This document shows, piece by piece, positions 1 through 64,000 of a DNA stretch of 64,000 nt; within the stretch, counting starts at the first letter, position 1; the number at the start of each line of letters is the position of its first letter. A program made the translations under genes and the position numbers. The stretch is taken from contig NZ_SNUU01000001.1 in assembly GCF_012027645.1 (NCBI RefSeq), forward strand, positions 1,488,001-1,552,000, read 5' to 3'. Source of the stretch: Thermococcus sp. 18S1. Its GTDB lineage: Archaea; Methanobacteriota_B; Thermococci; Thermococcales; Thermococcaceae. Under the pieces are notes generated by a model. The model was not told the DNA's origin and made no database searches. It saw only the letters and a list, made by a program, of their open reading frames with translations.

Positions 1-804
1 GTCGCTAGCCTTCTCGACGAGCTCCTTAAGGCCGTAGGCTCCGCTGTAGCTGATGTCAACGACGCCGATTATCTTCTTTCTCAGCTCGTGGTGGAGGTAC
101 TCGCCGTCTATGAAGTCCTCCTTGGTCGGTCCGGGGCCGCCTATGATGATGCCCCTCAGCTCGCCCTTCTCGAGGAGGGGGAGGAAGGCCTTGTTGGCGT
201 GCTCGGCGATGCGCTTCATGAACTCGTGGGTCTCCTGCTCACGGATGCGCTCGTAACGCCTGGCCGACTGACCACCGGCCCTCGTCTTGCCCGGGACGTT
301 GGAGGTCAGCTCGTCTATGACGTCAATGCGCTTTCCGCGGAGAACTCCGATGGTGGCCTCGTTCTTCTCAACGGTTATGAGGCCGTAGGCGTCCTTGACG
401 CGGAGCATCTCCTCCAGCGGCTCTGTGATGAAAGTCTGGTCGCATCGGTAGAGCCTGACCTTAAGCGGTTCCGGCGGGATTATCGCCCAGAGCTTTATGT
501 CGCTGACGCCCTCCTGCTCGCTGACGTTTCCGACGAAGAGGGCCAGACCAGTCTCAGGGGTCTTACGGTAAAGCTTGAGGTGCTGCATTGCCCTCTCAAG
601 GGCACCAAGGACGTTCTTTCTGGTTGACTTGCTCTTGATGTTCTGGGCCGTTCCGTACTCCTCCCTCAGCTGCTGCATGACCTTGTTCAGGTCGTATCCA
701 GCCGGAACGTAGAGAGTCACCAGTTCGGTGGCTCGACCTCGATAACCCTTCAGCTCCTCGACCTTCTTCTTGAGTTCATACATCTCGGCTGACTTGTGAG
801 ACAT
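1..804 (-). CDS. prf1: Peptide chain release factor aRF1 (partial, 3' end outside window)
   Basis: Archaeal class I release factor; it reads all three stop codons and triggers peptidyl-tRNA hydrolysis on the ribosome. The N-terminal 268 codons are present (family length about 415). The stop-codon recognition motif NIKS follows the first helix (AQNIKSKST), and the catalytic GGQ is seen in [12 protein letters not shown] chose the ATG at 804 because the upstream GGGGAG lies about 8 nt away, whereas the ATG at 810 would sit only two bases from it. A TATA-like TTTATAAA at about 872-880 on the minus strand gives a short leader. Identification is secure; only the end is missing because of the window edge. 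Confidence 0.97.
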
Positions 805-905
805 GAGCATCACTCCCCTTCAGAACGTTTTTCAGCCAGTTTCCGCTACTTGAGAATGAAAAAGCGGGGAATTTATAAAAGTTTAGGAACGGGAAGGGAA
901 TGTGG

Positions 906-1142
906 CTAGAACCAGTAGACTATTATCAGGGCTATGACGCCCAGGATTCCGCCTATGGCTACCACCAGAACGTTCAGCGCCGTCAGCGGTACGTCCGATA
1001 TTCCTATCCAGTTCGTGAACCACAGAATTATCAGGCCTATTACGGCGTTGGCCACAAGGTACTTGACTATGCCAAAGCCAACCTTGACTATCAACAGTAC
1101 TGCCAGGAGCAGGAAAAACAGGAACAGCAACTCCGCTATCAT
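906..1142 (-). CDS. BofA-family small membrane protein
   Basis: A 78-residue protein made almost entirely of hydrophobic segments, with two or three membrane helices. The pattern GFGIVKYLVANAVIGLIIL matches the BofA family (named after the Bacillus inhibitor of pro-sigma-K processing). Archaea have no sigma-K, so the true role is unknown. ATG at 1142 is preceded by AAGGTGATACC, a good ribosome binding site, and by a TATA-like element (ATTAATAAG) at about 1171-1180. It is a single gene between prf1 and the HEAT-repeat gene, all on the same strand. The family assignment rests on pattern recognition of a short protein. Confidence 0.8.
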   Translation of the reverse strand: MIAELLFLFFLLLAVLLIVKVGFGIVKYLVANAVIGLIILWFTNWIGISDVPLTALNVLVVAIGGILGVIALIIVYWF

Positions 1143-1234
1143 GGTATCACCTTAAGTAGTTAAAACGAACAGGCTTATTAATCTTTCGCAACATAAATGG
1201 AATAATGGAAGAAACGCATTGATTCGATTTCAGT

Positions 1235-1795
1235 TCATGAAAGTTTTTCAAGGACCTCTTTGGCTATCTCCCCCAGCGGAACCCATTTCTTGCCCTCGAA
1301 CGGGAGTATAACCTTGTCCTCGACACTGACGAGCTCTTCAACGTGACCCTTTGCCTCTTTGGCCCTGAGCTCACCAATCAGTATCAAAGCGAACCCCTTC
1401 GTGTTCTTGTCGCCTTCACTGAGCTCATTGATCAGATCGTCGATTATTGTGCCCTTCAGGGCCCTGACCCTGTCCGGGAACCTGTGGGCAAGCTCGTAAG
1501 AGAGGATCATGGCGTTTTCCTTTACGTAGGGATTTCTGTTTCTGGTGAGCTCAATAGCTTTGGGGAATATCTTCTCGACATGGGGTTCGACAACATCTGC
1601 CCTCTGCTCGACCAGCATTCCCAGAATCAGCAGCGCATCTCCCCTGATGCCCGGCGCAGTGTCGTCGAGAAGTTCAATGAGTCCATTAAGTGCCTTCTTG
1701 TCCTTCACTGCCATCGAAACTATCTCATCAAAGCGCTCCGCTTCGATGAGCTTTTTTATTTTATCCTTCTTCGAACCGAAGGAGAGGAAGCCCAT
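1235..1795 (-). CDS. HEAT-repeat protein
   Basis: 186 residues with repeated helical pairs typical of HEAT repeats, for example the segments around DDTAPGIRGDALLILGML, RNPYVKENAMILSYELA and EGDKNTKGFALILIGELR. Such proteins are scaffolds for protein contacts; no catalytic motif is visible. The N-terminus (MGFLSFGSKKDK) is short and basic with no signal peptide, so it should be cytoplasmic. AGGTGAC lies 5 nt before ATG 1795 and a TATA box (CTTATAACC) lies at about 1811-1819. It is divergent from the AT-rich membrane protein gene at 1906. Partner and pathway cannot be deduced. Confidence 0.8.
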   Translation of the reverse strand: MGFLSFGSKKDKIKKLIEAERFDEIVSMAVKDKKALNGLIELLDDTAPGIRGDALLILGMLVEQRADVVEPHVEKIFPKAIELTRNRNPYVKENAMILSYELAHRFPDRVRALKGTIIDDLINELSEGDKNTKGFALILIGELRAKEAKGHVEELVSVEDKVILPFEGKKWVPLGEIAKEVLEKLS

Positions 1796-1874
1796 GATAA
1801 GTCACCTAATGGGTTATAAGCGTGATGCATTAAATTTTTTTCGATTCTTGATTTGGATTTTATTGTTGGGGTTA

Positions 1875-1884
1875 TTTTTATAAA
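1875..1884 (+). promoter_or_regulatory. TATA box of a leaderless transcript
   Basis: TTTTTATAAA centred near 1879 lies about 26 nt before the ATG at 1906. No Shine-Dalgarno sequence precedes that ATG, so the mRNA probably starts at or within a couple of bases of the start codon. Confidence 0.65.
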
Positions 1885-1905
1885 TGTCGGCTAGTATTTA
1901 ACACG

Positions 1906-4191
1906 ATGAAATCGAAATTGATGTCGAACCTTTTGTATGGAGGGGTATTATCGTTTGGACTTCTTCTTCTCGCAAAACTTAATGTATATTTTGCACCTTT
2001 GTTGGTGTTATTTCTGGGATTCAATGTCAGCAGACATCTATTTGAAGATGTTTCTTATCGAATCTCAATCGCACCTGCGGTTGGAATGTCACTCCTTTCG
2101 ATTATAGCGTATGGTCTTAGTCTAGCACGGGTGGATCTGAGTTATCTCGCATATATTATTCCGCTTCTTGTTGTGATTTCTTTTGATGTGAGAGACTTTC
2201 ATTTAATAATCCAGAGCAGAGAAGAGAAAGCGTTAATAGGCAAACTTTTGCTCACTGTGCTTCTTGTGGTCGGCGTACGAGCTATTGTGTTCAAAATGCC
2301 CACTGATAATGTTGATAACTATTTCCATGCTACAAAAATTCAGTACATTCTCGAATACATGACACTGTTTCCTTCAAAGGTCCCTGTTTTTAACATTTTC
2401 ACATATCCCGCTGGATATCATGTGCTAGTGTCCTTTGTTGTGCTTGTTTCAGGAGATCTGATACCTCACGCCATGCTAGTTGTACGTCTATGGAGCTGGG
2501 CCTTCATGGTCTTGGGAACCTATCTATTCGCGTCTGTTTGGTTTAATAGAAAAATTGGGCTATACGCCTCAATGCTAATACTCGTGACTAACATTTACAC
2601 CTATTACCTGCTGGTTTACATAAATCCTAACTTTATTGGGCTGTATTTCTTCATGGTACTTCTTGCATTGGCATACTTGGACATCGAAAACGCTGGTAGC
2701 TCTAAGGTTCTTACGATATTTACAGTGCTAATTGGAGTCGGAGCTCTTTCGGTTCACCCCTATGGTTTTCAGAATTGGGTATTCGTTTTGTCTGTGTACC
2801 TTCTTCTAAAAATTATAAGCGGGGAGATATCCATTAAAAAGGCTCTCTCAGTTGGCGTGATATATTTTGTTACTCCAGTAGTCCTGTATGTTCTGTTAAA
2901 TCCCTATTTTCTCTGGCCTCAGTTGGCATCAGATGTAACTATTGAATATCCCTGGGCATCATACGTGGGGGTTGTGGTTGGAAATCTCGCGATATTTAAG
3001 GGAAAAAATCCAATGGATACTTGGTGGAAATTTATGTATATCATCAGATGGGCAACGATCAGGGATTTCAACTACCTTGCGACGATCTTTTTGTTTCTAG
3101 GTCCAATAGCCGCAATGAAGAAGAAGCTTAAACGTAAAGAAACATTGTCATTGTTGGTGTTTACTGTGTTTGTCATATTACTAATGTTAAATCGCCTCAC
3201 TTATAATGTCCCAGTGCCCTTTTTTGGAACCGCTGCGATGGAGAGAATGTTTCTCTGGTTGATCCCGCTATTCCCGGTTTTCATTGCTCTTGGGTGGGAC
3301 ATGACACTCGCATTAACAAGCAATATAACAGTTCAAAGATTGCGTGTGATGAGTGAGGTATTCATACTGACTCTTCTTTTTATAGTTCCAGCGCTCAGTA
3401 TTCCCTACGATCTGATTGCTGGAGAGGCAAACTTCTATGTGGATTCAAATAATTTAGAGGATTTTGAGTGGATGAATGATAGGTTCAGTAATGCCACAAT
3501 CCTTAATTCGTGTTTCCAGGATTCTGCACAGTGGATTCCATTTTTCACGTCCAATACTGTTATCTTCTCCCATATGAATAGGTGCAGATTGAAAAATCTA
3601 ACCCCCAGCAACGCTGAAAAAATGATACTCCTTGGATTAAGACCACTTAATGCTGAACTTGCTTATATAGATACGAATTATCCTAGTTTGGATCCTATGG
3701 TCTTTTATCCAAGATACAAACTGATTCGTTTTAATGACGGAAATTGGCTATTTGATTTAACCTCAACCGATACAAGGGATAACTATAGGATTTTATCTAA
3801 CGAACTGACACTTTGTGATGATTATATCTCAGGAAATGTGCACTTGGACGGTAAGTATTATGTATATGGCTTCTGGAAGAAGTACTTTAGAGTTGAGCAC
3901 TTTTATCTTGAGGGCGTTGACTACGCATGGCTTACGGCTCCTAAAGGAACCATAGCCTTTGTTCCATGCAGGGACTATGTCGGAGTCACGATGTCTATCG
4001 CTTCACCCATGAAATCTCCTCTTAATCTGTCCGTTATAATAAACGGAAAGGAATACGACGCCACAATAACCCAGGGAGATAATATCCTTTCATTTAATGT
4101 GACTCTGAATAGGGGTTCGTTGAACGTAATCGAAATCCATAAAGACTGTGACTGTATCATATTCGTGGAATCGATAAGACTTGAAAACTGA
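1906..4191 (+). CDS. Large polytopic membrane protein, glycosyltransferase-like (GT-C type suspected)
   Basis: 761 residues. The first two thirds hold about 12-14 hydrophobic helices; the last third (from roughly residue 500) is soluble and rich in beta-type sequence with several N-X-S/T sites. This is the layout of GT-C lipid-linked-sugar transferases, and an acidic loop follows the early helices (PTDNVDNYFHA), but I cannot assign a named family. It begins a same-strand run with the DUF2079-like gene and a GT39-like gene. Base and codon use are visibly AT-richer (many ATA, TTA, AAA, AAT codons) than in its neighbours, which suggests later acquisition. The start is probably leaderless. Confidence 0.6.
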   Translation: MKSKLMSNLLYGGVLSFGLLLLAKLNVYFAPLLVLFLGFNVSRHLFEDVSYRISIAPAVGMSLLSIIAYGLSLARVDLSYLAYIIPLLVVISFDVRDFHLIIQSREEKALIGKLLLTVLLVVGVRAIVFKMPTDNVDNYFHATKIQYILEYMTLFPSKVPVFNIFTYPAGYHVLVSFVVLVSGDLIPHAMLVVRLWSWAFMVLGTYLFASVWFNRKIGLYASMLILVTNIYTYYLLVYINPNFIGLYFFMVLLALAYLDIENAGSSKVLTIFTVLIGVGALSVHPYGFQNWVFVLSVYLLLKIISGEISIKKALSVGVIYFVTPVVLYVLLNPYFLWPQLASDVTIEYPWASYVGVVVGNLAIFKGKNPMDTWWKFMYIIRWATIRDFNYLATIFLFLGPIAAMKKKLKRKETLSLLVFTVFVILLMLNRLTYNVPVPFFGTAAMERMFLWLIPLFPVFIALGWDMTLALTSNITVQRLRVMSEVFILTLLFIVPALSIPYDLIAGEANFYVDSNNLEDFEWMNDRFSNATILNSCFQDSAQWIPFFTSNTVIFSHMNRCRLKNLTPSNAEKMILLGLRPLNAELAYIDTNYPSLDPMVFYPRYKLIRFNDGNWLFDLTSTDTRDNYRILSNELTLCDDYISGNVHLDGKYYVYGFWKKYFRVEHFYLEGVDYAWLTAPKGTIAFVPCRDYVGVTMSIASPMKSPLNLSVIINGKEYDATITQGDNILSFNVTLNRGSLNVIEIHKDCDCIIFVESIRLEN

Positions 4192-4252
4192 TTGATTAAA
4201 CCCAATCAAAGGATGCTCCTTGTTATTGTTTAAGGGGTTACAGGTGATCTAT

Positions 4253-5725
4253 ATGCAAAAAAGGTGGTCCAGTCACTTCCTATGGATAACAATGGTAACA
4301 TACAGTGTGGTCATGGTGCTCATCTCACTTAACAGACACTACACCTTCCGTACAAACGCCTTCGATATGGGAATCTTTATGCAGTCCCTGTGGAGCACTG
4401 TCCACGGAGATTTTATGTACAACACCGTTGAATGGTTCGTTTTTTGTGCCCCCAACCACTTCGGGATACACTTATCCCCCGTTCTCGCTGTCTTGGCTCC
4501 TCTCTACGGTCTTCTGCCCTATGCTGAGACCCTGCTAGTTGTCCAAACTGTCGCCATAGCCCTATCTGCATACCCGCTTTACCTGCTGGCAGAGAGAATA
4601 ATCGGAGAGTCCAAAATTGCCCTGGCGTTGGTGGTTATGTACCTCGGAAATTCCCTCGTTCACGGAATAAACAGCTACGATTTCCACGCCGTGCCTTTCG
4701 CAATGCCGTTCATCTTCTTGGTGGCCCTTATGATTGAGCGGAGGAAATACGGTCTTGCCGTTCTGTCCGCCCTGGGGGTTCTCAGTGTGAGGGAAGATGC
4801 GGGCATTGCACTCATTGCGCTGGGACTCTTCTATCTCCTCCGGAACCGCAAGTTATTCCGTGTCTCCACGTATGTTTCGATCATCAGGGCTTTGGAATCC
4901 GGGACCCTTGATGAACTGGAAAGAATGTCCTTTGTTTTTATTGCAATGGGAACCGTTTGGATTCTTCTGGGGTGGGTTGTGGTGGATTCATCGCATCTGG
5001 CATCCTTCTATGGAGGTCTTCTTAGCGGTTGCAACATACCGATGAAGGCGGTTTACTTCCTTGTGGCCAGCGCCACGCTTGGAATGCTAACGTTTCTTAA
5101 GCCGAAGTACTTCCTTCTGCTGACGGCGCTCCCCTGGACCGAGATTTTGCTATCGTGCGAGAAGAATCTCTACAGGGTGGGATTCCAGTATCCGTATATG
5201 CTCGTGCCCCTTTCAATGATTGCAATCATATACGCCCTTGAGGAGATACCTTCCGACCGCAGGGGCAGAACGGTTCTCGCGGCGTTGGCTCTTGGCATCT
5301 TCGTTTCCGCCGCCACGTCTCCGATACTTCCCGGCGAGAACGGGCTTATGGGGATCCTAGAGATTCCGGCTAATTACTACGTCCCTGTGACGGGGCACGA
5401 CAGAATGCTGACGGATATAACCAGGGCCCTGGCGCCCACTGATTTCTCCGTATTGACTCAGAACGATGTATTTCCCCACCTAGCTAACAGGGAGAACACC
5501 TACGTCATATGGGCGTCCTACTGTGGCAGGACCCTGCCGAGGACTGATATTGTGCTCCTCGATTGGACGCTGACCTACGCCGATTACAACTTTCTTGTGG
5601 GGGACCTTCTTTCGGGATATACAGTGATATATAAGAGGGACGGAGTTGAAGTCTGGGTTAGGAATGACCTTATTGGAACTTGGGAGGTTGAGAATCTTCA
5701 GCGGGTGCTGGAGGGGATTCAATGA
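4253..5725 (+). CDS. DUF2079-family membrane protein
   Basis: 490 residues with about ten membrane helices. The N-terminal stretch NAFDMGIFMQSLWST and the following HFGIHLSPVL and SYDFHAVPFAMP motifs are typical of DUF2079, a family related in layout to GT-C glycosyltransferases. The reaction is not known. I placed the start at ATG 4253 because AGGTGAT lies 4 nt upstream; an in-frame TTG at 4220 has no comparable site. Its last base pairs overlap the next ATG (ATGA at 5722-5725), so the two are translationally coupled. A role in protein or lipid glycosylation is inferred from the family layout and neighbours only. Confidence 0.75.
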   Translation: MQKRWSSHFLWITMVTYSVVMVLISLNRHYTFRTNAFDMGIFMQSLWSTVHGDFMYNTVEWFVFCAPNHFGIHLSPVLAVLAPLYGLLPYAETLLVVQTVAIALSAYPLYLLAERIIGESKIALALVVMYLGNSLVHGINSYDFHAVPFAMPFIFLVALMIERRKYGLAVLSALGVLSVREDAGIALIALGLFYLLRNRKLFRVSTYVSIIRALESGTLDELERMSFVFIAMGTVWILLGWVVVDSSHLASFYGGLLSGCNIPMKAVYFLVASATLGMLTFLKPKYFLLLTALPWTEILLSCEKNLYRVGFQYPYMLVPLSMIAIIYALEEIPSDRRGRTVLAALALGIFVSAATSPILPGENGLMGILEIPANYYVPVTGHDRMLTDITRALAPTDFSVLTQNDVFPHLANRENTYVIWASYCGRTLPRTDIVLLDWTLTYADYNFLVGDLLSGYTVIYKRDGVEVWVRNDLIGTWEVENLQRVLEGIQ

Positions 5726-7953
5726 AGAGGGAGGCTCTTGAAAGATTGAGTCCTGGGCTCATCCTGCTGATATATGCCCTTACGCGGGTTACTCTCCTGT
5801 TCCAGATGAACGAGTACGTGGACTACGATGAAGGGACATACCTGCTGATGGCGAGGCTCATCAACAGCGGTTATTTACCCTACAGGGACACCTTTGCTGT
5901 TCACCCTCCGCTTTATTACTACTTGCTCGCCGGCTGGTTGAGGGTGTTTGGGGACAGCTACGTGTCCGGCAGGCTTTTGTCCGTGTTTCTGGGAGGACTG
6001 GCGGTTGTGCTGGCGTATCGCACGGGTAAACTCCTCGGAGGAACCAGGCTTGCCGTTCTGTACTCCACCATTGTGCTCGTGGATCCAACTGTATTCAGGA
6101 TAAACCAGCTGGTTCTCCACGATACCCTGATTGAGCTGTTCGTAATTGCGTCTCTGTACTATTTTGTCAGGTACACAAAGAATAAATCCCCGCGGGATAT
6201 GTACGTCTCCCTGTTCCTCGCGGGACTGGGCAGTACGGCCAAGTTCACAATACTGCCTTTCGTCGTGGCCCTGTACATTACCTTCGCCGTTCTGAACCTG
6301 GACGATGCCTCCAGAGGGCACTTCCGGTCGGCGGTAAGTCTCGTTCTATCGTGGCGGCAGGGGCTGGTGATCGTTGCGGTTTACAGTTTCACAATGGCCT
6401 TTTTCGTGTCCATTAGAATGGCCTGGCCATCATCGATAACCAAGGACATACTAGTTGTCCTGGGAATTCACCCGGTTGTCCTGGTGGGCCACAAGTACGT
6501 GGGCGTGTTCATCTTCCTCGTGTGGGCAATCTTGGTGGTGTATCTTTTCAGGATTGAGTACTTTGAGAAGCTCGTACACGTCTTTCGTTCGGCAATCTCC
6601 CAGCCGCGCCTGCTGATTTACATGGCCCTCGCAGTTCTGATTCCAAAAGTGATTGTTGAGGGTGCCCTGGGCTATCTAATCTCAAGGGATTATTTCTACC
6701 AAACCTACCTCATGCAGGGGGGAAGATACGGGTCGTTCATGGGGCTATACGAGCTAATTAACAGCGTGTTGTCTGCCATTGGAAGCGACCATCAGGAAAC
6801 GGCGTACGTCTTTGTCCCTGCTTTCCTGTTGATCTTTGCCCTCGTACTCTTCCAGTTCAGGGGGTTCTCGAATGAAAAGCCCCTACCCCTTGGTCTTGCG
6901 GTTTTATTCATTATGAACGTGGTCATGTACCTCCTTGTGTTCCCTGTCAGGCCGATTATCCGGTTTATCCTGCCCCTGCTTCTCACCTTCTACCTGCTCG
7001 CTGGAGAGCGTTTGACTGGATACCGGGTTTCTTGGGGGGAGTGGGCGATCTTTGGCGTGGTTTCAGCCGTGTCGCTCCTGATGGTAACCGGCGGTCTGGC
7101 TCTGAACGTCCCAGACGGAAAATTGAGCCTAGCGTGGGCCGTTCACTCATCTGACCTCAGGTCCGATGCGCTCTCCTACCTGGAAACCACTTCCCCCTGC
7201 GGCTCCATGTACTCGGTCAATCCGATGAACATCTACTACTTCGGCGCTAAGACCGACCCTTGGCTGGTGGACTCCTTCGGTATCCTATACGTTAATGGAA
7301 CTCCCGTTGAGGAATTCTTCGGGGAAGTGCGGGCTTCCTCCGACTGCATTGTCATGAGCACGTGGGCTGAAGGGGCTATACGCTCTGGAGGACATCTTGG
7401 GGAGGTTTACAGCAAGTTCAAAGCCCTGACCATAACGAATGGCGAACCCCTGTTCTCGGAGTCGTATTCAATCGGGGACGTTCTGTCGATATTCAGCCTG
7501 CATACCCCTCCCGGAAACCTCACAATAATCTCGGAGAAGGGACGGGTGGCCCTCTTCGATAACAATGGGAGCATTGTGATGAGTATCTACGGGATTATGA
7601 ATAACGTTTCATTTTCCAGCAGAGCGCTGGTAACACAAACTGTCTCCGGGGTCTTCTCGGTTTACATGTATTCTGAAAACTTCAGGAATTATCTTGAACT
7701 CACTATTGGACGTTTTCCAAATGGGCTGTCATTGTCTTCTGCAAATATGACGGCAGAGCTGGCGCTTAGCTATGAGGGGATAGCCACCGACACGAGCGGA
7801 AAACTACTGGATCTCGGGGAGGATTACAGAGAAATCGTCATTTACTCTGGGGGACATAGGTTCAGAATACTTGCAGAAGGAATGCATCAGAACGAGGACG
7901 GTACGATCATATTAACTCTCAATACCACCGTGGAGATACTTTTAGAGGATTAA
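5722..7953 (+). CDS. Glycosyltransferase family 39-like membrane protein (ArnT/PMT type)
   Basis: 743 residues. The N-terminal membrane half has the family signature: an acidic first loop (NEYVDYDEGTYLLMARL) followed by YRDTFAVHPPLYYYL, the usual metal and lipid-phosphate sugar binding region of PMT/ArnT-like enzymes that move a sugar from a polyprenyl-phosphate carrier to an acceptor on the outer face of the membrane. About 11-12 helices are followed by a beta-rich soluble C-terminal domain. It overlaps the preceding gene by four bases and converges with the pilin-like gene at 7950 with another four-base overlap. Acceptor and sugar are not known; the neighbouring pilins are possible substrates. 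Confidence 0.75.
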   Translation: MKREALERLSPGLILLIYALTRVTLLFQMNEYVDYDEGTYLLMARLINSGYLPYRDTFAVHPPLYYYLLAGWLRVFGDSYVSGRLLSVFLGGLAVVLAYRTGKLLGGTRLAVLYSTIVLVDPTVFRINQLVLHDTLIELFVIASLYYFVRYTKNKSPRDMYVSLFLAGLGSTAKFTILPFVVALYITFAVLNLDDASRGHFRSAVSLVLSWRQGLVIVAVYSFTMAFFVSIRMAWPSSITKDILVVLGIHPVVLVGHKYVGVFIFLVWAILVVYLFRIEYFEKLVHVFRSAISQPRLLIYMALAVLIPKVIVEGALGYLISRDYFYQTYLMQGGRYGSFMGLYELINSVLSAIGSDHQETAYVFVPAFLLIFALVLFQFRGFSNEKPLPLGLAVLFIMNVVMYLLVFPVRPIIRFILPLLLTFYLLAGERLTGYRVSWGEWAIFGVVSAVSLLMVTGGLALNVPDGKLSLAWAVHSSDLRSDALSYLETTSPCGSMYSVNPMNIYYFGAKTDPWLVDSFGILYVNGTPVEEFFGEVRASSDCIVMSTWAEGAIRSGGHLGEVYSKFKALTITNGEPLFSESYSIGDVLSIFSLHTPPGNLTIISEKGRVALFDNNGSIVMSIYGIMNNVSFSSRALVTQTVSGVFSVYMYSENFRNYLELTIGRFPNGLSLSSANMTAELALSYEGIATDTSGKLLDLGEDYREIVIYSGGHRFRILAEGMHQNEDGTIILTLNTTVEILLED

Positions 7954-8135
7954 CCATTGACTTTGTCCTCCATTTCATCTGATATCATGTTCTCGTAGGT
8001 TTCCTGCAACGTTCCTGTTCTTTTTATAGTTCCAAAGCGAGGATCGAAGAACTTCCTAACCGCGAGAAAGATCATGACGATAGCAATCACTATCATGAAC
8101 ATGTACTCCAGAGCAGCCTGGGCACGTCTCATCAT
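7950..8135 (-). CDS. Class III signal peptide (type IV pilin-like) protein
   Basis: 61 residues: a short basic N-terminus (MMRRA), then the class III processing motif with Q and E four apart (QAALEYMFM), one hydrophobic helix and a polar tail. Prepilin peptidase would cut before the Q, and the helix would form the filament core. The start is set by GGAGGATC five bases before ATG 8135. It is the second gene of a pair with 8195-8368 (59 nt apart), probably one transcript. The 3' end overlaps the glycosyltransferase gene by four bases on the other strand. It could be a minor pilin or an archaellum-like adhesin subunit. Confidence 0.82.
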   Translation of the reverse strand: MMRRAQAALEYMFMIVIAIVMIFLAVRKFFDPRFGTIKRTGTLQETYENMISDEMEDKVNG

Positions 8136-8194
8136 TGTCTGATCCTCCAAGCCCTCATAAAAAGAAGTAATTAAAACTAGATAACTAACGAAGT

Positions 8195-8368
8195 TCAGCC
8201 CTGTATCTCCGCACTAAGCTCGTTACTAATGCTAGCCTCAGCAGTATCAGCAATCTGACTGGCTTGGCCACCCCTGCCGCTGATCTGCCTCCAGACAATG
8301 AGAACTATAACCAGGGCAGCGGCGATCATAAACAGGTACTCAATCGCACCCTGGGCCTTCCTCTTCAT
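8195..8368 (-). CDS. Class III signal peptide (type IV pilin-like) protein
   Basis: 57 residues: MKRKA, then the class III motif QGAIEYLFM, one membrane helix and a short acidic tail. GGAGGTGG lies 5 nt before ATG 8368, which decides the start against the upstream in-frame codon. The upstream region carries a TATA box shared in near-palindromic form with the divergent gene at 8486. Known biology of the motif: processing by a prepilin peptidase before the Q and assembly into a surface filament by a dedicated ATPase and membrane platform, none of which is in this window. Paralogous to the gene at 7950-8135 in its N-terminal helix. Confidence 0.82.
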   Translation of the reverse strand: MKRKAQGAIEYLFMIAAALVIVLIVWRQISGRGGQASQIADTAEASISNELSAEIQG

Positions 8369-8414
8369 GTTATCCACCTCCAAAGGATTACTTCATACAT
8401 AAATGCACCGAAAA

Positions 8415-8427
8415 AGCTTATATAGCT
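8415..8427. promoter_or_regulatory. Near-palindromic TATA region serving two divergent genes
   Basis: AGCTTATATAGCT reads almost the same on both strands. Purine-rich BRE-like runs flank it on each side (GAAAAA on the plus strand, GGGAGAAA on the minus strand). A start about 25 nt away on each side would give leaders of about 39 nt for the plus-strand gene at 8486 and about 30 nt for the pilin gene at 8368. Confidence 0.6.
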
Positions 8428-8485
8428 TTCTCCCCAAATTTAAGGAGATGCCCCACAATACTGCGGAAACTGCAGGGGTGGTTTC

Positions 8486-9058
8486 GTGGAGTTGGTAAGT
8501 GTCCAATGTGAATCATCGAGCATTGAAGATTGTATAAACAATATGCTATCAAAGTCAAGGGAATTGCTGTCCCCCCTGCCGGGGTCCATCGTTTCCTCCA
8601 AAATAAACCTCACGTTCGGTGCCTTCATGAACCTCACGATAACAATGTTGCTGGACGACCGGGATGACATGAAAAAAGGTATCCTCGCAGACTACGCCCA
8701 CGGAAAAAATAAGGAAGACGCCATAAGCAAGACAATGGACAAGATCAACAGGCTCCTCCCGAAGAACGCTAGGGTCGTGGACTTCGAAGTAGGTACATAT
8801 ACAACCCCTGTGACCAGGAGGACCTACGCCGTCGTGGTCGTGGTCTACAACGCCCCTCCCTCCGAAAAGCCCCTCAACGAGTTCACAATAAAGGAGCGCA
8901 GAGAGCTCCTGGCGAGAATTCTGGAGACGTTCAACTACAACCCCCGCGTTCTCAACATCTCCGAAATAGCGAGGATGTTCGGGGTCTCGAGGGACTCGAT
9001 ATACTACGACATCGAGCAGATACTCAAGGAGAAAAAGAAGGGGCGGGTCAGCCGGTAG
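8486..9058 (+). CDS. Uncharacterised protein with C-terminal helix-turn-helix
   Basis: 190 residues. The last 40 or so residues contain a clear helix-turn-helix (ISEIARMFGVSRDSIYYDIE) of the type that binds DNA; the first 130 residues form an alpha/beta domain I do not recognise (segments NLTFGAFMNLTITMLLDD and VDFEVGTYTTPVTRRTYAV). The start is a GTG with GGGGTGGT three bases upstream, which is tight. A TATA box at 8418-8425 precedes it, and a 16-codon reading frame (8449-8499) overlaps the GTG. It ends 11 bases inside the convergent site-2 protease gene. Likely a transcription regulator, perhaps of the divergent pilin pair; this is inference. Confidence 0.6.
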   Translation: MELVSVQCESSSIEDCINNMLSKSRELLSPLPGSIVSSKINLTFGAFMNLTITMLLDDRDDMKKGILADYAHGKNKEDAISKTMDKINRLLPKNARVVDFEVGTYTTPVTRRTYAVVVVVYNAPPSEKPLNEFTIKERRELLARILETFNYNPRVLNISEIARMFGVSRDSIYYDIEQILKEKKKGRVSR

Positions 9059-10325
9059 CGCTTATCGGGGCCGGAGTTGCGGACAGTATGAAGAGCACCA
9101 GCGCCGCCAGCGCTAGGGCGATTCTCTTCTTCGATATCGGGGACACCTCGTCGAGGGCGCCGGGGTTGCCCATGGCCCCCATCATGAGGACGAGGATTCC
9201 CCATATCAGCCATCCCACCCAGAGGAAGCTCATGCCTATGAGCACGAGCCCCACGGCCGTGGTCAGGTAGCGGTGCGTTCTCTCGCTGAGGAACGCCCTC
9301 GCTATGTGCCCCCCGTCGAGCTGGGCCGCGGGGATGAGGTTCAGGAAGGTCACCAGTATTCCGACCCACCCCGCTATGGCTACCGGATGGAGGAACACGA
9401 CGCTGTTCTCGGGGAACGTCACCACGTACTTCTCAATGAACATGAAAAAGAGGTTCTCGCCGAAGGTTATTCCTCCCTCCGTTGGGGGCACCATGCTGAT
9501 GGGGATTGGGACCGACAGCTTTAATCCTATTATGCTGACGGGGATGGCAACGAGAAAACCCGCTATCGGGCCGCTCACGCCGAGGTCGATGGCGGCGTCC
9601 CTCGTTGGCAGGGGGGATTTCACCCTTATCACAGCGCCCATCGTTCCGAGCATGCTGGGGAACGGGATGAAGTAGGGCATCGTGGCGCGGACGCCGTGGT
9701 ATGCTGCGGCTATCTTGTGGCCCAGCTCGTGGGTTCCGAGTATCGCCATGACGCTTATTGAAAATGCCAGCGCGTTGACGTAGGGGTTTCTTATCCCCGG
9801 CAGGCCGTATTCATCGAGGAGGGAGATGTAGCTCAGGGAGAGCCAGTACCCGGCGAGGAACGTGGTGAATATCGTCGCGATTAAGAAGACCCATGGAAGC
9901 CAGCGGTTGTCCTCCTTGACCTCTCCGGCGGGAAAGACGTAGAGGAGAACCTTCCCCCCGCGCCTCTTGAGGGCCGCCCAGTAGCCGAGCTCCTCGAGCT
10001 CCCTCAGGACCCTTTCAAAGTCCCCCTCCAGAATCTCCCTGACCTCAAATGTGAAGACGTTGCCCTCGACCCCGCGGGGTTCGACGACGTAGAACTCACT
10101 CAGCTTTGCCTCCACGGCAGGCGGAAGTGCCGCGGGATGAACGGTGTGGACGGGAACACGCTGAGAGACGGCGGGTTCGTTCGTGGCTCCGGGGTTTCCT
10201 GCCTCAAAGCCCACTAGAACCATGTCGCCGCCGCACTCGGGGCAACCCTTCTCCAGAACCGGCTCGCTGGAATCGATGACCTCCCTGTGGCCGCACCTGA
10301 CGCACTCGTAAATTCCCCTCGACAT
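9048..10325 (-). CDS. Site-2 protease family zinc metalloprotease (M50)
   Basis: 425 residues. An N-terminal zinc ribbon (CVRCGHREV and CPECGGDMV) is followed by a soluble domain and then the membrane protease core: HExxH appears as HELGH, and the second metal ligand motif as LDGGH within NLIPAAQLDGGH. The family cuts membrane-spanning substrates within the bilayer. ATG 10325 follows GGGAGGAAAA closely. The gene lies 40 nt after the small subunit of phosphomevalonate dehydratase on the same strand, so cotranscription is possible. Substrate unknown. The N-terminal zinc ribbon is an extra compared with the bare core. Confidence 0.9.
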   Translation of the reverse strand: MSRGIYECVRCGHREVIDSSEPVLEKGCPECGGDMVLVGFEAGNPGATNEPAVSQRVPVHTVHPAALPPAVEAKLSEFYVVEPRGVEGNVFTFEVREILEGDFERVLRELEELGYWAALKRRGGKVLLYVFPAGEVKEDNRWLPWVFLIATIFTTFLAGYWLSLSYISLLDEYGLPGIRNPYVNALAFSISVMAILGTHELGHKIAAAYHGVRATMPYFIPFPSMLGTMGAVIRVKSPLPTRDAAIDLGVSGPIAGFLVAIPVSIIGLKLSVPIPISMVPPTEGGITFGENLFFMFIEKYVVTFPENSVVFLHPVAIAGWVGILVTFLNLIPAAQLDGGHIARAFLSERTHRYLTTAVGLVLIGMSFLWVGWLIWGILVLMMGAMGNPGALDEVSPISKKRIALALAALVLFILSATPAPISATG

Positions 10326-10365
10326 TTTTCCTCCCAGAATAAAGAGTCGGGAGGGGTTAAAAACC

Positions 10366-10767
10366 CTACTCCCCGGGTTCGGGAACCTCCACCTCCCCTG
10401 AGTCCGCATCGACCTTAACGCGCTCCCCGCTCCTCAGCCTCGAAACGTCGATGCCATCGACCATGGGGATGCCCGCTATTATTGCACCCGTCGCGACTAT
10501 GGTCTCCGCTTCGCCAACGATTATTGCCTTTGGCGCCTTTCCATTCTTTTTCAGGGCGTAGATGACGTAAGAACCGACCGTTGAGCCCTTCCCGCGAGGA
10601 AACGCGAGTATCTTCCCTGCTATGCTCTGTCCCCTTATGTCGCTCTCTGCATCGGTGACAATGCCCGTTTCGGGGTTAACGCCGCCGAGGAACGAGAGAG
10701 CTTTCCTGGAAACTATAAGCTCACCTTCTGCCTTTCCCCCGACTATCTTCCTTCCCTTGAGCTTCAT
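10366..10767 (-). CDS. Phosphomevalonate dehydratase small subunit (AcnX swivel domain, DUF126)
   Basis: 133 residues forming the swivelling domain of aconitase X. With the large subunit it dehydrates (R)-5-phosphomevalonate to trans-anhydromevalonate 5-phosphate in the archaeal modified mevalonate route to isoprenoids. Typical features: MKLKGRKIVGGKAEGELIVS at the start region, SDIRGQSIAGKILAFPRGKGS in the middle with the catalytic serine region (GKGST), and AGIPMVDGIDVSRL near the end. Start at ATG 10767 follows GAGGTGGC by four bases. It begins 10 nt after the large subunit's stop codon, so the two are expressed together. Confidence 0.92.
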   Translation of the reverse strand: MKLKGRKIVGGKAEGELIVSRKALSFLGGVNPETGIVTDAESDIRGQSIAGKILAFPRGKGSTVGSYVIYALKKNGKAPKAIIVGEAETIVATGAIIAGIPMVDGIDVSRLRSGERVKVDADSGEVEVPEPGE

Positions 10768-10777
10768 CCCCGCCACC

Positions 10778-11938
10778 TCACGGCGCCTCCCTTATCAGGT
10801 TCTCTGCATCGTCGAGGCGGACATGGAACCCGAATGAGCGGAAGTAAAACGCGGATTTTCCGCTGTTGGTTGCTATACCCGAATACCATCCCTTTATCGG
10901 GGAGACAACGAAGCAGGCGTCCGCTATTATTCTCCCGTTGTAGCGCTCTATTATCTCCGTGTAGCCGAGGGCATCGGCCAAAGCCTTGACCGCGCCGCTT
11001 GCCGTGATGAACAGGGGTATCCTGAGGGGCCTCCCGCGCATCCTGAGGAGCTCCGCAATCTCCTTCACCTCGCCGAGGGATGCATGGGGGCAGCCGATGA
11101 GGATCATGTCTATGTCTGCCCAATCGTCCTTGAACTCCTCCCGTACGGCCCTAATATCGGAATCCTCAACGGTTATCGTCTCAAGTTCCTCCGCTATTGC
11201 GGTGCGGTACTCGGGGGTCTCGCCCTCCACGTGGTAGAGCGCTATCGACCCGCTCGCTGCCATCGCCGCCCCCATCTCCTTGAGGAACTCGGTTCTCTCG
11301 GGTTTCAGCCCCTTGAGGTAGGGCACATCGTTGCCGAGCGTCCTGCCCAGGTGGTAGCCGAGGGCCGCGTAGTCAACGAAGGTCTCCACCTCCGCGTCAA
11401 CGTTGACAATCACCGTCGCTTTCCTGTTCTCGTCCAGATGGAGGCCGTAGTTGGGAGTCTTGCCGACTATCGCGGCGGCCAGGCTTGAGGGGCCGCCTTC
11501 TCTGTTCGTCCTTGCGCCCAGGATGGAGTTGGCGAAGCTGACGGCAGAGCTTTCGCTCCATGCTATGTGGTCGCCGAACTTCGGAAGGTTCGCACCGTAG
11601 TAGGGGGTGCAGGTTGAGGTGATCTCGATTCCCATCCTTCTGTAGAGCTCGAGGACTTCCCTCTGCTTCTCCATGAATTCATCGTCGCCTATACCCGCGG
11701 GGTTGAGGGTTGTGTAGACGCTGACCTTTGCGCCGGCATTGACGAAGTCCCTCAGGAACTCCATCCCAGCATCGCCGATGTTCTTGTAGGAAACGCCTGC
11801 AATCTGGGCGCTCTTTATCGGGATGAGTCTATCGGCACCGTAAATTTCACCGAGGGCGACGAGTATCTCCATCGCCTTCTGGAGGGCATAGCCGTACTCC
11901 CCCGCCAGAATCAGCTCCTCCTCTTTAGTCAGATACAT
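10778..11938 (-). CDS. Phosphomevalonate dehydratase large subunit (AcnX catalytic, DUF521)
   Basis: 386 residues of the aconitase X catalytic subunit, a [4Fe-4S] hydro-lyase. Recognisable stretches are SAQIAGVSYKNIGDAGMEFL near the start, CTPYY with the cysteine region, the ILGARTNREGGPS segment, a central IGCPHASLGE with a cysteine, and CFVVSPIKG with another near the end. It acts with the adjacent DUF126 small subunit on phosphomevalonate. The start at ATG 11938 follows AGGTGGT by three bases and replaces a longer in-frame extension. TATA box CTTATAAGA lies at about 11970-11980 on the minus strand. First gene of a probable three-gene transcript. Confidence 0.93.
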   Translation of the reverse strand: MYLTKEEELILAGEYGYALQKAMEILVALGEIYGADRLIPIKSAQIAGVSYKNIGDAGMEFLRDFVNAGAKVSVYTTLNPAGIGDDEFMEKQREVLELYRRMGIEITSTCTPYYGANLPKFGDHIAWSESSAVSFANSILGARTNREGGPSSLAAAIVGKTPNYGLHLDENRKATVIVNVDAEVETFVDYAALGYHLGRTLGNDVPYLKGLKPERTEFLKEMGAAMAASGSIALYHVEGETPEYRTAIAEELETITVEDSDIRAVREEFKDDWADIDMILIGCPHASLGEVKEIAELLRMRGRPLRIPLFITASGAVKALADALGYTEIIERYNGRIIADACFVVSPIKGWYSGIATNSGKSAFYFRSFGFHVRLDDAENLIREAP

Positions 11939-12081
11939 GATACCACCTGTTATCTGGAGGGCATCCACTCTTATAAGCCCTCCCTTCCATTTTTGAAAGT
12001 TAGTACATGGGTATTGACCAACAGAAACCGTTATTTGATGTTTGATGATAATACTAATGCCACTTTAAGGGGGGACTTGTG

Positions 12082-12531
12082 ATGGGAGCCATAAGAAAGG
12101 GTGCAGTGGTGTTGTTATTTTTAGTGCTATTTGGGATGGGTATGACCCCAGCAACCGGAACAATAGCAGGACCCACCTATGACGTTGTGTTATCGGACAA
12201 TGGCCCAACGTTCTACGACAACACGGTGGTCGGCGAATGGCCCAACTACTATCCTTTTGAGATGAAGGGCAGGGTGGAGTCCTACTCGACCTCCTGGTAC
12301 TCGGGCTCGGGAACTTCACACATTGCAGTGATTGTGCTCGGGACATACGACCTCGACTATGCCTCGGCGAAGCTCACGAACACCGCGGGGTATTCCCTGT
12401 ACAGGACGTACTCTTCGGCCACGTTCACTGCGAGCTTCTACTACCCGTTCCTAGACGATGCTGACGGCGGACCGCGCTCCACTCTTACGATGAGGTGGCA
12501 CTACAAATTCCTTGGAGGAGGGGGATACTGA
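12082..12531 (+). CDS. Exported protein of unknown function
   Basis: 149 residues with a signal peptide (basic start, hydrophobic VVLLFLVLFGMGM, likely cut after the TPATG region). The mature part is rich in Tyr, Ser, Thr and Gly and looks like a beta protein (for example HIAVIVLGTYDLDYASAKL). No cysteine pairs and no catalytic motif are visible. The ATG at 12082 is preferred over the GTG three bases earlier since GGGGGA lies at proper distance. The next gene starts 13 nt after the stop, so they are probably one transcript and may act together at the cell surface. I do not recognise the family. Confidence 0.6.
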   Translation: MGAIRKGAVVLLFLVLFGMGMTPATGTIAGPTYDVVLSDNGPTFYDNTVVGEWPNYYPFEMKGRVESYSTSWYSGSGTSHIAVIVLGTYDLDYASAKLTNTAGYSLYRTYSSATFTASFYYPFLDDADGGPRSTLTMRWHYKFLGGGGY

Positions 12532-12543
12532 GGAGGGATGGAT

Positions 12544-13251
12544 ATGAGGAGGTATCTGGTTCCTATAATTGCGCTGGTGATCCTTGGGGGAGTGTTGAGC
12601 ACGGCCTACGCCCTCTCCCAGCCGCCGGCACAGAAGACGCTTGTGGTAGCTCTGGAGAACATGAAAACGTACCGTTTTACCCGTGAGGTCAACTTCAACC
12701 AGTACAGGGTCTACGTAGTTGATAACGGAGATTCAAGGAGCATCAAGAAACAGTTTCTGTACACCGGCAGAATGATGGCGACGGGCAGCGTGGATCTTAC
12801 CTCGGGTAGAGTCCAGGAGCACGAGGAGTTTTACATAAACGGCTCACTGGCCATGGAGGGAGACGCGCTCATTGACCTCAACACGGGAAAGATCTCGGGA
12901 ACCGTGACCCTTGCGGATGGAACGAGCATGGACATAGTAACCTTCTGGGAGAAGTACTATGGTATCAGTCAGGAGCAGGCGCTTGAGGCGATTAAAGCGA
13001 ACCTTCCCACCCTGCTACTTCGTAATGTCGCCGTTAACTCCGGAAACGTCCAGATAGTCAGTGACTCCCCATCCCTGATGGACAGAATCCTGATGGGTCT
13101 CGGGCTGAAGGAGAAGCTCTTCAAGTACCGCATTCAGGTCGGGAGCGGAAAGGAGTGGCGGGTGCTTGTAACGTCCAGGGGCGTCCCTGTGGAGTTCGAG
13201 TACACGGACCCCGACGCCCACATGGTGATTCACATCACCCCGGAGGAGTAA
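12544..13251 (+). CDS. Membrane-anchored exported protein of unknown function
   Basis: 235 residues. An N-terminal hydrophobic segment (YLVPIIALVILGGVLSTAYA) acts as signal peptide or anchor; the rest is a beta-rich outer domain with repeats of strand patterns (FLYTGRMMATGSVDLTSGRV, GKISGTVTLADGTSMDI) that resemble lipoprotein-type half-barrels, but without a lipobox. Start at ATG 12544, since GGAGGG is placed correctly for it and would overlap the ATG at 12538. It follows the exported gene at 12082 directly. No function can be assigned; cofactor or lipid binding at the outer membrane face is only a guess from the fold type. Confidence 0.6.
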   Translation: MRRYLVPIIALVILGGVLSTAYALSQPPAQKTLVVALENMKTYRFTREVNFNQYRVYVVDNGDSRSIKKQFLYTGRMMATGSVDLTSGRVQEHEEFYINGSLAMEGDALIDLNTGKISGTVTLADGTSMDIVTFWEKYYGISQEQALEAIKANLPTLLLRNVAVNSGNVQIVSDSPSLMDRILMGLGLKEKLFKYRIQVGSGKEWRVLVTSRGVPVEFEYTDPDAHMVIHITPEE

Positions 13252-13300
13252 TCCTGTTCGCTCTTTTTATTTTTGCCTGCCTCGGGGAGCATCCGCAAAA

Positions 13301-13308
13301 TTTATAAA
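13301..13308 (+). promoter_or_regulatory. TATA box of tRNA-Met gene
   Basis: TTTATAAA with an A-rich BRE-like stretch before it (GCAAAA). The expected start about 25 nt downstream is near 13329, giving a short 5' leader before the mature tRNA end at 13341. Confidence 0.7.
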
Positions 13309-13340
13309 CCCTCCACGGTTCACTAACTAACGGGTCGAGC

Positions 13341-13415
13341 AGCGGGGTGGGGCAGCTAGGAGTGCCCGCCGGGCTCATAACCAGGAGGTCGGAGGTTCAA
13401 ATCCTCCCCCCGCTA
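13341..13415 (+). tRNA. tRNA-Met (CAT), initiator type
   Basis: 75 nt cloverleaf without intron and without encoded CCA. Acceptor stem AGCGGGG/CCCCGCT has the A1-U72 pair typical of archaeal initiator tRNA; anticodon CAT is at 13376-13378 in loop CTCATAA; T arm GGAGG-TTCAAAT-CCTCC is perfect. The initiator hallmark of three G-C pairs in the anticodon stem is broken: the 3' arm reads CCAGG, placing A at position 41 (13383) opposite G29 (13371). The last three bases CTA (13413-13415) are also the reverse complement of the stop codon of the endonuclease gene on the minus strand. Confidence 0.93.
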
Positions 13416-14273
13416 TGGCGTGCTTTTCGTCATGTTTTCAAAACTTTTTGTGTTGTTATGTTTCAACAGCTTGAAATATTGTAGCAGTTGGGTTTGTTTT
13501 CGTTGTATAGTAAACCCGACTTCTACCGTGTACCTGTATACCGAGTCCTGTCGGTATATCCTGAGGGTAAAGAGGTTCGAATTGTATTGATACTCCTTTC
13601 CGCGTATAACTACAGTTTGCCCTTTTCGCTTTGTTTTGTAGATTTTTGAATGTATGCCGAGTCGTTCCAGTAGCTCTTTGCAAAGCTCCAGTACTTCTAA
13701 GTCGTAGTTGCTGGCCTCAACTCTTGCCCTATTTGGGTAAACGATGGCACTTCCTTCACTGTCAAAAAATCCCCTCAAAAATTCCCGTGGATACACTCTG
13801 GCAATCTCAAAGAGGTGTTCCTTTGGCCCTTTTAAGAACATGAACAGTTCCTTGTTGGTAACTTCCACCCACCATCTGTCTGTTCTGCCACTGTCGTGCT
13901 CAAAGCCGGTTCTGGGATTTGCCCCTATTGATTTCAGCGCTTTCTCAAAACTCTCGGCGAAATCTTTATCCACGACTTTCAGGCGGACTCTGTATTGGTA
14001 ATTCCTGTTACTGATGGAAGCATCACCGAGATAAACTCCGATTATATACGCCAGTTCGGGGGAGGGGCTTAAATTAACACGCTTTGTTCTGTTGAAGGTG
14101 TTGTGTGTTCCCTTGCACCACCGTAGCACGGTTGCCTTTGAGAGGGAAACCTTGAACTCCTCAGCCAATTCTCTTGCAATCCTTAAGTAGCTCATTCCGG
14201 ATTCACGGAGTTGGCGGGCGCGTTCCTGTATTCTCTCCACTTCGGAAGGTGGAAGGTCCCTCAGGGTTCGCAT
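13413..14273 (-). CDS. Free-standing LAGLIDADG homing endonuclease
   Basis: 286 residues. N-terminal helix-turn-helix region (residues about 25-53, [20 protein letters not shown]) precedes two LAGLIDADG motifs: [13 protein letters not shown] (74-86) and [10 protein letters not shown] (165-174), each with the acidic residue that binds the catalytic metal. Such enzymes cut long DNA sites and spread themselves. It is not inside an intron or intein: it lies tail-to-tail with tRNA-Met, its TAG stop being the complement of the tRNA's last three bases. TATA-like TTTAAATAAAC at about 14291-14301 suggests a leaderless mRNA. Its codons are AT-richer than the neighbours, in keeping with transfer. Confidence 0.9.
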
Positions 14274-14367
14274 ATAACTATTTCAACTCGTTTATTTAAA
14301 ACTTTTTTGTCTCGTAAATATTGTGGGCAAACCTTTTTAAACCTCCCCTCAATTCCCAACGCGAAGG

Positions 14368-14391
14368 GGCGGCTGGCGGGAGCTGGCCGTC
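14368..14391 (+). promoter_or_regulatory. GNRA-capped hairpin in the rpsO 5' leader
   Basis: Ten pairs (arms 14368-14377 and 14382-14391, three of them G-U) close a GGGA tetraloop. The structure sits between the inferred transcript start (TATA box CTTTTTAAAC at about 14331-14340, start near 14360) and the ribosome binding site GGGAGGTG at 14395-14402. Placement fits a translational operator for S15, as known for rpsO in bacteria, but this is an inference. Confidence 0.5.
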
Positions 14392-14408
14392 ACCGGGAGG
14401 TGTATGGT

Positions 14409-14864
14409 ATGGCAAGGATACACGCGAGAAAGAGGGGTAAATCAGGTTCTAAGAGGCCACCGAGGACCGCTCCGCCGACCTGGGTCGAGTACACGGCGGA
14501 GGAGGTCGAGGGGCTCGTTGTTAAGCTCAGGAAGGAAGGCTACAGCGCTGCCATGATAGGAACCATCCTCAGGGACCAGTACGGAATCCCGAGCGTCAAG
14601 CTCGTCACCGGCAAGAAGATAACCAAGATCCTTGAGGAGAACGGCCTCGCGCCGAACATCCCGGAGGACCTCATGGCTCTCATCAGGAAGGCCGTCAAGC
14701 TCAGGAAGCACCTCGAGATGCACCCGAAGGACAAGCACTCAAGGCGCGGTCTCCAGCTCACCGAGAGCAAGATCAGGCGCCTCGTCAAGTACTACCGCAG
14801 GACCGGCAAGCTTCCGGCCAAGTGGCGCTACGATCCGGAGCAGGCCAAGCTCCTGGTCCGCTGA
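14409..14864 (+). CDS. rpsO: 30S ribosomal protein S15
   Basis: 151 residues, the archaeal/eukaryotic long form (S13e-like N-terminal extension plus S15 core). It begins [14 protein letters not shown] and contains the core [21 protein letters not shown] that binds the central domain of 16S rRNA. Start ATG 14409 follows GGGAGGTGTATGGT; a longer upstream reading frame is not needed. First gene of a conserved archaeal cluster: S15, GAN nuclease, Pcc1, S3Ae. The leader holds a stable hairpin directly before the ribosome binding site. Confidence 0.98.
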
Positions 14865-14904
14865 TCCCTTTCCTTCTTCTTAAACCTGCGGTGGTGAACC
14901 TGCC

Positions 14905-16332
14905 GTGGATAAAGGGGCGTTTTTGGAGCGGGCCAGGGAAGGCGCCGAACTGATCAAGATGCACATTGAGTTAGGGCACACCATCCGCATAGTCTCCCAC
15001 CGCGACGCTGACGGCATAACCGCCGGGGCGATCCTGGCAAGGGCCGTTGCGCGCGAGGGCGGAACCTTCCAGCTCAGCATCGTCAAACAGGTGAGCGAGG
15101 AACTCATCAAGGACCTGGCCGCTGAAAAGCACAGGATATACGTCTTCAGCGACCTGGGGAGCGGCTCGATGGGTCTCATCGAGAAGTATCTTGAAGGCGC
15201 CACGGTCGTTGTTGCTGACCACCACCCGCCCGAGAAGGAGAGCTTCTCCACAGAGTCCCACGTTCTCGTTAACCCAGTCCCCTTCGGCGCCAACAGCGTC
15301 CGTGATCTCAGCGGTTCGGGCGTTGCCTACTTCGTCGCCAGGGAGATGAACGAGAAGAACCGTGATCTGGCCTATATCGCCCTCGTCGGTGCAGTCGGTG
15401 ACATGCAGGAGATAGACGGCACGTTCCAAGGCATGAACATGGACATAATAGAGGATGGAAAGGGTCTCGGCATCCTGGAGATCCGGAAGGAGCTTCGCCT
15501 CTTCGGACGCGAAAGCCGGCCTCTGCGCCAGATGCTGGCCTACTCCACCCATCCGGAGATTCCCGAGGTAACCGGCGATGAGCGGAAGGCCATAGAGTGG
15601 CTCCGCGCCAAGGGCTTCGACCCGGACATGAAATACTGGCAGCTCCGCGAGGAGGAGAAGCGGAAGCTACACGATGCACTTGTGATACATCTCATCAAGC
15701 ACGGCGCCCCGAAGGAGGCCATAGATCGACTCATCGGGGACGTGGTGGTAAGCCCGCTCTATCCCGAGGGCGACCCGAGGCACGAGGCGAGGGAGTTCGC
15801 CACGCTCCTCAACGCCACCGGCAGACTGAACGCCGGGACGCTGGGAGTTGCGATATGCCTCGGCGACGAGGATGCCTACAGGAAGGCCAGAAAGATGCTT
15901 GACGACTACAAGCGGGAACAGATAGAGGCCAGGAAGTTCATAATCCAGAACTGGAGCATGGCGGATGAGGGGGAGCACGCCTACGTCTTCTACGCGGGCA
16001 GGAGCATCCGGGACACTCTCGTCGGCATCGCCGCCAACATAGCGATAAACGCCGGACTGGTTGACCCAGAGAAGCCGGTCGTGGTGCTGGCCGACAGTGA
16101 CGAGGACGAGAGCCTCGTGAAGGGCTCCGCAAGGACAACCGAGAAAGCCCTGGCGAAGGGCTACCACCTCGGCGATGCACTGCGCGAGGTCGCGGAGAAG
16201 CTTGGCGGAGAGGGCGGAGGGCATGCGATAGCCGCTGGAATCCGCTTCCCGAGGGACAGGATCGAGGAGTTCATCAGGCTCTTCAACGAGGCCCTTGGAA
16301 AGCAGGTGGGGGGAAAACCCAGTGAGGATTGA
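14905..16332 (+). CDS. gan: GAN, RecJ-like DHH exonuclease of the replisome
   Basis: 475 residues, DHH phosphoesterase family. Motifs: HRDADG at 32-37, ADHHPP around 104-109 and the DHHA1 GGGH motif in [12 protein letters not shown] near the end. The Thermococcales protein with this gene order is GAN, a 5'-3' single-strand exonuclease that binds GINS at the replication fork, the archaeal counterpart of Cdc45/RecJ. Start is GTG 14905, seven bases after GGTGGTGA. The end overlaps pcc1 by 11 bases. A second RecJ-like protein in the same superfamily lies at 37478 but has a TrkA-N domain instead. Confidence 0.9.
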
Positions 16333-16582
16333 CGCCAGGGTGGAGATGGTCTGGCACTACGGCGATCCGAAGAGGGCGGAGGCCATAGCCCGGTCCCTCG
16401 AGGTGGACAACGCCAGCATTCCTAGTGGCCTAAAGAAAAGTTTAAATGTGCTGACCCGATGGGAAAATGGGGACGTCATAACAAAGGTTAAATACTCGGG
16501 TGAGATTGAAACACTCATCAAAGCGCTGGACGATTTGGTGTTTTCAATCAAAATCGCCGAAGATGTGACCGAAAAGGTGTGA
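16322..16582 (+). CDS. pcc1: KEOPS complex subunit Pcc1
   Basis: 86 residues. Pcc1 dimerises and bridges Kae1 in KEOPS, the complex that makes t6A37 on ANN-decoding tRNAs. The N-terminal strand [15 protein letters not shown] and the core [19 protein letters not shown] match the family. Start is GTG 16322 within the end of gan (GTGAGGATTGA), with AGGTGG upstream. Position between gan and rps3ae is conserved in Thermococcales, as far as I know the family. Small but well recognised. Confidence 0.87.
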
Positions 16583-16597
16583 AGTGGAGGTGTTAAG

Positions 16598-17200
16598 ATG
16601 GCAAAAGTTAACCCAAGGAAGAAGGCTGCCGCTACCAAGGATAAGTGGAAGAGCAAGGAGTGGTATATAGTTTACGCTCCGGACTTCTTCGGGAGCAAGG
16701 AGATAGGCCTTACCCCGGCCGACGAGCCGGAGAAGGTCATAGGAAGGGTCATCGAGACCACCCTCAAGGACCTCACCGGCGACTTCACCAAGGGCCAGGT
16801 CAAGCTCTACTTCCAGGTCTACGACGTCAAGGGCCAGAACGCCTACACCAAGTTCAAGGGCCACACCCTCTCGAGGAGCTACATAAGGAGCCTCGTCAGG
16901 AGGAGAACCACCCGCGTTGACGGTATCTACAACGTCACCACCAAGGACGGCTACAAGCTCCGCGTCATGGGCATGGTCATCGCCTACCGCAGGATTCAGA
17001 CCAGCCAGGAGAGGGCCATAAGGGAGATCATCAGGGACATCATCTACAAGAAGGCCGAGGAGCTTAACTACAAGGACTTCGTTCTTGAGGCCGTCAGCGG
17101 CAAGATGGCCGCCGAGATGGCCAAGGAAGCCAGGAAGATCTACCCGATCAAGAGGGCCGAGATCAGGAAGATCAAGGTTCTCGCCGAGCCGGAGGCCTGA
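16598..17200 (+). CDS. rps3ae: 30S ribosomal protein S3Ae
   Basis: 200 residues, archaeal/eukaryotic S1e/S3Ae family, a small-subunit protein absent from bacteria. Signature stretches: [19 protein letters not shown] near the start, then [20 protein letters not shown] and [19 protein letters not shown]. Start ATG 16598 follows GTGGAGGTGTTAAG. It is the last gene of the S15-GAN-Pcc1-S3Ae run, separated from pcc1 by 15 nt. Confidence 0.97.
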
Positions 17201-17287
17201 TGGCCTCTCAATTCTCTATTCTCCGATCTTCTGCCGCTTCCCACATGCTTTTAAATACCCCCGCGAGTGTTCTCTGGGGGTGAGGGT

Positions 17288-18343
17288 GTGAAGTTTCTCG
17301 TGAAGACCCAGAAGGGTATGGAGGGTGTTGCGGCCAATTATATAAGGGAAGCACTTCCGGACGCGGAGATATGGATCTCCCCAATGGGCTACTACGGACT
17401 CGTCATCGTGGAGACTGAGGACGAGAACGCGGGCGAGGTGATGCTCGGCATTCCCGAGATCGAGAGGGTCATTCCCGTTCTCGCGGAGGTTCCGGCCGAG
17501 CTCGAGAGGATCGTTGAGACCGCCGAGAAGGTGGCCCCGCTCATAGGGGAAAACGAGACCTTCGCGGTGAAGACGAAGAGGCGCGGAAAGCACGGGTTCT
17601 CAAGCATCGACGTCAACAGGGAACTCGGGGCAAAGGTGCGCGAGCTCACGGGCGCCGACGTGAACCTCAGCTGGCCGGACAAGGTTGTTCGGGTCGAGAT
17701 AATCGGAGACAGGGCATACGTTTCGGTTCTTCCGGGAGAGGAGTTCAGGAAGTTCACTCCCGACAAGAAGGACGCAAGGGAGCTCTTCCGCAAGGTCACC
17801 GTGGTTCAGATGCCGTACTGGGGAGGTCTTAAGGTCTGCCGCTCTTTCGGGGAGAAGATCGGAAGGGCCGCCCAGGCCTTTGAGGTGAAGGAGCTCATAA
17901 TAGCCCCGAAGGGAAAGATGGATGCCCTCGAGCTGGCCGAGTTCATCAAGGGGGTCAGAGTTGGTCAGGAGAGCAGGCACAGAATACAGCGTGAGAGCTA
18001 TCCCTGGAAGGTTGAGAAGGTTCCCGTCAGCGTGTGGGACCTTTACCAGGTGGTTCGCGACAAAAGGAGGGACAAAAGGCTCCTCATAATAACGGACCCC
18101 AAAGGCCCAACCGTGGCGCAGGTTGGAGAGAAACTTGCGCGCGACATGTTCCACGCGAAGGAGGTTGTCGTGTTCATCGGGTCCCGTGAGGGTATCCCGA
18201 GGGGCCTCTTCAGGTTCGCGGATTACGTGATCGATCTTGCCCCGTACATGACCTTCGCCACAGAGCACGGCATTCCTGCGGCACTCGTGTCCCTCTGGGA
18301 GGTTTACGAGGAATACGCGCGGGAGAGGGAGGGAAAAACCTGA
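17288..18343 (+). CDS. THUMP/SPOUT family RNA methyltransferase
   Basis: 351 residues. The N-terminal part (KFLVKTQKGMEGVAANYI through LSWPDKVVRVEIIGD) is a THUMP-type RNA-binding region; the C-terminal half (DPKGPTVAQ, VVFIGSREGIPRGL, ATEHGIPAALVSL) has the knotted SPOUT methyltransferase motifs, using S-adenosylmethionine to methylate tRNA or rRNA. The exact target base is not shown by the sequence. Start is GTG 17288 after GGGGTGAG, with TATA box CTTTTAAATA about 30-40 nt upstream, so the leader is short. Confidence 0.88.
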   Translation: MKFLVKTQKGMEGVAANYIREALPDAEIWISPMGYYGLVIVETEDENAGEVMLGIPEIERVIPVLAEVPAELERIVETAEKVAPLIGENETFAVKTKRRGKHGFSSIDVNRELGAKVRELTGADVNLSWPDKVVRVEIIGDRAYVSVLPGEEFRKFTPDKKDARELFRKVTVVQMPYWGGLKVCRSFGEKIGRAAQAFEVKELIIAPKGKMDALELAEFIKGVRVGQESRHRIQRESYPWKVEKVPVSVWDLYQVVRDKRRDKRLLIITDPKGPTVAQVGEKLARDMFHAKEVVVFIGSREGIPRGLFRFADYVIDLAPYMTFATEHGIPAALVSLWEVYEEYAREREGKT

Positions 18344-18387
18344 GTTTTTCTTTAATTCTTCAATTCTTGAATTATATGCTTTGGCGA

Positions 18388-18446
18388 GGCGTCAGACCCT
18401 AAGGTCGTCCTCACCGCTCGGGAATCCGCCGTAGTCATCATCCGCC
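18388..18446 (-). ncRNA. C/D box guide sRNA
   Basis: Read on the minus strand: GGCG stem, box C ATGATGA (18435-18441), a 13-nt guide, box D' CCGA, box C' TGAGGA, a 12-nt guide ending CCTTAGGGT, box D CTGA (18392-18395) and CGCC closing the terminal stem. A TATA box (GATTTTAAAACC, 18467-18476 region) lies exactly 25 nt before the GGCG, so it has its own promoter, overlapping the end of the DUF92 gene. The D guide can pair with the conserved 23S segment CCTAAGGT in helix 71, pointing to 2'-O-methylation at the base matching E. coli U1939; this target is inferred. Confidence 0.82.
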
Positions 18447-18477
18447 AGGGGAGAATTCCCTTGGAGGTTTTAAAATC

Positions 18478-19197
18478 TCACGCTCCTCCGAGGAGGTAGA
18501 ACAGGCCAGCGCCCACGAAGCCGCCCAGGAGTGAGGCCAGGAAATTGGTGGAGTTGTTGTTGGTGATGCCTTCGTTCTCCAGGGTGGCGCCTATTAGGCT
18601 ATCCAGGTTGACCCCGATGAAACCGCCCAGGGTCACCGCGAGAAGCATGGGGCCCTTGTCCGAGGTCAAGGGGAGGGCAAACAGTGCTATCGCCAGCGCT
18701 CCGGTGAGGGCGAAGAGCTCGCCTGCCCATGATACAGCGCCGTTGGTTCCAGGCTTGGCGGGTTTAAAGTTGGTTATCAGTTTCGGGCTTCTTCCGAAGA
18801 CCTTTCCAAGCTCGCTGGCGAGGGTATCCCCGTTTGCTGTTGCGATGGCCGCGAACGTGGCCGCCCAGAAAACATCCATCTGGGACAGATACTCGAAGGC
18901 GAGAAAGATGGCGGCAGCGAGTCCGTTTCCGAGGACGTTGCCCCAGCTCCGGACTCCATTTCTGCTTTGAGCCGTGCCGAGTCTGGCCTTCTCCATAAAC
19001 CTGTATTTAGTTGCAAGAACGCCGATGACAACGAAGGCCACCATGGCCAGGAACGGATAAATCCCGCCGAGCTCTATGACGACAAGCCCCAGCGCCGCCG
19101 CCGCTGCGGCACCCTTTGCGTCGAGGGCCTTGAACCTGTACGAGCCGAGGCCCAGCCCAGCGACCACTGCCAAGTCCACGGCGATTCTTTCGAGCAT
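18478..19197 (-). CDS. DUF92 family membrane protein
   Basis: 239 residues with six or so membrane helices. The conserved central stretch ATANGDTLASELGKVFG and KPGTNGAVSWAGE identify DUF92 (TIGR00297-like). In plants a relative (VTE6) is phytyl-phosphate kinase, so an isoprenoid-phosphate kinase role is possible but unproven in archaea. Start ATG 19197 follows AGGTGGCAACG; the GTG nine bases upstream is part of that site. The promoter of the C/D sRNA at 18388 overlaps its last codons. Confidence 0.85.
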   Translation of the reverse strand: MLERIAVDLAVVAGLGLGSYRFKALDAKGAAAAAALGLVVIELGGIYPFLAMVAFVVIGVLATKYRFMEKARLGTAQSRNGVRSWGNVLGNGLAAAIFLAFEYLSQMDVFWAATFAAIATANGDTLASELGKVFGRSPKLITNFKPAKPGTNGAVSWAGELFALTGALAIALFALPLTSDKGPMLLAVTLGGFIGVNLDSLIGATLENEGITNNNSTNFLASLLGGFVGAGLFYLLGGA

Positions 19198-19275
19198 CGT
19201 TGCCACCTTGGGAAGAAGTGCTGCGGGGCGTTTATTATTCTTTCTCTCGGCGGTTGACGAAGGAAGTAAAGGAAA

Positions 19276-19725
19276 TCAAAGAACCTCGAACTTAACGGTC
19301 TCGGTCACGAAGGTTATGTCAAGCTTGTCGATTCCGGGTATCTTCCTGGAGACCTCTGCGATGATTCTCTCGAGCTCCTTCATGTCCTTCGGCCCAACTA
19401 TGTGGACGACCAGGCTGTGGGAGCCGATGGCACGCTGGACTATCTTGATGTTCTCATCCTCGACCAGGATGGGGATTATCTCGTCGATGTTGACCGACGG
19501 CTTGAGGGTTATTCCGAGGATCACGTGGACGTAGCCAAGGGCATCGTAGTCGGGTATGACTGTGTACTTCTTTATAACGCCGTTTCTCTCAAGGCGGTCC
19601 ATTCTCCTTGATATCCTCTGTCTGGTGGTGCCGAGAATCTCAGCGAGCTCCTTATAGGTAAGGCGGGCATTCCTTGAGAGAAGCTTTAAAATGCGGATGT
19701 CGATTCCGTTTATTTTATCCGCCAT
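19276..19725 (-). CDS. Lrp/AsnC family transcription regulator
   Basis: 149 residues: an N-terminal helix-turn-helix (ARLTYKELAEILGTTRQRIS, about 19-38) and the C-terminal RAM ligand domain (YVHVILGITLKP, IGSHSLVVHIVGP). Members respond to amino acids and bind as octamers. Start ATG 19725 follows GGGGGGTGAAGAG. TATA-like TTTTTATAAT at about 19771-19780. The immediate neighbours give no clear regulon. Confidence 0.92.
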   Translation of the reverse strand: MADKINGIDIRILKLLSRNARLTYKELAEILGTTRQRISRRMDRLERNGVIKKYTVIPDYDALGYVHVILGITLKPSVNIDEIIPILVEDENIKIVQRAIGSHSLVVHIVGPKDMKELERIIAEVSRKIPGIDKLDITFVTETVKFEVL

Positions 19726-19882
19726 CTCTTCACCCCCCAGTATTTTTAATCCTGGTTGGTCATTCGATTATAAAAATGTTTCTATAAGTTGGATTATTTC
19801 TAACCCTCAGGTCACTCTGTGGGCACCTGATGACCGCAAAACCCGGTTATATGATGGAACCAGTTGTTACAGTGGAAGATCT

Positions 19883-20203
19883 TTATCCCTCAATGTCCTC
19901 ATCGGGTTCTCCCCATCGGTTCTTGTCGCGAACCTGGTACTTGTTCACGCTTTTCTCCAGCGCGTTGAGGAGGTCGACGCCATAATAGTTCGCGATGCAG
20001 GCGAGTGCGAAGACCACGTCGCCGATTTCCTCCTCCAGACGTTCCTTCTCCCCGGCGCCTTTGACACCCTCGACCTTCAGAAGCTCATCGGCCAGCTCGC
20101 CGACCTCCTCCATCAGCGCCGCGAGCATCTCAAAGGGGCCCCAGTAGCCGCCGAACTCCCTAACGAGCCTGTCAACTTTTTCCTGGTGCTCGTTCACGGT
20201 CAC
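19883..20203 (-). CDS. MazG-like nucleotide pyrophosphohydrolase
   Basis: 106 residues of a single MazG domain, which hydrolyses nucleoside triphosphates to monophosphates. The metal-binding acids appear as EEVGELADE (about 32-40) and EEEIGDVVFALA (about 57-68). The GTG start overlaps the stop of the preceding ArsR-type gene (GTGA), so they are translated from one mRNA. About 157 nt between this gene and lrp contain no gene. It could sanitise the nucleotide pool; substrate not shown. Confidence 0.87.
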   Translation of the reverse strand: MTVNEHQEKVDRLVREFGGYWGPFEMLAALMEEVGELADELLKVEGVKGAGEKERLEEEIGDVVFALACIANYYGVDLLNALEKSVNKYQVRDKNRWGEPDEDIEG

Positions 20204-20577
20204 ACCAGCCCCTCACGGACCTTTGTAAGGTACTCTTCAAGCACATCTTTGTTGGTTCTGTAGAAGTGCATCTTGCCCTCCTTACGCTCCTCGATCAGGT
20301 TCAAGGCTTTGAGGGTACGGAGGTGGTGGCTGACCAGCGTCTGATCCTGTTCGAGTATCTTGGATATCAGGCACACGCACATCCAGTTGTCCTTTAGAAG
20401 CTTGAGTATCCTGAACCTCAGGGGGTTGGATATCGCCTTGAGGAACTTCATCGTTTCGTCATCAATGTGGATGTCCACTTCCCTGTCGAGGTCTGGGATG
20501 CTGCATGTCTCAAAACACTGCATCACTGTCCTCTTCTGCTTCTCGTCCAGCTTGCCCAGGACGTCACGCACCTTCAT
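20200..20577 (-). CDS. ArsR/SmtB-type transcription regulator
   Basis: 125 residues: winged helix with SNPLRFRILKLLKDN, then MCVCLISKILEQDQTLVSHHL, the recognition helix, and a wing (EERKEGKMHFYR). Two cysteines in the CVC motif and one further upstream (CFETCSI) form the usual arsenic/cadmium or redox sensor site of the alpha-3 type. Start ATG 20577 follows GGTGTTGGAC; TATA-like TTCTTAAAAAGG lies upstream. It overlaps the MazG gene, an unusual partner; no metal pump is adjacent. Confidence 0.87.
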   Translation of the reverse strand: MKVRDVLGKLDEKQKRTVMQCFETCSIPDLDREVDIHIDDETMKFLKAISNPLRFRILKLLKDNWMCVCLISKILEQDQTLVSHHLRTLKALNLIEERKEGKMHFYRTNKDVLEEYLTKVREGLV

Positions 20578-20658
20578 GTCCAACACCAAAACTCTTAGTG
20601 CGACCCACCTTTTTAAGAATTTTCACATGAACGGGCGTCGGTTTCTTGAGGGGTGGCT

Positions 20659-21030
20659 TTAGTCCACTATCTCCATCCTGATGCGCTCGCCGCTGCTTGA
20701 GTATGCTCTAACGGCGTCTTCCGTGAAGGGGTACGCTATTATCAGGTGAACGCCCCCGAACTTCGAGAAGAAGTGGAGGTCCGCCTGTGAGGGCCAGGCG
20801 CTCGGGCCGGGATGTGAGTGAACGGTTCCCTTTATGCTCTCGTCATAGGGCAGCATCCAGGTGTCGAAGAAAGCCGAACTCGTGCCGAAGTGCGGGTTGG
20901 GGGCTATGAGAACCTCCTCGAAAACCCCGTCCTTCTCCCTCAGGAATCCGGCGAACTCGTTTGGGTAGAACTCGCGCGCCAGCTCCAGCAGGTATTCGAG
21001 CAGCTCCCTTCTTATTCTCACGACTTCCAT
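20659..21030 (-). CDS. JAMM/MPN+ metalloprotease
   Basis: 123 residues with a complete JAMM zinc site: Glu25 (NEF), then HSHPGPSAWPSQAD with His71, His73, Ser81 and Asp84. Archaeal JAMM proteins of this size remove ubiquitin-like SAMP proteins from targets or process their tails. Starts MEVVRIRRELL at 21030. No E1 or SAMP gene is adjacent. The family and active site are clear; the substrate is known only for relatives. Confidence 0.9.
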   Translation of the reverse strand: MEVVRIRRELLEYLLELAREFYPNEFAGFLREKDGVFEEVLIAPNPHFGTSSAFFDTWMLPYDESIKGTVHSHPGPSAWPSQADLHFFSKFGGVHLIIAYPFTEDAVRAYSSSGERIRMEIVD

Positions 21031-21064
21031 GCTTTCACCTTCTTGTCTATGAAAATAGGAAAAC

Positions 21065-21448
21065 TCAGAGGACGGCGATGGCCTCTATCTCAACCGTCAC
21101 GCCCTTGGGCAGGTTTGAGACTTCAACAACCGCCCTGGCGGGCTTGGAGCTGGAGAAGTAGCGGTTGTAAACCTCGTTGAACCTGGCGTAGTCAGCCATG
21201 TTCTTGATGTAAACCGTGACCTTCACCACGTTCTCGGCGCTTCCCCCGGCGGCCTCGACCACCGCCAAGAGGTTCTCAAGGGCCACCCTGGCCTGCTCCT
21301 CTATGTCTCCCTCCACAAGTTCCCCTGTTTCGGGGTTTATCGGTATCTGTCCTGAGACGAAGAGGAGCCTCCCTTCCGCAATGATTCCCTGGCTGTAGGG
21401 ACCTATCGGCCTGGGGGCCCTCTCGGTAAAGACGGTTTCCTTTTTCAT
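21065..21448 (-). CDS. ridA: RidA family reactive imine/enamine deaminase
   Basis: 127 residues, typical length for RidA/YjgF/UK114. It hydrolyses reactive 2-aminoacrylate and related imines from PLP enzymes. Landmarks: [13 protein letters not shown] at the start, [15 protein letters not shown], the [12 protein letters not shown] strand and the substrate arginine in [15 protein letters not shown]. Start ATG 21448 follows GGAGGTGGGAGA. A candidate C/D box RNA lies in its leader (21466-21534). Confidence 0.95.
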
Positions 21449-21465
21449 TCTCCCACCTCCAAAAT

Positions 21466-21534
21466 GAATCAGCGAAGCGAAGACTCCTCATCGCGGCTGG
21501 GGCACCGCTCGGGTGTCCTCGGCTTCATCACTCT
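21466..21534 (-). ncRNA. Candidate C/D box guide sRNA in the ridA leader
   Basis: On the minus strand: box C GTGATGA (21525-21531), a 12-nt guide, box D' CCGA, a short GCGG/CCGC hairpin spacer, box C' TGAGGA, a 12-nt guide and box D CTGA (21469-21472). The variant D' and C' boxes are the same as in the sRNA at 18388. No TATA box of its own is evident, and the end stem is weak, so it may be processed from the DUF2666-ridA transcript or be a chance match. Confidence 0.5.
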
Positions 21535-21542
21535 CCTCGGGT

Positions 21543-22346
21543 TCACTTCTTCTCCAGGTACTTCTCAAGGCTCTTGGCCGGGACATCGAGGGGCAGGCCT
21601 ATCTTCTCCAGGGCCTTCCTCAGGGCGTAAACACGTGCATGCTCAACGAACGGCCTGGGGGCATAGTTCTCGGCCGGGAAGTGCATGTACTTCTCAACGA
21701 CGGCCGGAATCTCGGCCTTTTTGACCTTCTTGAACTCCCCGAACCACGCGTCTATCCCGCTCACATCGATGCCCGCATAGACGGGGAGCTTCAGGGCTAT
21801 GCTCTCGTTTATGCTTGCGAGGAGCCTTGCGACATCCGCCATCGGCGTCTTGTCGTCTATGATGAGTCTCCTAACAGCTCTCCACTTGCCGTGATCCGCG
21901 CTGAGGTGGAACGCCGTGAAGTTGACGTGGTCCTCGTTGTACGGGAAGACTATCCTGACCTCGCTCAGCGGCTCTTCGGGGTAGTCCACGGGGACTTTCT
22001 TGGAGAGAACCTCCCTGACGAGGAGCGCCTTGGCCACGTCAACGAGGTGCTTTCTGAGCTTCTTGTCGTCCTCGAAGACGAGCTGACCCAGCTTTCTGGC
22101 GGTTCCCGGAGATTTGAGCGCCACAATGGCATCGCTCAGGTTCTTCTGCGCCAGCTCTTCGGCGAGGCTCGCTATTCCCGCGACGTTCATGACCTCCGTG
22201 AGGTACTCAGGTATCTTCGCGTTGACCGTGTTGGCGATGCTCGCTATGAAGTGGGCCACTTTCTCATCGTCCATGTCAAGGAGCCTGTCCGCCACCTTCC
22301 AGTTCCCGTGATGCGCCGTAAACACTATCTGATCCTCTACCTTCAT
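21543..22346 (-). CDS. DUF2666-like protein with internal duplication
   Basis: 267 residues. Two similar halves are visible: [20 protein letters not shown] near the start and [21 protein letters not shown] in the second half, each followed by a helix of the [16 protein letters not shown] / [16 protein letters not shown] type. I associate it with the archaeal DUF2666 family; no function is known. No signal peptide or membrane helix. Start ATG 22346 follows GGTGA by five bases. Divergent from lonB. Confidence 0.65.
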
Positions 22347-22463
22347 CGCTTTCACCATTCATTATGGGTTCTAGGCACTATTTTAGCTTTTTCTCAGGTG
22401 CCTCAAAAAAGTTATAAATCGCCCCGAGCATTCAGAGTTGAGAGAACGAAAGAGGGAAGAAAA

Positions 22464-24368
22464 ATGGGGGACAAAGAAAAGATTGAAGAGGCCCTGGCCC
22501 CCAGGGAGTACGGCGAGAGCCTGGAGCTGGGCGTGGATTTTAGCACCACAGAGGAGATCAAGGTTCCGGAGAAGCTAATAGACCAGGTCATCGGTCAGGA
22601 GCATGCCGTCGAGGTCATCAGAACCGCGGCAAACCAGAAGAGGCACGTCCTTTTAATCGGAGAGCCCGGAACCGGTAAGTCCATGCTCGGTCAAGCCATG
22701 GCGGAGCTTCTCCCGACGGAGAACCTCGAGGACATACTGGTCTTCCCGAACCAGGAAGACGAGAATATGCCCAAGATAAAGACCGTCCCCGCCTGTCAGG
22801 GAAGAAGAATAATTGAGAAGTACCGGGAGAAGGCCAAGGGCCAGGAGAGTATAAAATCGTACATCCTCCTGTTCGTTATGTTCACCGTCATGCTCGCTCT
22901 CTTCATAGACTTCAACGCGACGACGCTGCTTATGGGTCTCTTTGTCGTCATACTCACTATAATGGCGCTCTCCAACATGCGCCTCAAGGGCTCCGTTCTC
23001 GTTCCGAAGCTTCTCGTGGACAACTGCGGCAGGACCAAGGCGCCGTTCATCGATGCCACGGGCGCTCACGCGGGTGCGCTCCTCGGCGACGTCAGGCACG
23101 ACCCGTTCCAGAGCGGCGGGCTCGGCACCCCTGCCCACGAGAGGGTGGAGCCGGGAATGATACACCGCGCCCATAAGGGAGTCTTGTTCATAGACGAGGT
23201 GGCGACACTGAGCCTCAAGATGCAGCAGAGCCTCCTCACCGCGATGCAGGAGAAGAGGTTCCCGATAACCGGTCAGAGTGAGATGTCGAGCGGTGCAATG
23301 GTCAGGACCGAGCCTGTCCCGTGTGACTTCGTCCTCGTCGCGGCTGGAAACCTTGACACCGTTGACAAGATGCACCCCGCCCTGCGCTCCCGTATTAGGG
23401 GTTACGGTTACGAGGTTTACATGCGCACGACGATGCCGGACACCTTGGAGAACAGGAAGAAGCTCGTCCAGTTCGTCGCACAGGAGGTAATGCGCGACGG
23501 AAAGATACCCCACTTCACCAGAGAGGCCGTTGAGGAGATAGTCAGGGAGGCCCAGAAGAGGGCCGGCAGAAAGGGACACCTCACCCTCCGCCTCCGCGAC
23601 CTCGGTGGTATCGTTAGAGCCGCGGGGGACATAGCCGTAAAGAAGGGCAGGAAGTACGTCGAGAGGGAGGACGTGATAGAGGCCGTCAGAATGGCGAAGC
23701 CGCTCGAGAAGCAACTCGCCGACTGGTACATCGAGAGGAAGAAGGAGTACCAGGTCATCAAGGCGGAGGGCAAGGGAATCGGTCGCGTGAACGGTCTCGC
23801 CGTCATAGGCGAGCAGAGCGGTATAGTCCTGCCGATAGAGGCGGTCGTCGCCCCCGCTGCCAGCAAGGAGGAGGGTAAGATTATAGTCACCGGAAAGCTG
23901 GGGGAGATAGCGAAGGAAGCCGTGCAGAACGTCTCGGCGATAATCAAGCGCTACAAGGGCGAGGACATAAGCCGCTACGATATACACGTCCAGTTCCTCC
24001 AGACCTACGAGGGTGTCGAGGGCGACTCGGCGAGCATAAGCGTGGCCACCGCGGTTATATCCGCGCTGGAGGAGATACCGATAAGGCAGGACGTTGCCAT
24101 GACCGGCTCGCTCAGCGTCCTCGGTGAGGTGCTCCCGATTGGAGGTGCCACGCCGAAGATAGAGGCCGCAATCGAGGCGGGCATAAAGACCGTCATAATC
24201 CCCAAGGCCAACGAGAAGGACGTCTTCCTCAGCAAGGACAAGGCGGAGAAGATACAGATATTCCCGGTCGAGACCATCGACCAGGTCCTCGAGATTGCCC
24301 TCGTGGACAACGAGAGGAAGGATGAGCTTCTCAGGCGTATAAGGGAGGCTCTCCCGCTTTCCCTCTGA
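22464..24368 (+). CDS. lonB: Archaeal membrane-bound ATP-dependent protease LonB
   Basis: 634 residues. AAA+ Walker A GEPGTGKS at 66-73, two membrane helices inserted in the ATPase domain at about 130-170 that anchor it to the inner face of the membrane, Walker B region [12 protein letters not shown], and a C-terminal Lon protease domain with the Ser522/Lys565 dyad ([10 protein letters not shown] and [10 protein letters not shown]). It degrades unfolded and regulatory proteins in archaea, where FtsH is missing. Start ATG 22464 follows GAGGGAAGAA; TATA box AGTTATAAATC at about 22411-22421. The Walker A site, where some Pyrococcus lon genes carry an intein, is uninterrupted. Confidence 0.97.
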
Positions 24369-24495
24369 ACTTTCCATTCCCCTTTTTCCTGCGTCTCCAG
24401 CTTCTTCTGATTCCCACGTTTCGGTTCGTGGTCCCCATCCGCGCCCAGAAATGCTTAAAAAACGTCCCATCCACGTTACCCACGGAGGTGAGTTA

Positions 24496-25236
24496 ATGCT
24501 CAAAGTTGAGAACCTTCACGTCTCGGTTGAGGGCAAGGCCATACTCAAAGGCCTCACCCTTACGGTGAATTTCGGTGAGTTTCACGTTGTCATGGGGCCG
24601 AACGGCTCGGGAAAATCCACTTTGGCCCTCACAATAGCGGGTCATCCCAGGTACTCCGTGGAGGGTGGAAGGATACTCTTCGACGGGGAGGATATAACCA
24701 GCCTTGGCCCCGACGAGAGGGCCAAGAGGGGAATAATGCTGGCCTTCCAGCACCCCCACGAGGTCGAGGGCGTTAGAATCATCGAGTTCCTCCAGCAGGT
24801 TCTAATTGAGACGAAGGGCGTTGATCCCGTAGAGGCCTATGATAGGATAGTCAAAAAAGCGGAGGAGCTGTGGTTCAGGGAAGAGGATCTCCACCGCCAC
24901 GTTAACGTTGGCTTCTCCGGTGGCGAGAGGAAGCGGCTTGAGCTTCTCCAGGCGCTTCTCATAGAGCCGAAGCTTCTTATCCTTGACGAGCCCGACAGCG
25001 GCGTTGACGTTGACTCCCTGAGCGTCATCAGCAGAAAGATAGAGGAGCTGCATCAGCGCGGCACGGCCGTGCTCCTCGTCACTCACTACGGCAGGATACT
25101 CGGACACCTCGACAGGGAGAAGCTCAGGGTTCACGTCATGAGGGACGGCAGGATAGTAAAGACCGGAAGCGGTGAGCTGGTGGAGAGAATAGAGAGCGAG
25201 GGCTTCGGCAGGATATTCGAGGAGGTGGGAGAATGA
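24496..25236 (+). CDS. sufC: Fe-S assembly ATPase SufC
   Basis: 246 residues, ABC-type ATPase of the SUF iron-sulfur cluster system. Walker A GPNGSGKS at 34-41, signature FSGGERKRLELLQ, Walker B LLILDEPDSGVDVDSL. SufC lacks membrane partners and drives conformational change of the SufB scaffold. Start ATG 24496 follows GGAGGTGAGTTA. TATA-like GCTTAAAAAAC lies at about 24450-24460. It overlaps sufB by four bases (ATGA). Confidence 0.95.
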   Translation: MLKVENLHVSVEGKAILKGLTLTVNFGEFHVVMGPNGSGKSTLALTIAGHPRYSVEGGRILFDGEDITSLGPDERAKRGIMLAFQHPHEVEGVRIIEFLQQVLIETKGVDPVEAYDRIVKKAEELWFREEDLHRHVNVGFSGGERKRLELLQALLIEPKLLILDEPDSGVDVDSLSVISRKIEELHQRGTAVLLVTHYGRILGHLDREKLRVHVMRDGRIVKTGSGELVERIESEGFGRIFEEVGE

Positions 25237-26582
25237 GCGCTCATTCTGACTCCGTGACCATTCAGGAGGCCAAGGAGATCATAGCACAGGAGATAGAGAA
25301 CCTGGCACGCAGGAACAAGGAACCGGAGTGGATGACGAGGATAAGGTACAAGGCACTTGAAGCGTTCGAAAGGGCCCCCCACAGGGATCCCATAATCAGC
25401 GAGGAGGAACTGCTTAAGTTCATCGCCAAGCCCGATATAGCCGGCGTTCCCGAGAACATCGAGAGCCTCGACGACCTGCCTCCGGAGATGAAGGCCCTCC
25501 TCGACAGGCTGGGCATAAGCGAGGTTGAGCAGAAGTACGTAGCCGGACTGGCCGTTCAGACGGACACCGGCGTTATTTACAACGAGTTCCTCAAGGAGTG
25601 GGCGAAGAAGGGTCTCATAGTTCTGCCGATGGAAGAGGCGGTTAAAAAATACCCCGATGTTGTTAAACGACATTTCCTCCAGCTTTTCCGTGCGGATGAG
25701 AGCAAAATGGCCGCTTATCACACGGCAGTATGGAACGGCGGAATTTTCCTCTACGTCAAGGAAGGCCTTAAAGTTCCGTTCCCGCTGCACCTGTTCTTCC
25801 TGATTCAGGAGAGCGCGCTGGCCCAGGCGCCGCACATAATCATAATCGCCGAGAAGAACACGGAGTTCCATCTCATCGAGGGCTGCACCGCACCGGTTCT
25901 TGTCAAGCACTCCCTCCACCTCGACATGACAGAGGCGTATCTCCACGAAGGCGCAAGGGCCCAGCTGACAGTCCTCCAGAACTGGCCGGAGTACGTTCAC
26001 ACGAGGCCGATGACCAGGGCGAGGATCGGTAAAGGGGCGCGCTTCATCAACACCACCGTTGGCCTCGGAACGGGCAGGAGCAACATAGCCAACCCCAAGT
26101 ACTGGGTGGACGAGAACGGCTATGTCGAGCTTAACGGAATAATCCTCGGCCAGAAGGACTGGTACGTTGACCTGGGCGGAGAGATGTACCTCCAGGGTAG
26201 AGGCGCCGCCGGTATAAACGCGAGCAAGGCTGTCATAATGGATGAGAGCACCGTAATAACCCGGGGCATAATAAGGGCAGAGGCTCCAAAAACCAAAGGG
26301 CACATAAGCTGCGACGCACTGCTGATGAGCGATAAAGCGGCGATGGAGACCTATCCTGGACTCGTCAGCAGGGTCGATGACGCCGAGCTGAGCCACGAAG
26401 CCGCGATAGGCAAGATACGTGAGGAGGAGCTGTTCTACCTCATGTCAAGAGGTCTCAGCGAGGAGAAGGCGACCCAGCTAATCGTCAAGGGCTTCCTCGA
26501 GCCGATGCTCAAGGACATCCCGATGGAGTTCCTCGTGGAGATAAGGAAGATTATCGAACTGGCCGTGAGCGGGGGCATGTGA
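25233..26582 (+). CDS. sufB: Fe-S assembly scaffold SufB
   Basis: 449 residues of the SufB/SufD beta-helix family. Landmarks: KNTEFHLIEGCTAP with the cluster cysteine, the repeating beta-helix stretch with RFINTTVGLGTGRSN, KGHISCDALLMSD and SHEAAIGKIREEELFYLMSRG. A single SufB-type protein with SufC is the usual minimal archaeal SUF set; no separate sufD is seen here. Start ATG 25233 is inside the last codons of sufC. Confidence 0.94.
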   Translation: MSAHSDSVTIQEAKEIIAQEIENLARRNKEPEWMTRIRYKALEAFERAPHRDPIISEEELLKFIAKPDIAGVPENIESLDDLPPEMKALLDRLGISEVEQKYVAGLAVQTDTGVIYNEFLKEWAKKGLIVLPMEEAVKKYPDVVKRHFLQLFRADESKMAAYHTAVWNGGIFLYVKEGLKVPFPLHLFFLIQESALAQAPHIIIIAEKNTEFHLIEGCTAPVLVKHSLHLDMTEAYLHEGARAQLTVLQNWPEYVHTRPMTRARIGKGARFINTTVGLGTGRSNIANPKYWVDENGYVELNGIILGQKDWYVDLGGEMYLQGRGAAGINASKAVIMDESTVITRGIIRAEAPKTKGHISCDALLMSDKAAMETYPGLVSRVDDAELSHEAAIGKIREEELFYLMSRGLSEEKATQLIVKGFLEPMLKDIPMEFLVEIRKIIELAVSGGM

Positions 26583-26618
26583 GCCCCGGCCAGTTCTTCA
26601 ATCCTTCAATTATTTAGT

Positions 26619-27068
26619 TCATTCTTTGCATAGTTCCTCAACCAGCTCGACGACCCTCGGCAGGGCATTTTCAACTTCCTCGGTGAGCTCCATCCCGAGG
26701 TCTATCTCCTTGGCCACGACGCCAATGAAGTGTATATCCGCCTTGGCGAGGCGCTCATCCATAACCATCAGGAGTTTGAGCCCGTCTATTGCCCCCATGA
26801 AGTGGGCGCTCCTTATCTCGGCCTTCAGCTTCTCGAAGACCTCCTCGCCACTTAGGTGAATTATCTCGCCCGGCCGAAACTTCTCGCTCAGGATGGCGTC
26901 TATGATTATCAGCCTCTCCTCGCCTTTGTAGTGAGCGGAGAGCATGAATATGTCCGTGCCAACGTCGAGGACGTTGTACCCCTTCTCCGCGAGTATTCTG
27001 CCGGCCTTCAGTCCGATTCCATCGTCCTTCATCAGTTCGTTGCCGAGTGCGAGAATCAACGTCCTCAT
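26619..27068 (-). CDS. NiFe hydrogenase maturation protease
   Basis: 149 residues of the HycI/HyaD endopeptidase family that trims the large subunit's C-terminus after nickel insertion. Begins LILALGNELMKDDGIGL, the usual ALGN-DDG start with the nickel-binding Glu (GNE) and includes DVGTDIF and IIDAIL motifs (second metal ligand Asp) and SAHFMG (His). Located 45 nt after hydA on the same strand, whose product ends in a short tail after DPCISCSVH, so that subunit is the likely substrate. Start ATG 27068 follows AGGAGGTTCACAA. Confidence 0.92.
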   Translation of the reverse strand: MRTLILALGNELMKDDGIGLKAGRILAEKGYNVLDVGTDIFMLSAHYKGEERLIIIDAILSEKFRPGEIIHLSGEEVFEKLKAEIRSAHFMGAIDGLKLLMVMDERLAKADIHFIGVVAKEIDLGMELTEEVENALPRVVELVEELCKE

Positions 27069-27113
27069 TTGTGAACCTCCTGGAAAGAATAGGGCGGAAG
27101 AATAAAAAGTTGT

Positions 27114-28403
27114 CTAAAGCCTCGCCACGTGCACCGAACAGGAGATGCACGGGTCGTAGGCGCGAACGACCATCTCGGTGAGGTACTTGAGCCTCTCCGG
27201 ATCGTCGTTGTAGTGCTTCTCCGCCATCATCCTGACGTGGACCTCCATCATGGCGAAGTTGTAGGCCGTTGGGGTGATTATGTCCGCGTAGGCGACCCTT
27301 CCGTCCTTGACCTCGAGGGCGTAGGTGACGATTCCGCGCGGGGCCTCGGTAGAGCTGACACCGAAACCGTTCTTCACCTCAACCCTATCCCTCGGCGCTA
27401 CCGGCCACTTGGCGAGGGCCTCATCTATGAGGTCTATCGCTCTCTCCGTGAAGTAGACCAGCTCAAGCGCCTGGGCGAGGTTGTTCGCGAAGGGGTTGGT
27501 CGGCCTGAGCAGGTCCCTGTGGCTCTCGTAGAGCTCCCTGGCCCTTCCGTAGAGTGTATCTGCGTTGTTAACCAGCCTCGGAAGCGCACCGACCATGAAG
27601 GGCTTCTCTCCCTGGTAGAAGCTGTGCTTGGCGAAGCTGTGCTCGACGACCTTCTCGACGATGTGCTTCTTGTAGTCCTCGACCGGGAACTCGAAGCCGT
27701 CGCTCACCTTGATGTAGTCGCCGTAGATGCCGTAGACGTCTCCTCTCGGCTTTACTGCCAGGTGGATTATCGGCCCCTCGACCTCTTCGTACTGCTCGAG
27801 CTTGGAGAACAGCTCGAAGGTGTACTCCGCCTTAGGAAGAGCCTCCTGAAGGCGCTTCTTCATGGTCTCGAGGGTGGTCTTGTCGGGCAGTTTGCCGAAG
27901 CCTCCGAGGACCACGTTCTCCTGGTGTATCGCCCTCGCTCCGAGTTCGTCCATCATCCAGCTTCCGAGGTTCTTTAGGTCGAGGGCTATGCCTATCTCCT
28001 TCTTGTACTCATCCACCATCTTGAGCGGGTTGGAGTATCCGAGGTAGTCCGGGAGGACGAGGAGGTACAGATGGAGCGCGTGGCTCTCTATCATGTCGCC
28101 GATGTAGAGGACCTCCCTGAGGGCCTGGATTTCCTCGCGCGGGGTGAAGCCTATCGCCTTCTCAGCGGCTTCAACCGCGGTGAGCTTGTGGGCGGCTGAA
28201 CAGAATGAGCATATTCTCGGGTAGACGGCTAACGCCTCGTCGAGCTTCTTGCCCACAGTTATGGCCTCAAAGAACCTCGGGCCCTCTATGATGTTGAGCT
28301 TGACTTCCTTGACACCATCGTCTCCAACGACTATCTCAACGCCGCCCTTGCCCTCAACGCGCGCTATGTGATCAACGGTGATGGGAAGGTAGAGGTTTTT
28401 CAT
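27114..28403 (-). CDS. hydA: Sulfhydrogenase alpha subunit (NiFe large subunit)
   Basis: 429 residues. Binds the NiFe centre through RICSFC (L1 motif) and the C-terminal DPCISCSVH (L2 motif); the four residues after the last His (VARL) would be removed by the downstream protease. It is the catalytic subunit of the cytoplasmic NADP-dependent hydrogenase I type (sulfhydrogenase) of Pyrococcus/Thermococcus, which makes NADPH from H2 or reduces sulfur. Overlaps hydD by four bases. Last structural gene of hydBGDA. Confidence 0.96.
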
Positions 28404-29191
28404 TCTTCCACCCCCTGGAATATCTTCTCAACCATTTCCTCGAGCTTCGGGTTGTGGGCGTTGAACATCTTCATGCGCTGGAGTATCTCCTCCTTTGTGA
28501 GTCCCTTCTCCTTGAACGTCTTGGCCAGGGAATCGAACCAGGCAACGTCGTAGCCTATCGCTCCCCTGCAGCCAATGCACGCCACTCCGAAGCCCGGACA
28601 GCGGGCGTCACAGCCGGCTCTCGTTATGGGGCCAAGGCACGGCTCGCCTTTCTCTATTAGTATGCACGGGTGTCCGTTCAGCCTGCACTCGACACAGACG
28701 GGGTAGTCTATGTCCTCCGGCCACGAGCCGACGAGGAAGGTGCCGAGGGCGTAGAGGAAGTCCTTCTTCTCCGGCGGGCAGCCGTAGATGCGGTAGTCAA
28801 CCTTGATGTAGTTCTCTACCGGCTCTGCCATCTTCGGCTCGAACTTGACCTTCCCATCGCCGTAGACGGTCTTCCAAAGCTCCTCAAGGCTCTTGTCCTT
28901 CTCCCAGCTCTGCACGCCGCCGTGGACTGCACAGGAGCCAACGGCAACCACTATCTTCGCGTTCTCGCGTATCTTCTTGACGAGCTCGACCTCCTCCTCG
29001 GTGGAGACGCTTCCCTCGATGAAGGCTATGTCCACCGGCTCGTCTTCGTAGCTGTCGCGCTCAAGCATGAACCAGCAGACGATTTCAGCGTGCGGGAGCA
29101 GCTGGAGTATCTCGTCCATCATGGCCAGCTGGAGCTGACAGCCGTAGCATGAGGTGAGAGCGTAAAACCCAATTCTGACCTTTCCTTCCAT
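28400..29191 (-). CDS. hydD: Sulfhydrogenase delta subunit (NiFe small subunit)
   Basis: 263 residues, three [4Fe-4S] clusters expected. The proximal-cluster cysteines start in [10 protein letters not shown]; others appear in [15 protein letters not shown] and the distal set [17 protein letters not shown]. It passes electrons between the NiFe site in HydA and the flavin subunit HydG. ATG 29191 is chosen as it follows GAGGTGGT by four bases. Ten bases separate it from the hydG stop codon. Confidence 0.95.
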
Positions 29192-29201
29192 CTCCACCAC
29201 C

Positions 29202-30086
29202 TCAGTCCAGTAAGCCAGGCGTTGATACTATGTCGAAGTACGTGAAGACCGGGCCGTCTTTACAGATGTACTTCCAGCTCGTGCTCGTTCCAACGTTGCA
29301 GTGACCGCACTTTCCTATTCCGCACTTCATCTTCCTCTCCAGCGTGACGAATATGTTCTCCGGGCGGTAGCCGTAGTTGATGAGGGACTCAAAGACCGAC
29401 TTGTACATCCTCGGCGGACCGCAGATGGCTATGGCGGTCTTCTTCGGGTTGGTGTTGGCCTCGACTATGAAGTTCTGCGGCCTTCCGTGGAGTCCCGGCC
29501 AGTCGGGGTCGCGCGTAACACTCTGGATTATCTTGACGTTCTCGGCCTCGGCGAGATCCTTCATGGCCTCAAGCTCCTTGTAGAACAGGAGGTCCTTTCC
29601 GTAGCGGGCAGTGTTGATGAAGGTTATGTTGCCGTACTTCCAGCGGTTGTCCATGGCGTAGAGGAAGACGCTCCTGAGCGGGGCGGTTCCGAGGCCCGCA
29701 GCGATAAGGAGCAGGTCCATTCCCTCCCAGTCGTCGACGGGGAAGCCGTTTCCGTAGGGACCGCGAACGAGAACGGTGTCGCCGGGCTGGAGCCTGTGGA
29801 TGACCGTGGTGACCCTTCCGGCCTTTCTGATGCACAGCTCGAAGAATCCCTTCCTCATCGCGGAGGAGCAGATGCTTATCGGAACCTCACCGACACCGGG
29901 GATTGTGAGCTGAACGAACTGCCCCGGGCGGAAGGTCCACTTCTCGGCCAGTTCGGGGTCTTCGAAGCGGAACAGGAACAGCTTTTCTGTCTCGGTGAGC
30001 TGGTAGACCTTGAGAACTTTAGCCCTGTGGAGTGCGTAGGGGTTCTCGTCCGGCATCATAATTTCCCTGGGAACTACCTCGCTCAT
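29202..30086 (-). CDS. hydG: Sulfhydrogenase gamma subunit (FAD, NAD(P)H-binding)
   Basis: 294 residues of the ferredoxin-NADP reductase type. FAD-binding strand [16 protein letters not shown], the nucleotide-binding [15 protein letters not shown] and CGPPRMYKS, and a C-terminal cysteine set for a [2Fe-2S] cluster ([14 protein letters not shown] and YICKDGPVF). This subunit exchanges electrons with NADP(H). Its start overlaps the end of hydB by four bases. Near-identical in layout to Pyrococcus HydG. Confidence 0.95.
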
Positions 30087-31186
30087 ATGTCCTCACCCCT
30101 TATCTCTGAGGCGTAGGCGAATCCCCTCTTCGGGATCTCCTCGCTTATCTCCCCTGGGCACGCCTTCTCCTCAAGTCCCATGATCGTGCGCAGGTTCTTC
30201 ACGAAGCTTATACCTGCCGGGCAGAAGTAGGTGCACCTGCCGCAGCCGACACAGTAGCTTATGCCGAGCTTCTCGTTGTAGGAGTTCTTACAGAGGTACC
30301 TGTTGCGGAAGCGGTCCTTCTTAGTCGGCCTGAAGTTGTGGTTTCCTGCAACGAGGCCGTGGCTCCTGAGCTGGCAGGAGTCCCAGCGCCTCTCGCGGTA
30401 ACCGGTGTTTCCGTCGAGGTTTACGATGTCCTGAACCTCATAACAGCGGCAGGTCGGGCAGGTGGTGTTGCAGTTGCCGCAGGCGAGGCATATGTCTGCC
30501 TGCTCGTCCCACATCGGGTGCTCCATCTCGAGCTCGAGCAGGTACCGGAGGTTGCTCCAGTCCTCGTGATACTTGAAGGCCTTGGAGCGCTTGTTCTCGA
30601 ACTCCCTGAAGTTGCAGATGTCCTCGGTGGTGACCTCCTCGAAGAGCTTGATGTTCTTGTCAACTATTCTGTGGCCGGTCGGGGTTCCGACGCGGACGAG
30701 CCAGCCGTCCGGAAGCTCATGCAGGAACAGGTCGAAGCCGTCGTCAGCAAAGTCGGTCTCGCGCAGGTTGCAGAAACAGTACTCGTCCGGCATACAGCTG
30801 ATGCCTATGATGATGCCCTTCTCCCTGCGAACCTTGTAATACTTGTCCGGAAGCTCGTCGAGGTACACAGTATCGAGCACCTTGAGGCCGAAGATGTCGC
30901 AGGCGTGGAGGCCGAAGAGTACGAACGGCTCGACGTCCTCTACAACCTCCTGGTACTCAGCTTTAGAGAGGTTGAACTCAAAGAGCTTCTCCCTCGGCAG
31001 GAAGAAGAACTTCTTCGGAGGCATTATAGTCCTGTTGTAGCTGAACTCCACCTTTTTGACGTCGTCTATTTCCCTGAAGTCGTAGAACTTCTCGGATATC
31101 TTAACCGGAGCGTAGAGCTTGCCCCACTCCTTCAGCCTCTCAAGGAAAATGTGGGTGTTCTCCTTCGGGAGCTTAACGTACCTCAA
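30083..31186 (-). CDS. hydB: Sulfhydrogenase beta subunit (4Fe-4S)
   Basis: 367 residues. Two ferredoxin-type clusters are bound by [16 protein letters not shown] and [14 protein letters not shown]; the N-terminal part resembles the anaerobic sulfite reductase A subunit. It carries electrons and supports sulfur reduction. I place the start at TTG 31186 since GGAGGTGG is five bases upstream and the resulting N-terminus ([10 protein letters not shown]) matches the known Pyrococcus protein; a GTG nine bases earlier lies inside the ribosome binding site. First gene of hydBGDA; promoter region 31270-31307. Confidence 0.94.
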
Positions 31187-31269
31187 ACCAACCACCTCCA
31201 GTGAACATAAATATACACGTGCTCATGTTTATCCCCTCAACTGATGCTTGGCCGGAGGTTAAAAAAGCG

Positions 31270-31277
31270 TTTTTAAA
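31270..31277 (-). promoter_or_regulatory. TATA box of the hydBGDA operon
   Basis: On the minus strand TTTAAAAA in GGGTTTAAAAACGC. A start about 25 nt downstream leaves a leader of about 60 nt that includes the GGAGGTGG site. A second AT-rich stretch (about 31206-31218) lies too close to the start codon to leave room for the ribosome binding site. Confidence 0.55.
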
Positions 31278-31290
31278 CCCGAAAATTCTA

Positions 31291-31307
31291 AACCAAAGGT
31301 TCAGAAG
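31291..31307 (-). promoter_or_regulatory. Candidate SurR operator upstream of hydB
   Basis: On the minus strand CTTctgAACctttgGTT, matching the SurR consensus GTTn3AACn5GTT at eight of nine fixed positions. It lies 14 bp upstream of the TATA box, where SurR, the sulfur-responsive redox regulator of Thermococcales, activates hydrogenase genes when sulfur is absent. Binding is inferred. Confidence 0.55.
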
Positions 31308-31497
31308 GGTTCGTTGAGCCTAATGCGCAATCTTCCGCAAAATTCGAGGCGGCTGTTTTGGCACGTCCCAAACAGTCAGATACTGTGCTGGCCGCCAGTT
31401 ATTTGGGAGGGGTTACAGGGGGCGTTTTGGGTAGAGTGTGCCCCGGTGGTGCCTTTCTCTGCCACCCATGCGTCCTATGAGAACGCCAGGGGATGCA
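31308..31497. other. Non-coding stretch between hydB promoter and a small membrane protein gene
   Basis: I see no convincing gene here. The stretch can fold: arms GGCGG/CCGCC near 31348-31412 enclose a second hairpin CTGTTTTGG/CCCAAACAG with a five-base loop, followed by shorter GGTGG/CCACC and GGGGC/GCCCC pairs. An 80-codon plus-strand frame across it lacks a ribosome binding site and runs antisense into the gene at 31498. It may be an RNA element or a decayed gene. Confidence 0.4.
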
Positions 31498-31674
31498 CTA
31501 AGGCTCTCCTCTTGACATCTTATCCAGCTTCAGGTAGAAGAACAGGATTATCATGAAGATGGTGATGTAGTAGCTCCACTGGAACGGTATGACACCCATT
31601 ATTCCCAGGGTATAGACGACGGTCAGGACGAGCACGATGACCAGCAGAATCCTGTAGAACGTCTTTCTCTCCAT
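31498..31674 (-). CDS. Small two-helix membrane protein
   Basis: 58 residues, below usual annotation cut-offs. Begins MERKTFYRILLVIVLVL and has two hydrophobic segments (about 8-30 and 35-49) with an Arg/Lys-rich end, so both ends may be inside. GGGTGGGAG lies just before ATG 31674, a good ribosome binding site, and the stop TAG is at 31498-31500. It follows the substrate-binding lipoprotein gene by 62 nt on the same strand. Function unknown; I do not recognise a family. Confidence 0.7.
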   Translation of the reverse strand: MERKTFYRILLVIVLVLTVVYTLGIMGVIPFQWSYYITIFMIILFFYLKLDKMSRGEP

Positions 31675-31736
31675 GCTCCCACCCGAAGAAAAATGTGAGA
31701 GGGAACCTTTTAACGGTTGCCCAGAAAAATGAAAAC

Positions 31737-33614
31737 TCAGCCCGAGGCGGAGGTAGTCGCGTTGCAGACGAGAGGCTGCGGCTGGAAGCTGAAAACCTCC
31801 GGATGGAGGTACTCCGCTATCTCCTCAAGCCCGTGCATTATCCTGGGGCCAGGTCTGACGACGAGGTTCTCATCGCTGAGGACGTAAACGCGCCCGTTCT
31901 TGACCGCGTTCACCTCGGAGAGCGGCCCGGAGCAGAGGTCCTTCGGACTTATCCCCGCGTTCGGCGAGATTATTATGACCTCCGGGTTCCTGGCGATTAT
32001 CTGTTCCTCGCTCGCGGCCCCCCAGCCGCTGACGTCGTTGAAGATGTTTTCACCGCCGGCAAGGGCTATGAGGTCGTTGACGAAGGTTCCCGCTCCGGCC
32101 GTCCAGTAGCCGTTGTAGTAGCTGAGGATGAAGAACGTCCTTAGCTTTGACTGCCCCATCACGGTTGAGGTGACGTAGCCGACCGTCGCCTGCATGTCCG
32201 CCACCACGGCCCTGGCCCCTTCCTCGCGGTTGGTTATCTTTCCAAGGAGCTCAAGGGCGCTGTAGATTGCGGTGATGTTCTTGGGGTCAATCACAACGAC
32301 TGGGGCTATCCTCTCCAGGCTCTCTATTATGTCCGCGGAGAATCCGTCCACCAATATTAGGTCTGGCTCCAGTGCGGCTATGGCCTCGAGGTTCGCGTAC
32401 TTTCCGTAACCGCCCACCCGGGTTATGTTCTCCACCGCCGGCGGGAAGTCATCGTAGTCGGTCACCCCGACGACCTTGCCTCCAGCACCTATGTAGAACA
32501 GGCTCTCAGTTATGCTGGGCGCGAGGGTGACTATCCTCTCCGGCTCGTCGTCGATCGTGACGGTCCTTCCTGCGAAGTCCGTGACCGTGAGCGGATAGTT
32601 CACTTTAAAGGCATCCGGATGAAGGAGCCTCGCAACCGCCTTGAGTCCAAGGACAACGCGGGGACTCGGGTGGATGAGGTCGTTCTCGTTCTCGATGACG
32701 TGGATTTTTCCATCCTGAGCTGCCTTTATGCCCGCGAGGGGGCCGCTGTAAACGTCCTGAACGCTCATACCGCAGTGTGGTGTGAGGAGCACCACGTCGG
32801 GGTTCCTCTCTATGACCTGCTCCGGACTCACGGTCGGCCAGCCGGTCGTATCGTTGAAAATGTTCTCCCCGCCAGCCAGTTCTATGACGTCGCTGATGAA
32901 GGTTCCTCCGCCGGCGGTCATGAGCGGATCGTTCCAGACCACGTAGAAAACGCTCACGCGGGGTTCATCCTTAACGGCGGAGCTTATCGTGTTTATATTT
33001 GCTTCGAACTCAGCCGTCGCCTTCCTGGCGCTCTCCTCCGCGTTGAACACCGCTCCCAGGAGGTCAAGGGCCGTTGGGATGTCGTCGATGCTGTGTGGAT
33101 CAACCACGAGAACCGGGGCTATCTTCTGGAGGTCCTCGAGGATCGTCATGGAGTAACTGTCCACCAGTATCAGGTCCGGGTTGAGCGATGCTATCACTTC
33201 GAGGTTGGCGTACTGGCCGTAGCCGCCCACGCGGGTGATGTTGGCAACTCCCGGCGGAAAATCATCGAAGTCCGTAACCCCAACGACTCTGTCGAAGAGG
33301 CCGAGGTAGTAGAGGTCCTCTGTGATGCTCGGGGCCAGCGTTACGACGCGCTCGGGGGGTTTCTCAATCGTGAGGGTCCTGTTGGCGAAGTCCGTTACAG
33401 TTATTGGGTAGTGCGGCTTTTCGGTCTCAGTGGACGTAGGAGTGGTCGTTTCAGTTTGAGCTGGTGAGCTCGTGGTGGTTCCCGAAGCGTTCGGTGAGCT
33501 TGATGTTCCAGGAACTGTCGTGGTGCCCGTTTCAGCTGTTCCACCTCCCAGGCATCCGGACGCCACGACCGCTCCGATGAGCAGGGCCATGAGCAAAACC
33601 GCTGTCTTTTTCAT
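31737..33614 (-). CDS. Double-domain ABC substrate-binding lipoprotein (BtuF/FepB type)
   Basis: 625 residues. A lipobox (VVASGCLGGG) is followed by a Thr/Ser-rich linker to about residue 70 and then two tandem copies of a TroA-like binding domain of the cobalamin/Fe-siderophore class: YPITVTDFANRTLTIEKPPE begins the first and YPLTVTDFAGRTVTIDDEPE the second, each with ERxVTLAPSITE, VVGVTDxDDFPP and RVGGYGxYANLE. Normal proteins have one domain. No permease or ATPase gene is adjacent. Start ATG 33614 follows AGGTGGTTGGA; TATA box TTTATATACC at about 33659-33668. Confidence 0.9.
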   Translation of the reverse strand: MKKTAVLLMALLIGAVVASGCLGGGTAETGTTTVPGTSSSPNASGTTTSSPAQTETTTPTSTETEKPHYPITVTDFANRTLTIEKPPERVVTLAPSITEDLYYLGLFDRVVGVTDFDDFPPGVANITRVGGYGQYANLEVIASLNPDLILVDSYSMTILEDLQKIAPVLVVDPHSIDDIPTALDLLGAVFNAEESARKATAEFEANINTISSAVKDEPRVSVFYVVWNDPLMTAGGGTFISDVIELAGGENIFNDTTGWPTVSPEQVIERNPDVVLLTPHCGMSVQDVYSGPLAGIKAAQDGKIHVIENENDLIHPSPRVVLGLKAVARLLHPDAFKVNYPLTVTDFAGRTVTIDDEPERIVTLAPSITESLFYIGAGGKVVGVTDYDDFPPAVENITRVGGYGKYANLEAIAALEPDLILVDGFSADIIESLERIAPVVVIDPKNITAIYSALELLGKITNREEGARAVVADMQATVGYVTSTVMGQSKLRTFFILSYYNGYWTAGAGTFVNDLIALAGGENIFNDVSGWGAASEEQIIARNPEVIIISPNAGISPKDLCSGPLSEVNAVKNGRVYVLSDENLVVRPGPRIMHGLEEIAEYLHPEVFSFQPQPLVCNATTSASG

Positions 33615-33736
33615 TCCAACCACCTGGATTATTTGTCCACTGATGGTTGGGCCTGGGGTATATAAACTTGTTGGATATTTTTGCCAGACTGGGTGTTAGA
33701 AGAAGGGGAATGCCGGGGACTGCCGGCGCGGGAAAC

Positions 33737-34309
33737 TCAGTCGCGCCCCTTCCCTATCCGGAATATATCCACCCTTGTGATGATGCCAGTTATCCTGCCC
33801 TCTCTGTTCTGGACGAGAACAGCGGGGTGCTCTTCCAGGAGATACTTGACGACCTCCAGGTCTTCGTCCTCGTTCACTATCGGGAACGGCTCCTCCATGA
33901 CCTCCATGACCTTGTGGTCGTAGATGTCCTCGTACTCGAGGCTCTGCCTGACGAGGGTTCTCTCCGTGACGGAGCCAACGACCTTGTTGCCCGCTATAAC
34001 TGGAATCTGGGATATGTTGTGTTCGTTCATGAGCTTTATGACGTTCTCAACGCTGTCGTAGGGCTTGACTGAGAGAACCGGGGATGACATGACGTCCCTG
34101 GCGGTGAGCTGGGCCTTCTTGCACTCGAGCAGAGCCTGGAGGATTCGGTTGAAGGTCGAGAGTCGAGGATCCACCTTACCGGTCTCCAGCTTGGCGATGT
34201 ACGCCTGCGTGACCCCTGCCTTCTCCGCAAGCTCCTCCTGGGTTATTCCGAGCTCCTTGCGAATTCGCCTTATCTCCTGTGGTTCTATCGGTCGGGGAAT
34301 TATCACCAT
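33737..34309 (-). CDS. HTH (XRE) plus CBS-pair regulator
   Basis: 190 residues. Cro/C1-type helix-turn-helix at about 14-60 (ELGITQEELAEKAGVTQAYIAKLETG) joined to two CBS domains (from DVMSSPVLSVKPYDSVENVI and VMEEPFPIVNEDEDLEVVKYLL), which bind adenine nucleotides or AdoMet. An energy- or AdoMet-responsive transcription regulator is likely. Start ATG 34309 follows GGTGGTTATTT; TATA box CTTATAACC at about 34363-34371. The upstream space holds an H/ACA RNA in the same orientation. Confidence 0.9.
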   Translation of the reverse strand: MVIIPRPIEPQEIRRIRKELGITQEELAEKAGVTQAYIAKLETGKVDPRLSTFNRILQALLECKKAQLTARDVMSSPVLSVKPYDSVENVIKLMNEHNISQIPVIAGNKVVGSVTERTLVRQSLEYEDIYDHKVMEVMEEPFPIVNEDEDLEVVKYLLEEHPAVLVQNREGRITGIITRVDIFRIGKGRD

Positions 34310-34391
34310 AAATAACCACCGATTATGCCGGCTTCTCAGAAACTAACTCCCGCCCTCCCGGTTATAAGCCTTCCTCAGAAGTGCATCGAAT

Positions 34392-34549
34392 TGTGGGCCG
34401 GGTACAGAGGCCCGCGTTCATTCGCTCGCGCGGGTGGATGCTCCCGGCCCTGTGGGCTCGGCGTGAGCACACTCCGCTCACAGAACCCGATACCTCGCGG
34501 AGGCGGGTAAACCGAGCCCATGAGGAGACGATTGTCCCCTCACTGTCGG
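34392..34549 (-). ncRNA. H/ACA box guide sRNA with two guide hairpins
   Basis: Minus strand. Two stable stems are each followed directly by ACA: arms at 34512-34519/34454-34461 with ACA at 34451-34453, and arms at 34443-34450/34395-34402 with ACA at 34392-34394. The second unit is textbook: 8-bp lower stem, two 8-nt pocket strands (AGCATCCA and CCTCTGTA), 6-bp upper stem and a GA/TGA K-loop. The first has a CTCCGC/GCGGAG upper stem capped by GA and TGA. A 9-bp hairpin (34521-34542) precedes them and is fully paired only on this strand, through G-U. A TATA box (TTTTTAAGG, about 34572-34579) fits a start near 34550. It directs pseudouridylation of rRNA; targets not assigned. Confidence 0.78.
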
Positions 34550-34587
34550 CGATTGGTTCTACGACTCACACCTTAAAAACCTGAGCC

Positions 34588-35457
34588 TCATCCTGTGGAG
34601 ATTAGTATGACCCCCAGCACGGCCAGGATCAGCCCTTCAAGTATCTTCCTGTTGGGCGGCTCTTTGAGGATCAGTATCGCCAGGGTCGAGGCTATTATTG
34701 GGTTTATAGCCGAGACCGGGGCGGATATCTGGGAGCCAACGAGGTTTATCGAGTAGACGAAAAGGTACTGGCCGAGGAGCAGTCCCGTGGCCGCTGCCCC
34801 GGTCAGGAGGAGCGCCTCCCGGAGGGTTATCCTTCTCAGCTCGCCCGCGTACCTCGGCAGGAAGAGCGACACGGCTAAGGCCGCGAACATCATTCTTATC
34901 CCGGCGAGCGTGAGCACGTCCACGTAACCGGTGAGCCAGTCCATGGTGAGTATCGCAAAGCTCCAGGATATCGGGGCAAGGATCGCGAAGAGGAAGCCCT
35001 TTGGGTTTATCCTTTCTTCCTCCTCCGCCTTCCTCACCACCACTATCGCCGAAACCACCAGAGCAGCACCCACGATTATCTGGGCGCTTACATCTCTCCC
35101 CAGGAAGAGGAAGGCCCACAGTATGGCCCATAGCGGGTAGGTGGAGGTTATGGGGACGGTTCTGGAGACGCCCATCATCTTGAGGGCGTTGAGGTAGAAG
35201 TAGTCGCCTATGACGAAGCCGAAGGCACCGGAGATGAACGCGACCGCGAGCAACTTCGCCGGCAGCTCGGCGACCTTCGAGAATGTGCCGTTCACCAGGA
35301 ATATGCCCACGAACATCACCGAGACGGCGTAGAGGCGGAATATGTTGGCCGCCACGGGGCTCTTGTCACGCATTCCCGCCTTTATCAGTATCGTTGATGC
35401 AGCCCATGAGAAAGCCGATGCCAGCGCCGCCAGAACTCCGAGGATTAGAGCGTCCAT
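34588..35457 (-). CDS. EamA/DMT family transporter
   Basis: 289 residues with ten membrane helices in two repeats of the EamA (drug/metabolite transporter) domain: FSWAASTILIKAGMRD in the first and PISWSFAILTMDWL in the second. Substrate unknown; relatives move small metabolites or nucleotide sugars. ATG 35457 has no ribosome binding site; TATA box CTTTTAAGC at about 35482-35490 puts the transcript start within about four bases, so it is probably leaderless. Confidence 0.88.
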   Translation of the reverse strand: MDALILGVLAALASAFSWAASTILIKAGMRDKSPVAANIFRLYAVSVMFVGIFLVNGTFSKVAELPAKLLAVAFISGAFGFVIGDYFYLNALKMMGVSRTVPITSTYPLWAILWAFLFLGRDVSAQIIVGAALVVSAIVVVRKAEEEERINPKGFLFAILAPISWSFAILTMDWLTGYVDVLTLAGIRMMFAALAVSLFLPRYAGELRRITLREALLLTGAAATGLLLGQYLFVYSINLVGSQISAPVSAINPIIASTLAILILKEPPNRKILEGLILAVLGVILISTG

Positions 35458-35546
35458 GTTGATTGGGTTGCACAGTTAGCTTAAAAGCTTAACGTTTAGA
35501 TGCTCGACGAAATGCCGGCAAAGTTATTAAGCATCCCACGGAATTG

Positions 35547-35609
35547 GGACGGATGATGACCTCGGCATATCTGACGTCAGGATGATGACGATCTTGAGTG
35601 CTGATTTGT
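35547..35609 (+). ncRNA. C/D box guide sRNA
   Basis: Box C ATGATGA (35553-35559), an 11-nt guide CCTCGGCATAT, box D' CTGA (35571-35574), box C' ATGATGA (35582-35588), a 12-nt guide CGATCTTGAGTG and box D CTGA (35601-35604). All four boxes match the archaeal consensus exactly. A TATA box (GTTATTAA, 35523-35530) lies about 25 nt before the expected 5' end. By the D+5 rule the methylated bases would be the G in ATATG and the C ending CACTC of the complementary targets; which rRNA or tRNA sites these are I cannot tell. It lies between convergent gene ends. Confidence 0.85.
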
Positions 35610-35632
35610 GAATGCAATAGAAAAAGAAGGAA

Positions 35633-37363
35633 TCAGCGAATGACTATGTTCAATCTCCGCATGTTGATTGAGATTCCGTACTCCCTGGACACGTCCTTTA
35701 TGACTCTCTGGACAGTCGCCGCTATGTCCTGCTTTATTTTTTCGTCGGAGACTCCGGAGAACGAGCCGAAAAGCCCCCCAACGTTCTCTCTGAGGAAGCT
35801 GGCCTCGATATCAACGTAAACGGTGGAACCCTTGATTTCGTGGTTAAGTTTGAGCCATTTGAACGTGACGCGCGGGACAAGCTTGAGCTCCGCGTGAACC
35901 CTGTTTTTGAGGGTCTCCACTGCAGGTTCTATGCGGCTCTTTAGCATGGTTTCCTCGCTTTCCTTCTTCTTTTCCTCCGTGAGGGCGGAGAGTTCGTCTA
36001 TTCCTGCCTGTTTAAGGAGCTGCTCGACCTCCTTCTCCAGGAGTTCCTTCTTGGCGATTATCTCCGCGGCCTTGCCGCTGGTCTCGACGGCCACAGGGGC
36101 AGCCGCAGAACCTGAGACCGCTGCCTTTGACACGGTCTCAATTTCTATGTTGTGAACGGTTATGTAGCGCTTCAGACTTCTTCCAAGCTCTCTCGCATGC
36201 CTGCCCAGAATGTCCTTGACCACCCTGTAGACGGAGTCCCTGGCCATACTGGTTTCAACCACAAGGGAGAGGTTTATCTCGAACTCCTTCCTTCCCCGGA
36301 TGTCGAAGTGGGCCTTGTCTATCTTTATCCCCGCGCTCTCGATCTCGGTCACAACGGTCCTGGCGTAGGCGCTGAAGTATGGCCACACGTCCTCGAGAAC
36401 GGACAGGGAAATCCTTCCGTCCTTTGTGACGTTTCCGGTCTTCTTCTTGTCCCTATCTACTATCTCCTGGGGCTTGAGTTCCTGGCCGTCGATAATTATG
36501 CCCACATCTCTAATTATCGGCTTTATCTCGGCCTCCCTGAGGAGAACGGGGGCGTACTTGCTGACGGCGTGGAGCATCCTCTTTTCCGCCACCTCTATGT
36601 CCCTTGAATCGCCGGTGGAGTTTCCGTAGATGTGGACGTTGAGATAGACAACGCCCTCTCCCACGTTGGCGTCGAACTCTATTCTGTTTATCGTGAGGCC
36701 CTTTATCCTCTTGGCCTCCTTGAGGAGGTCCTCCGCGTAGACCTGGAAGGCCTTCTCGGGTATGCTGCCACCGGTCAGGTTGACCACAACCTCGGGCTTC
36801 CCCGCAGGGGTTGAGGCGGGCTTGGGTTTTTCTGCCTCCACAGCCAGGGGCTGTGGCTCGGGTGTGGTCTGCTGGGTGGCCGCCTGAGAGGTCACCGCGG
36901 CTCCCGCCGTTGCTGCCATCGCTGCCCCCCTCTCAGCGGGTTCCTCCCTCTTTGCGGGCGCTGAAGGAGGCCCCTCGCTGGGGACTTTGAAGAGTTCATC
37001 CAGCGGGACTTTTGGGGTCTGAGTGTATGCGTCGATATTATCCGCCACGGACAGCTTGAGCTCGAGTTCATCGAGGGTATAAACGTCAACGACCATTGGT
37101 TTGCCAATGGATGACTTCAGCACCCTGATTGCTTCCTCTCCCGAGAGGTTCTGCTTCGTGTCAACCACGAGGCACTCCGCTGCGAGCACCTTTGACCTGT
37201 CGAGGAGGACGGTTATGTAGTACTTACCTTCTGCGCTCCTGGCAAATATCTTTAGAAAAGCCCCGTTGCCCTGGGAAAGCGCCTTCTGAATGAGCGCTCC
37301 CAGCTCCCCCGCGGAGGTTGCTACCACGTTCTCCATGAATGGCCCCTTGTCTGGCAGCTGCAT
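35633..37363 (-). CDS. DUF2226-like protein
   Basis: 576 residues. N-terminal domain of about 115 residues (from KGPFMENVVATSAGEL), typical in my memory of the archaeal DUF2226 family, then a low-complexity Pro/Ala/Thr/Glu linker (about 120-195), then alpha/beta domains with repeated strand-helix units and a coiled segment (KKELLEKEVEQLLKQAG). No signal peptide or membrane helix. Start ATG 37363 lies after GGTGATGG; a TATA box (TATATATA, about 37380-37387) is so close that the mRNA may be nearly leaderless. Function unknown. Divergent from the TrkA-N/DHH gene. Confidence 0.6.
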   Translation of the reverse strand: MQLPDKGPFMENVVATSAGELGALIQKALSQGNGAFLKIFARSAEGKYYITVLLDRSKVLAAECLVVDTKQNLSGEEAIRVLKSSIGKPMVVDVYTLDELELKLSVADNIDAYTQTPKVPLDELFKVPSEGPPSAPAKREEPAERGAAMAATAGAAVTSQAATQQTTPEPQPLAVEAEKPKPASTPAGKPEVVVNLTGGSIPEKAFQVYAEDLLKEAKRIKGLTINRIEFDANVGEGVVYLNVHIYGNSTGDSRDIEVAEKRMLHAVSKYAPVLLREAEIKPIIRDVGIIIDGQELKPQEIVDRDKKKTGNVTKDGRISLSVLEDVWPYFSAYARTVVTEIESAGIKIDKAHFDIRGRKEFEINLSLVVETSMARDSVYRVVKDILGRHARELGRSLKRYITVHNIEIETVSKAAVSGSAAAPVAVETSGKAAEIIAKKELLEKEVEQLLKQAGIDELSALTEEKKKESEETMLKSRIEPAVETLKNRVHAELKLVPRVTFKWLKLNHEIKGSTVYVDIEASFLRENVGGLFGSFSGVSDEKIKQDIAATVQRVIKDVSREYGISINMRRLNIVIR

Positions 37364-37477
37364 ATCCATCACCATTAGCTATATATATCCCTCAGCCAAA
37401 AAATCCCAGAGAGGAATTCACCGTCCTAGTATATCGGCGCTTGTATTTAAACATTATTGTGCAAAAAGGTGGGGAAC

Positions 37478-38941
37478 ATGCGGGTGCTGGTACTCGGAGG
37501 CGGGGCAATCGGCCGTGCGATAGCCGAATCCCTGAGGGGAGAGTTTGATGTAACCGTGATAGAAAAGGATGAAATCCGTGCCAAGGCCCTCGAGGAGAGC
37601 GGATTCCAGGTCATCAACGGGGACTTCTCATACACCGCCACCCTCCTGAAGGCGGGGGTTGACAAAGCCGAACTCGTCATAATAACCACAATGAACGTGG
37701 ATATAATCAGAAAAACCGTCTACGTGATAAGAACCAACAACAAAGACGTGCCGATCGTTACGGTTCTTCCCGACGATGTTGGCCTGGATGACCTCGTTGC
37801 CCAGATAAACGAGGAGTATGAGGCGGAGGTTAAGGTCGACTACGCCGTCTCACCCAGAAGCGCCCTTAAGGAGGCCCTGGTCAGAACGGTCGAGCGGATT
37901 GGCGAGCGGAAAAACGCCAACCTCCTGGTCAGGAAGCTCAAGGAGCTCCGGAACCAGGCAGATTCCCTCCTGATAGTCATGCACGACAACCCTGACCCGG
38001 ATGCAATAGCCAGCGCGACCGCCCTGAGCGTCATAGCCCAGACCCTCGGCTTCAAGACCCAGATAGTCTACGGCGGCGAGATAGCTCACCACGAGAACAG
38101 GGCCTTCGTGAACCTCCTCGGCGTCGACCTCAGGAAGGTCTCCAGGGGTTCCTACGAGCTGAAGCGCTACCCCTTCATAGCCCTCGTGGACTGCCAGCCC
38201 AACGGCAACCTCACGACGCTTGATCAGTCGGATTACAAGAAGATAAAGATACTCATCGACCACCACCAGATACTCCAGCACCTTCAGGAGCTCATCCCCG
38301 AGGACGCTTTCCTTGACATACGGCCCGATGTCCACTCCTCCGCCGCGATCCTCGCGGAGTACCTCAGGATGCTCAACATCTCCCTGTCCCCTCTCATGGC
38401 CACAGCTCTCTTCTACGGCATCTACATTGATACCAAGAAGTTCTCCAAGCTGAGCCACATCGACCTCAAGGCCATCGAGTTCTTGGCTGGCAAGGTAGAT
38501 TACGAGCTTCTCGACAAGATAGAGCACCCGGACATAAGCACCGAGACGGCCGAGATACTGGCGAAGGCAATAATGAACAGGCGCATCTACAAGAACGTTG
38601 TCGTCAGCAACGTGGGCTTCATCACCAACCGCGACGCTATAGCGGAGTCAGCTGATTTCCTCCTCCGCCTGGAGGGCATAACCACTGTCCTAGTCTTCGG
38701 CATAGTGGACGACAGAATAGAGATCTCCGCCAGAACCCGCGACGTCAGGGTGAACATAGGGGCCGTCCTCAGGGAGGCCTTCGGCGACATCGGCAGCGGC
38801 GGCGGCCACTCCCAGTCTGGCGGGGCGAGAATTCCGCTTGGAATCTTCAAGCTCGCCAAGGACAAGGGCTCGCTCCTCAGGCTGGCGGAGGAGGCCATAA
38901 CGGAGAAGTTCCTCGATGCGCTAAAAGTTAAAGAAGGCTGA
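37478..38941 (+). CDS. TrkA-N (RCK) plus DHH phosphoesterase protein
   Basis: 487 residues. Residues 1-140 form a Rossmann nucleotide-binding TrkA-N domain (VLVLGGGAIGRAIAES, and D/E-rich second strand), usually an NAD(H) or cyclic-dinucleotide sensor. The rest is a DHH/DHHA1 phosphoesterase: MHDNPDPDAIAS, VDCQPNGN, LIDHHQ and GSGGGHSQSGGARI. Such fusions are common in archaea and are thought to hydrolyse short RNAs or cyclic dinucleotides under ligand control; activity here is not proven. Start ATG 37478 follows AGGTGGGGAAC. It ends back-to-back with the PRC-barrel gene with no spare base. Confidence 0.87.
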   Translation: MRVLVLGGGAIGRAIAESLRGEFDVTVIEKDEIRAKALEESGFQVINGDFSYTATLLKAGVDKAELVIITTMNVDIIRKTVYVIRTNNKDVPIVTVLPDDVGLDDLVAQINEEYEAEVKVDYAVSPRSALKEALVRTVERIGERKNANLLVRKLKELRNQADSLLIVMHDNPDPDAIASATALSVIAQTLGFKTQIVYGGEIAHHENRAFVNLLGVDLRKVSRGSYELKRYPFIALVDCQPNGNLTTLDQSDYKKIKILIDHHQILQHLQELIPEDAFLDIRPDVHSSAAILAEYLRMLNISLSPLMATALFYGIYIDTKKFSKLSHIDLKAIEFLAGKVDYELLDKIEHPDISTETAEILAKAIMNRRIYKNVVVSNVGFITNRDAIAESADFLLRLEGITTVLVFGIVDDRIEISARTRDVRVNIGAVLREAFGDIGSGGGHSQSGGARIPLGIFKLAKDKGSLLRLAEEAITEKFLDALKVKEG

Positions 38942-39151
38942 TCACTCTTCTTTTGCCTTTACCAGTATTATATCACCTATCGCGGTAACCCTGTTGTATG
39001 GCACGCCGACCTTCTCGCCCGGCAGTCCAAGGGCTAGCACCTTCCCCTGGCCCCTGTCAATCTCGATCAGAATCTCATCGACGTAGCCGACGTAGTAGCC
39101 CTTGGTGTTGTATATCTGCTTCCCGTAGAGCTTTGAGAGGCGCATCACCAT
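38942..39151 (-). CDS. PRC-barrel domain protein
   Basis: 69 residues forming one PRC-barrel: RLSKLYGKQIYNTKGYYVG, then YVDEILIEIDRGQGKVLAL, then PYNRVTAIGDIILVK. These small beta barrels bind proteins or RNA; archaeal CdpB proteins of the cell division machinery are of this type. Start ATG 39151 follows GGTGATTAAA; TATA box GTTTAAATACG at about 39180-39190. A longer upstream frame on this strand is antisense noise over the neighbouring gene. Division role is a suggestion from family knowledge. Confidence 0.85.
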   Translation of the reverse strand: MVMRLSKLYGKQIYNTKGYYVGYVDEILIEIDRGQGKVLALGLPGEKVGVPYNRVTAIGDIILVKAKEE

Positions 39152-39192
39152 TTTAATCACCGGAATAGGTTGTTGGTGAACGTATTTAAACG

Positions 39193-39729
39193 TTACCTCC
39201 TGGGAATGCTCCTGGCCACCTCGAAGGCCCATCTCGCAAATACTGCGAAGAATGCCAGCACCGCCCCCATGACTCCGACGACGAACAGACTCGCAACGGC
39301 TCCCTCTGTGCCCTGGAGGGGTTCGTACCCTTTGAAGGCCAGCATTGCCACGGCGAAGCCGCCAAAGTAACTGAGCGGGACTAGGAACATGTCCAGGTAG
39401 CTGGAGGGGCCAACGATAATCATGACCGCCATGACGACGGCTATGAACGCATATGCCCCAGAGGGGCCAACGTCCCTTACCGCCCACAGACCCGCCAGCA
39501 GAGAAGTGGCAAGGAACCCCATGGGGAACGCGTAGGCGGAGGCCCTGACGTTAACGGGATATCTGAGGCTCAGCAGGGCTCCCGCGAGCAGGCCGACGTA
39601 TATCAGATACACGAACCCTTCGTTTCCAGCCCTGGGCGAGTACATGGCCACCGCTACCGCAAAGCCTATGAACGAACCCACCCCTGCCCAGGCAAGGAGC
39701 GACCTCCAGTTTACATCCCGCGGGTTCAT
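39193..39729 (-). CDS. Polytopic membrane protein of unknown function
   Basis: 178 residues with about six membrane helices ([47 protein letters not shown] and others) and short loops. I see no family motif. Its ATG overlaps the stop of the riboflavin kinase gene, so it is the third gene of a coupled nfi-ribK run. A vitamin transporter role would fit the neighbour but nothing in the sequence shows it. Confidence 0.65.
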
Positions 39730-40364
39730 GATTTCACGACCTTTATCGTTATCTTTGAGCCGTCCCGAAGGTTCAGCTTCTCCCTGAGATAGATGGGGGC
39801 CACTATTTCCGCTATCTTCGGTGGATGAACCGTTCGGGAGGGTATGACTATTGCGCCCTCGACGTCCCCTACCCTAACCCGGTATGCTTTGACGTCTCCG
39901 AACGTCCTTCCATCCTTCACGAATCCTGGGAGGATAACCGGCCTGACGCCGCAGAGGGCATCAAACACCGTCCTCGGGAAGATAACGCGGATATTCAGCG
40001 TTCCTGGGTACGGTTTGAAGCCCAGGTACTCCTCGATTAACTGGGAGTACTGCCTCACGTAATACGCCCCCTCACCTATTCCAGAGATGACCTCGCCGAT
40101 TATAACGCCGTTGTAAAGGACGCCCGATATGGCATCGCAGAGTTCCTCCAGAAAGGCCAGGCCTTTGGGGCTTATCTCAACGTAGGTTTTCTTCCCCTCG
40201 ACGGACTTCTCTATGAATCCCTCCCCCTCCATGTCCTCGAGGAGCCTCAGGACGGACTGCGGGGAAATCCCGAGCTCATCGCCCAGGTCCCTCAGCGTCA
40301 CCTTGACCTTCTCTCCAACGGCCCCCCTTCTGGCCAGCAGGATGAGCAGTTTTATCCTCTTCAT
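39726..40364 (-). CDS. ribK: CTP-dependent riboflavin kinase with N-terminal HTH
   Basis: 212 residues. The C-terminal 125 residues are archaeal RibK (DUF120): [17 protein letters not shown] and [13 protein letters not shown], which phosphorylates riboflavin to FMN with CTP. The N-terminal 85 residues are a winged helix ([23 protein letters not shown]), as in RbkR, the regulator-kinase fusion of riboflavin genes. So the protein may both make FMN and repress rib genes. Overlaps nfi by four bases. Confidence 0.93.
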
Positions 40365-40936
40365 AGCGTTTCCCTCTTCGACAGTCTGTCAGCGAGCCTG
40401 AGCGGTTTGGGATAGCCTCCCTCAAGCAGAGGCTCGATGATTCTCGCCGCGGATTCCAAGTCGATTAAATGGCCGACGCTTACATAAGCTTTTCCCATCC
40501 GCCTGAACGAGCCATCCGGCGCACCCCTCAGGGGCCCCTTGGCAACGCCTATGGTTGGCCGCCCGACCAGCAGACCGATGTGGGAGGCCAGCCCGTAGCC
40601 GCGCGGGTGCGCCCTCCCGTGTCCTTCAACGAGGAGAACATCGAACTCCTCACCGCGGAGCACCAGGAGAACCGGCCGGGTTTCTCTCAGGAAAAAATAT
40701 GTGGGGACGTACGGGAACGTGACATCAACCACGGCCGTTTTTGAGTCCAGAACCTGGCAGTCGGGGAAGGTGCAGAGAACTAGGGCCGCCCTTGCCAGGT
40801 TCTCCCTGTACGATACGTCCACTGCAGCTATGATCCGCACACTATCCGGGTCAACGGGTCTCTCCACGACCCTTCCGGCGAGTCTCACCTGGGCCGCGGC
40901 GATCCTCTCAAGTTTTTTCTGCAATTCGGTAACCAC
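40361..40936 (-). CDS. nfi: Endonuclease V
   Basis: 191 residues. Deamination repair enzyme cutting near inosine. Family features: AAVDVSY with the catalytic Asp, the [11 protein letters not shown] wedge motif, [21 protein letters not shown] and [13 protein letters not shown]. Start is GTG 40936 after GGTGATTAT. A perfect 8-bp inverted repeat (40923-40930/40943-40950) encloses the start codon. Confidence 0.95.
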
Positions 40937-40950
40937 ATAATCACCGAATT
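40923..40950 (-). promoter_or_regulatory. Inverted repeat around the endonuclease V start
   Basis: AATTCGGT and ACCGAATT, perfect 8-bp arms 12 bases apart. In mRNA the hairpin would hold the GTG start codon in its loop and take up part of the ribosome binding site GGTGAT, so it could damp translation. Confidence 0.45.
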
Positions 40951-40969
40951 ATGTTTTTATGTAATTGTT

Positions 40970-41617
40970 TCATCGGTTTGCCTCGTCTTTCCGTTTTTCC
41001 AGCGCCCCTGCCGCGAGGTCGAGCTTTATCTCCAGACTCCTGCTCAGCTTTGCCCTCATGAGATCCTCGAGGGTCCTTTCAAGGATGTTCCTTGCCTGGT
41101 CCTGTTTTCCCCTTACGTTCACGAGGCCTTTGGGATACTCCAGCGTCATCAGCTCCTCGTAGGTCTTCTCCATGGTGCGGTAGGTTCTCTCCGCCTCTTC
41201 GAGGTTTCCATCGAGGAGGAGCAGCAGGAAGTGTCTCCTGAGCTCACCAATGAAGTCCCCGATACCAAGGGCGTAGTCGGCGTGGGGCACGCCCAGCTCT
41301 CCAGGTGAGGGATAATCCGCTCCGGTCATGTACGCGAAGAACAGGCTGGCCTCAACGAACTCCTGATGGGCGCTCTGGACGTAGCCGGTGTGGTAAAGGT
41401 CAGGGTGATCCTTCAGCTTCCTCCTCAGCTCCTCGACCTTCTCGCGGACGATTTTCAGCCGTTTCTCAGCCTCCTCAACCTCTCCTCTGTGCAGGGCCTT
41501 TATCGTGTCCCCGCTCATCCTGACTATCTCCCTCGTCAGCCTCAGCGCCTCCTCCCTGAGCGAATCCTTCTCATCGAGAACCTCCCTAATCTCGGCTATT
41601 ATTTCCTTCAGCTCCAT
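40970..41617 (-). CDS. Translin family protein
   Basis: 215 residues, all helical. The region HPDLYHTGYVQSAHQEFVEA and DYPSPGELGVPHADYALGIGDFIGELRR is typical of translin/TRAX, which bind single-stranded nucleic acid; the TRAX-like acidic residues (QEFVEA, GDFIGEL) that give RNase activity appear to be present. Archaeal relatives form octamers. The gene is 33 nt after nothing else; its TATA box (TTTTTAA at about 41643-41651) ends the structured element at 41658-41813. Confidence 0.88.
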   Translation of the reverse strand: MELKEIIAEIREVLDEKDSLREEALRLTREIVRMSGDTIKALHRGEVEEAEKRLKIVREKVEELRRKLKDHPDLYHTGYVQSAHQEFVEASLFFAYMTGADYPSPGELGVPHADYALGIGDFIGELRRHFLLLLLDGNLEEAERTYRTMEKTYEELMTLEYPKGLVNVRGKQDQARNILERTLEDLMRAKLSRSLEIKLDLAAGALEKRKDEANR

Positions 41618-41657
41618 GATCTCACCGGAAGAAGTTCGACAAAGGGGTTAAAAATGT

Positions 41658-41813
41658 GGGCTCGGCCCATCTCCATCCCTCATCGGCGGCCGGACGGCGT
41701 CCTCCGGTGGTCCGGAGGGCGAGCCCTGTCCGCCCGGCATCGTCGCACCCGCTCATCGCTGGCACCGCACCGGCTCCCGGGACCGGGCCACCGGGCGTCG
41801 TCGGATGCTCGTA
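41658..41813 (-). ncRNA. GC-rich structured RNA candidate (H/ACA-like ends)
   Basis: About 155 bases of very GC-rich, ORF-free DNA between AT-rich flanks. On the minus strand a TATA box (CCTTAAAATT, about 41833-41842) fits a start near 41813. Two long-range stems occur: CGCCCGG/CCGGGCG followed by GACA, and GGGCTCG/CGAGCCC followed by ACA just before the translin TATA box. ACA after a stem recalls H/ACA RNA, but I could not fold proper guide pockets, so the class is open. Confidence 0.5.
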
Positions 41814-41948
41814 CGAATTATTTTCGGGAAAAATTTTAAGGGTTTCGGGATAAATAACTGGCAGGAATATTCGGCTCTCGAATTCATGCCGAAAAGTATA
41901 TAAACGGATGCACAGACCCGACCATACAAACCCTGAGAGGTGACGCTC

Positions 41949-43166
41949 ATGGCTGAGAAGGTCAGGAACATAGTTGTTGAGGAGCTCATGAGGACCCCCG
42001 TTGAGATGCAGAGGGTCGAGCTCGTTGAGAGGAAGGGTATAGGACACCCGGACAGCATTGCCGACGGCATAGCCGAGGCCGTCAGCAGGGCGCTCAGCAG
42101 GGAGTACGTGAAGAGGTACGGCATCATCCTCCACCACAACACCGACCAGGTGGAGGTCGTTGGTGGAAAGGCCTACCCGCGCTTCGGCGGCGGTGAGGTC
42201 ATCAAGCCGATATACATCCTCCTCTCCGGAAGGGCCGTTGAGATAGTTGACCGCGAACTCTTCCCGGTTCACGAGGTTGCCATTAAAGCCGCCCGCGAGT
42301 ACCTCAGGAAGGCCGTCAGGCACCTCGACCTTGAGAACCACGTCGTCATCGACTCCCGCATCGGTCAGGGAAGCGTTGACCTCGTTGGAGTCTTCAACAA
42401 GGCCAAGGAAACCCCGATCCCGCTCGCCAACGACACCAGCTTTGGAGTCGGCTACGCCCCGCTCAGCGAGACCGAGAGGATAGTTTACGAGACCGAGAGG
42501 CTCCTCAACAGCGACGAGTTTAAGAGGAAGTACCCGGCGGTCGGTGAGGACATCAAGGTTATGGGCCTCAGGAAGGGCGATGAGATAGACATCACCATCG
42601 CGGCCGCCATGGTGGACAGCGAGGTTGCCGGTCCGGACGAGTACATGGCCGTTAAGGAGGCCATCTACGAGGCCGCCAAGGGCGTCGCCGAGGCCCACAC
42701 CGAGAGGAAGGTCAACATCTACGTCAACACCGCCGACGACCCTGAGAAGGGCATCTACTACATCACCGTCACCGGAACCAGTGCCGAGGCCGGTGACGAC
42801 GGTAGCGTTGGTAGGGGCAACCGCGTTAACGGCCTCATCACCCCGAACAGGCACATGAGCATGGAGGCCGCTGCCGGAAAGAACCCGGTCAGCCACGTTG
42901 GAAAGATATACAACCTCCTCTCGATGCTCATCGCCAACGACATCGCCGAGCAGGTCGAGGGTGTCGAGGAGGTCTACGTCAGGATACTCAGCCAGATAGG
43001 CAAGCCCATCGACGAGCCGCTTGTCGCGAGCGTCCAGATAATCCCGAAGAAGGGCTACAGCCTCGAGACCATCCAGAAGCCGGCCTACGAGATAGCCGAC
43101 GCCTGGCTCGCCGACATAACGAAGATACAGAAGATGATCCTCGACGACCAGCTCAACGTCTTCTGA
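41949..43166 (+). CDS. metK: S-adenosylmethionine synthetase, archaeal type
   Basis: 405 residues. Makes AdoMet from ATP and methionine. Archaeal-type sequence: [24 protein letters not shown] near the start, [22 protein letters not shown], and [31 protein letters not shown] late (given here in two parts by the family: the GRGNRVNG loop and NRPMS-like HMSMEA). Start ATG 41949 follows GAGAGGTGACGCTC; TATA box GTATATAAAC at about 41897-41906. Highly biased codon use suggests strong expression. Confidence 0.97.
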
Positions 43167-43233
43167 TTCCCTTTCTCTTTCCAGGTTTTTCTAAGCCAAG
43201 AATGTTGGGAGTTTAAAAGTTTTGGAAGAAACC

Positions 43234-43455
43234 TCAGACGGCAGGGTAGCCGCTCTGCTTGAGGACCCTTATGAGCTTCGCCTCTTCGAGGGCTATGGCG
43301 ACCTTCTCCTTCTTGACCTTCGCGAGCTCAGAAGCGGCGGCCTTCTTCTGGCGGGCCATCCTCACGAGGCGGGCCTCCTCAAGGGCGAGGAGCTCCTTCC
43401 TCTTCTTAACAACCTCAAGCCTCTTCTGAAGTAAGGTGGATTTCAACTTCTCCAT
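43234..43455 (-). CDS. Small basic coiled-coil protein
   Basis: 73 residues beginning MEKLKSTLLQKRLEVVKK, nearly all helix with heptad-like Leu/Ala spacing and many Lys/Arg/Glu. No known domain. Start ATG 43455 follows AGGTGATATCT. A 7-bp palindrome (43462-43479) lies over the inferred transcript start, with TATA box CTTATAAGG at 43488-43496. Could be a nucleoid-associated or RNA-binding protein; this is guesswork from charge. Confidence 0.6.
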   Translation of the reverse strand: MEKLKSTLLQKRLEVVKKRKELLALEEARLVRMARQKKAAASELAKVKKEKVAIALEEAKLIRVLKQSGYPAV

Positions 43456-43461
43456 AGATAT

Positions 43462-43479
43462 CACCTAAACTCTTAGGTG
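43462..43479 (-). promoter_or_regulatory. Palindrome at the start of the coiled-coil gene
   Basis: CACCTAA and TTAGGTG, 7-bp arms with four bases between. It covers the expected start point 25 nt after the TATA box and includes the AGGTG ribosome binding site. It may be a repressor site or an RNA hairpin that hides the ribosome binding site. Confidence 0.5.
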
Positions 43480-43586
43480 CTCCCGGTCCTTATAAGGTTT
43501 TCGATAAATGCTACATGTACATTCGACAATCGACGGAAGACAAGGATATAAGCCCCAACGCGTATCTCGCATCCGGTGAGGTGGGG

Positions 43587-44135
43587 ATGATAATAGCGGT
43601 AACTGGAACGCCAGGGGTCGGAAAGACCACAGTATCAAGGCTCCTCAGCGAGAAGCTTGGCTACGAATACGTGGGCGTTAAAGAATTCGCCAGAGAAAAG
43701 GGCATCGGCGAGATGGTGGACGAGGAGCTGGAGATAGATGTCGATGAGCTGGCCGAAGCCATGTCGCGGGAGTTTCACGGGAGGGATGTTGTGATAGACG
43801 GCCACCTCAGCCACTTTGTGCCGGCGGACGTCGTAATAGTCCTCCGTGCCAATCCCAAGCTCGTTGCTGAGAGACTGATGGAGCGGGGCTACTCGAGGGA
43901 GAAGCTCGCCGAGAACGTCGAGGCGGAGCTGGTGGACGTCATCCTGGTCGAGGCCCTCGAGGAAAACGAGAACGTTCTGGAGATTGACACGACTGGAAAG
44001 ACCCCGGGCGAGGTTGTGGAGGAGATATCCGAACTCCTTGAAAGGGGAATTAAAAGGCGGTTCGGAATCGTTGACTGGAGCGGCGTGTATGACGAGGTGC
44101 TGCCATACCTGCGGCTGGGGAGTGGTCGGATGTGA
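43587..44135 (+). CDS. Adenylate kinase-like ATPase (Fap7/hCINAP type)
   Basis: 182 residues. P-loop GTPGVGKTT at 7-15, then [14 protein letters not shown] and the [20 protein letters not shown] motif. Fap7-type proteins help cleave and mature small-subunit rRNA and also have weak adenylate kinase activity. Start ATG 43587 follows GGTGAGGTGGGG; an upstream extension lacks support. The stop overlaps the GTG of the M48 gene (GTGA). Confidence 0.88.
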
Positions 44136-44989
44136 GCGCCCTCCTATGGCTCAAGGTTATTCTCGTGATTGCGTTTGTTACGTGGCTCTTCTCCGCCGCG
44201 GGCTACTTTATCTTCGGGATTCCCGGCCTGATAGGGGCCCAGGTTCTCTCCGTCGCGGTTCACTCCTGGATGTACCTGTATGGAGATGAACTTGTGCTCA
44301 GGTGGTACAGGGCCCGGATTCTTCCCAGACGGGATTACGCGTCCATCTACGAGATCGCCGAGCGCCTCGCATCCCACGCAGGGATCCCGACCCCAGACCT
44401 TGCCCTGATTCCAACGGGCACCCCCGACGTGTTCTCCACAGGGGGCAACCAGAAGCGGAGCGTTATCGTTCTCACCCACGGCATCCTACACACCCTCGAG
44501 CCAGACGAGCTTGAGGCGGTTATGTCCCATGAGATCGCCCACATACTCTCCGGTGAAACCCCCATTCAGACCCTCGCCGTCGTGATGGCGGGCTCGGTGG
44601 TGGGATTTTCTTACTGGCTGGACGCTCTCATCCATCCCTCGGACAGTGTCGGGAGGGGGGCTGGGGATTACAGGGGCAGCCTCATGCTCACCGCACCCAT
44701 CGCCGCGGGGATACTGCATTTTGTACTGGGCCGGGAGCTTGAGTACCGCGCGGACGCCATGGCGGCGGAGATAAGCGGCAGACCCCTTTCCCTCGCCAGC
44801 GCCATATTAAAAATGGAACGCGCAATCTCATTCAGGCCGATGAAGTGCGGAAATCTGGCCGCCGCTCCCCTCTTCATCGTGAACCCGTACCGCGGGGAGT
44901 TTGCGGACCTGGTCTCCACCCACCCCCGGACGGAAAAGCGCGTCGAGAGGCTTATGAAGCTGGCGGAAGAGACAGGGGCATACTCGTGA
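44132..44989 (+). CDS. M48 family membrane zinc metalloprotease (HtpX-like)
   Basis: 285 residues. Two N-terminal membrane helices (about 5-47), then HExxH as HEIAH at 133-137, a second hydrophobic pair (about 148-195) and the third ligand in [11 protein letters not shown]. HtpX-like enzymes clear damaged membrane proteins. GTG start overlaps the preceding stop codon. Followed by a phosphoesterase gene 12 nt downstream, probably one mRNA of three genes. Confidence 0.9.
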
Positions 44990-45001
44990 GGAGGTGGTAA
45001 C

Positions 45002-45658
45002 GTGAGAATCGTGGCCATCACAGACATCCACGGAAACAGGAGCAAGGTTGGAAAGCTCGTAGAGGTCCTTCGCGGGATGGACTTTGACATCCTGGCGGTA
45101 GCTGGGGACCTAACTCATTTTGGAGGTGCTGAGAGGGCCCGCGAGGTCCTGACCCCCCTGCTGGAGCTGAAGAGGCCCGTGGTTGCGGTTCACGGCAACT
45201 GCGATGGGCTGGACGTTCCTCCTTTTCTGGAGGGTATGGAGGTATGGGCCCATGACAGGCGCGTTGAAATTGGGGGCGTTGGAATCGTCGGCATCGGGGG
45301 CTCAAACATAACACCGTTCCGTACGTTCTGGGAGCTCACTGAGGACGAAATCGAGGGGATTCTGGAGCGGAACTACCGTGACGGGGACGTGATACTCTCG
45401 CACGTGCCCCCGAAAGATACGAACGCAGACCGCGTTCATTCGGGCCTCCACGTGGGAAGTCCCACGCTGAGGGGGTTTATAGAGAGGAAAGAACCCCCGC
45501 TCGTTCTCACCGGCCACATCCACGAGGCGAGGAGCGTCGATAGAATCGGTGGAACAGTGATCGTGAACCCAGGTCCCCTTTTCAGGGGATACTACGCCGT
45601 TGTGGACTATGATGCGGAAAAGAAGAGAGTGGATGGTGTGGAGCTGGAGCGGCTTTAA
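45002..45658 (+). CDS. Calcineurin-like metallophosphoesterase
   Basis: 218 residues with the full metal site: ITDIHGN (D, H), AVAGDLTHFGG, AVHGNCD, LSHVPP and TGHIHEA. Substrate unknown; relatives split phosphodiesters or nucleotides. Start GTG 45002 follows GAGGAGGTGGTAAC. Ends three bases before the convergent aminotransferase gene. Confidence 0.9.
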   Translation: MRIVAITDIHGNRSKVGKLVEVLRGMDFDILAVAGDLTHFGGAERAREVLTPLLELKRPVVAVHGNCDGLDVPPFLEGMEVWAHDRRVEIGGVGIVGIGGSNITPFRTFWELTEDEIEGILERNYRDGDVILSHVPPKDTNADRVHSGLHVGSPTLRGFIERKEPPLVLTGHIHEARSVDRIGGTVIVNPGPLFRGYYAVVDYDAEKKRVDGVELERL

Positions 45659-45661
45659 GCC

Positions 45662-46831
45662 TCAGACCAGCCCTTTCTCCTTCAGAACTTTTTCCATCCT
45701 GTCCATGGCCTCTTCAAGTTGCTCGTAGGCCGTCGCGTAGCTTATCCTGATGTAGCCCTCGCCGGCGTTTCCGAATGCGCTTCCCGGGACGACCGCGACC
45801 CTTGCCTCCTTGAGCATCAGCTCGCTGAACTCCTTGCTGCTCAGTCCGGTGTCCCTGATGCGCGGGAAGATGTAGAAGGCACCCTTGGGCTTTACCGTCG
45901 GAAGTCCCATCTCGTTCAGGCGCTTCCAGACGAGGTTCCTCCTGCGGTCGTACTCCTGTCTCATCTCCTCGACGGCTTCCCAGCTGCGCGGGTCGTGGAT
46001 GGCCTTGGCGGCGGCGTACTGGACGAACGTAACGGGGCAGGTGGCGTTGTACATCTGGAAGCGCGCCATCTTCTCGATTATCCAGGAGGGGGCCGCGACA
46101 AAGCCGAGGCGCCAGCCGGTCATGGCGAAGGTCTTGGAGAATCCGTTTATGGTTATCGTGCGCTCGAACATGCCGTCGAGGGAGGCTATGCTGTGGTTCT
46201 TGACGCCGTCGTAGACGAAGTGCTCGTAAACCTCGTCGCTGAAGACGATGAGGTCGTGCTCAACGGCGAAATCTGCTATCTCCTCGATGTCCTTCTTGGT
46301 GAGAACCGCACCGGTCGGGTTGTTGGGGCTGTTGATGATGAGCGCGCGGGTCTTCTCGCTCACATGCTTCTTGAGGTCGTCCACGCTCAGTCTGAATTCG
46401 TTCTCCTCGTAGGTCGGCACCTCAACGGGCTTTCCGCCCGCCAGGATGACGGCCGGGGCGTAGCTGACGAACATCGGGCTCGGAATGAGAACTTCCTCGC
46501 CCTCCTTGAGGAACGCGGCGAGGCCCAGAATGAAAGCCTGGTTGGCACCCACGAGAATCATTATCTCACTCTTTGGGTCAGCCTCGATGCCGTTCTGCTT
46601 CCTGAGCTTCTCCGACACTGCCTCGCGGAGCATCATGATTCCCGCGTTCGGGCTATAGTGGGTCATTCCCTTGTCGAGGGCCTCCTTGGCGTACTCTTTT
46701 ATATGCTCTGGGGTATCAAAGTCCGGCTCACCTATTCCAAGTGATATCAGGCCCTCAACACCCTGGGCGAGGTCGAAGAGCTTTCTGATCTCAGAAGGGT
46801 TGACGAGTTCCAACCTGTCGCTCAGCGCCAT
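45662..46831 (-). CDS. PLP-dependent class I/II aminotransferase
   Basis: 389 residues. PLP lysine in NGFSKTFAMTGWRLG, carboxylate-binding NNPTGAV and Arg in GYIRISYA. Aspartate/aromatic aminotransferase group; the exact amino acid is not shown. Start ATG 46831 follows GGTGATGCTC; TATA box AGTTATAAAC at about 46862-46871. Confidence 0.92.
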   Translation of the reverse strand: MALSDRLELVNPSEIRKLFDLAQGVEGLISLGIGEPDFDTPEHIKEYAKEALDKGMTHYSPNAGIMMLREAVSEKLRKQNGIEADPKSEIMILVGANQAFILGLAAFLKEGEEVLIPSPMFVSYAPAVILAGGKPVEVPTYEENEFRLSVDDLKKHVSEKTRALIINSPNNPTGAVLTKKDIEEIADFAVEHDLIVFSDEVYEHFVYDGVKNHSIASLDGMFERTITINGFSKTFAMTGWRLGFVAAPSWIIEKMARFQMYNATCPVTFVQYAAAKAIHDPRSWEAVEEMRQEYDRRRNLVWKRLNEMGLPTVKPKGAFYIFPRIRDTGLSSKEFSELMLKEARVAVVPGSAFGNAGEGYIRISYATAYEQLEEAMDRMEKVLKEKGLV

Positions 46832-47048
46832 GAGCATCACCGCTCTTCCTTAGGGGCAATGTTTATAACTTTACCTCAACGAAAAGATGTTCATCGAAGT
46901 GCATATAAAACCTACAAAGGACCTTGTGGTCCATGAAAGTACACAATTTGGGAGCCGCTTTTCCCCCGGAGGTCTCTTCCATGACGGGGAGGAGGTCGGC
47001 AGCATCGCCGCAGGGGACACCTCAAACCAAAGGGTGGGCTGAGGGGGA
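46832..47048. other. Intergenic stretch with a plus-strand promoter and tiny reading frame
   Basis: Besides the aminotransferase promoter, a plus-strand TATA box (ATATAAAA, 46903-46910) lies 25 nt before an ATG at 46933 that opens a 39-codon frame ending at 47052, which would be leaderless. A hairpin GGACC-TTGT-GGTCC (46919-46932) overlaps the expected start. The peptide resembles nothing known to me; it may equally be chance. Confidence 0.3.
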
Positions 47049-48662
47049 CTAACCCCTCCAAACCGCAAACCCTTCAACCACCAGGACATCCAGTCCGGCC
47101 GTCCTGAACGTTCTCAGGGCGTCTTCGGGCGAGCAGACTATCGGCTCGCCGTGCATGTTGAAGCTCGTGTTCAGCACCGCGCCCAGACCCGTCTCCCGCT
47201 CGAAGGCTTTGATTACGTCGTAATAAGTCGGATTGACTTCCTTCCTTACGGTCTGAGGTCTGGTTGTCCCGTCCACATGAACGACGGCGGGAGCGGCTTC
47301 TCTGAACTCCTCGCTCGCCGTGTAGCTCATGGTCATGAACTCGTTTGGTCTTCCTTTGAGGTCTTCGAGGTACTTCTCGGCCTTCTCCCGGAGCATTGAC
47401 GGTGCGAAGGGCTGGAAGACGTCGCGCTTCAGGGCAACGTTGAGCCTCTCCTTGACCCCCTCGTTCCTCGGGTCGGCTAAAATCGAGCGGTTGCCCAAGG
47501 CTCTCGGTCCGAACTCCATCGCCCCCTGGAAGAATCCAACCAGCCTGCCCTCAACGAGGGCGTCCGCGACGAGGCCCGGGACGTCATCCACCTCCTCAAA
47601 CTCAACGCCCTCCATCTTCAGGAACTCCTCAACCTCTTCCCTTCCGTAGGATGGACCGAGGTAGACGTGCTCAAGTTTGAAGGGCCTCCACTTCCCGTCG
47701 AGCCTCTCGAACTGGGCCTTCACAAAAACCGCGGCGCCGAAGGCCAGACCGCCGTCGTCCATCGCCGGAAAAACCCACAGGTTATCGTCCCCAACGATGT
47801 GCCTCAGCACCGCGTTGGCCTTGACGTTCTGGGCGACTCCGCCCGCGTAGGCAATGGGAAGTCCCCGCCCATTGAGCCCGAGACCGAGCTCCTCAATCAG
47901 CTTCTCCAGATGCGCCTGAGCGCTTGCCGCTATCTCTATGGCCTTTTTCTGGAGCTTACCCTCAAGCTTTCCGCGCTTCATCTGGAGGGCGATATCCCTG
48001 GCGTGTCTGAGGGGATAATCAAAGAGCTCTGCGAGCTTCCTCGTCGCTTCAACCCCGATTACCCCGAGATGGTTGTCGAAGCTCAGCCCGTTGAGTTCTA
48101 TTATTGAGCTCAGGTCGTAGGCTGGTTTCCCATAAGCCGCGAGGCTCATGACCTTGCCCTCATGCCGCATGGGCTTGAACCCCAAAAGCTCGGTAACGGA
48201 GGCGTAGAAGTCACCCAGGGAGTCGATGTAGGTGCTCTGGGCTATCCTGACCATTTCCCCGTCTCTCGCCACGTATATCGAAGAGCTCAGCCCGTCTCCC
48301 GCGGCGTCTATGCTCAGCGCTATCGCCTCACTCCAGCCCGCGGTGTAGTATGCGCCCGCGGAGTGGGCCAGGTGATGCTCAACGAAAATTACTTTCCTCT
48401 TGAATTCTGGCCCGAATATTCCCCTGAGGTTCTCCTCCAGCTCAAGCAGGCGTTTCTGCTTCCGGAATATGCCAGCAACGGCTATTGCCTCAACGTCCTC
48501 CGGCGATGCCCCCGCCATTTCGAGGACTTTCGCCACGCTCATTCCTGGGAAGCCGCGGTACTTCTTGATCCTGTTCAGCCTCTCCTCGTTTACCGCGAAT
48601 ATCCTTCCGCCGTCTATCAGCACCGCACCGGCGTCGTGACCGTCGTGGATTCCGAGTATCAT
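47049..48662 (-). CDS. Carbamoyltransferase (NodU/CmcH/TobZ family)
   Basis: 537 residues. N-terminal Kae1-like ATPase domain (ILGIHDGHDAGAVLIDGG, VEHHLAHSAGAYY with metal-binding histidines, and SIDAAGDGLSS) and C-terminal carbamoyl-transfer domain (EFGPRALGNRSILADPR, LNTSFNMHGEPIV). It moves a carbamoyl group from carbamoyl phosphate, through carbamoyl-AMP, onto a hydroxyl of a sugar or antibiotic-like acceptor. A surface glycan is a possible acceptor. TATA box GTTTAAAAAAC at about 48688-48698; start ATG 48662. Confidence 0.92.
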   Translation of the reverse strand: MILGIHDGHDAGAVLIDGGRIFAVNEERLNRIKKYRGFPGMSVAKVLEMAGASPEDVEAIAVAGIFRKQKRLLELEENLRGIFGPEFKRKVIFVEHHLAHSAGAYYTAGWSEAIALSIDAAGDGLSSSIYVARDGEMVRIAQSTYIDSLGDFYASVTELLGFKPMRHEGKVMSLAAYGKPAYDLSSIIELNGLSFDNHLGVIGVEATRKLAELFDYPLRHARDIALQMKRGKLEGKLQKKAIEIAASAQAHLEKLIEELGLGLNGRGLPIAYAGGVAQNVKANAVLRHIVGDDNLWVFPAMDDGGLAFGAAVFVKAQFERLDGKWRPFKLEHVYLGPSYGREEVEEFLKMEGVEFEEVDDVPGLVADALVEGRLVGFFQGAMEFGPRALGNRSILADPRNEGVKERLNVALKRDVFQPFAPSMLREKAEKYLEDLKGRPNEFMTMSYTASEEFREAAPAVVHVDGTTRPQTVRKEVNPTYYDVIKAFERETGLGAVLNTSFNMHGEPIVCSPEDALRTFRTAGLDVLVVEGFAVWRG

Positions 48663-48753
48663 GGTGGTTCGTTCGATGCTCGTTTTTTAAACGTTGGGGG
48701 AGGGAAGAATTTAAAAATGCCGCTCGATGAATACATTTGAAGGAGGTGGAACC

Positions 48754-49149
48754 ATGAAGAGAGTTGCTGCACTCCTTGCGGTTTTGATGGTGGCTCTGGT
48801 TCCATTTGCCGGGGCCGCGGGCGCTACCACCTGGAGCTACAAGAACTTTATCAAGCAGTCCGTGGCTTGGTACTACCTCTACCAGGACAAGGAGAGGAGC
48901 TTCAACGAGCTTTACAACCTCAGTGTTCAGATGAACGTTAGCAACGAGACCCTCACCCTCGCTCTTGAGCTCTACAACAACGCCACCGCCCAGTACAACC
49001 AGGCGCTTACCTACGGCCTTCCCAGGGACACCAGGACCCTCAGCTGGGTTGTCTTCAGCGTCCACATAAGGAAGGCGTACCTCTACGCCAGCCAGGCTGT
49101 TGACGTCCTCGAGCAGGCTCTCAAGGAGCTCGAATCCCAGAACGCATGA
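48754..49149 (+). CDS. Secreted helical protein, relative of the 55-58 kb exported proteins
   Basis: 131 residues. Signal peptide (MKRVAALLAVLMVALVPFAG, cut near AAGA), then a helical domain. The segment MNVSNETLTLALELYNNATA matches the repeat unit (V-S/T-x-x-x-x-L-Y-N-x-T/A) found in the proteins at 55118 and 57351. Sites for N-glycosylation are present. Start ATG 48754 follows GGAGGTGGAACC; TATA box ATTTAAAAATG at about 48708-48718. Function unknown. Confidence 0.7.
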   Translation: MKRVAALLAVLMVALVPFAGAAGATTWSYKNFIKQSVAWYYLYQDKERSFNELYNLSVQMNVSNETLTLALELYNNATAQYNQALTYGLPRDTRTLSWVVFSVHIRKAYLYASQAVDVLEQALKELESQNA

Positions 49150-49205
49150 TCCTCCTTTTTACTCCTTTTATGATAAAATCAGAAGAAAAATCTGGGGTTG
49201 GAGGC

Positions 49206-50654
49206 TCAGTAGGTTCTCGCGAACCTCGCTATGAATTTGGCCTCTCTGCCGCAGACCGGACACTTCTTGCCCTCGGGGGCCTTGGCCTTCTCGTCCGGGT
49301 AGGGCGTTCCAAGCATCTTGGCGTCGAGGGCTTCCTCCATCTCAAGACCGCAGCTCTCCTCGCCGCACCAGGGGATCTCAACAATGCCGCGTCTGTCTTC
49401 GAAGACAGCCTTGGCCTCCTCTATGGTCTCGACGCGCTTTATGTGGCTCTCGAGGAACTCCTCGGCGCGTTTGTGGAGGTTCTCGTGGATCGTGTCCAGG
49501 GTCTTCCTGACCTCCTCAACGATTCCCTCGCGCTCCACCACGAGCTTCTCAAGGGTATCGCGCCTTGCAAGGACGGCCTTCTTGCCCTCGACGTCCCTCG
49601 GGCCGACTTCCACGCGGAGGGGGACTCCTTTGAGCTCCCAGTCGTAGAACTTCCTTCCCGGCCTTATGTCGCGCTCGTCAATGTGAACCCTAAAACCGGC
49701 ATTCCTCAGCTCCTCCGCTATCTCGCGAGCGTAGGCGAAGACGTCGGCCTCGGCGTCCTTCTTGGGAATCGGTACGACAACGACCTGTATCGGGGCTATC
49801 GTGGGGGGCAGGACCATTCCCCTGTCGTCGCCGTGTATGGCTATGACAGCCGCGAGAAGGCGCTCGCTCATTCCGAAGGTGGTCTGGTGGACGTACTCGT
49901 GGTCTCCGCTCTCCGTCTCGTACTGGATGTTGTAGGCCTTTGCGAAGTTCTGGCGGTAGTTGTGCATGGTTCCGATCTGGAGAGTCCTGCCGTCGGGCAT
50001 CATGACCTCTGCCCCGAGGGAGTAGTAGGCACCGGGGAACTTGTCCCAGTCGGGTCTCTTGGAGACTATGTAGGGCAGGGCTAAGAACCTTGCAAGCCTG
50101 TCGAATATCTCGAGGTCCTCCTTTATCTGCCTCTCCGCGTCCTCAAAGCTGTCGTGGGCGGTGTGTGACTCGAAAAAGCGGCTTATCTCCCTGACCCTGA
50201 TTAGAGGTCTCGTGTGCTTGGTCTCGTAGCGGTAAACGTTAACTATCTGGTATATTTTGAAGGGCAAATCCGCGTGGGAGCGGATCCACAGGGAGAACAT
50301 CGAGTACATAGCGGTTTCGCTCGTCGGGCGAAGAATGAGCCTGACATCGAGGGGGTCGTGGCCGGCATGGGTGACCCAGAATACCTCGCCCTCGAAGCCG
50401 GCTATGTGCTCGGCCTCCTTCTGGAACTCGGTTTCAGGGATGAGGGCCGGGAACAGAACCTCATCGTGCCCGGTCCTCTCCATCTCGGAGTGTATGAACC
50501 TCTCAATGTTCCTCATGATTTTCAGCCCGTACGGGAGCCAGATGTTCATTCCCTTGACCGGATAGCGCTTATCCTGGATTCCGGCCGTTTCAATCAGCTC
50601 GTTGTACCACTCGCTGAACTCCTCGCTCCACTTCTTCCTCTCCACCTTACCCAT
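49206..50654 (-). CDS. proS: Proline--tRNA ligase, archaeal/eukaryotic type
   Basis: 482 residues, class II synthetase. Motif 2 region [20 protein letters not shown], motif 3 [12 protein letters not shown] with GDDRG, anticodon-binding domain and C-terminal zinc-binding domain (CGEESCG, CPVCGRE) ending in the conserved Tyr (FARTY). Start ATG 50654. Length and domain order are standard. Confidence 0.97.
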
Positions 50655-50779
50655 CTACACCACCTAAAGGGAGAAACCGGAAAAGTTTTTAAGTTTTCCC
50701 GGTGGCGTCTCGGCTTTTTGACGAATCCCATGCAAAAACCTTATTAGGGTCGTTTCGATAAGCATCTTAAGGTGATACC

Positions 50780-51781
50780 ATGAGGCCGAAGGTGGCCGTT
50801 CTCTTTAAGATGAAGAGCAAGCCCGTTGAGGAGCTCAGGAAATACGCGGACGTTGAATTCATCCTGTATCCAAGCGTCGATGAGCTCAAAGAAAGGATGG
50901 GAGAGTTTGATGGCGTCATAATCTCCCCGCTGAACAGGTTTCCGCGCGAAGTCATCGAGAGGGCTGAAAGGCTAAAGGTCATCAGCTGTCATTCCGCCGG
51001 TTACGACCACGTTGACGTTAAAGCTGCAACCGAAAGGGGAATATACGTCACCAAGGTTTCCGGTGTTCTGAGCGAGGCCGTCGCTGAGTTCGCCGTTGGC
51101 CTGACCATAGCACTCCTCAGGAAGATCGCCTACTCCGACAGGTTCATCCGTGCCGGGAAGTGGGACTCCCACAGAACTGTCTGGAGCGGGTTCAGGGACA
51201 TAGAGACGGTCTACGGGAAGAAAGTTGGAATTCTCGGCATGGGTGCCATTGGAAAGGCCATAGCGAGGAGAATGAAGGCGATGGGCACGGAGATACTCTA
51301 CTGGTCCCGCTCTCAGAAGCCCGATATTGAAAAAGAAGTCGGGGCAAGATATATGCCGCTCGAAGACGTCCTGAGGGAGAGCGATATCGTAATTTTAGCC
51401 CTGCCGTCCACACCGGAGACGTATCACATCATAAACGCGGAGAGGCTGGAGCTCCTGGAGGGCAAATACCTCGTCAATATCGGCCGCGGGACGCTGGTGG
51501 ACGAGAAGGCCCTCGTGAAGGCCATTGAGGAAGGAAAGCTGAAGGGCTATGCAACGGACGTCTTTGAAAACGAGCCCGTTCAAGAGCACGAACTCTTTGA
51601 ACATGAGTGGGAGACCGTTCTGACTCCCCACCATGCCGGCCTTTCGAGGGAAGCCATGGAGGACATGGACTTCCAGGCCGTTAAGAATCTCCTCGCCGTT
51701 CTCAGGGGGGAAGTCCCGGAGACGCTCGTGAACCGTGAGGTGGTTGAGATACGTTCCCCAGAGGAGGTTAAGATGCTTTGA
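50780..51781 (+). CDS. D-2-hydroxyacid dehydrogenase (glyoxylate/hydroxypyruvate reductase type)
   Basis: 333 residues. NAD(P)-binding GMGAIGKAIARRM, catalytic Arg in NIGRGTLVDE, Glu in DVFENEPV and His in LTPHHAG. The early CHSAGYDHVDV fits the family. It reduces 2-oxoacids to D-2-hydroxyacids; which one is not shown. Start ATG 50780 follows AAGGTGATACC. Eleven bases separate it from the M42 peptidase gene. Confidence 0.9.
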   Translation: MRPKVAVLFKMKSKPVEELRKYADVEFILYPSVDELKERMGEFDGVIISPLNRFPREVIERAERLKVISCHSAGYDHVDVKAATERGIYVTKVSGVLSEAVAEFAVGLTIALLRKIAYSDRFIRAGKWDSHRTVWSGFRDIETVYGKKVGILGMGAIGKAIARRMKAMGTEILYWSRSQKPDIEKEVGARYMPLEDVLRESDIVILALPSTPETYHIINAERLELLEGKYLVNIGRGTLVDEKALVKAIEEGKLKGYATDVFENEPVQEHELFEHEWETVLTPHHAGLSREAMEDMDFQAVKNLLAVLRGEVPETLVNREVVEIRSPEEVKML

Positions 51782-51791
51782 GGTGGTTGTG

Positions 51792-52787
51792 ATGCTTGTT
51801 GAGGAGCTGAGGGAAATAACCGGGATTCCCGGTATTTCCGGTTATGAGGAAAGGATACGGGAAAAGATAGCCGAGTGGCTTGAACCCTACGCCGACTACA
51901 CGGTTGACACCATTGGAAACCTCGTCGTTGAGCTCGGCGAGGGCGAACTCAAGGGCATCTTCATGGCCCACATGGACGAAATAGGCCTTCTGATAACGGG
52001 CGTAAGACCTGACGGAAAGCTTACCTTCAGGAAAATCGGCGGGATAGACGATAGACTCCTCTACGGCAGGCACCTCGACGTTATAACCGAGAACGGAAAG
52101 CTCGACGGCGTCATCGGGGCACTTCCGGTGCACCTCAACCTTGAAAGGAAGTTCGACACGGTTCCTTGGAGCAAGCTGGTCATCGATATCGGCGCCGAGA
52201 GCAGGGAGGAGGCGGAAGCGCTTGGGGTCAAGGTGCTGGATTACGCGGTCTTTAAGAAGCACTTTGCCGTTCTCAACAACCGCTACGTTTCAACCCGTTC
52301 TCTGGACGACCGCTTCGGTGTCGTCGCACTGGTTGAGGCAATAAAGGACCTCGTTGACCACGACCTCGATGGAAAGTGGATCTTCGCCTTCACGGTGCAG
52401 GAGGAAATAGGCCTCAAGGGAGCGAAGTTTCTGGCCGAGCATTACACTCCAAAGTACGCCTTTGCCATAGACTCCTTTGCCTGCTGCGGTGACATAACCG
52501 GAGACGTAAGGCTCGGCGGAGGCGCTGTGATAAGGGCCGTCGATAACTCCGCGATCTACACGAGGAAGCTCGCCAGAAAGGTTGCCGGGATAGCGTCGAG
52601 GAACGAGATTCCCCTCCAGGTGGGCGTCACAGGCGGCGGAACGGATGCATCTGTGTTCCAGCACAAGAGTGAGGTCCTCGCTCTGAGCGTTCCGATAAGG
52701 TACCTCCACAGCGAGGTCGAGACCCTGCATCTGGCGGATCTTGAGGCGTTGATAAAGCTTATAGAGGCGATAGCCTTCGAACTGTGA
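51792..52787 (+). CDS. M42 family tetrahedral (TET) aminopeptidase
   Basis: 331 residues. Dinuclear zinc site residues appear in FMAHMDEIGL, the bridging Asp in STRSLDDRFG, the Glu pair in TVQEEIGLKGA, an Asp in FAIDSFACCGD and the final His in RYLHSEVET. TET peptidases form 12-mers that trim peptides from the proteasome. Start ATG 51792 follows GAGGTGGTTGTG. Confidence 0.94.
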   Translation: MLVEELREITGIPGISGYEERIREKIAEWLEPYADYTVDTIGNLVVELGEGELKGIFMAHMDEIGLLITGVRPDGKLTFRKIGGIDDRLLYGRHLDVITENGKLDGVIGALPVHLNLERKFDTVPWSKLVIDIGAESREEAEALGVKVLDYAVFKKHFAVLNNRYVSTRSLDDRFGVVALVEAIKDLVDHDLDGKWIFAFTVQEEIGLKGAKFLAEHYTPKYAFAIDSFACCGDITGDVRLGGGAVIRAVDNSAIYTRKLARKVAGIASRNEIPLQVGVTGGGTDASVFQHKSEVLALSVPIRYLHSEVETLHLADLEALIKLIEAIAFEL

Positions 52788-52815
52788 GCGTTCAATCAAT
52801 GACGGAGGTGATTCC

Positions 52816-53580
52816 TTGCTCAAATACGTTGGCTACTTTGCGGTTGGAGTATTCATCGGCATCCTTGCGGCCCTATTTGGTCTCGGAGGTGGATTCCTGA
52901 TAGTCCCAACGCTGAACTTCCTCGGCGTCGAGATACACCACGCCGTCGGAACCTCCAGTGCGGCCGTCGTCTTTACCTCCCTCAGCTCGGCGATAGCGTA
53001 CTCAAGACAGAAGAGAATACACTACAAGGTCGGCCTTCTGCTGGCTTCAACGGCCGTAGTTGGTGCATACATCGGCGCGTGGATGACCTCCTTTATAAGT
53101 GCCGCCCAGCTGAAGGTCATCTTCGGTCTCGCACTCGTTATAGTCGCCGTCAGGATATACCGTAAGAAAACCGCAGAGCCGAGTGAGGTTAAGCTTGAGG
53201 AAGTTGAGGTCAACTACAAGCTCGTCCCCATAGGTGGATTCTTCGCAGGAATAGCGAGCGGTCTCCTCGGCGTCGGTGGGGGAATAATCAACGTGCCCTT
53301 CCTGACGTACCTCGGCCTGCCCATACACTACGCGGTAGCTACTTCAAGCTTTGCGATAGTCTTCACCGCAACCGCTGGGGCGCTCAAGCACTACGCCATG
53401 GGCAACGTGGAGACCCAGTGGCTGGTCCTCCTCGTTCCAGGCCTCATCATCGGTGCCCAGCTCGGTGCGAGGATAGCGAAGAGGACGAGGGCGAGCAGCC
53501 TTAAGAAGGCCTTCGCGGTCGTCATGGCCCTCTTGGCTCTGAGGATGATACTGAAGGGCCTCGGCCTTCCGATTCCGTGA
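52816..53580 (+). CDS. TauE/SafE family sulfite/anion exporter-like protein
   Basis: 254 residues, about eight membrane helices in two repeats, each with the Gly-rich motif (FGLGGGFLIVPTL and LGVGGGIINVPFL) and GTSS/ATSS. The family exports sulfite, sulfoacetate or other sulfur compounds. Start is TTG 52816, supported by GGAGGTGATTCC. The last 59 bases overlap the tail of the convergent membrane protein gene. Confidence 0.9.
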   Translation: MLKYVGYFAVGVFIGILAALFGLGGGFLIVPTLNFLGVEIHHAVGTSSAAVVFTSLSSAIAYSRQKRIHYKVGLLLASTAVVGAYIGAWMTSFISAAQLKVIFGLALVIVAVRIYRKKTAEPSEVKLEEVEVNYKLVPIGGFFAGIASGLLGVGGGIINVPFLTYLGLPIHYAVATSSFAIVFTATAGALKHYAMGNVETQWLVLLVPGLIIGAQLGARIAKRTRASSLKKAFAVVMALLALRMILKGLGLPIP

Positions 53581-54079
53581 GTTCTTCTCTCCTTCTTTCC
53601 TTCAGATAAGCCGCCCCAAGGAGGAGCGTTGCAACCATCATGACCAGCCATGCAATCACCAGAGGCCTGTCGTAGGGATAGTAGAGCTCTCCGGTGATGG
53701 CGTGGGGGATGGAGATTGGGGTTGACATCACTGCCAAGATTAACGCCAAGATGCTGCCGACCACGAACTCCGGGAAGGAGTGGGTGATTCCCATTTCTGA
53801 AAAGGCGATATTGTCAGCGGTTAGGCCGATATACCCCACGGCTCCCAGCAGAATCACTGTCACTGCAGGATGGATAGGATTCAGATTTCCCTTCCTCCAT
53901 CTGTGAAGTCCAAGGACGAGAACCACGAGCAGTCCCCCAAAGCTTGCCTCCATCCACGTGGCAAGATCCTTGTAGAACCCGTAGGGAGCGTCCCAGTTGG
54001 CGAAGGCTATTGCACCCGGCTGGGTGAGGACGAAGACAAGTGTCACCATGAGCCAGAACCTGAGCTCTGCGGCATTCAC
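53522..54079 (-). CDS. Polytopic membrane protein of unknown function
   Basis: 185 residues with five membrane helices (FWLMVTLVFVLTQPGAIA, FGGLLVVLVLGLHRW and others) and a polar Ser/Glu/Arg tail. GTG start 54079 follows GGTGATGGG. The tail's codons overlap the 3' end of the TauE gene on the other strand by 59 bases. It sits between two TauE genes. No family recognised. Confidence 0.65.
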   Translation of the reverse strand: MNAAELRFWLMVTLVFVLTQPGAIAFANWDAPYGFYKDLATWMEASFGGLLVVLVLGLHRWRKGNLNPIHPAVTVILLGAVGYIGLTADNIAFSEMGITHSFPEFVVGSILALILAVMSTPISIPHAITGELYYPYDRPLVIAWLVMMVATLLLGAAYLKERRREELTESEGRGPSVSSSEPRGP

Positions 54080-54124
54080 CCCATCACCGGAGAATTTTTA
54101 ACGCCATCCCTAAAAAGAGTTCCC

Positions 54125-54856
54125 ATGCTGGGATACCTCTTCGATTTCCTGCTCGGTATCGGCATCGGCCTAATAGCCGGTCTCTTTGGGGTCGGTGGGG
54201 GATTTCTCATAGTCCCCGCCCTGACGATACTGGGCCTGCCGATACACGTGGCCATCGGGACGAGTTTGGCATGCATAGTCCTCAGTTCCCTCTCCGCGGC
54301 GGTCACACATATAAGGCGGGGAACGGTTCTCTACCGTGTTGTGGCCATTAAAGAGGTATTTTCAGTGCCCGCTGCCTTAGTGGGTGCATACGCCTCCTCA
54401 CTGCTTCCTGAGGGTATTCTCAAGTCCACGTTCATACTGCTCCTTCTCTACCTGTCGTTTAAGATGTGGAGGGACGAAACTGCCCCCGATCTTGAGGGAG
54501 GAGAACTCAAAACCCTCCGAATTTCGGCGGTGGGAATTCTCTCGGGCTTGATTTCTGGACTGCTGGGCATCAGTGGAGGCATTTTGAACGTCCCGCTTTT
54601 CCATGCCTATGTAAGGATTCCCATGAAATATGCCGTCGGCACATCAAGCCTGGCCCTTTTTTTCACCGCCCTTGCGGCCTCTTTCGGCCACTACCGCCTC
54701 GGACAGGTTGATATACACACGGCTCTTCTTCTTGCACCGGGCCTTCTTGTGGGGGCCAGAATTGGGGCTCTTCTGGTTCATAGGGCTCATCCACGGCATC
54801 TTCGGAAGGCGTTTTCCGCCATTCTGGTGGTTGTGGCAATCAAAATGCTCCTTTAG
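54125..54856 (+). CDS. Second TauE/SafE family exporter-like protein
   Basis: 243 residues with two repeats (FGVGGGFLIVPALTILG and LGISGGILNVPLFHAY). A paralogue of 52816-53580. No ribosome binding site precedes ATG 54125; a TATA box (AATTTTTAAC, about 54092-54101) about 28 nt upstream suggests a leaderless message. A longer frame upstream overlaps the antisense gene and is not supported. Confidence 0.88.
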   Translation: MLGYLFDFLLGIGIGLIAGLFGVGGGFLIVPALTILGLPIHVAIGTSLACIVLSSLSAAVTHIRRGTVLYRVVAIKEVFSVPAALVGAYASSLLPEGILKSTFILLLLYLSFKMWRDETAPDLEGGELKTLRISAVGILSGLISGLLGISGGILNVPLFHAYVRIPMKYAVGTSSLALFFTALAASFGHYRLGQVDIHTALLLAPGLLVGARIGALLVHRAHPRHLRKAFSAILVVVAIKMLL

Positions 54857-55044
54857 GGCACATATTTATTAACACCTCGCCGAATACAGAACTGGGAGAA
54901 CCGGAGGCCAGATTTCAGGGAGTGCACTGGGCGTAATTAAACAGTTAGGGTGGAAACTTAAACTCGTAACTGAATATTGCATTTTAAGCCCGTTGGCATG
55001 ATGTGTACCCTGCAACTCACCTCTCAGCGGTGATTAAAAAGAAT

Positions 55045-55060
55045 GGAACGCTCTGAAACG
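55045..55060 (+). promoter_or_regulatory. Upstream element shared by the two secreted/HTH modules (copy A)
   Basis: GGAACGCTCTGAAACG, repeated with one change at 57274-57289. It lies just upstream of the core promoter of the gene at 55118; GAACG here also pairs with CGTTC eight bases on. The 261-bp space before it contains no gene that I can see. Confidence 0.55.
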
Positions 55061-55117
55061 TTCGTTCCGTCGGAGTCCTCAAATAGGTTTAGCACCTAGC
55101 GTTCATCGGTGATGCCC

Positions 55118-56323
55118 ATGAAGGGGATGAAGGGCTTTGCACTGGCCCTGGCAACCTTGCTCCTTGGTAGCATAATACCGCTGGGTCTTGCGGAGAGCAA
55201 CAACACCACGGGGTCGTACACAGGAGTACTCGACAACAGCACCAGGGAGATGGTGATAGCGGGTCAGCTGATTGATCAGCTTCAGAGACTGAGCAAGTTC
55301 GCCGAAGATAAGATAGAACCTATAAAGGACAAGCTGCCCGAGAACTCGACGATACTAACCCACTACGAGCTCGCAGAGGACTACAAGGAAAAGGCGGTGA
55401 GTGAATACGAGGCCGGCGACTACTACAACTCGATACTCGACAGCCTCACTGCCATGCACCACTATAAGGTTGCCCTCTCAGCTCTTAAGGAGGCCAAAGA
55501 GAAGGTTCAGGATGTAAGGGAACGCATCAAAATGGAAATCGAGCGCATGACGGAGTACTTCAGATTCGTTGAAAAGACCATAAGGCTGGCGGAGAACCAG
55601 GGGATAGACGTGAGCAACCTCACCGCACTCTACAACGAGACCAAGGATGCCTACAAAGTTGTGCTAGATGACCTTAAGGCCGGGGACTACGAAAAGGCCA
55701 AGGCAGACTATGAAGTTGCCAAGGAGAAGAAAGCTCTCCTCGACGAGGAGCTGAGAAAGGTCCGCGAAGAGCTCGCCTATGCAAACGCTGACAAGATCGT
55801 CAAGGACTTCCTGATCAAGGGCGAGAAAGGAATGGAGATAGCTCAGAAGGCAATCGAAGTTGGGGAGCAGAACGGCTACAACGTGACGGAGCTCCAGGAG
55901 AGGCTCGATGCTTTCTCAGAGGTTTACAACCAGGTCAAGGCTCTTGCCGACGAGGGGGAGTGGGAGGACGCCCTTACCGTCATGAAGGATAACAGGGAAA
56001 CCATAGTTGAGTTCCACAACGCCGTTGAGTTCGTACTCAGGAAGGTTCGCGAGAGAGAGCTCGATGAAAAGCTGAAGGACATCCGCGCTTTCCTCAGGGA
56101 GATGAACGACAGGATTCAGAAGGACGCAAAGGCGCTCCGCGAGCTTAGGAGCAGGGGCGTTGACACCACCCGGGCAGAGGTTCAGCTGAAAGTGGCCGCC
56201 CAGGAGCTCAGGATAGGCGTCGAGCTTCTCAAGGCAAAGAAGCCCCTCCAGGCCAAGGCCCACTTCGCAATAGCCCTGGACATGCTCCACAAGGTGGATG
56301 AGTTCATACTTGCCCACTCCTGA
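55118..56323 (+). CDS. Secreted helical-repeat protein (module 1)
   Basis: 401 residues. Signal peptide (LALATLLLGSIIPLGLAES) and then four helical repeats of about 55-95 residues. Repeat starts look like NQGIDVSNLTALYNETKDAY, EQNGYNVTELQERLDAFSEV and SRGVDTTRAEVQL, each followed by L-x-x-G-x-Y/W-E-x-A. Charged helices suggest coiled coil or TPR-like bundles; N-glycosylation sites are frequent at the N-terminus. Start ATG 55118 follows GGTGATGCCC. Thirty-three bases before a membrane HTH gene. Function unknown. Confidence 0.72.
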   Translation: MKGMKGFALALATLLLGSIIPLGLAESNNTTGSYTGVLDNSTREMVIAGQLIDQLQRLSKFAEDKIEPIKDKLPENSTILTHYELAEDYKEKAVSEYEAGDYYNSILDSLTAMHHYKVALSALKEAKEKVQDVRERIKMEIERMTEYFRFVEKTIRLAENQGIDVSNLTALYNETKDAYKVVLDDLKAGDYEKAKADYEVAKEKKALLDEELRKVREELAYANADKIVKDFLIKGEKGMEIAQKAIEVGEQNGYNVTELQERLDAFSEVYNQVKALADEGEWEDALTVMKDNRETIVEFHNAVEFVLRKVRERELDEKLKDIRAFLREMNDRIQKDAKALRELRSRGVDTTRAEVQLKVAAQELRIGVELLKAKKPLQAKAHFAIALDMLHKVDEFILAHS

Positions 56324-56356
56324 CCTTTCCTTTTTAGTTTATGGAGGGATGCTTAA

Positions 56357-57196
56357 ATGAGACTTAAATGGGTCCCAATCCTCATGATGATAACGCTCAT
56401 CCTCCTGCCCGGGGTTAGTTCCTATACTGTTTCATCCCTGGTTTTGACGGTCTACAATGACGGCTACGTCAAGGTTGAATACGAAATCCTGCCCGCGGAG
56501 TATTCATCCCAGATTGAACTTCCCCTCCTCGGCGACCATTACGAGAACGTTATCGTTGAGGACGGGAACGGAAATCCCCTCAACTTCAGGCTTGAGAACG
56601 GAAGCCTGTTCCTGTATTCCGGAGACGCCGGGGTAGTCAAAGTCTCCTACTATACCCCCGATCTGACCGTGAAGCAGGGTATGGTGTGGACGCTTCACGT
56701 CGCGACCAACGATTCCTTCACCGTTGTGCTGCCCGAAAACGCCATAGTGGTTGACCTGAGCGACATACCGCTTGAGATAGCCGGGAACTCGATAACAATG
56801 CCTCCCGGAAACCAGAGTGTTTCCTACACACTCAACGGCAGAGGGACTGGCAGTGAGGGTGGAACGGAAAGTCCAGTGTATCTGCTAATCCTGGCAGGTC
56901 TCGGGATGCTCGGAGGTTTGGCCTACGTGCTCTGGAGAAGGAAAAGCGGAGGAAAATCAATGCCAAGCCGTGAGGAGTTCCAGGCCAGGCTTGAGAACCT
57001 AGACCTCAACGAGGAGGAGAAGCGCGCGCTGCTCTACATCTTCGATAAGGGCGGAAAGGCCAGTCAGGCGGAGGTTCGTGAAGCGATAGGTCTGCCCAAA
57101 ACCACCGCATGGAGGATGTTCAAGCGCCTTGAGCGGAAGGGGCTGGTGAAGGTTCTTAAGGGCAGGAAGGAAAACTGGGTGGAACTCAGGTTTTAG
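56357..57196 (+). CDS. Membrane-anchored winged-helix protein (module 1)
   Basis: 279 residues. Signal sequence (1-22), an outside beta-rich domain (about 23-172, with VLTVYNDGYVKVEYEI and VVDLSDIPLEIAGNSITMP), one membrane helix (about 176-194), then a cytoplasmic winged helix (about 210-279, LLYIFDKGGKASQAEVREA and LPKTTAWRMFKRLERKGLV). This is a one-piece transmembrane regulator layout. Start ATG 56357 follows GGAGGGATGCTTAA. 45% or so of positions look shared with 58742 by eye in the C-terminal part. The outside ligand is unknown; the preceding secreted protein is a candidate. Confidence 0.78.
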   Translation: MRLKWVPILMMITLILLPGVSSYTVSSLVLTVYNDGYVKVEYEILPAEYSSQIELPLLGDHYENVIVEDGNGNPLNFRLENGSLFLYSGDAGVVKVSYYTPDLTVKQGMVWTLHVATNDSFTVVLPENAIVVDLSDIPLEIAGNSITMPPGNQSVSYTLNGRGTGSEGGTESPVYLLILAGLGMLGGLAYVLWRRKSGGKSMPSREEFQARLENLDLNEEEKRALLYIFDKGGKASQAEVREAIGLPKTTAWRMFKRLERKGLVKVLKGRKENWVELRF

Positions 57197-57273
57197 GCTT
57201 TAGAAGGGCAGATAAAACCTTCAACCCTCTTTTTCATCTTCTTAAGTGCTTTTTTGTGAAAGAGAAACTCGGA

Positions 57274-57289
57274 GGAACGTTCTGAAACG
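57274..57289 (+). promoter_or_regulatory. Upstream element shared by the two secreted/HTH modules (copy B)
   Basis: GGAACGTTCTGAAACG, one base different from copy A. Further similarity continues downstream (TCCGGCGGGTTCCTAATATA against TCCGTCGGAGTCCTCAAATA), ending in a TATA-like AATATA at about 57310-57317. Confidence 0.55.
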
Positions 57290-57350
57290 AGCAAAGTCCG
57301 GCGGGTTCCTAATATACGTGTGGACACCTACACAACATCAGGTGAGAGCC

Positions 57351-58685
57351 ATGAAGATGAGTATGAAAACACTGCTGGTGCTCTTCATAGGGGCACTGAT
57401 ACCACTCAGCACCGCCGCGTGGGCGGCCAGCGTAAACGCCACGGCAACCAACACAACCGCAGTGAGCAACCAGACTCTGCCGGTTAACGCCACGAACGTG
57501 ACCAACACCACCCCTGTTAACATGACCAACGTCACCAATACAACGAACACGAGCCTCCAGACCTCTGCGTACAATCTGCTTGTAATACTGGATAAGGTCG
57601 CCAACTACACCGCCGGCCTGATAGCCGAACTCAATGCGAGCAACATCACGATCTCCAACTACACCCTAGACCTCTACTCTCAGGCTGAAGCAACCCGTGC
57701 CCAGGCGTGGGAGCTTTACAACGCCGGCAACTACAGCGAGAGCATAAACGCCTCCATGAACGCCCTCTACCTCTACAAGGAGGTCATCGAGGAGCTTACC
57801 GACTACTACGAGGAGCACAAGGAGAAGAAAATGGAGGAAGAGCACGAGTACTATGAGACAATAATGGACGCCAAGGAGGAGCTTCACAGGGCCGCGGAGT
57901 ACTTCCCGTACGTTGAGAAAGTTATTGCGGAGGCCCAGAGTGAGGGTCTCAACGTCACCTACGTCGTGGAGCTTTACAACGAAACTAAAGCGGCTTACAT
58001 GGTCGTCGCCCAGGACCTTGCCAGCGGCAACATTACCGCCCTCAATGTGGACCTTGAGTACGCTGAGGAGCTCATGGACAAGCTTGAGGATGCTGTTGAG
58101 GATCTCTCTGAGGGTATCGTCGATGCAAAGGCCGATGAGATAAGCCATGCCTTCATGGAGAAGCTCCAGGAGCAGATGAGGCTCATGGAGAAACTAATGG
58201 CCATGCTCGGGAACTCCACGATAAACGCTACCTACCTTCAGGAGAACCTCGTGGAGCTCCAGACGATGTATGGGGAGTTTAACGCCCTCGTCGAGAGCGG
58301 CCAGTACGAGGAAGCCCTTGACATGCTCCACGACATCAACGAGGAGCTGAAGGAGATAATCGAGGACACCAAGGAGATAGAAAAGGAATACAAAGAAGAG
58401 AAAGAGCACAAGGAGAAGGAGCGCGAAGAGCAGGAAAAGGAGGAAAGGGAAGAGAGCGGAGATCACAGGGATGAAAAAGATGACGAAGATGAATATGCAG
58501 ATGATCACAAGGAGAAGGACGATCACAAGGACGAATACACCAACGATGAGGGCGGAGATGACCAGAATGGGGACTATGAGGAGCAGGATTCCCCCGATGA
58601 CGACAACGGCCAGCATGAGGACTCTGAGAATGACAGCGAGGACAGAGAGCACGATGGTAAGGACGAATCGGAGGATGGCGAGTGA
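57351..58685 (+). CDS. Secreted helical-repeat protein with acidic tail (module 2)
   Basis: 444 residues. Signal peptide (LLVLFIGALIPLSTAAWA), an Asn/Thr-rich segment packed with N-x-T sites (about 25-70), three helical repeats of the module-1 type (for example LNVTYVVELYNETKAAYMVV and NATYLQENLVELQTMY), a Lys/Glu coil and a tail of about 80 residues made almost only of Asp, Glu, His, Lys, Asn and Gly. The tail could bind cations. Start ATG 57351 follows AGGTGAGAGCC. Likely heavily glycosylated on the surface. Function unknown. Confidence 0.72.
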   Translation: MKMSMKTLLVLFIGALIPLSTAAWAASVNATATNTTAVSNQTLPVNATNVTNTTPVNMTNVTNTTNTSLQTSAYNLLVILDKVANYTAGLIAELNASNITISNYTLDLYSQAEATRAQAWELYNAGNYSESINASMNALYLYKEVIEELTDYYEEHKEKKMEEEHEYYETIMDAKEELHRAAEYFPYVEKVIAEAQSEGLNVTYVVELYNETKAAYMVVAQDLASGNITALNVDLEYAEELMDKLEDAVEDLSEGIVDAKADEISHAFMEKLQEQMRLMEKLMAMLGNSTINATYLQENLVELQTMYGEFNALVESGQYEEALDMLHDINEELKEIIEDTKEIEKEYKEEKEHKEKEREEQEKEEREESGDHRDEKDDEDEYADDHKEKDDHKDEYTNDEGGDDQNGDYEEQDSPDDDNGQHEDSENDSEDREHDGKDESEDGE

Positions 58686-58712
58686 ACATCCCCTTCTAAT
58701 ATCTTTTTAAAG

Positions 58713-58728
58713 GAGGTTTCTTAACCTC
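58713..58728 (+). promoter_or_regulatory. Inverted repeat before the module-2 regulator
   Basis: GAGGTT and AACCTC with four bases between, just after a TATA-like CTTTTTAAAG (about 58703-58712) and just before the GGAGGTG ribosome binding site. Could be an operator or an RNA hairpin. Confidence 0.4.
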
Positions 58729-58741
58729 TGGAGGTGCTTGG

Positions 58742-59674
58742 ATGAGGAGCAAAACAGTGATGGTACTCGCAATTGTGCTCATGATCCTGCCCCTCGTAAG
58801 CGGGCAGTACTCCGTCGAATCCCTCAGCCTTACGGTCTACTCCGACGGGTACGTTAAGGTAGTTGAGGTTATCGTTCCCGAGAACTACACGGTCAGCTTT
58901 TCCGTCCCGCTCCTCGCCACCAACGTTGAGGGGCTGACCGTTATCGACGAGAACGGGAAACCCCTGCCGTATGAGATAAACGGTTCCACCCTCACCGTGT
59001 ATTTTGAAAACGCCACTGGTGTTAGAGTAACCTATTACACCCCCGACCTGACCGCGAAAAACGGCGCCATATGGAGCCTTAGTTTCAGCTCAACCGTTCC
59101 AGTTAAAATCACGTTTCCGGATAACGCTGTCATTGTCGATCTCACCGACATACCCCTTGAGATAAATGGAAATTCAATACTAATGCCCGCCGGAAACCAG
59201 ACGGTGTCCTATGTCCTTGAATACAGTCCAACAGGAACAGAGGCCCCACCTTCGGGAACGACCACTGAACCCTCCAACTCAACGGTGCCCTCCAATCCAG
59301 ATTCTCCATCCCAGACCCCGAGTGCTCCGGATGAAGGCTCCACAAACTGGACAATGGTCGGGGTCCTGGTCCTCCTAGCACTCGCCGCCGGCGGGGGCTT
59401 TGTTTACATGAAGCGCGGGGGAGAAGAAAACGCCATTGGTATCAGCAGGGAGGACTTCGAGAGACGCCTCAAGGAGTACGAACTGACGAAGGACGAGGAG
59501 AAAGCCCTGCTCTACCTGTTCGACAGGGGCGGCAGGGCCAGGCAGGCAGAGGTCCGGGAGATGCTCGGTATCCCGAAGACGACCGCCTGGAGAATGTTCC
59601 AGCGCCTTGAGAAACAGGGACTCGTGAGGGTCTACAAGAAGAAGAGGGAGAACTGGGTGGAGCTCAAACTTTGA
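58742..59674 (+). CDS. Membrane-anchored winged-helix protein (module 2)
   Basis: 310 residues. Same plan as 56357-57196: signal sequence, outside beta domain (VESLSLTVYSDGYVKVVEV, VVDLTDIPLE-like VIVDLTDIPLEINGNSILM), a longer Pro/Ser/Thr linker (about 165-200), one membrane helix (MVGVLVLLALAAGGGFVYM), and a cytoplasmic winged helix (LLYLFDRGGRARQAEVREM, LGIPKTTAWRMFQRLEKQG). Start ATG 58742 follows GGAGGTGCTTGG. Ends four bases from the convergent metG gene. Confidence 0.78.
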   Translation: MRSKTVMVLAIVLMILPLVSGQYSVESLSLTVYSDGYVKVVEVIVPENYTVSFSVPLLATNVEGLTVIDENGKPLPYEINGSTLTVYFENATGVRVTYYTPDLTAKNGAIWSLSFSSTVPVKITFPDNAVIVDLTDIPLEINGNSILMPAGNQTVSYVLEYSPTGTEAPPSGTTTEPSNSTVPSNPDSPSQTPSAPDEGSTNWTMVGVLVLLALAAGGGFVYMKRGGEENAIGISREDFERRLKEYELTKDEEKALLYLFDRGGRARQAEVREMLGIPKTTAWRMFQRLEKQGLVRVYKKKRENWVELKL

Positions 59675-59678
59675 GCAC

Positions 59679-61913
59679 TCACCTTATTCTCGCACCCAGC
59701 TTTATTTCTTTATCCGGCATGAGCAAAGCCACGTTCTCGCCGTCGTCAGCAGCGAGGAGCATTCCCTGGCTCTCTACTCCCCTGAGCTTCTTGGGTTCAA
59801 GGTTTGCTATGATGACGACGTAGTGGTTGAGCAGCTCTTCCGGCTTGTAGTACTTCTTCAGACCAGCGACGAGCTGCCTGACCTCGTCGCCCAGATCAAC
59901 CTTGACCACGTAGAGCCTGTCGGCGTTCGGGTGGTCCTTGACCTCGATTATCTTTCCAACCCTCAGGTCGACCTTCATGAAGTCATCAAAGCTTATGTGC
60001 TCCATGCTTTCACCACCTTTCTCCTTTTTCTTCACCTTCTCCCTCTTCGAGGCCTTTCCGGGCTTTTCAAATTTGGTCCCGATTTCATCTCCGTAGATGC
60101 TCTTAAGGATTGCCATGGCCTCTTCCCGTTTGGCCTCTCCGAAGCGCTCTAGGGCCACCTTCACCACATCGTCCCTCTTGTAGTATTTGTCGAGGAGGAG
60201 TCTTGCGCTGGTCGGGTTTCCTCTGGCTATGTAGTTCACGATGAAGTAGATTATGTCCTCATCAGTCACCTTCTTGAACATCGGACTGGCCTTCCTAACC
60301 CTGTGCCCGGCTGGAATCTCGGTGAACTCCCAGCGCTTGAGCTCTTCGAGGTTGAGGAGGTGCCATATCTTCTCGCTGGCATCTGGGAGGAACGGCTCAA
60401 GCAGGATTCCTAGGGCCTTGACTATCTGGAGGGATATGTTTACAGTCGTAGCTGTCCTTACGCGGTCGGTTTTGGCGGTCTTCCACGGCTTCTGGTAGTC
60501 GAAGTAGCGGTTGCCGAAGATTGCGAGCTCCATGACCCGCTTTAACGCGTCCTTGAACTTATACTTGGCTATCAGCTCCCCGGTCTCCTCGAAGGCCTTC
60601 TCAATTTCCTCAAGGGCCTGCCTGTCGAGGTCGTCCAGCTCGCCCCTCTCCGGCACGGTTCCATCGAAGTAGCGGTTGGCGAATGTCATCGCCCTGTGGA
60701 CGAAGTTTCCGAGGTTGTTCACCAGCTCCTCGTTTATCTTGCTCTTGAAGTCGGCGAAGCTGAAGTCGCTGTCCCTCGTCTCGGGCATTATTGCGGTGAG
60801 GTAGTAGCGCAGGTAGTCGGCAGGGAAGGCATCGAGGAACTCGTGGACCCATATGGCCCAGTTCCTGCTCGTTGAGAACTTCTTGCCCTCGAGGTTGAGG
60901 TACTCGTTGGCGGGAATGTCGTAGGGCAGGTTCCACTCGGCCTCGACTTCCTCATCCCTGTACTTGCCGTAGGCCATCAGGAAGGCCGGCCAGAATATGG
61001 CGTGGAAGGGTACGTTGTCCTTGCCGATGAAGTGGATGACTTTCGTCTCGCCGTCGAGGTTGAGCCAGAACCTCTTCCACTCGTTCTCCCTTCCCTCTCT
61101 CTTCAGGTGCTCGATGGTGATGGAAATGTAGCCTATTGGCGCTTCGAACCATACGTAGAGCACCTTTCCTTTAACGTCCTCGTCGTCGAGGGGGACAGGT
61201 ATTCCCCAGTTGAGGTCCCTCGTCATGGCCCTCTCTTCGAGGCCCTCGTTAATCCAGCCGAGGACGGTGTTCCTGACGTTTGGCTTCCAGTGCTCCTGAC
61301 TGAGAACCCACTCCTTCAGCCGCTCCTCGAAGTCCTGCATGCGGATGTAGTAGTGGGCGGAGTCTTTTGTGGTGATGGGATTGCCGCACAGGTTGCAGCG
61401 CGGGTTTATGAGTATCTCCGGAGTCAGGGGGTGGCCGCAGACCTCACACTGGTCACCGCGCTGGTTTTCGGCCCCACAGTAGGGGCAGGTTCCTATTACA
61501 AACCTGTCCGGGAGGAACATTTTATCGTGCTCGCAGTAGGCCTGCTTGGTGACCTTCTTGACGAGATGTCCGTTCTCAAGCGCCTTGAGGAAGAACTCCT
61601 GGCTTATGCGGTAGTGAACCGGCAGCTCGGTCCTGCCGAAGTAGTCGAAGCTTATCTTCGCCCTCTCAAAGGTCGTCTTTATGTGCTCATGGAACTCGTC
61701 GACGATCTCCCTGGCGCTCCTGTTCTCCTTGAGTGCGCGGAAGGTTATGGGGGTTCCGTGTTCATCGGTTCCACAGACGAAGAGCACTTCCTCTCCCTTG
61801 AGCCTCAGATAACGGACGAAGATGTCCGCTGGAAGGTACGCTCCTGCCAGGTGTCCCGCGTGAATCGGCCCGTTAGCGTAAGGGAGTGCGGAGGTTACCA
61901 TGTACCTGACCAT
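59679..61913 (-). CDS. metG: Methionine--tRNA ligase
   Basis: 744 residues, class I synthetase. HIGH motif as HAGH (IHAGHLAGAYLP), zinc knuckles CPYCGAENQRGDQCEVCG and CNLCGNPI, KMSKS-like KFSTSRNW, anticodon-binding helices, and a fused C-terminal EMAP-II type tRNA-binding domain (from about residue 635, VDLRVGKIIEVKDHPNADRL). In some archaea this last domain is a separate gene. Start ATG 61913 follows GGTGGTTAAA. Confidence 0.97.
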   Translation of the reverse strand: MVRYMVTSALPYANGPIHAGHLAGAYLPADIFVRYLRLKGEEVLFVCGTDEHGTPITFRALKENRSAREIVDEFHEHIKTTFERAKISFDYFGRTELPVHYRISQEFFLKALENGHLVKKVTKQAYCEHDKMFLPDRFVIGTCPYCGAENQRGDQCEVCGHPLTPEILINPRCNLCGNPITTKDSAHYYIRMQDFEERLKEWVLSQEHWKPNVRNTVLGWINEGLEERAMTRDLNWGIPVPLDDEDVKGKVLYVWFEAPIGYISITIEHLKREGRENEWKRFWLNLDGETKVIHFIGKDNVPFHAIFWPAFLMAYGKYRDEEVEAEWNLPYDIPANEYLNLEGKKFSTSRNWAIWVHEFLDAFPADYLRYYLTAIMPETRDSDFSFADFKSKINEELVNNLGNFVHRAMTFANRYFDGTVPERGELDDLDRQALEEIEKAFEETGELIAKYKFKDALKRVMELAIFGNRYFDYQKPWKTAKTDRVRTATTVNISLQIVKALGILLEPFLPDASEKIWHLLNLEELKRWEFTEIPAGHRVRKASPMFKKVTDEDIIYFIVNYIARGNPTSARLLLDKYYKRDDVVKVALERFGEAKREEAMAILKSIYGDEIGTKFEKPGKASKREKVKKKEKGGESMEHISFDDFMKVDLRVGKIIEVKDHPNADRLYVVKVDLGDEVRQLVAGLKKYYKPEELLNHYVVIIANLEPKKLRGVESQGMLLAADDGENVALLMPDKEIKLGARIR

Positions 61914-62073
61914 TTTAACCACCGTCCCGGCAATGGGTTTAGCCCCTTATAAGACCTGCGGGTTTTAAACATTACGGTGGGTTATTTTTAAATAGGCAAA
62001 ATATGTTGAGTTATGCATATCCATGGACCAAAGGTTTTAGTTTGGATGGCATCCACGACCGGTGGTGGGTATC

Positions 62074-62421
62074 ATGAAGGCCAGAATCGTTGAGCGCTTC
62101 AAGTTTGAGGCAGCCCACGCCGTTATCATTGAAGGAAAGCCGGAAGAGGTACACGGACACACATTCAGACTAGAGGTGGCCGTGGAAGGCCCCCTGAAGA
62201 ACGGCTACGTGATGGACTTCCTTGAGCTGAGGGGGATTGTGAATGAAATCATTGGGAAGCTCGACCACAGGAATCTAAACACGCTCTTCGAGAACCCCAC
62301 AACTGAAAACGTTGCCCTGTGGATGGCGGAAGAACTCAAGAAGAGGCTCCCCGAGGGGGTGCGGCTTCAGAGGGTAGTCCTCTGGGAGGGCGAGGAGAAC
62401 GGGGTGGAGTTTGAGTTCTGA
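62074..62421 (+). CDS. 6-pyruvoyl-tetrahydropterin synthase family enzyme, PTPS-III-like
   Basis: 115 residues. Zinc histidines in FEAAHAV and VHGHTF, and the late catalytic pair LDHRNLN and TTENVALW. The catalytic Cys of PTPS/QueD is replaced: the stretch reads EEVHGH, giving the ExxHGH form of PTPS-III, known to act as a dihydroneopterin aldolase substitute in folate-type pterin synthesis. So a role in archaeal tetrahydropterin making is favoured over queuosine-type bases. Start ATG 62074 follows GGTGGTGGGTATC; TATA box TTTTTAAATA at about 61985-61994 gives a leader of about 55 nt. Confidence 0.85.
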   Translation: MKARIVERFKFEAAHAVIIEGKPEEVHGHTFRLEVAVEGPLKNGYVMDFLELRGIVNEIIGKLDHRNLNTLFENPTTENVALWMAEELKKRLPEGVRLQRVVLWEGEENGVEFEF

Positions 62422-62479
62422 GGACATATTGTCCCCTCAAACCGCAAGACTTTTTTCGTCTTGTTGTCTATTACTGTCG

Positions 62480-62779
62480 ATGGTCATGAAGACTCTGGGG
62501 GAGATAGAAACTATCCTAAAGGCCCACAAAAATGAGCTGAAGGAGAGGTTTGGAGTAAAGGAGATTGGGATATTCGGTTCCTACGTCCGCGGAGAGGCCA
62601 AGGAAACGAGCGATATTGACATTCTGGTTGACTTCTACGAGGTTCCTTCCCTGTTCAGGTTCATAGAGCTCGAGGAGTACCTCGAGGAACTTCTCGGTGT
62701 AAGGGCTGACCTCGTTCTAAAGTCCGCTTTGAAGCCCAAAATTTCCGAATATGTGATGAGGGAGGTCATCTACGTATGA
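62480..62779 (+). CDS. mntA: MNT nucleotidyltransferase antitoxin
   Basis: 99 residues (ATG 62480; ATG 62486 is an alternative). Minimal nucleotidyltransferase motif GS-x10-D-x-D as GSYVRGEAKETSDID, with later Asp in RADLVL. In MntA/HepT type VII systems it blocks the toxin by adding AMP to a tyrosine. The stop overlaps the toxin start (ATGA). No clear ribosome binding site before either ATG. Confidence 0.88.
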   Translation: MVMKTLGEIETILKAHKNELKERFGVKEIGIFGSYVRGEAKETSDIDILVDFYEVPSLFRFIELEEYLEELLGVRADLVLKSALKPKISEYVMREVIYV

Positions 62780-63105
62780 AACGAGCGCATGAAGACTACA
62801 TCAACGATATCATTGAGGCAATAGCGCTGATAGAAGAGTTCACCGCCAACATGGAGTTTGAGGAATTCGAGCGAGACAAGAAGACCCAGTTTGCAGTTAT
62901 TCGGGCTCTGGAGATAATCGGTGAAGCCGCCAAGGCCATCCCAGAAGAGTTCAAGGAGAAACACCCGGAAGTGCCCTGGAAAGAGATGGCAAGAATGAGG
63001 GATAAACTTATACACGCGTATTTTGGAGTTGATCTTCGGGTGGTGTGGCGAACCCTCAACGAAGACATTCCACAGCTGAAAAAGAAGCTGGAAACACTCA
63101 TTTAG
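62776..63105 (+). CDS. hepT: HEPN-domain toxin (DUF86)
   Basis: 109 residues, helical, with the HEPN RNase motif R-x4-H-x-Y as RDKLIHAYF and the [11 protein letters not shown] region. HepT toxins cut RNA (tRNA ends) until AMPylated on the motif Tyr by MntA. Four-base overlap with mntA at the start and with DUF192 at the end (opposite strand). Confidence 0.9.
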
Positions 63106-63572
63106 TTCCCCTTCACCTTCATTTCCTTAACGCTCTCGGCCATTACGACACCGTTGGACGTCTCAAAGGATATCTTGTCCGGCAGGGCGACCTTGACGGG
63201 CACGGCCTTTTCCTTCTCTTCGCTCGGTGTCCAGTTTATTACATCTCCCTCCTCTACCTCAAGAACCCTCGTTATCCCAACGGGCCCCTCGATTATGTAC
63301 TTTGCGGCTTTTCTGGGGGTGTAGAGCCGCCACTTCTTGGCAGTCTTGAAGTCGACGACTCTCCTCGACGAGTCGAGCCAGATGACGTCTATATCGTCCA
63401 GCATGAAGAACATGTGGATTGACGCGTTGGCCTTTGTCTCGGCGGGAAGAACGAAGACAAGGGCATAGTTGATATTCCTGATGAGCATTAACCCTCTAAA
63501 CCGTTTGAAGAAGCTATCGGCAAGCTTGACTCTCCCGTGCCATGTTCTGCCTTTGGTCTCGTTGATGAGCAT
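63102..63572 (-). CDS. DUF192 family protein
   Basis: 156 residues. The DUF192 core is seen in [38 protein letters not shown] and [13 protein letters not shown], then a C-terminal extension of about 45 residues. Function unknown; often exported in bacteria, but no signal peptide here. Start ATG 63572; TATA-like AAACTTATC about 25-30 nt upstream leaves almost no leader. Confidence 0.87.
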
Positions 63573-63623
63573 GATAGAAGATAGAAATGCTGATTGATAA
63601 GTTTTTGGGAAAAGAAACGGGGA

Positions 63624-64000
63624 TCAGAGTTCCCCTGCCTTGGCCTTCTCTCCAAGTTCGAAGCCTTTGTGGAGGGCCCTCAGGTTTATCTCCTCCGTTC
63701 CCTTCGGCACGGCGTCCAAAACGGCTTTCTCTATGGCCTCCCTGCTCACAATCTCCGTCCACGCGGTAAGGATTCCAAGGGTGAGGATGTTCATGGTGAG
63801 GCTGAGGCCGGTTGTTTCCTCGGCTATCTCCGTGAGGGGAAGCGGGAGCACCTCAAGCTTCTTCTCAAACTCGAAATCCCTGTGGGGAACGAGGTCCTTC
63901 TCGACTATTATCTTGGCGCCCTCCCTCACCGTGCGGAGGTACTTGTTGTAGGCCTCCTGGGAGAAGAACACCGCGCAGTCCGGCTTTAGCGTCTTGGGGT
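63624..64000 (-). CDS. 2-oxoacid:ferredoxin oxidoreductase gamma/beta-type subunit (partial, 5' end outside window)
   Basis: The last 125 or so codons, open to the window edge (reading PKTLKPDCAVFFSQEAY first). The fold and phrases such as KIIVEKDLVPHR and ETTGLSLTMNILTLGIL fit the catalytic-domain gamma subunit family shared by pyruvate, 2-oxoglutarate and indolepyruvate oxidoreductases, which oxidise 2-oxoacids with CoA and ferredoxin. An IorB-type subunit is possible; the missing half would decide. Confidence 0.72.
   Translation of the reverse strand, partial: PKTLKPDCAVFFSQEAYNKYLRTVREGAKIIVEKDLVPHRDFEFEKKLEVLPLPLTEIAEETTGLSLTMNILTLGILTAWTEIVSREAIEKAVLDAVPKGTEEINLRALHKGFELGEKAKAGEL

Follow-up and report, generated by a model that had tools for sequence, protein, structure and literature searches.

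The 59-nt element at positions 18388–18446 of the window (the whole 64 kb stretch of DNA analysed here) raises the question of which RNA it serves, and at which nucleotides. The preliminary description had presented it as a C/D box sRNA guiding methylation of 23S rRNA in helix 71. The class and the 23S rRNA as target are supported; the site within the 23S rRNA is corrected below.

The coordinates first given proved exact, and the element can now be assigned to the minus strand, which had not been specified; an sRNA on the plus strand is ruled out, the Rfam matches and the box layout both being confined to the minus strand. From 18446 to 18388 it reads, 5′ to 3′, GGCG-G-ATGATGA-CTACGGCGGATTC-CCGA-GCG-GTGAGGA-CGACCTTAGGGT-CTGA-CGCC. 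The boxes and end stem are present as described. The stem, formed by GGCG (18443–18446) and CGCC (18388–18391) beside boxes C and D, varies in distant relatives and is weaker in some. The C box ATGATGA (18435–18441) fits the RUGAUGA consensus and is nearly invariant in an alignment of 17 homologs; the C′ box GTGAGGA (18408–18414) is RUGAUGA-like, and distant relatives have GTGATGA. The D box CTGA (18392–18395) is invariant in the same alignment. The D′ box CCGA (18418–18421) is one base off CTGA, the form found in several relatives, and its register is kept in nearly all homologs, for example L024 and L041–L043. The boxes follow the order C, D′, C′, D, with the GA/AG residues of the k-turn present, and the guides, 13 and 12 nt long (12 + 12 in several relatives), are close to the usual length of about 12 nt each. 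This strict layout occurs at two places in the window against 0.0 expected, none being found in 40 Markov shuffles. Judged by its sequence, the element is an ordinary, canonical archaeal double-guide C/D box sRNA.

Each guide has a single full-length match in the organism's own 16S and 23S rRNAs, and a scan of the 16S rRNA found no full-pairing site for either. The D guide CGACCTTAGGGT (18396–18407) pairs with 23S positions 2376–2387 (GCCCTAAGGTCG) at 12 of 12 nucleotides, with one G–U pair, and the D′ guide CTACGGCGGATTC (18422–18434) pairs with positions 2403–2415 (GAATCCGCCGTAG) at 13 of 13, all Watson–Crick. The duplex energies are −21.2 kcal/mol for the D guide (next-best rRNA site −15.9) and −23.1 kcal/mol for the D′ guide (next-best −18.7). 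Shuffled guides matched equally well in 54 of 20,000 cases for D and 16 of 20,000 for D′; no shuffled pair among the 20,000 had the two matches 60 nt or less apart. According to the ‘N plus five’ rule for the methylated position (PMC4644070), the predicted sites are U2380 for the D guide and C2407 for the D′ guide, and both +5 positions form Watson–Crick pairs (A–U2380 and G–C2407). These nucleotides align with E. coli 2286 and 2313, 27 nt apart in domain V. In the Rfam archaeal LSU model, the segment paired by the D guide (E. coli 2282–2293) takes in a junction together with the 5′ strand of a multibranch helix of six pairs; inside that helix lies a hairpin whose loop and 3′ strand form the D′ target (E. 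coli 2309–2321). The order of guides and targets is the one to be expected if both duplexes form at once: the D′ guide is the 5′ one in the sRNA, and its target is the 3′ one in the rRNA. The helices of the D and D′ targets are presumably H82 and H84 in E. coli nomenclature.

The sRNA is conserved across the Thermococcales. A 67-nt DNA query has matches in 65 of 94 genomes, and about 81 of the 94, spread over all six genera, match strongly (E below 1e-7) a sequence model built from the 17 aligned homologs; a search with this model of 115 genomes of the phylum, at E ≤ 0.001, returned no match outside these six genera. Within the alignment, the guide cores GGCGGA and GACCTTAGG, the latter belonging to the D guide, do not vary and the boxes hardly do, while the end stem, the D′–C′ spacer and the flanks are variable. 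Nearly all aligned homologs place U2380 and C2407 at +5 of the D and D′ guides; one homolog (L036) has a D′ guide 1 nt shorter, and D+2 is mismatched in three (L042, L046 and L047). Both targets fall in the 23S stretch CCCTAAGGTCGGCTCAGGCGGGTCAGGAATCCGCC, which has the same sequence in every member of the Thermococcales in which the pattern could be located; consequently, no compensatory change is observable, and this invariance fits guides that do not drift.

Near-perfect complementarity makes it most likely that the sRNA directs two ribose methylations, of U2380 and C2407. It would be bound by L7Ae, Nop5 and fibrillarin and would pair with the two domain V segments, for which complementarity and conservation were observed; the D guide on 2376–2387 would then direct 2′-O-methylation of U2380, and the D′ guide on 2403–2415 that of C2407. 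Pairing of the guides would also keep both strands open and may aid ordered folding. A stronger form of this idea, in which the sRNA is chiefly a folding chaperone for the two segments and methylation is secondary, or absent at one site, accords with the masking by both guides of strands that belong to nested helices and lie 27 nt apart, and with chaperone roles proposed for such double guides (PMC4644070). It is nevertheless unlikely, since the +5 position of each guide is in a Watson–Crick pair and the registers of the boxes are kept, as they should be in methylation guides. A canonical double-guide sRNA with U2380 and C2407 as its sites is, with high confidence, the best explanation of the element.

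The original proposal placed the methylation in helix 71, on a nucleotide that would also carry the 5-methyluridine of E. coli U1939. Helix 71 has been described as a hotspot of methylation (PMC4644070), and nine contiguous pairs of the D guide are possible there, at positions 2027–2038 of the organism's own 23S rRNA; by score, this is the fourth-best 23S site for the guide. The preliminary description had itself said that better pairing elsewhere would count against helix 71, and the D guide does pair better at 2376–2387, the helix 71 duplex (−10.8 kcal/mol) being 10.4 kcal/mol weaker. All ten distinct variants of the D guide favour 2376–2387, by 5.7 to 11.9 kcal/mol. The supposedly universal sequence CCTAAGGT, with which pairing had been claimed, is bacterial; the organism's own 23S rRNA reads CTCTTAAGGTAG at that place, which leaves the D guide with mismatches at +1 and +11 and G–U wobbles at +2 and +4. 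The guide base at D+11 is always G, which pairs with C2386 at the 2376–2387 site and faces A at helix 71. The identification of the D+5 partner with U1939 also fails: m5U1939 of E. coli is located in GCGAAAUUCC, according to both the rrlB sequence and a 30-mer starting at 1932 (PMC5614603), whereas the D+5 partner at helix 71, the U of CCUAAGGU (CCUAAGG), is U1926. The notion of a 2′-O-methyl and a base methyl meeting on one nucleotide arose from this slip in numbering (U1926 for U1939) and has no basis. Methylation by the D guide of a helix 71 nucleotide bearing m5U1939 can be given hardly any credence.

Six good-quality Thermococcales genomes have no full copy of the sRNA (G035, G042, G046, G054, G056 and G078). 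In G035, the sRNA is lost and both trmTS and the 23S target are retained; the intact 23S target in some complete genomes without the sRNA, such as this one, indicates that the sRNA is dispensable there. G042 carries a truncated copy (L051/L110, G042:C3 about 53570–53595) in which the C box and the D′ guide are left and the remainder is swapped for unrelated sequence. In G046, G054 and G078, the DUF92 gene is followed directly by the apparent neighbouring ribosomal protein gene (16598–17200 in the window), and trmTS is gone too. The convergent neighbour of the sRNA in the window (17267–18343, plus strand) is an ortholog of this trmTS gene, with THUMP and SPOUT domains (PF14419), and is 78% identical to T. 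kodakarensis TK1257, which is TrmTS, the tRNA Cm6 methylase (PMC12255305). The sRNA and trmTS are lost jointly more often than expectation would have it: among good-quality genomes, PF14419 is missing from five of the six that lack the sRNA and from three of the 68 that bear it (Fisher p = 2e-5, uncorrected for phylogeny). Single deletions of adjacent genes suffice to explain the joint loss and are the simpler account; a functional link between the sRNA and this protein-only 2′-O-methylase is highly improbable.

The DUF92 membrane protein gene (PF01940; 18478–19206, minus strand) is the constant partner of the locus, lying just upstream of the sRNA in the window and, in the same orientation, ahead of it in almost all homologs whose flanks are long enough to tell. 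In the window's clade, about 35 nt separate the DUF92 stop codon from the C box, with the TATA-like box TTTTAAAA (18468–18475, minus strand) in between. The centre of this box is some 25 nt upstream of GGCG, and the TATA box claimed at this distance thus holds for this genome; a correctly spaced TATA-like box is found only in a subset of relatives and is missing in several, including T. kodakarensis. Other homologs have 5–14 nt between the DUF92 stop codon and the C box, and in L009, L011, L014, L021 and others the UGA of the C box is itself the stop codon. According to Tripp et al. 2017, as summarised in a review (PMC7994747), 25% of the genes for C/D sRNAs in archaea share sequence with the 3′ end of an ORF, the stop codon then lying mostly in the C box, and a TATA-like box accompanies only 20% of them; by these summarised figures, both states are already known. 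Here they occur together within one family of sRNA orthologs. Transcription of the sRNA in this genome probably starts at a promoter of its own; other species probably derive it from the 3′ end of the DUF92 mRNA. The overlap with the DUF92 stop codon in some species could suggest that box-like motifs have lined up by chance or that the element is no more than a 3′UTR structure of that mRNA, a reading refuted, with next to no probability left to it, by two full-length rRNA complementarities in the correct register and by guide cores kept in most of the genomes searched.

Other guide RNAs are encoded in the window. The second place with the strict layout (35553–35604, plus strand; GGACGG-ATGATGA...CTGA) is a further C/D box sRNA, with sub-threshold Rfam matches to snoPyro_CD (26.1 bits) and sR5 (21.9 bits). 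Neither of its guides has a strong rRNA match, and a tRNA or other target is possible. The C/D sRNA sR45 is found above the Rfam threshold at 21467–21535 (minus strand), and its D guide pairs with 23S rRNA at about 2157–2168 (−18.1 kcal/mol). Two H/ACA guide RNAs, HgcF (34381–34550) and HgcE (41639–41764), both on the minus strand, also exceed the Rfam threshold.

The T. kodakarensis copy of the sRNA under study lies at 1100953–1101011 on the minus strand, in a genome (G024) whose 23S position fits T. kodakarensis KOD1 and which carries the reverse-primer site for TK1257 (PMC12255305). By position this copy belongs after Tko-sR33 (1053770) and before Tko-sR35 (1103625) of the published list (numbering of Jager et al. 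2014), and it may be the already named Tko-sR34, judging from list order only. This copy is absent from a published table of circular C/D sRNAs (PMC9014305), in which only 26 of 61 C/D sRNAs had circular reads. A literature search with the guide sequences gave only unrelated papers among the matches listed, and the available part of the main text of the P. abyssi ncRNA paper holds no information on this sRNA. Membership of the Rfam families sR23 (RF01138; 22.7 bits, gathering score 45) and sR32 (RF01119; 19.0 bits, gathering score 40) was rejected, both scores being below threshold and probably due to the common boxes; sR14 and sR9 were rejected as well, as it is mainly the boxes that align in the matches obtained with distant relatives.

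The analysis gives a corrected target for a guide RNA that is conserved across the Thermococcales, and names two precise 23S positions. If both sites are methylated, this would be one more double guide acting on a nearby pair in domain V; the finding alters no concept. Compared with the archaeal C/D box sRNAs known from P. abyssi (59) and T. kodakarensis (61), the element differs in having CCGA as its D′ box and in being covered by no Rfam family at threshold. It has in common with them the order and spacing of the boxes, the size, the end stem and the short C′/D′ spacer. Other shared traits are two nearby rRNA targets and placement at an ORF's 3′ end, and nothing fundamental sets it apart from them.
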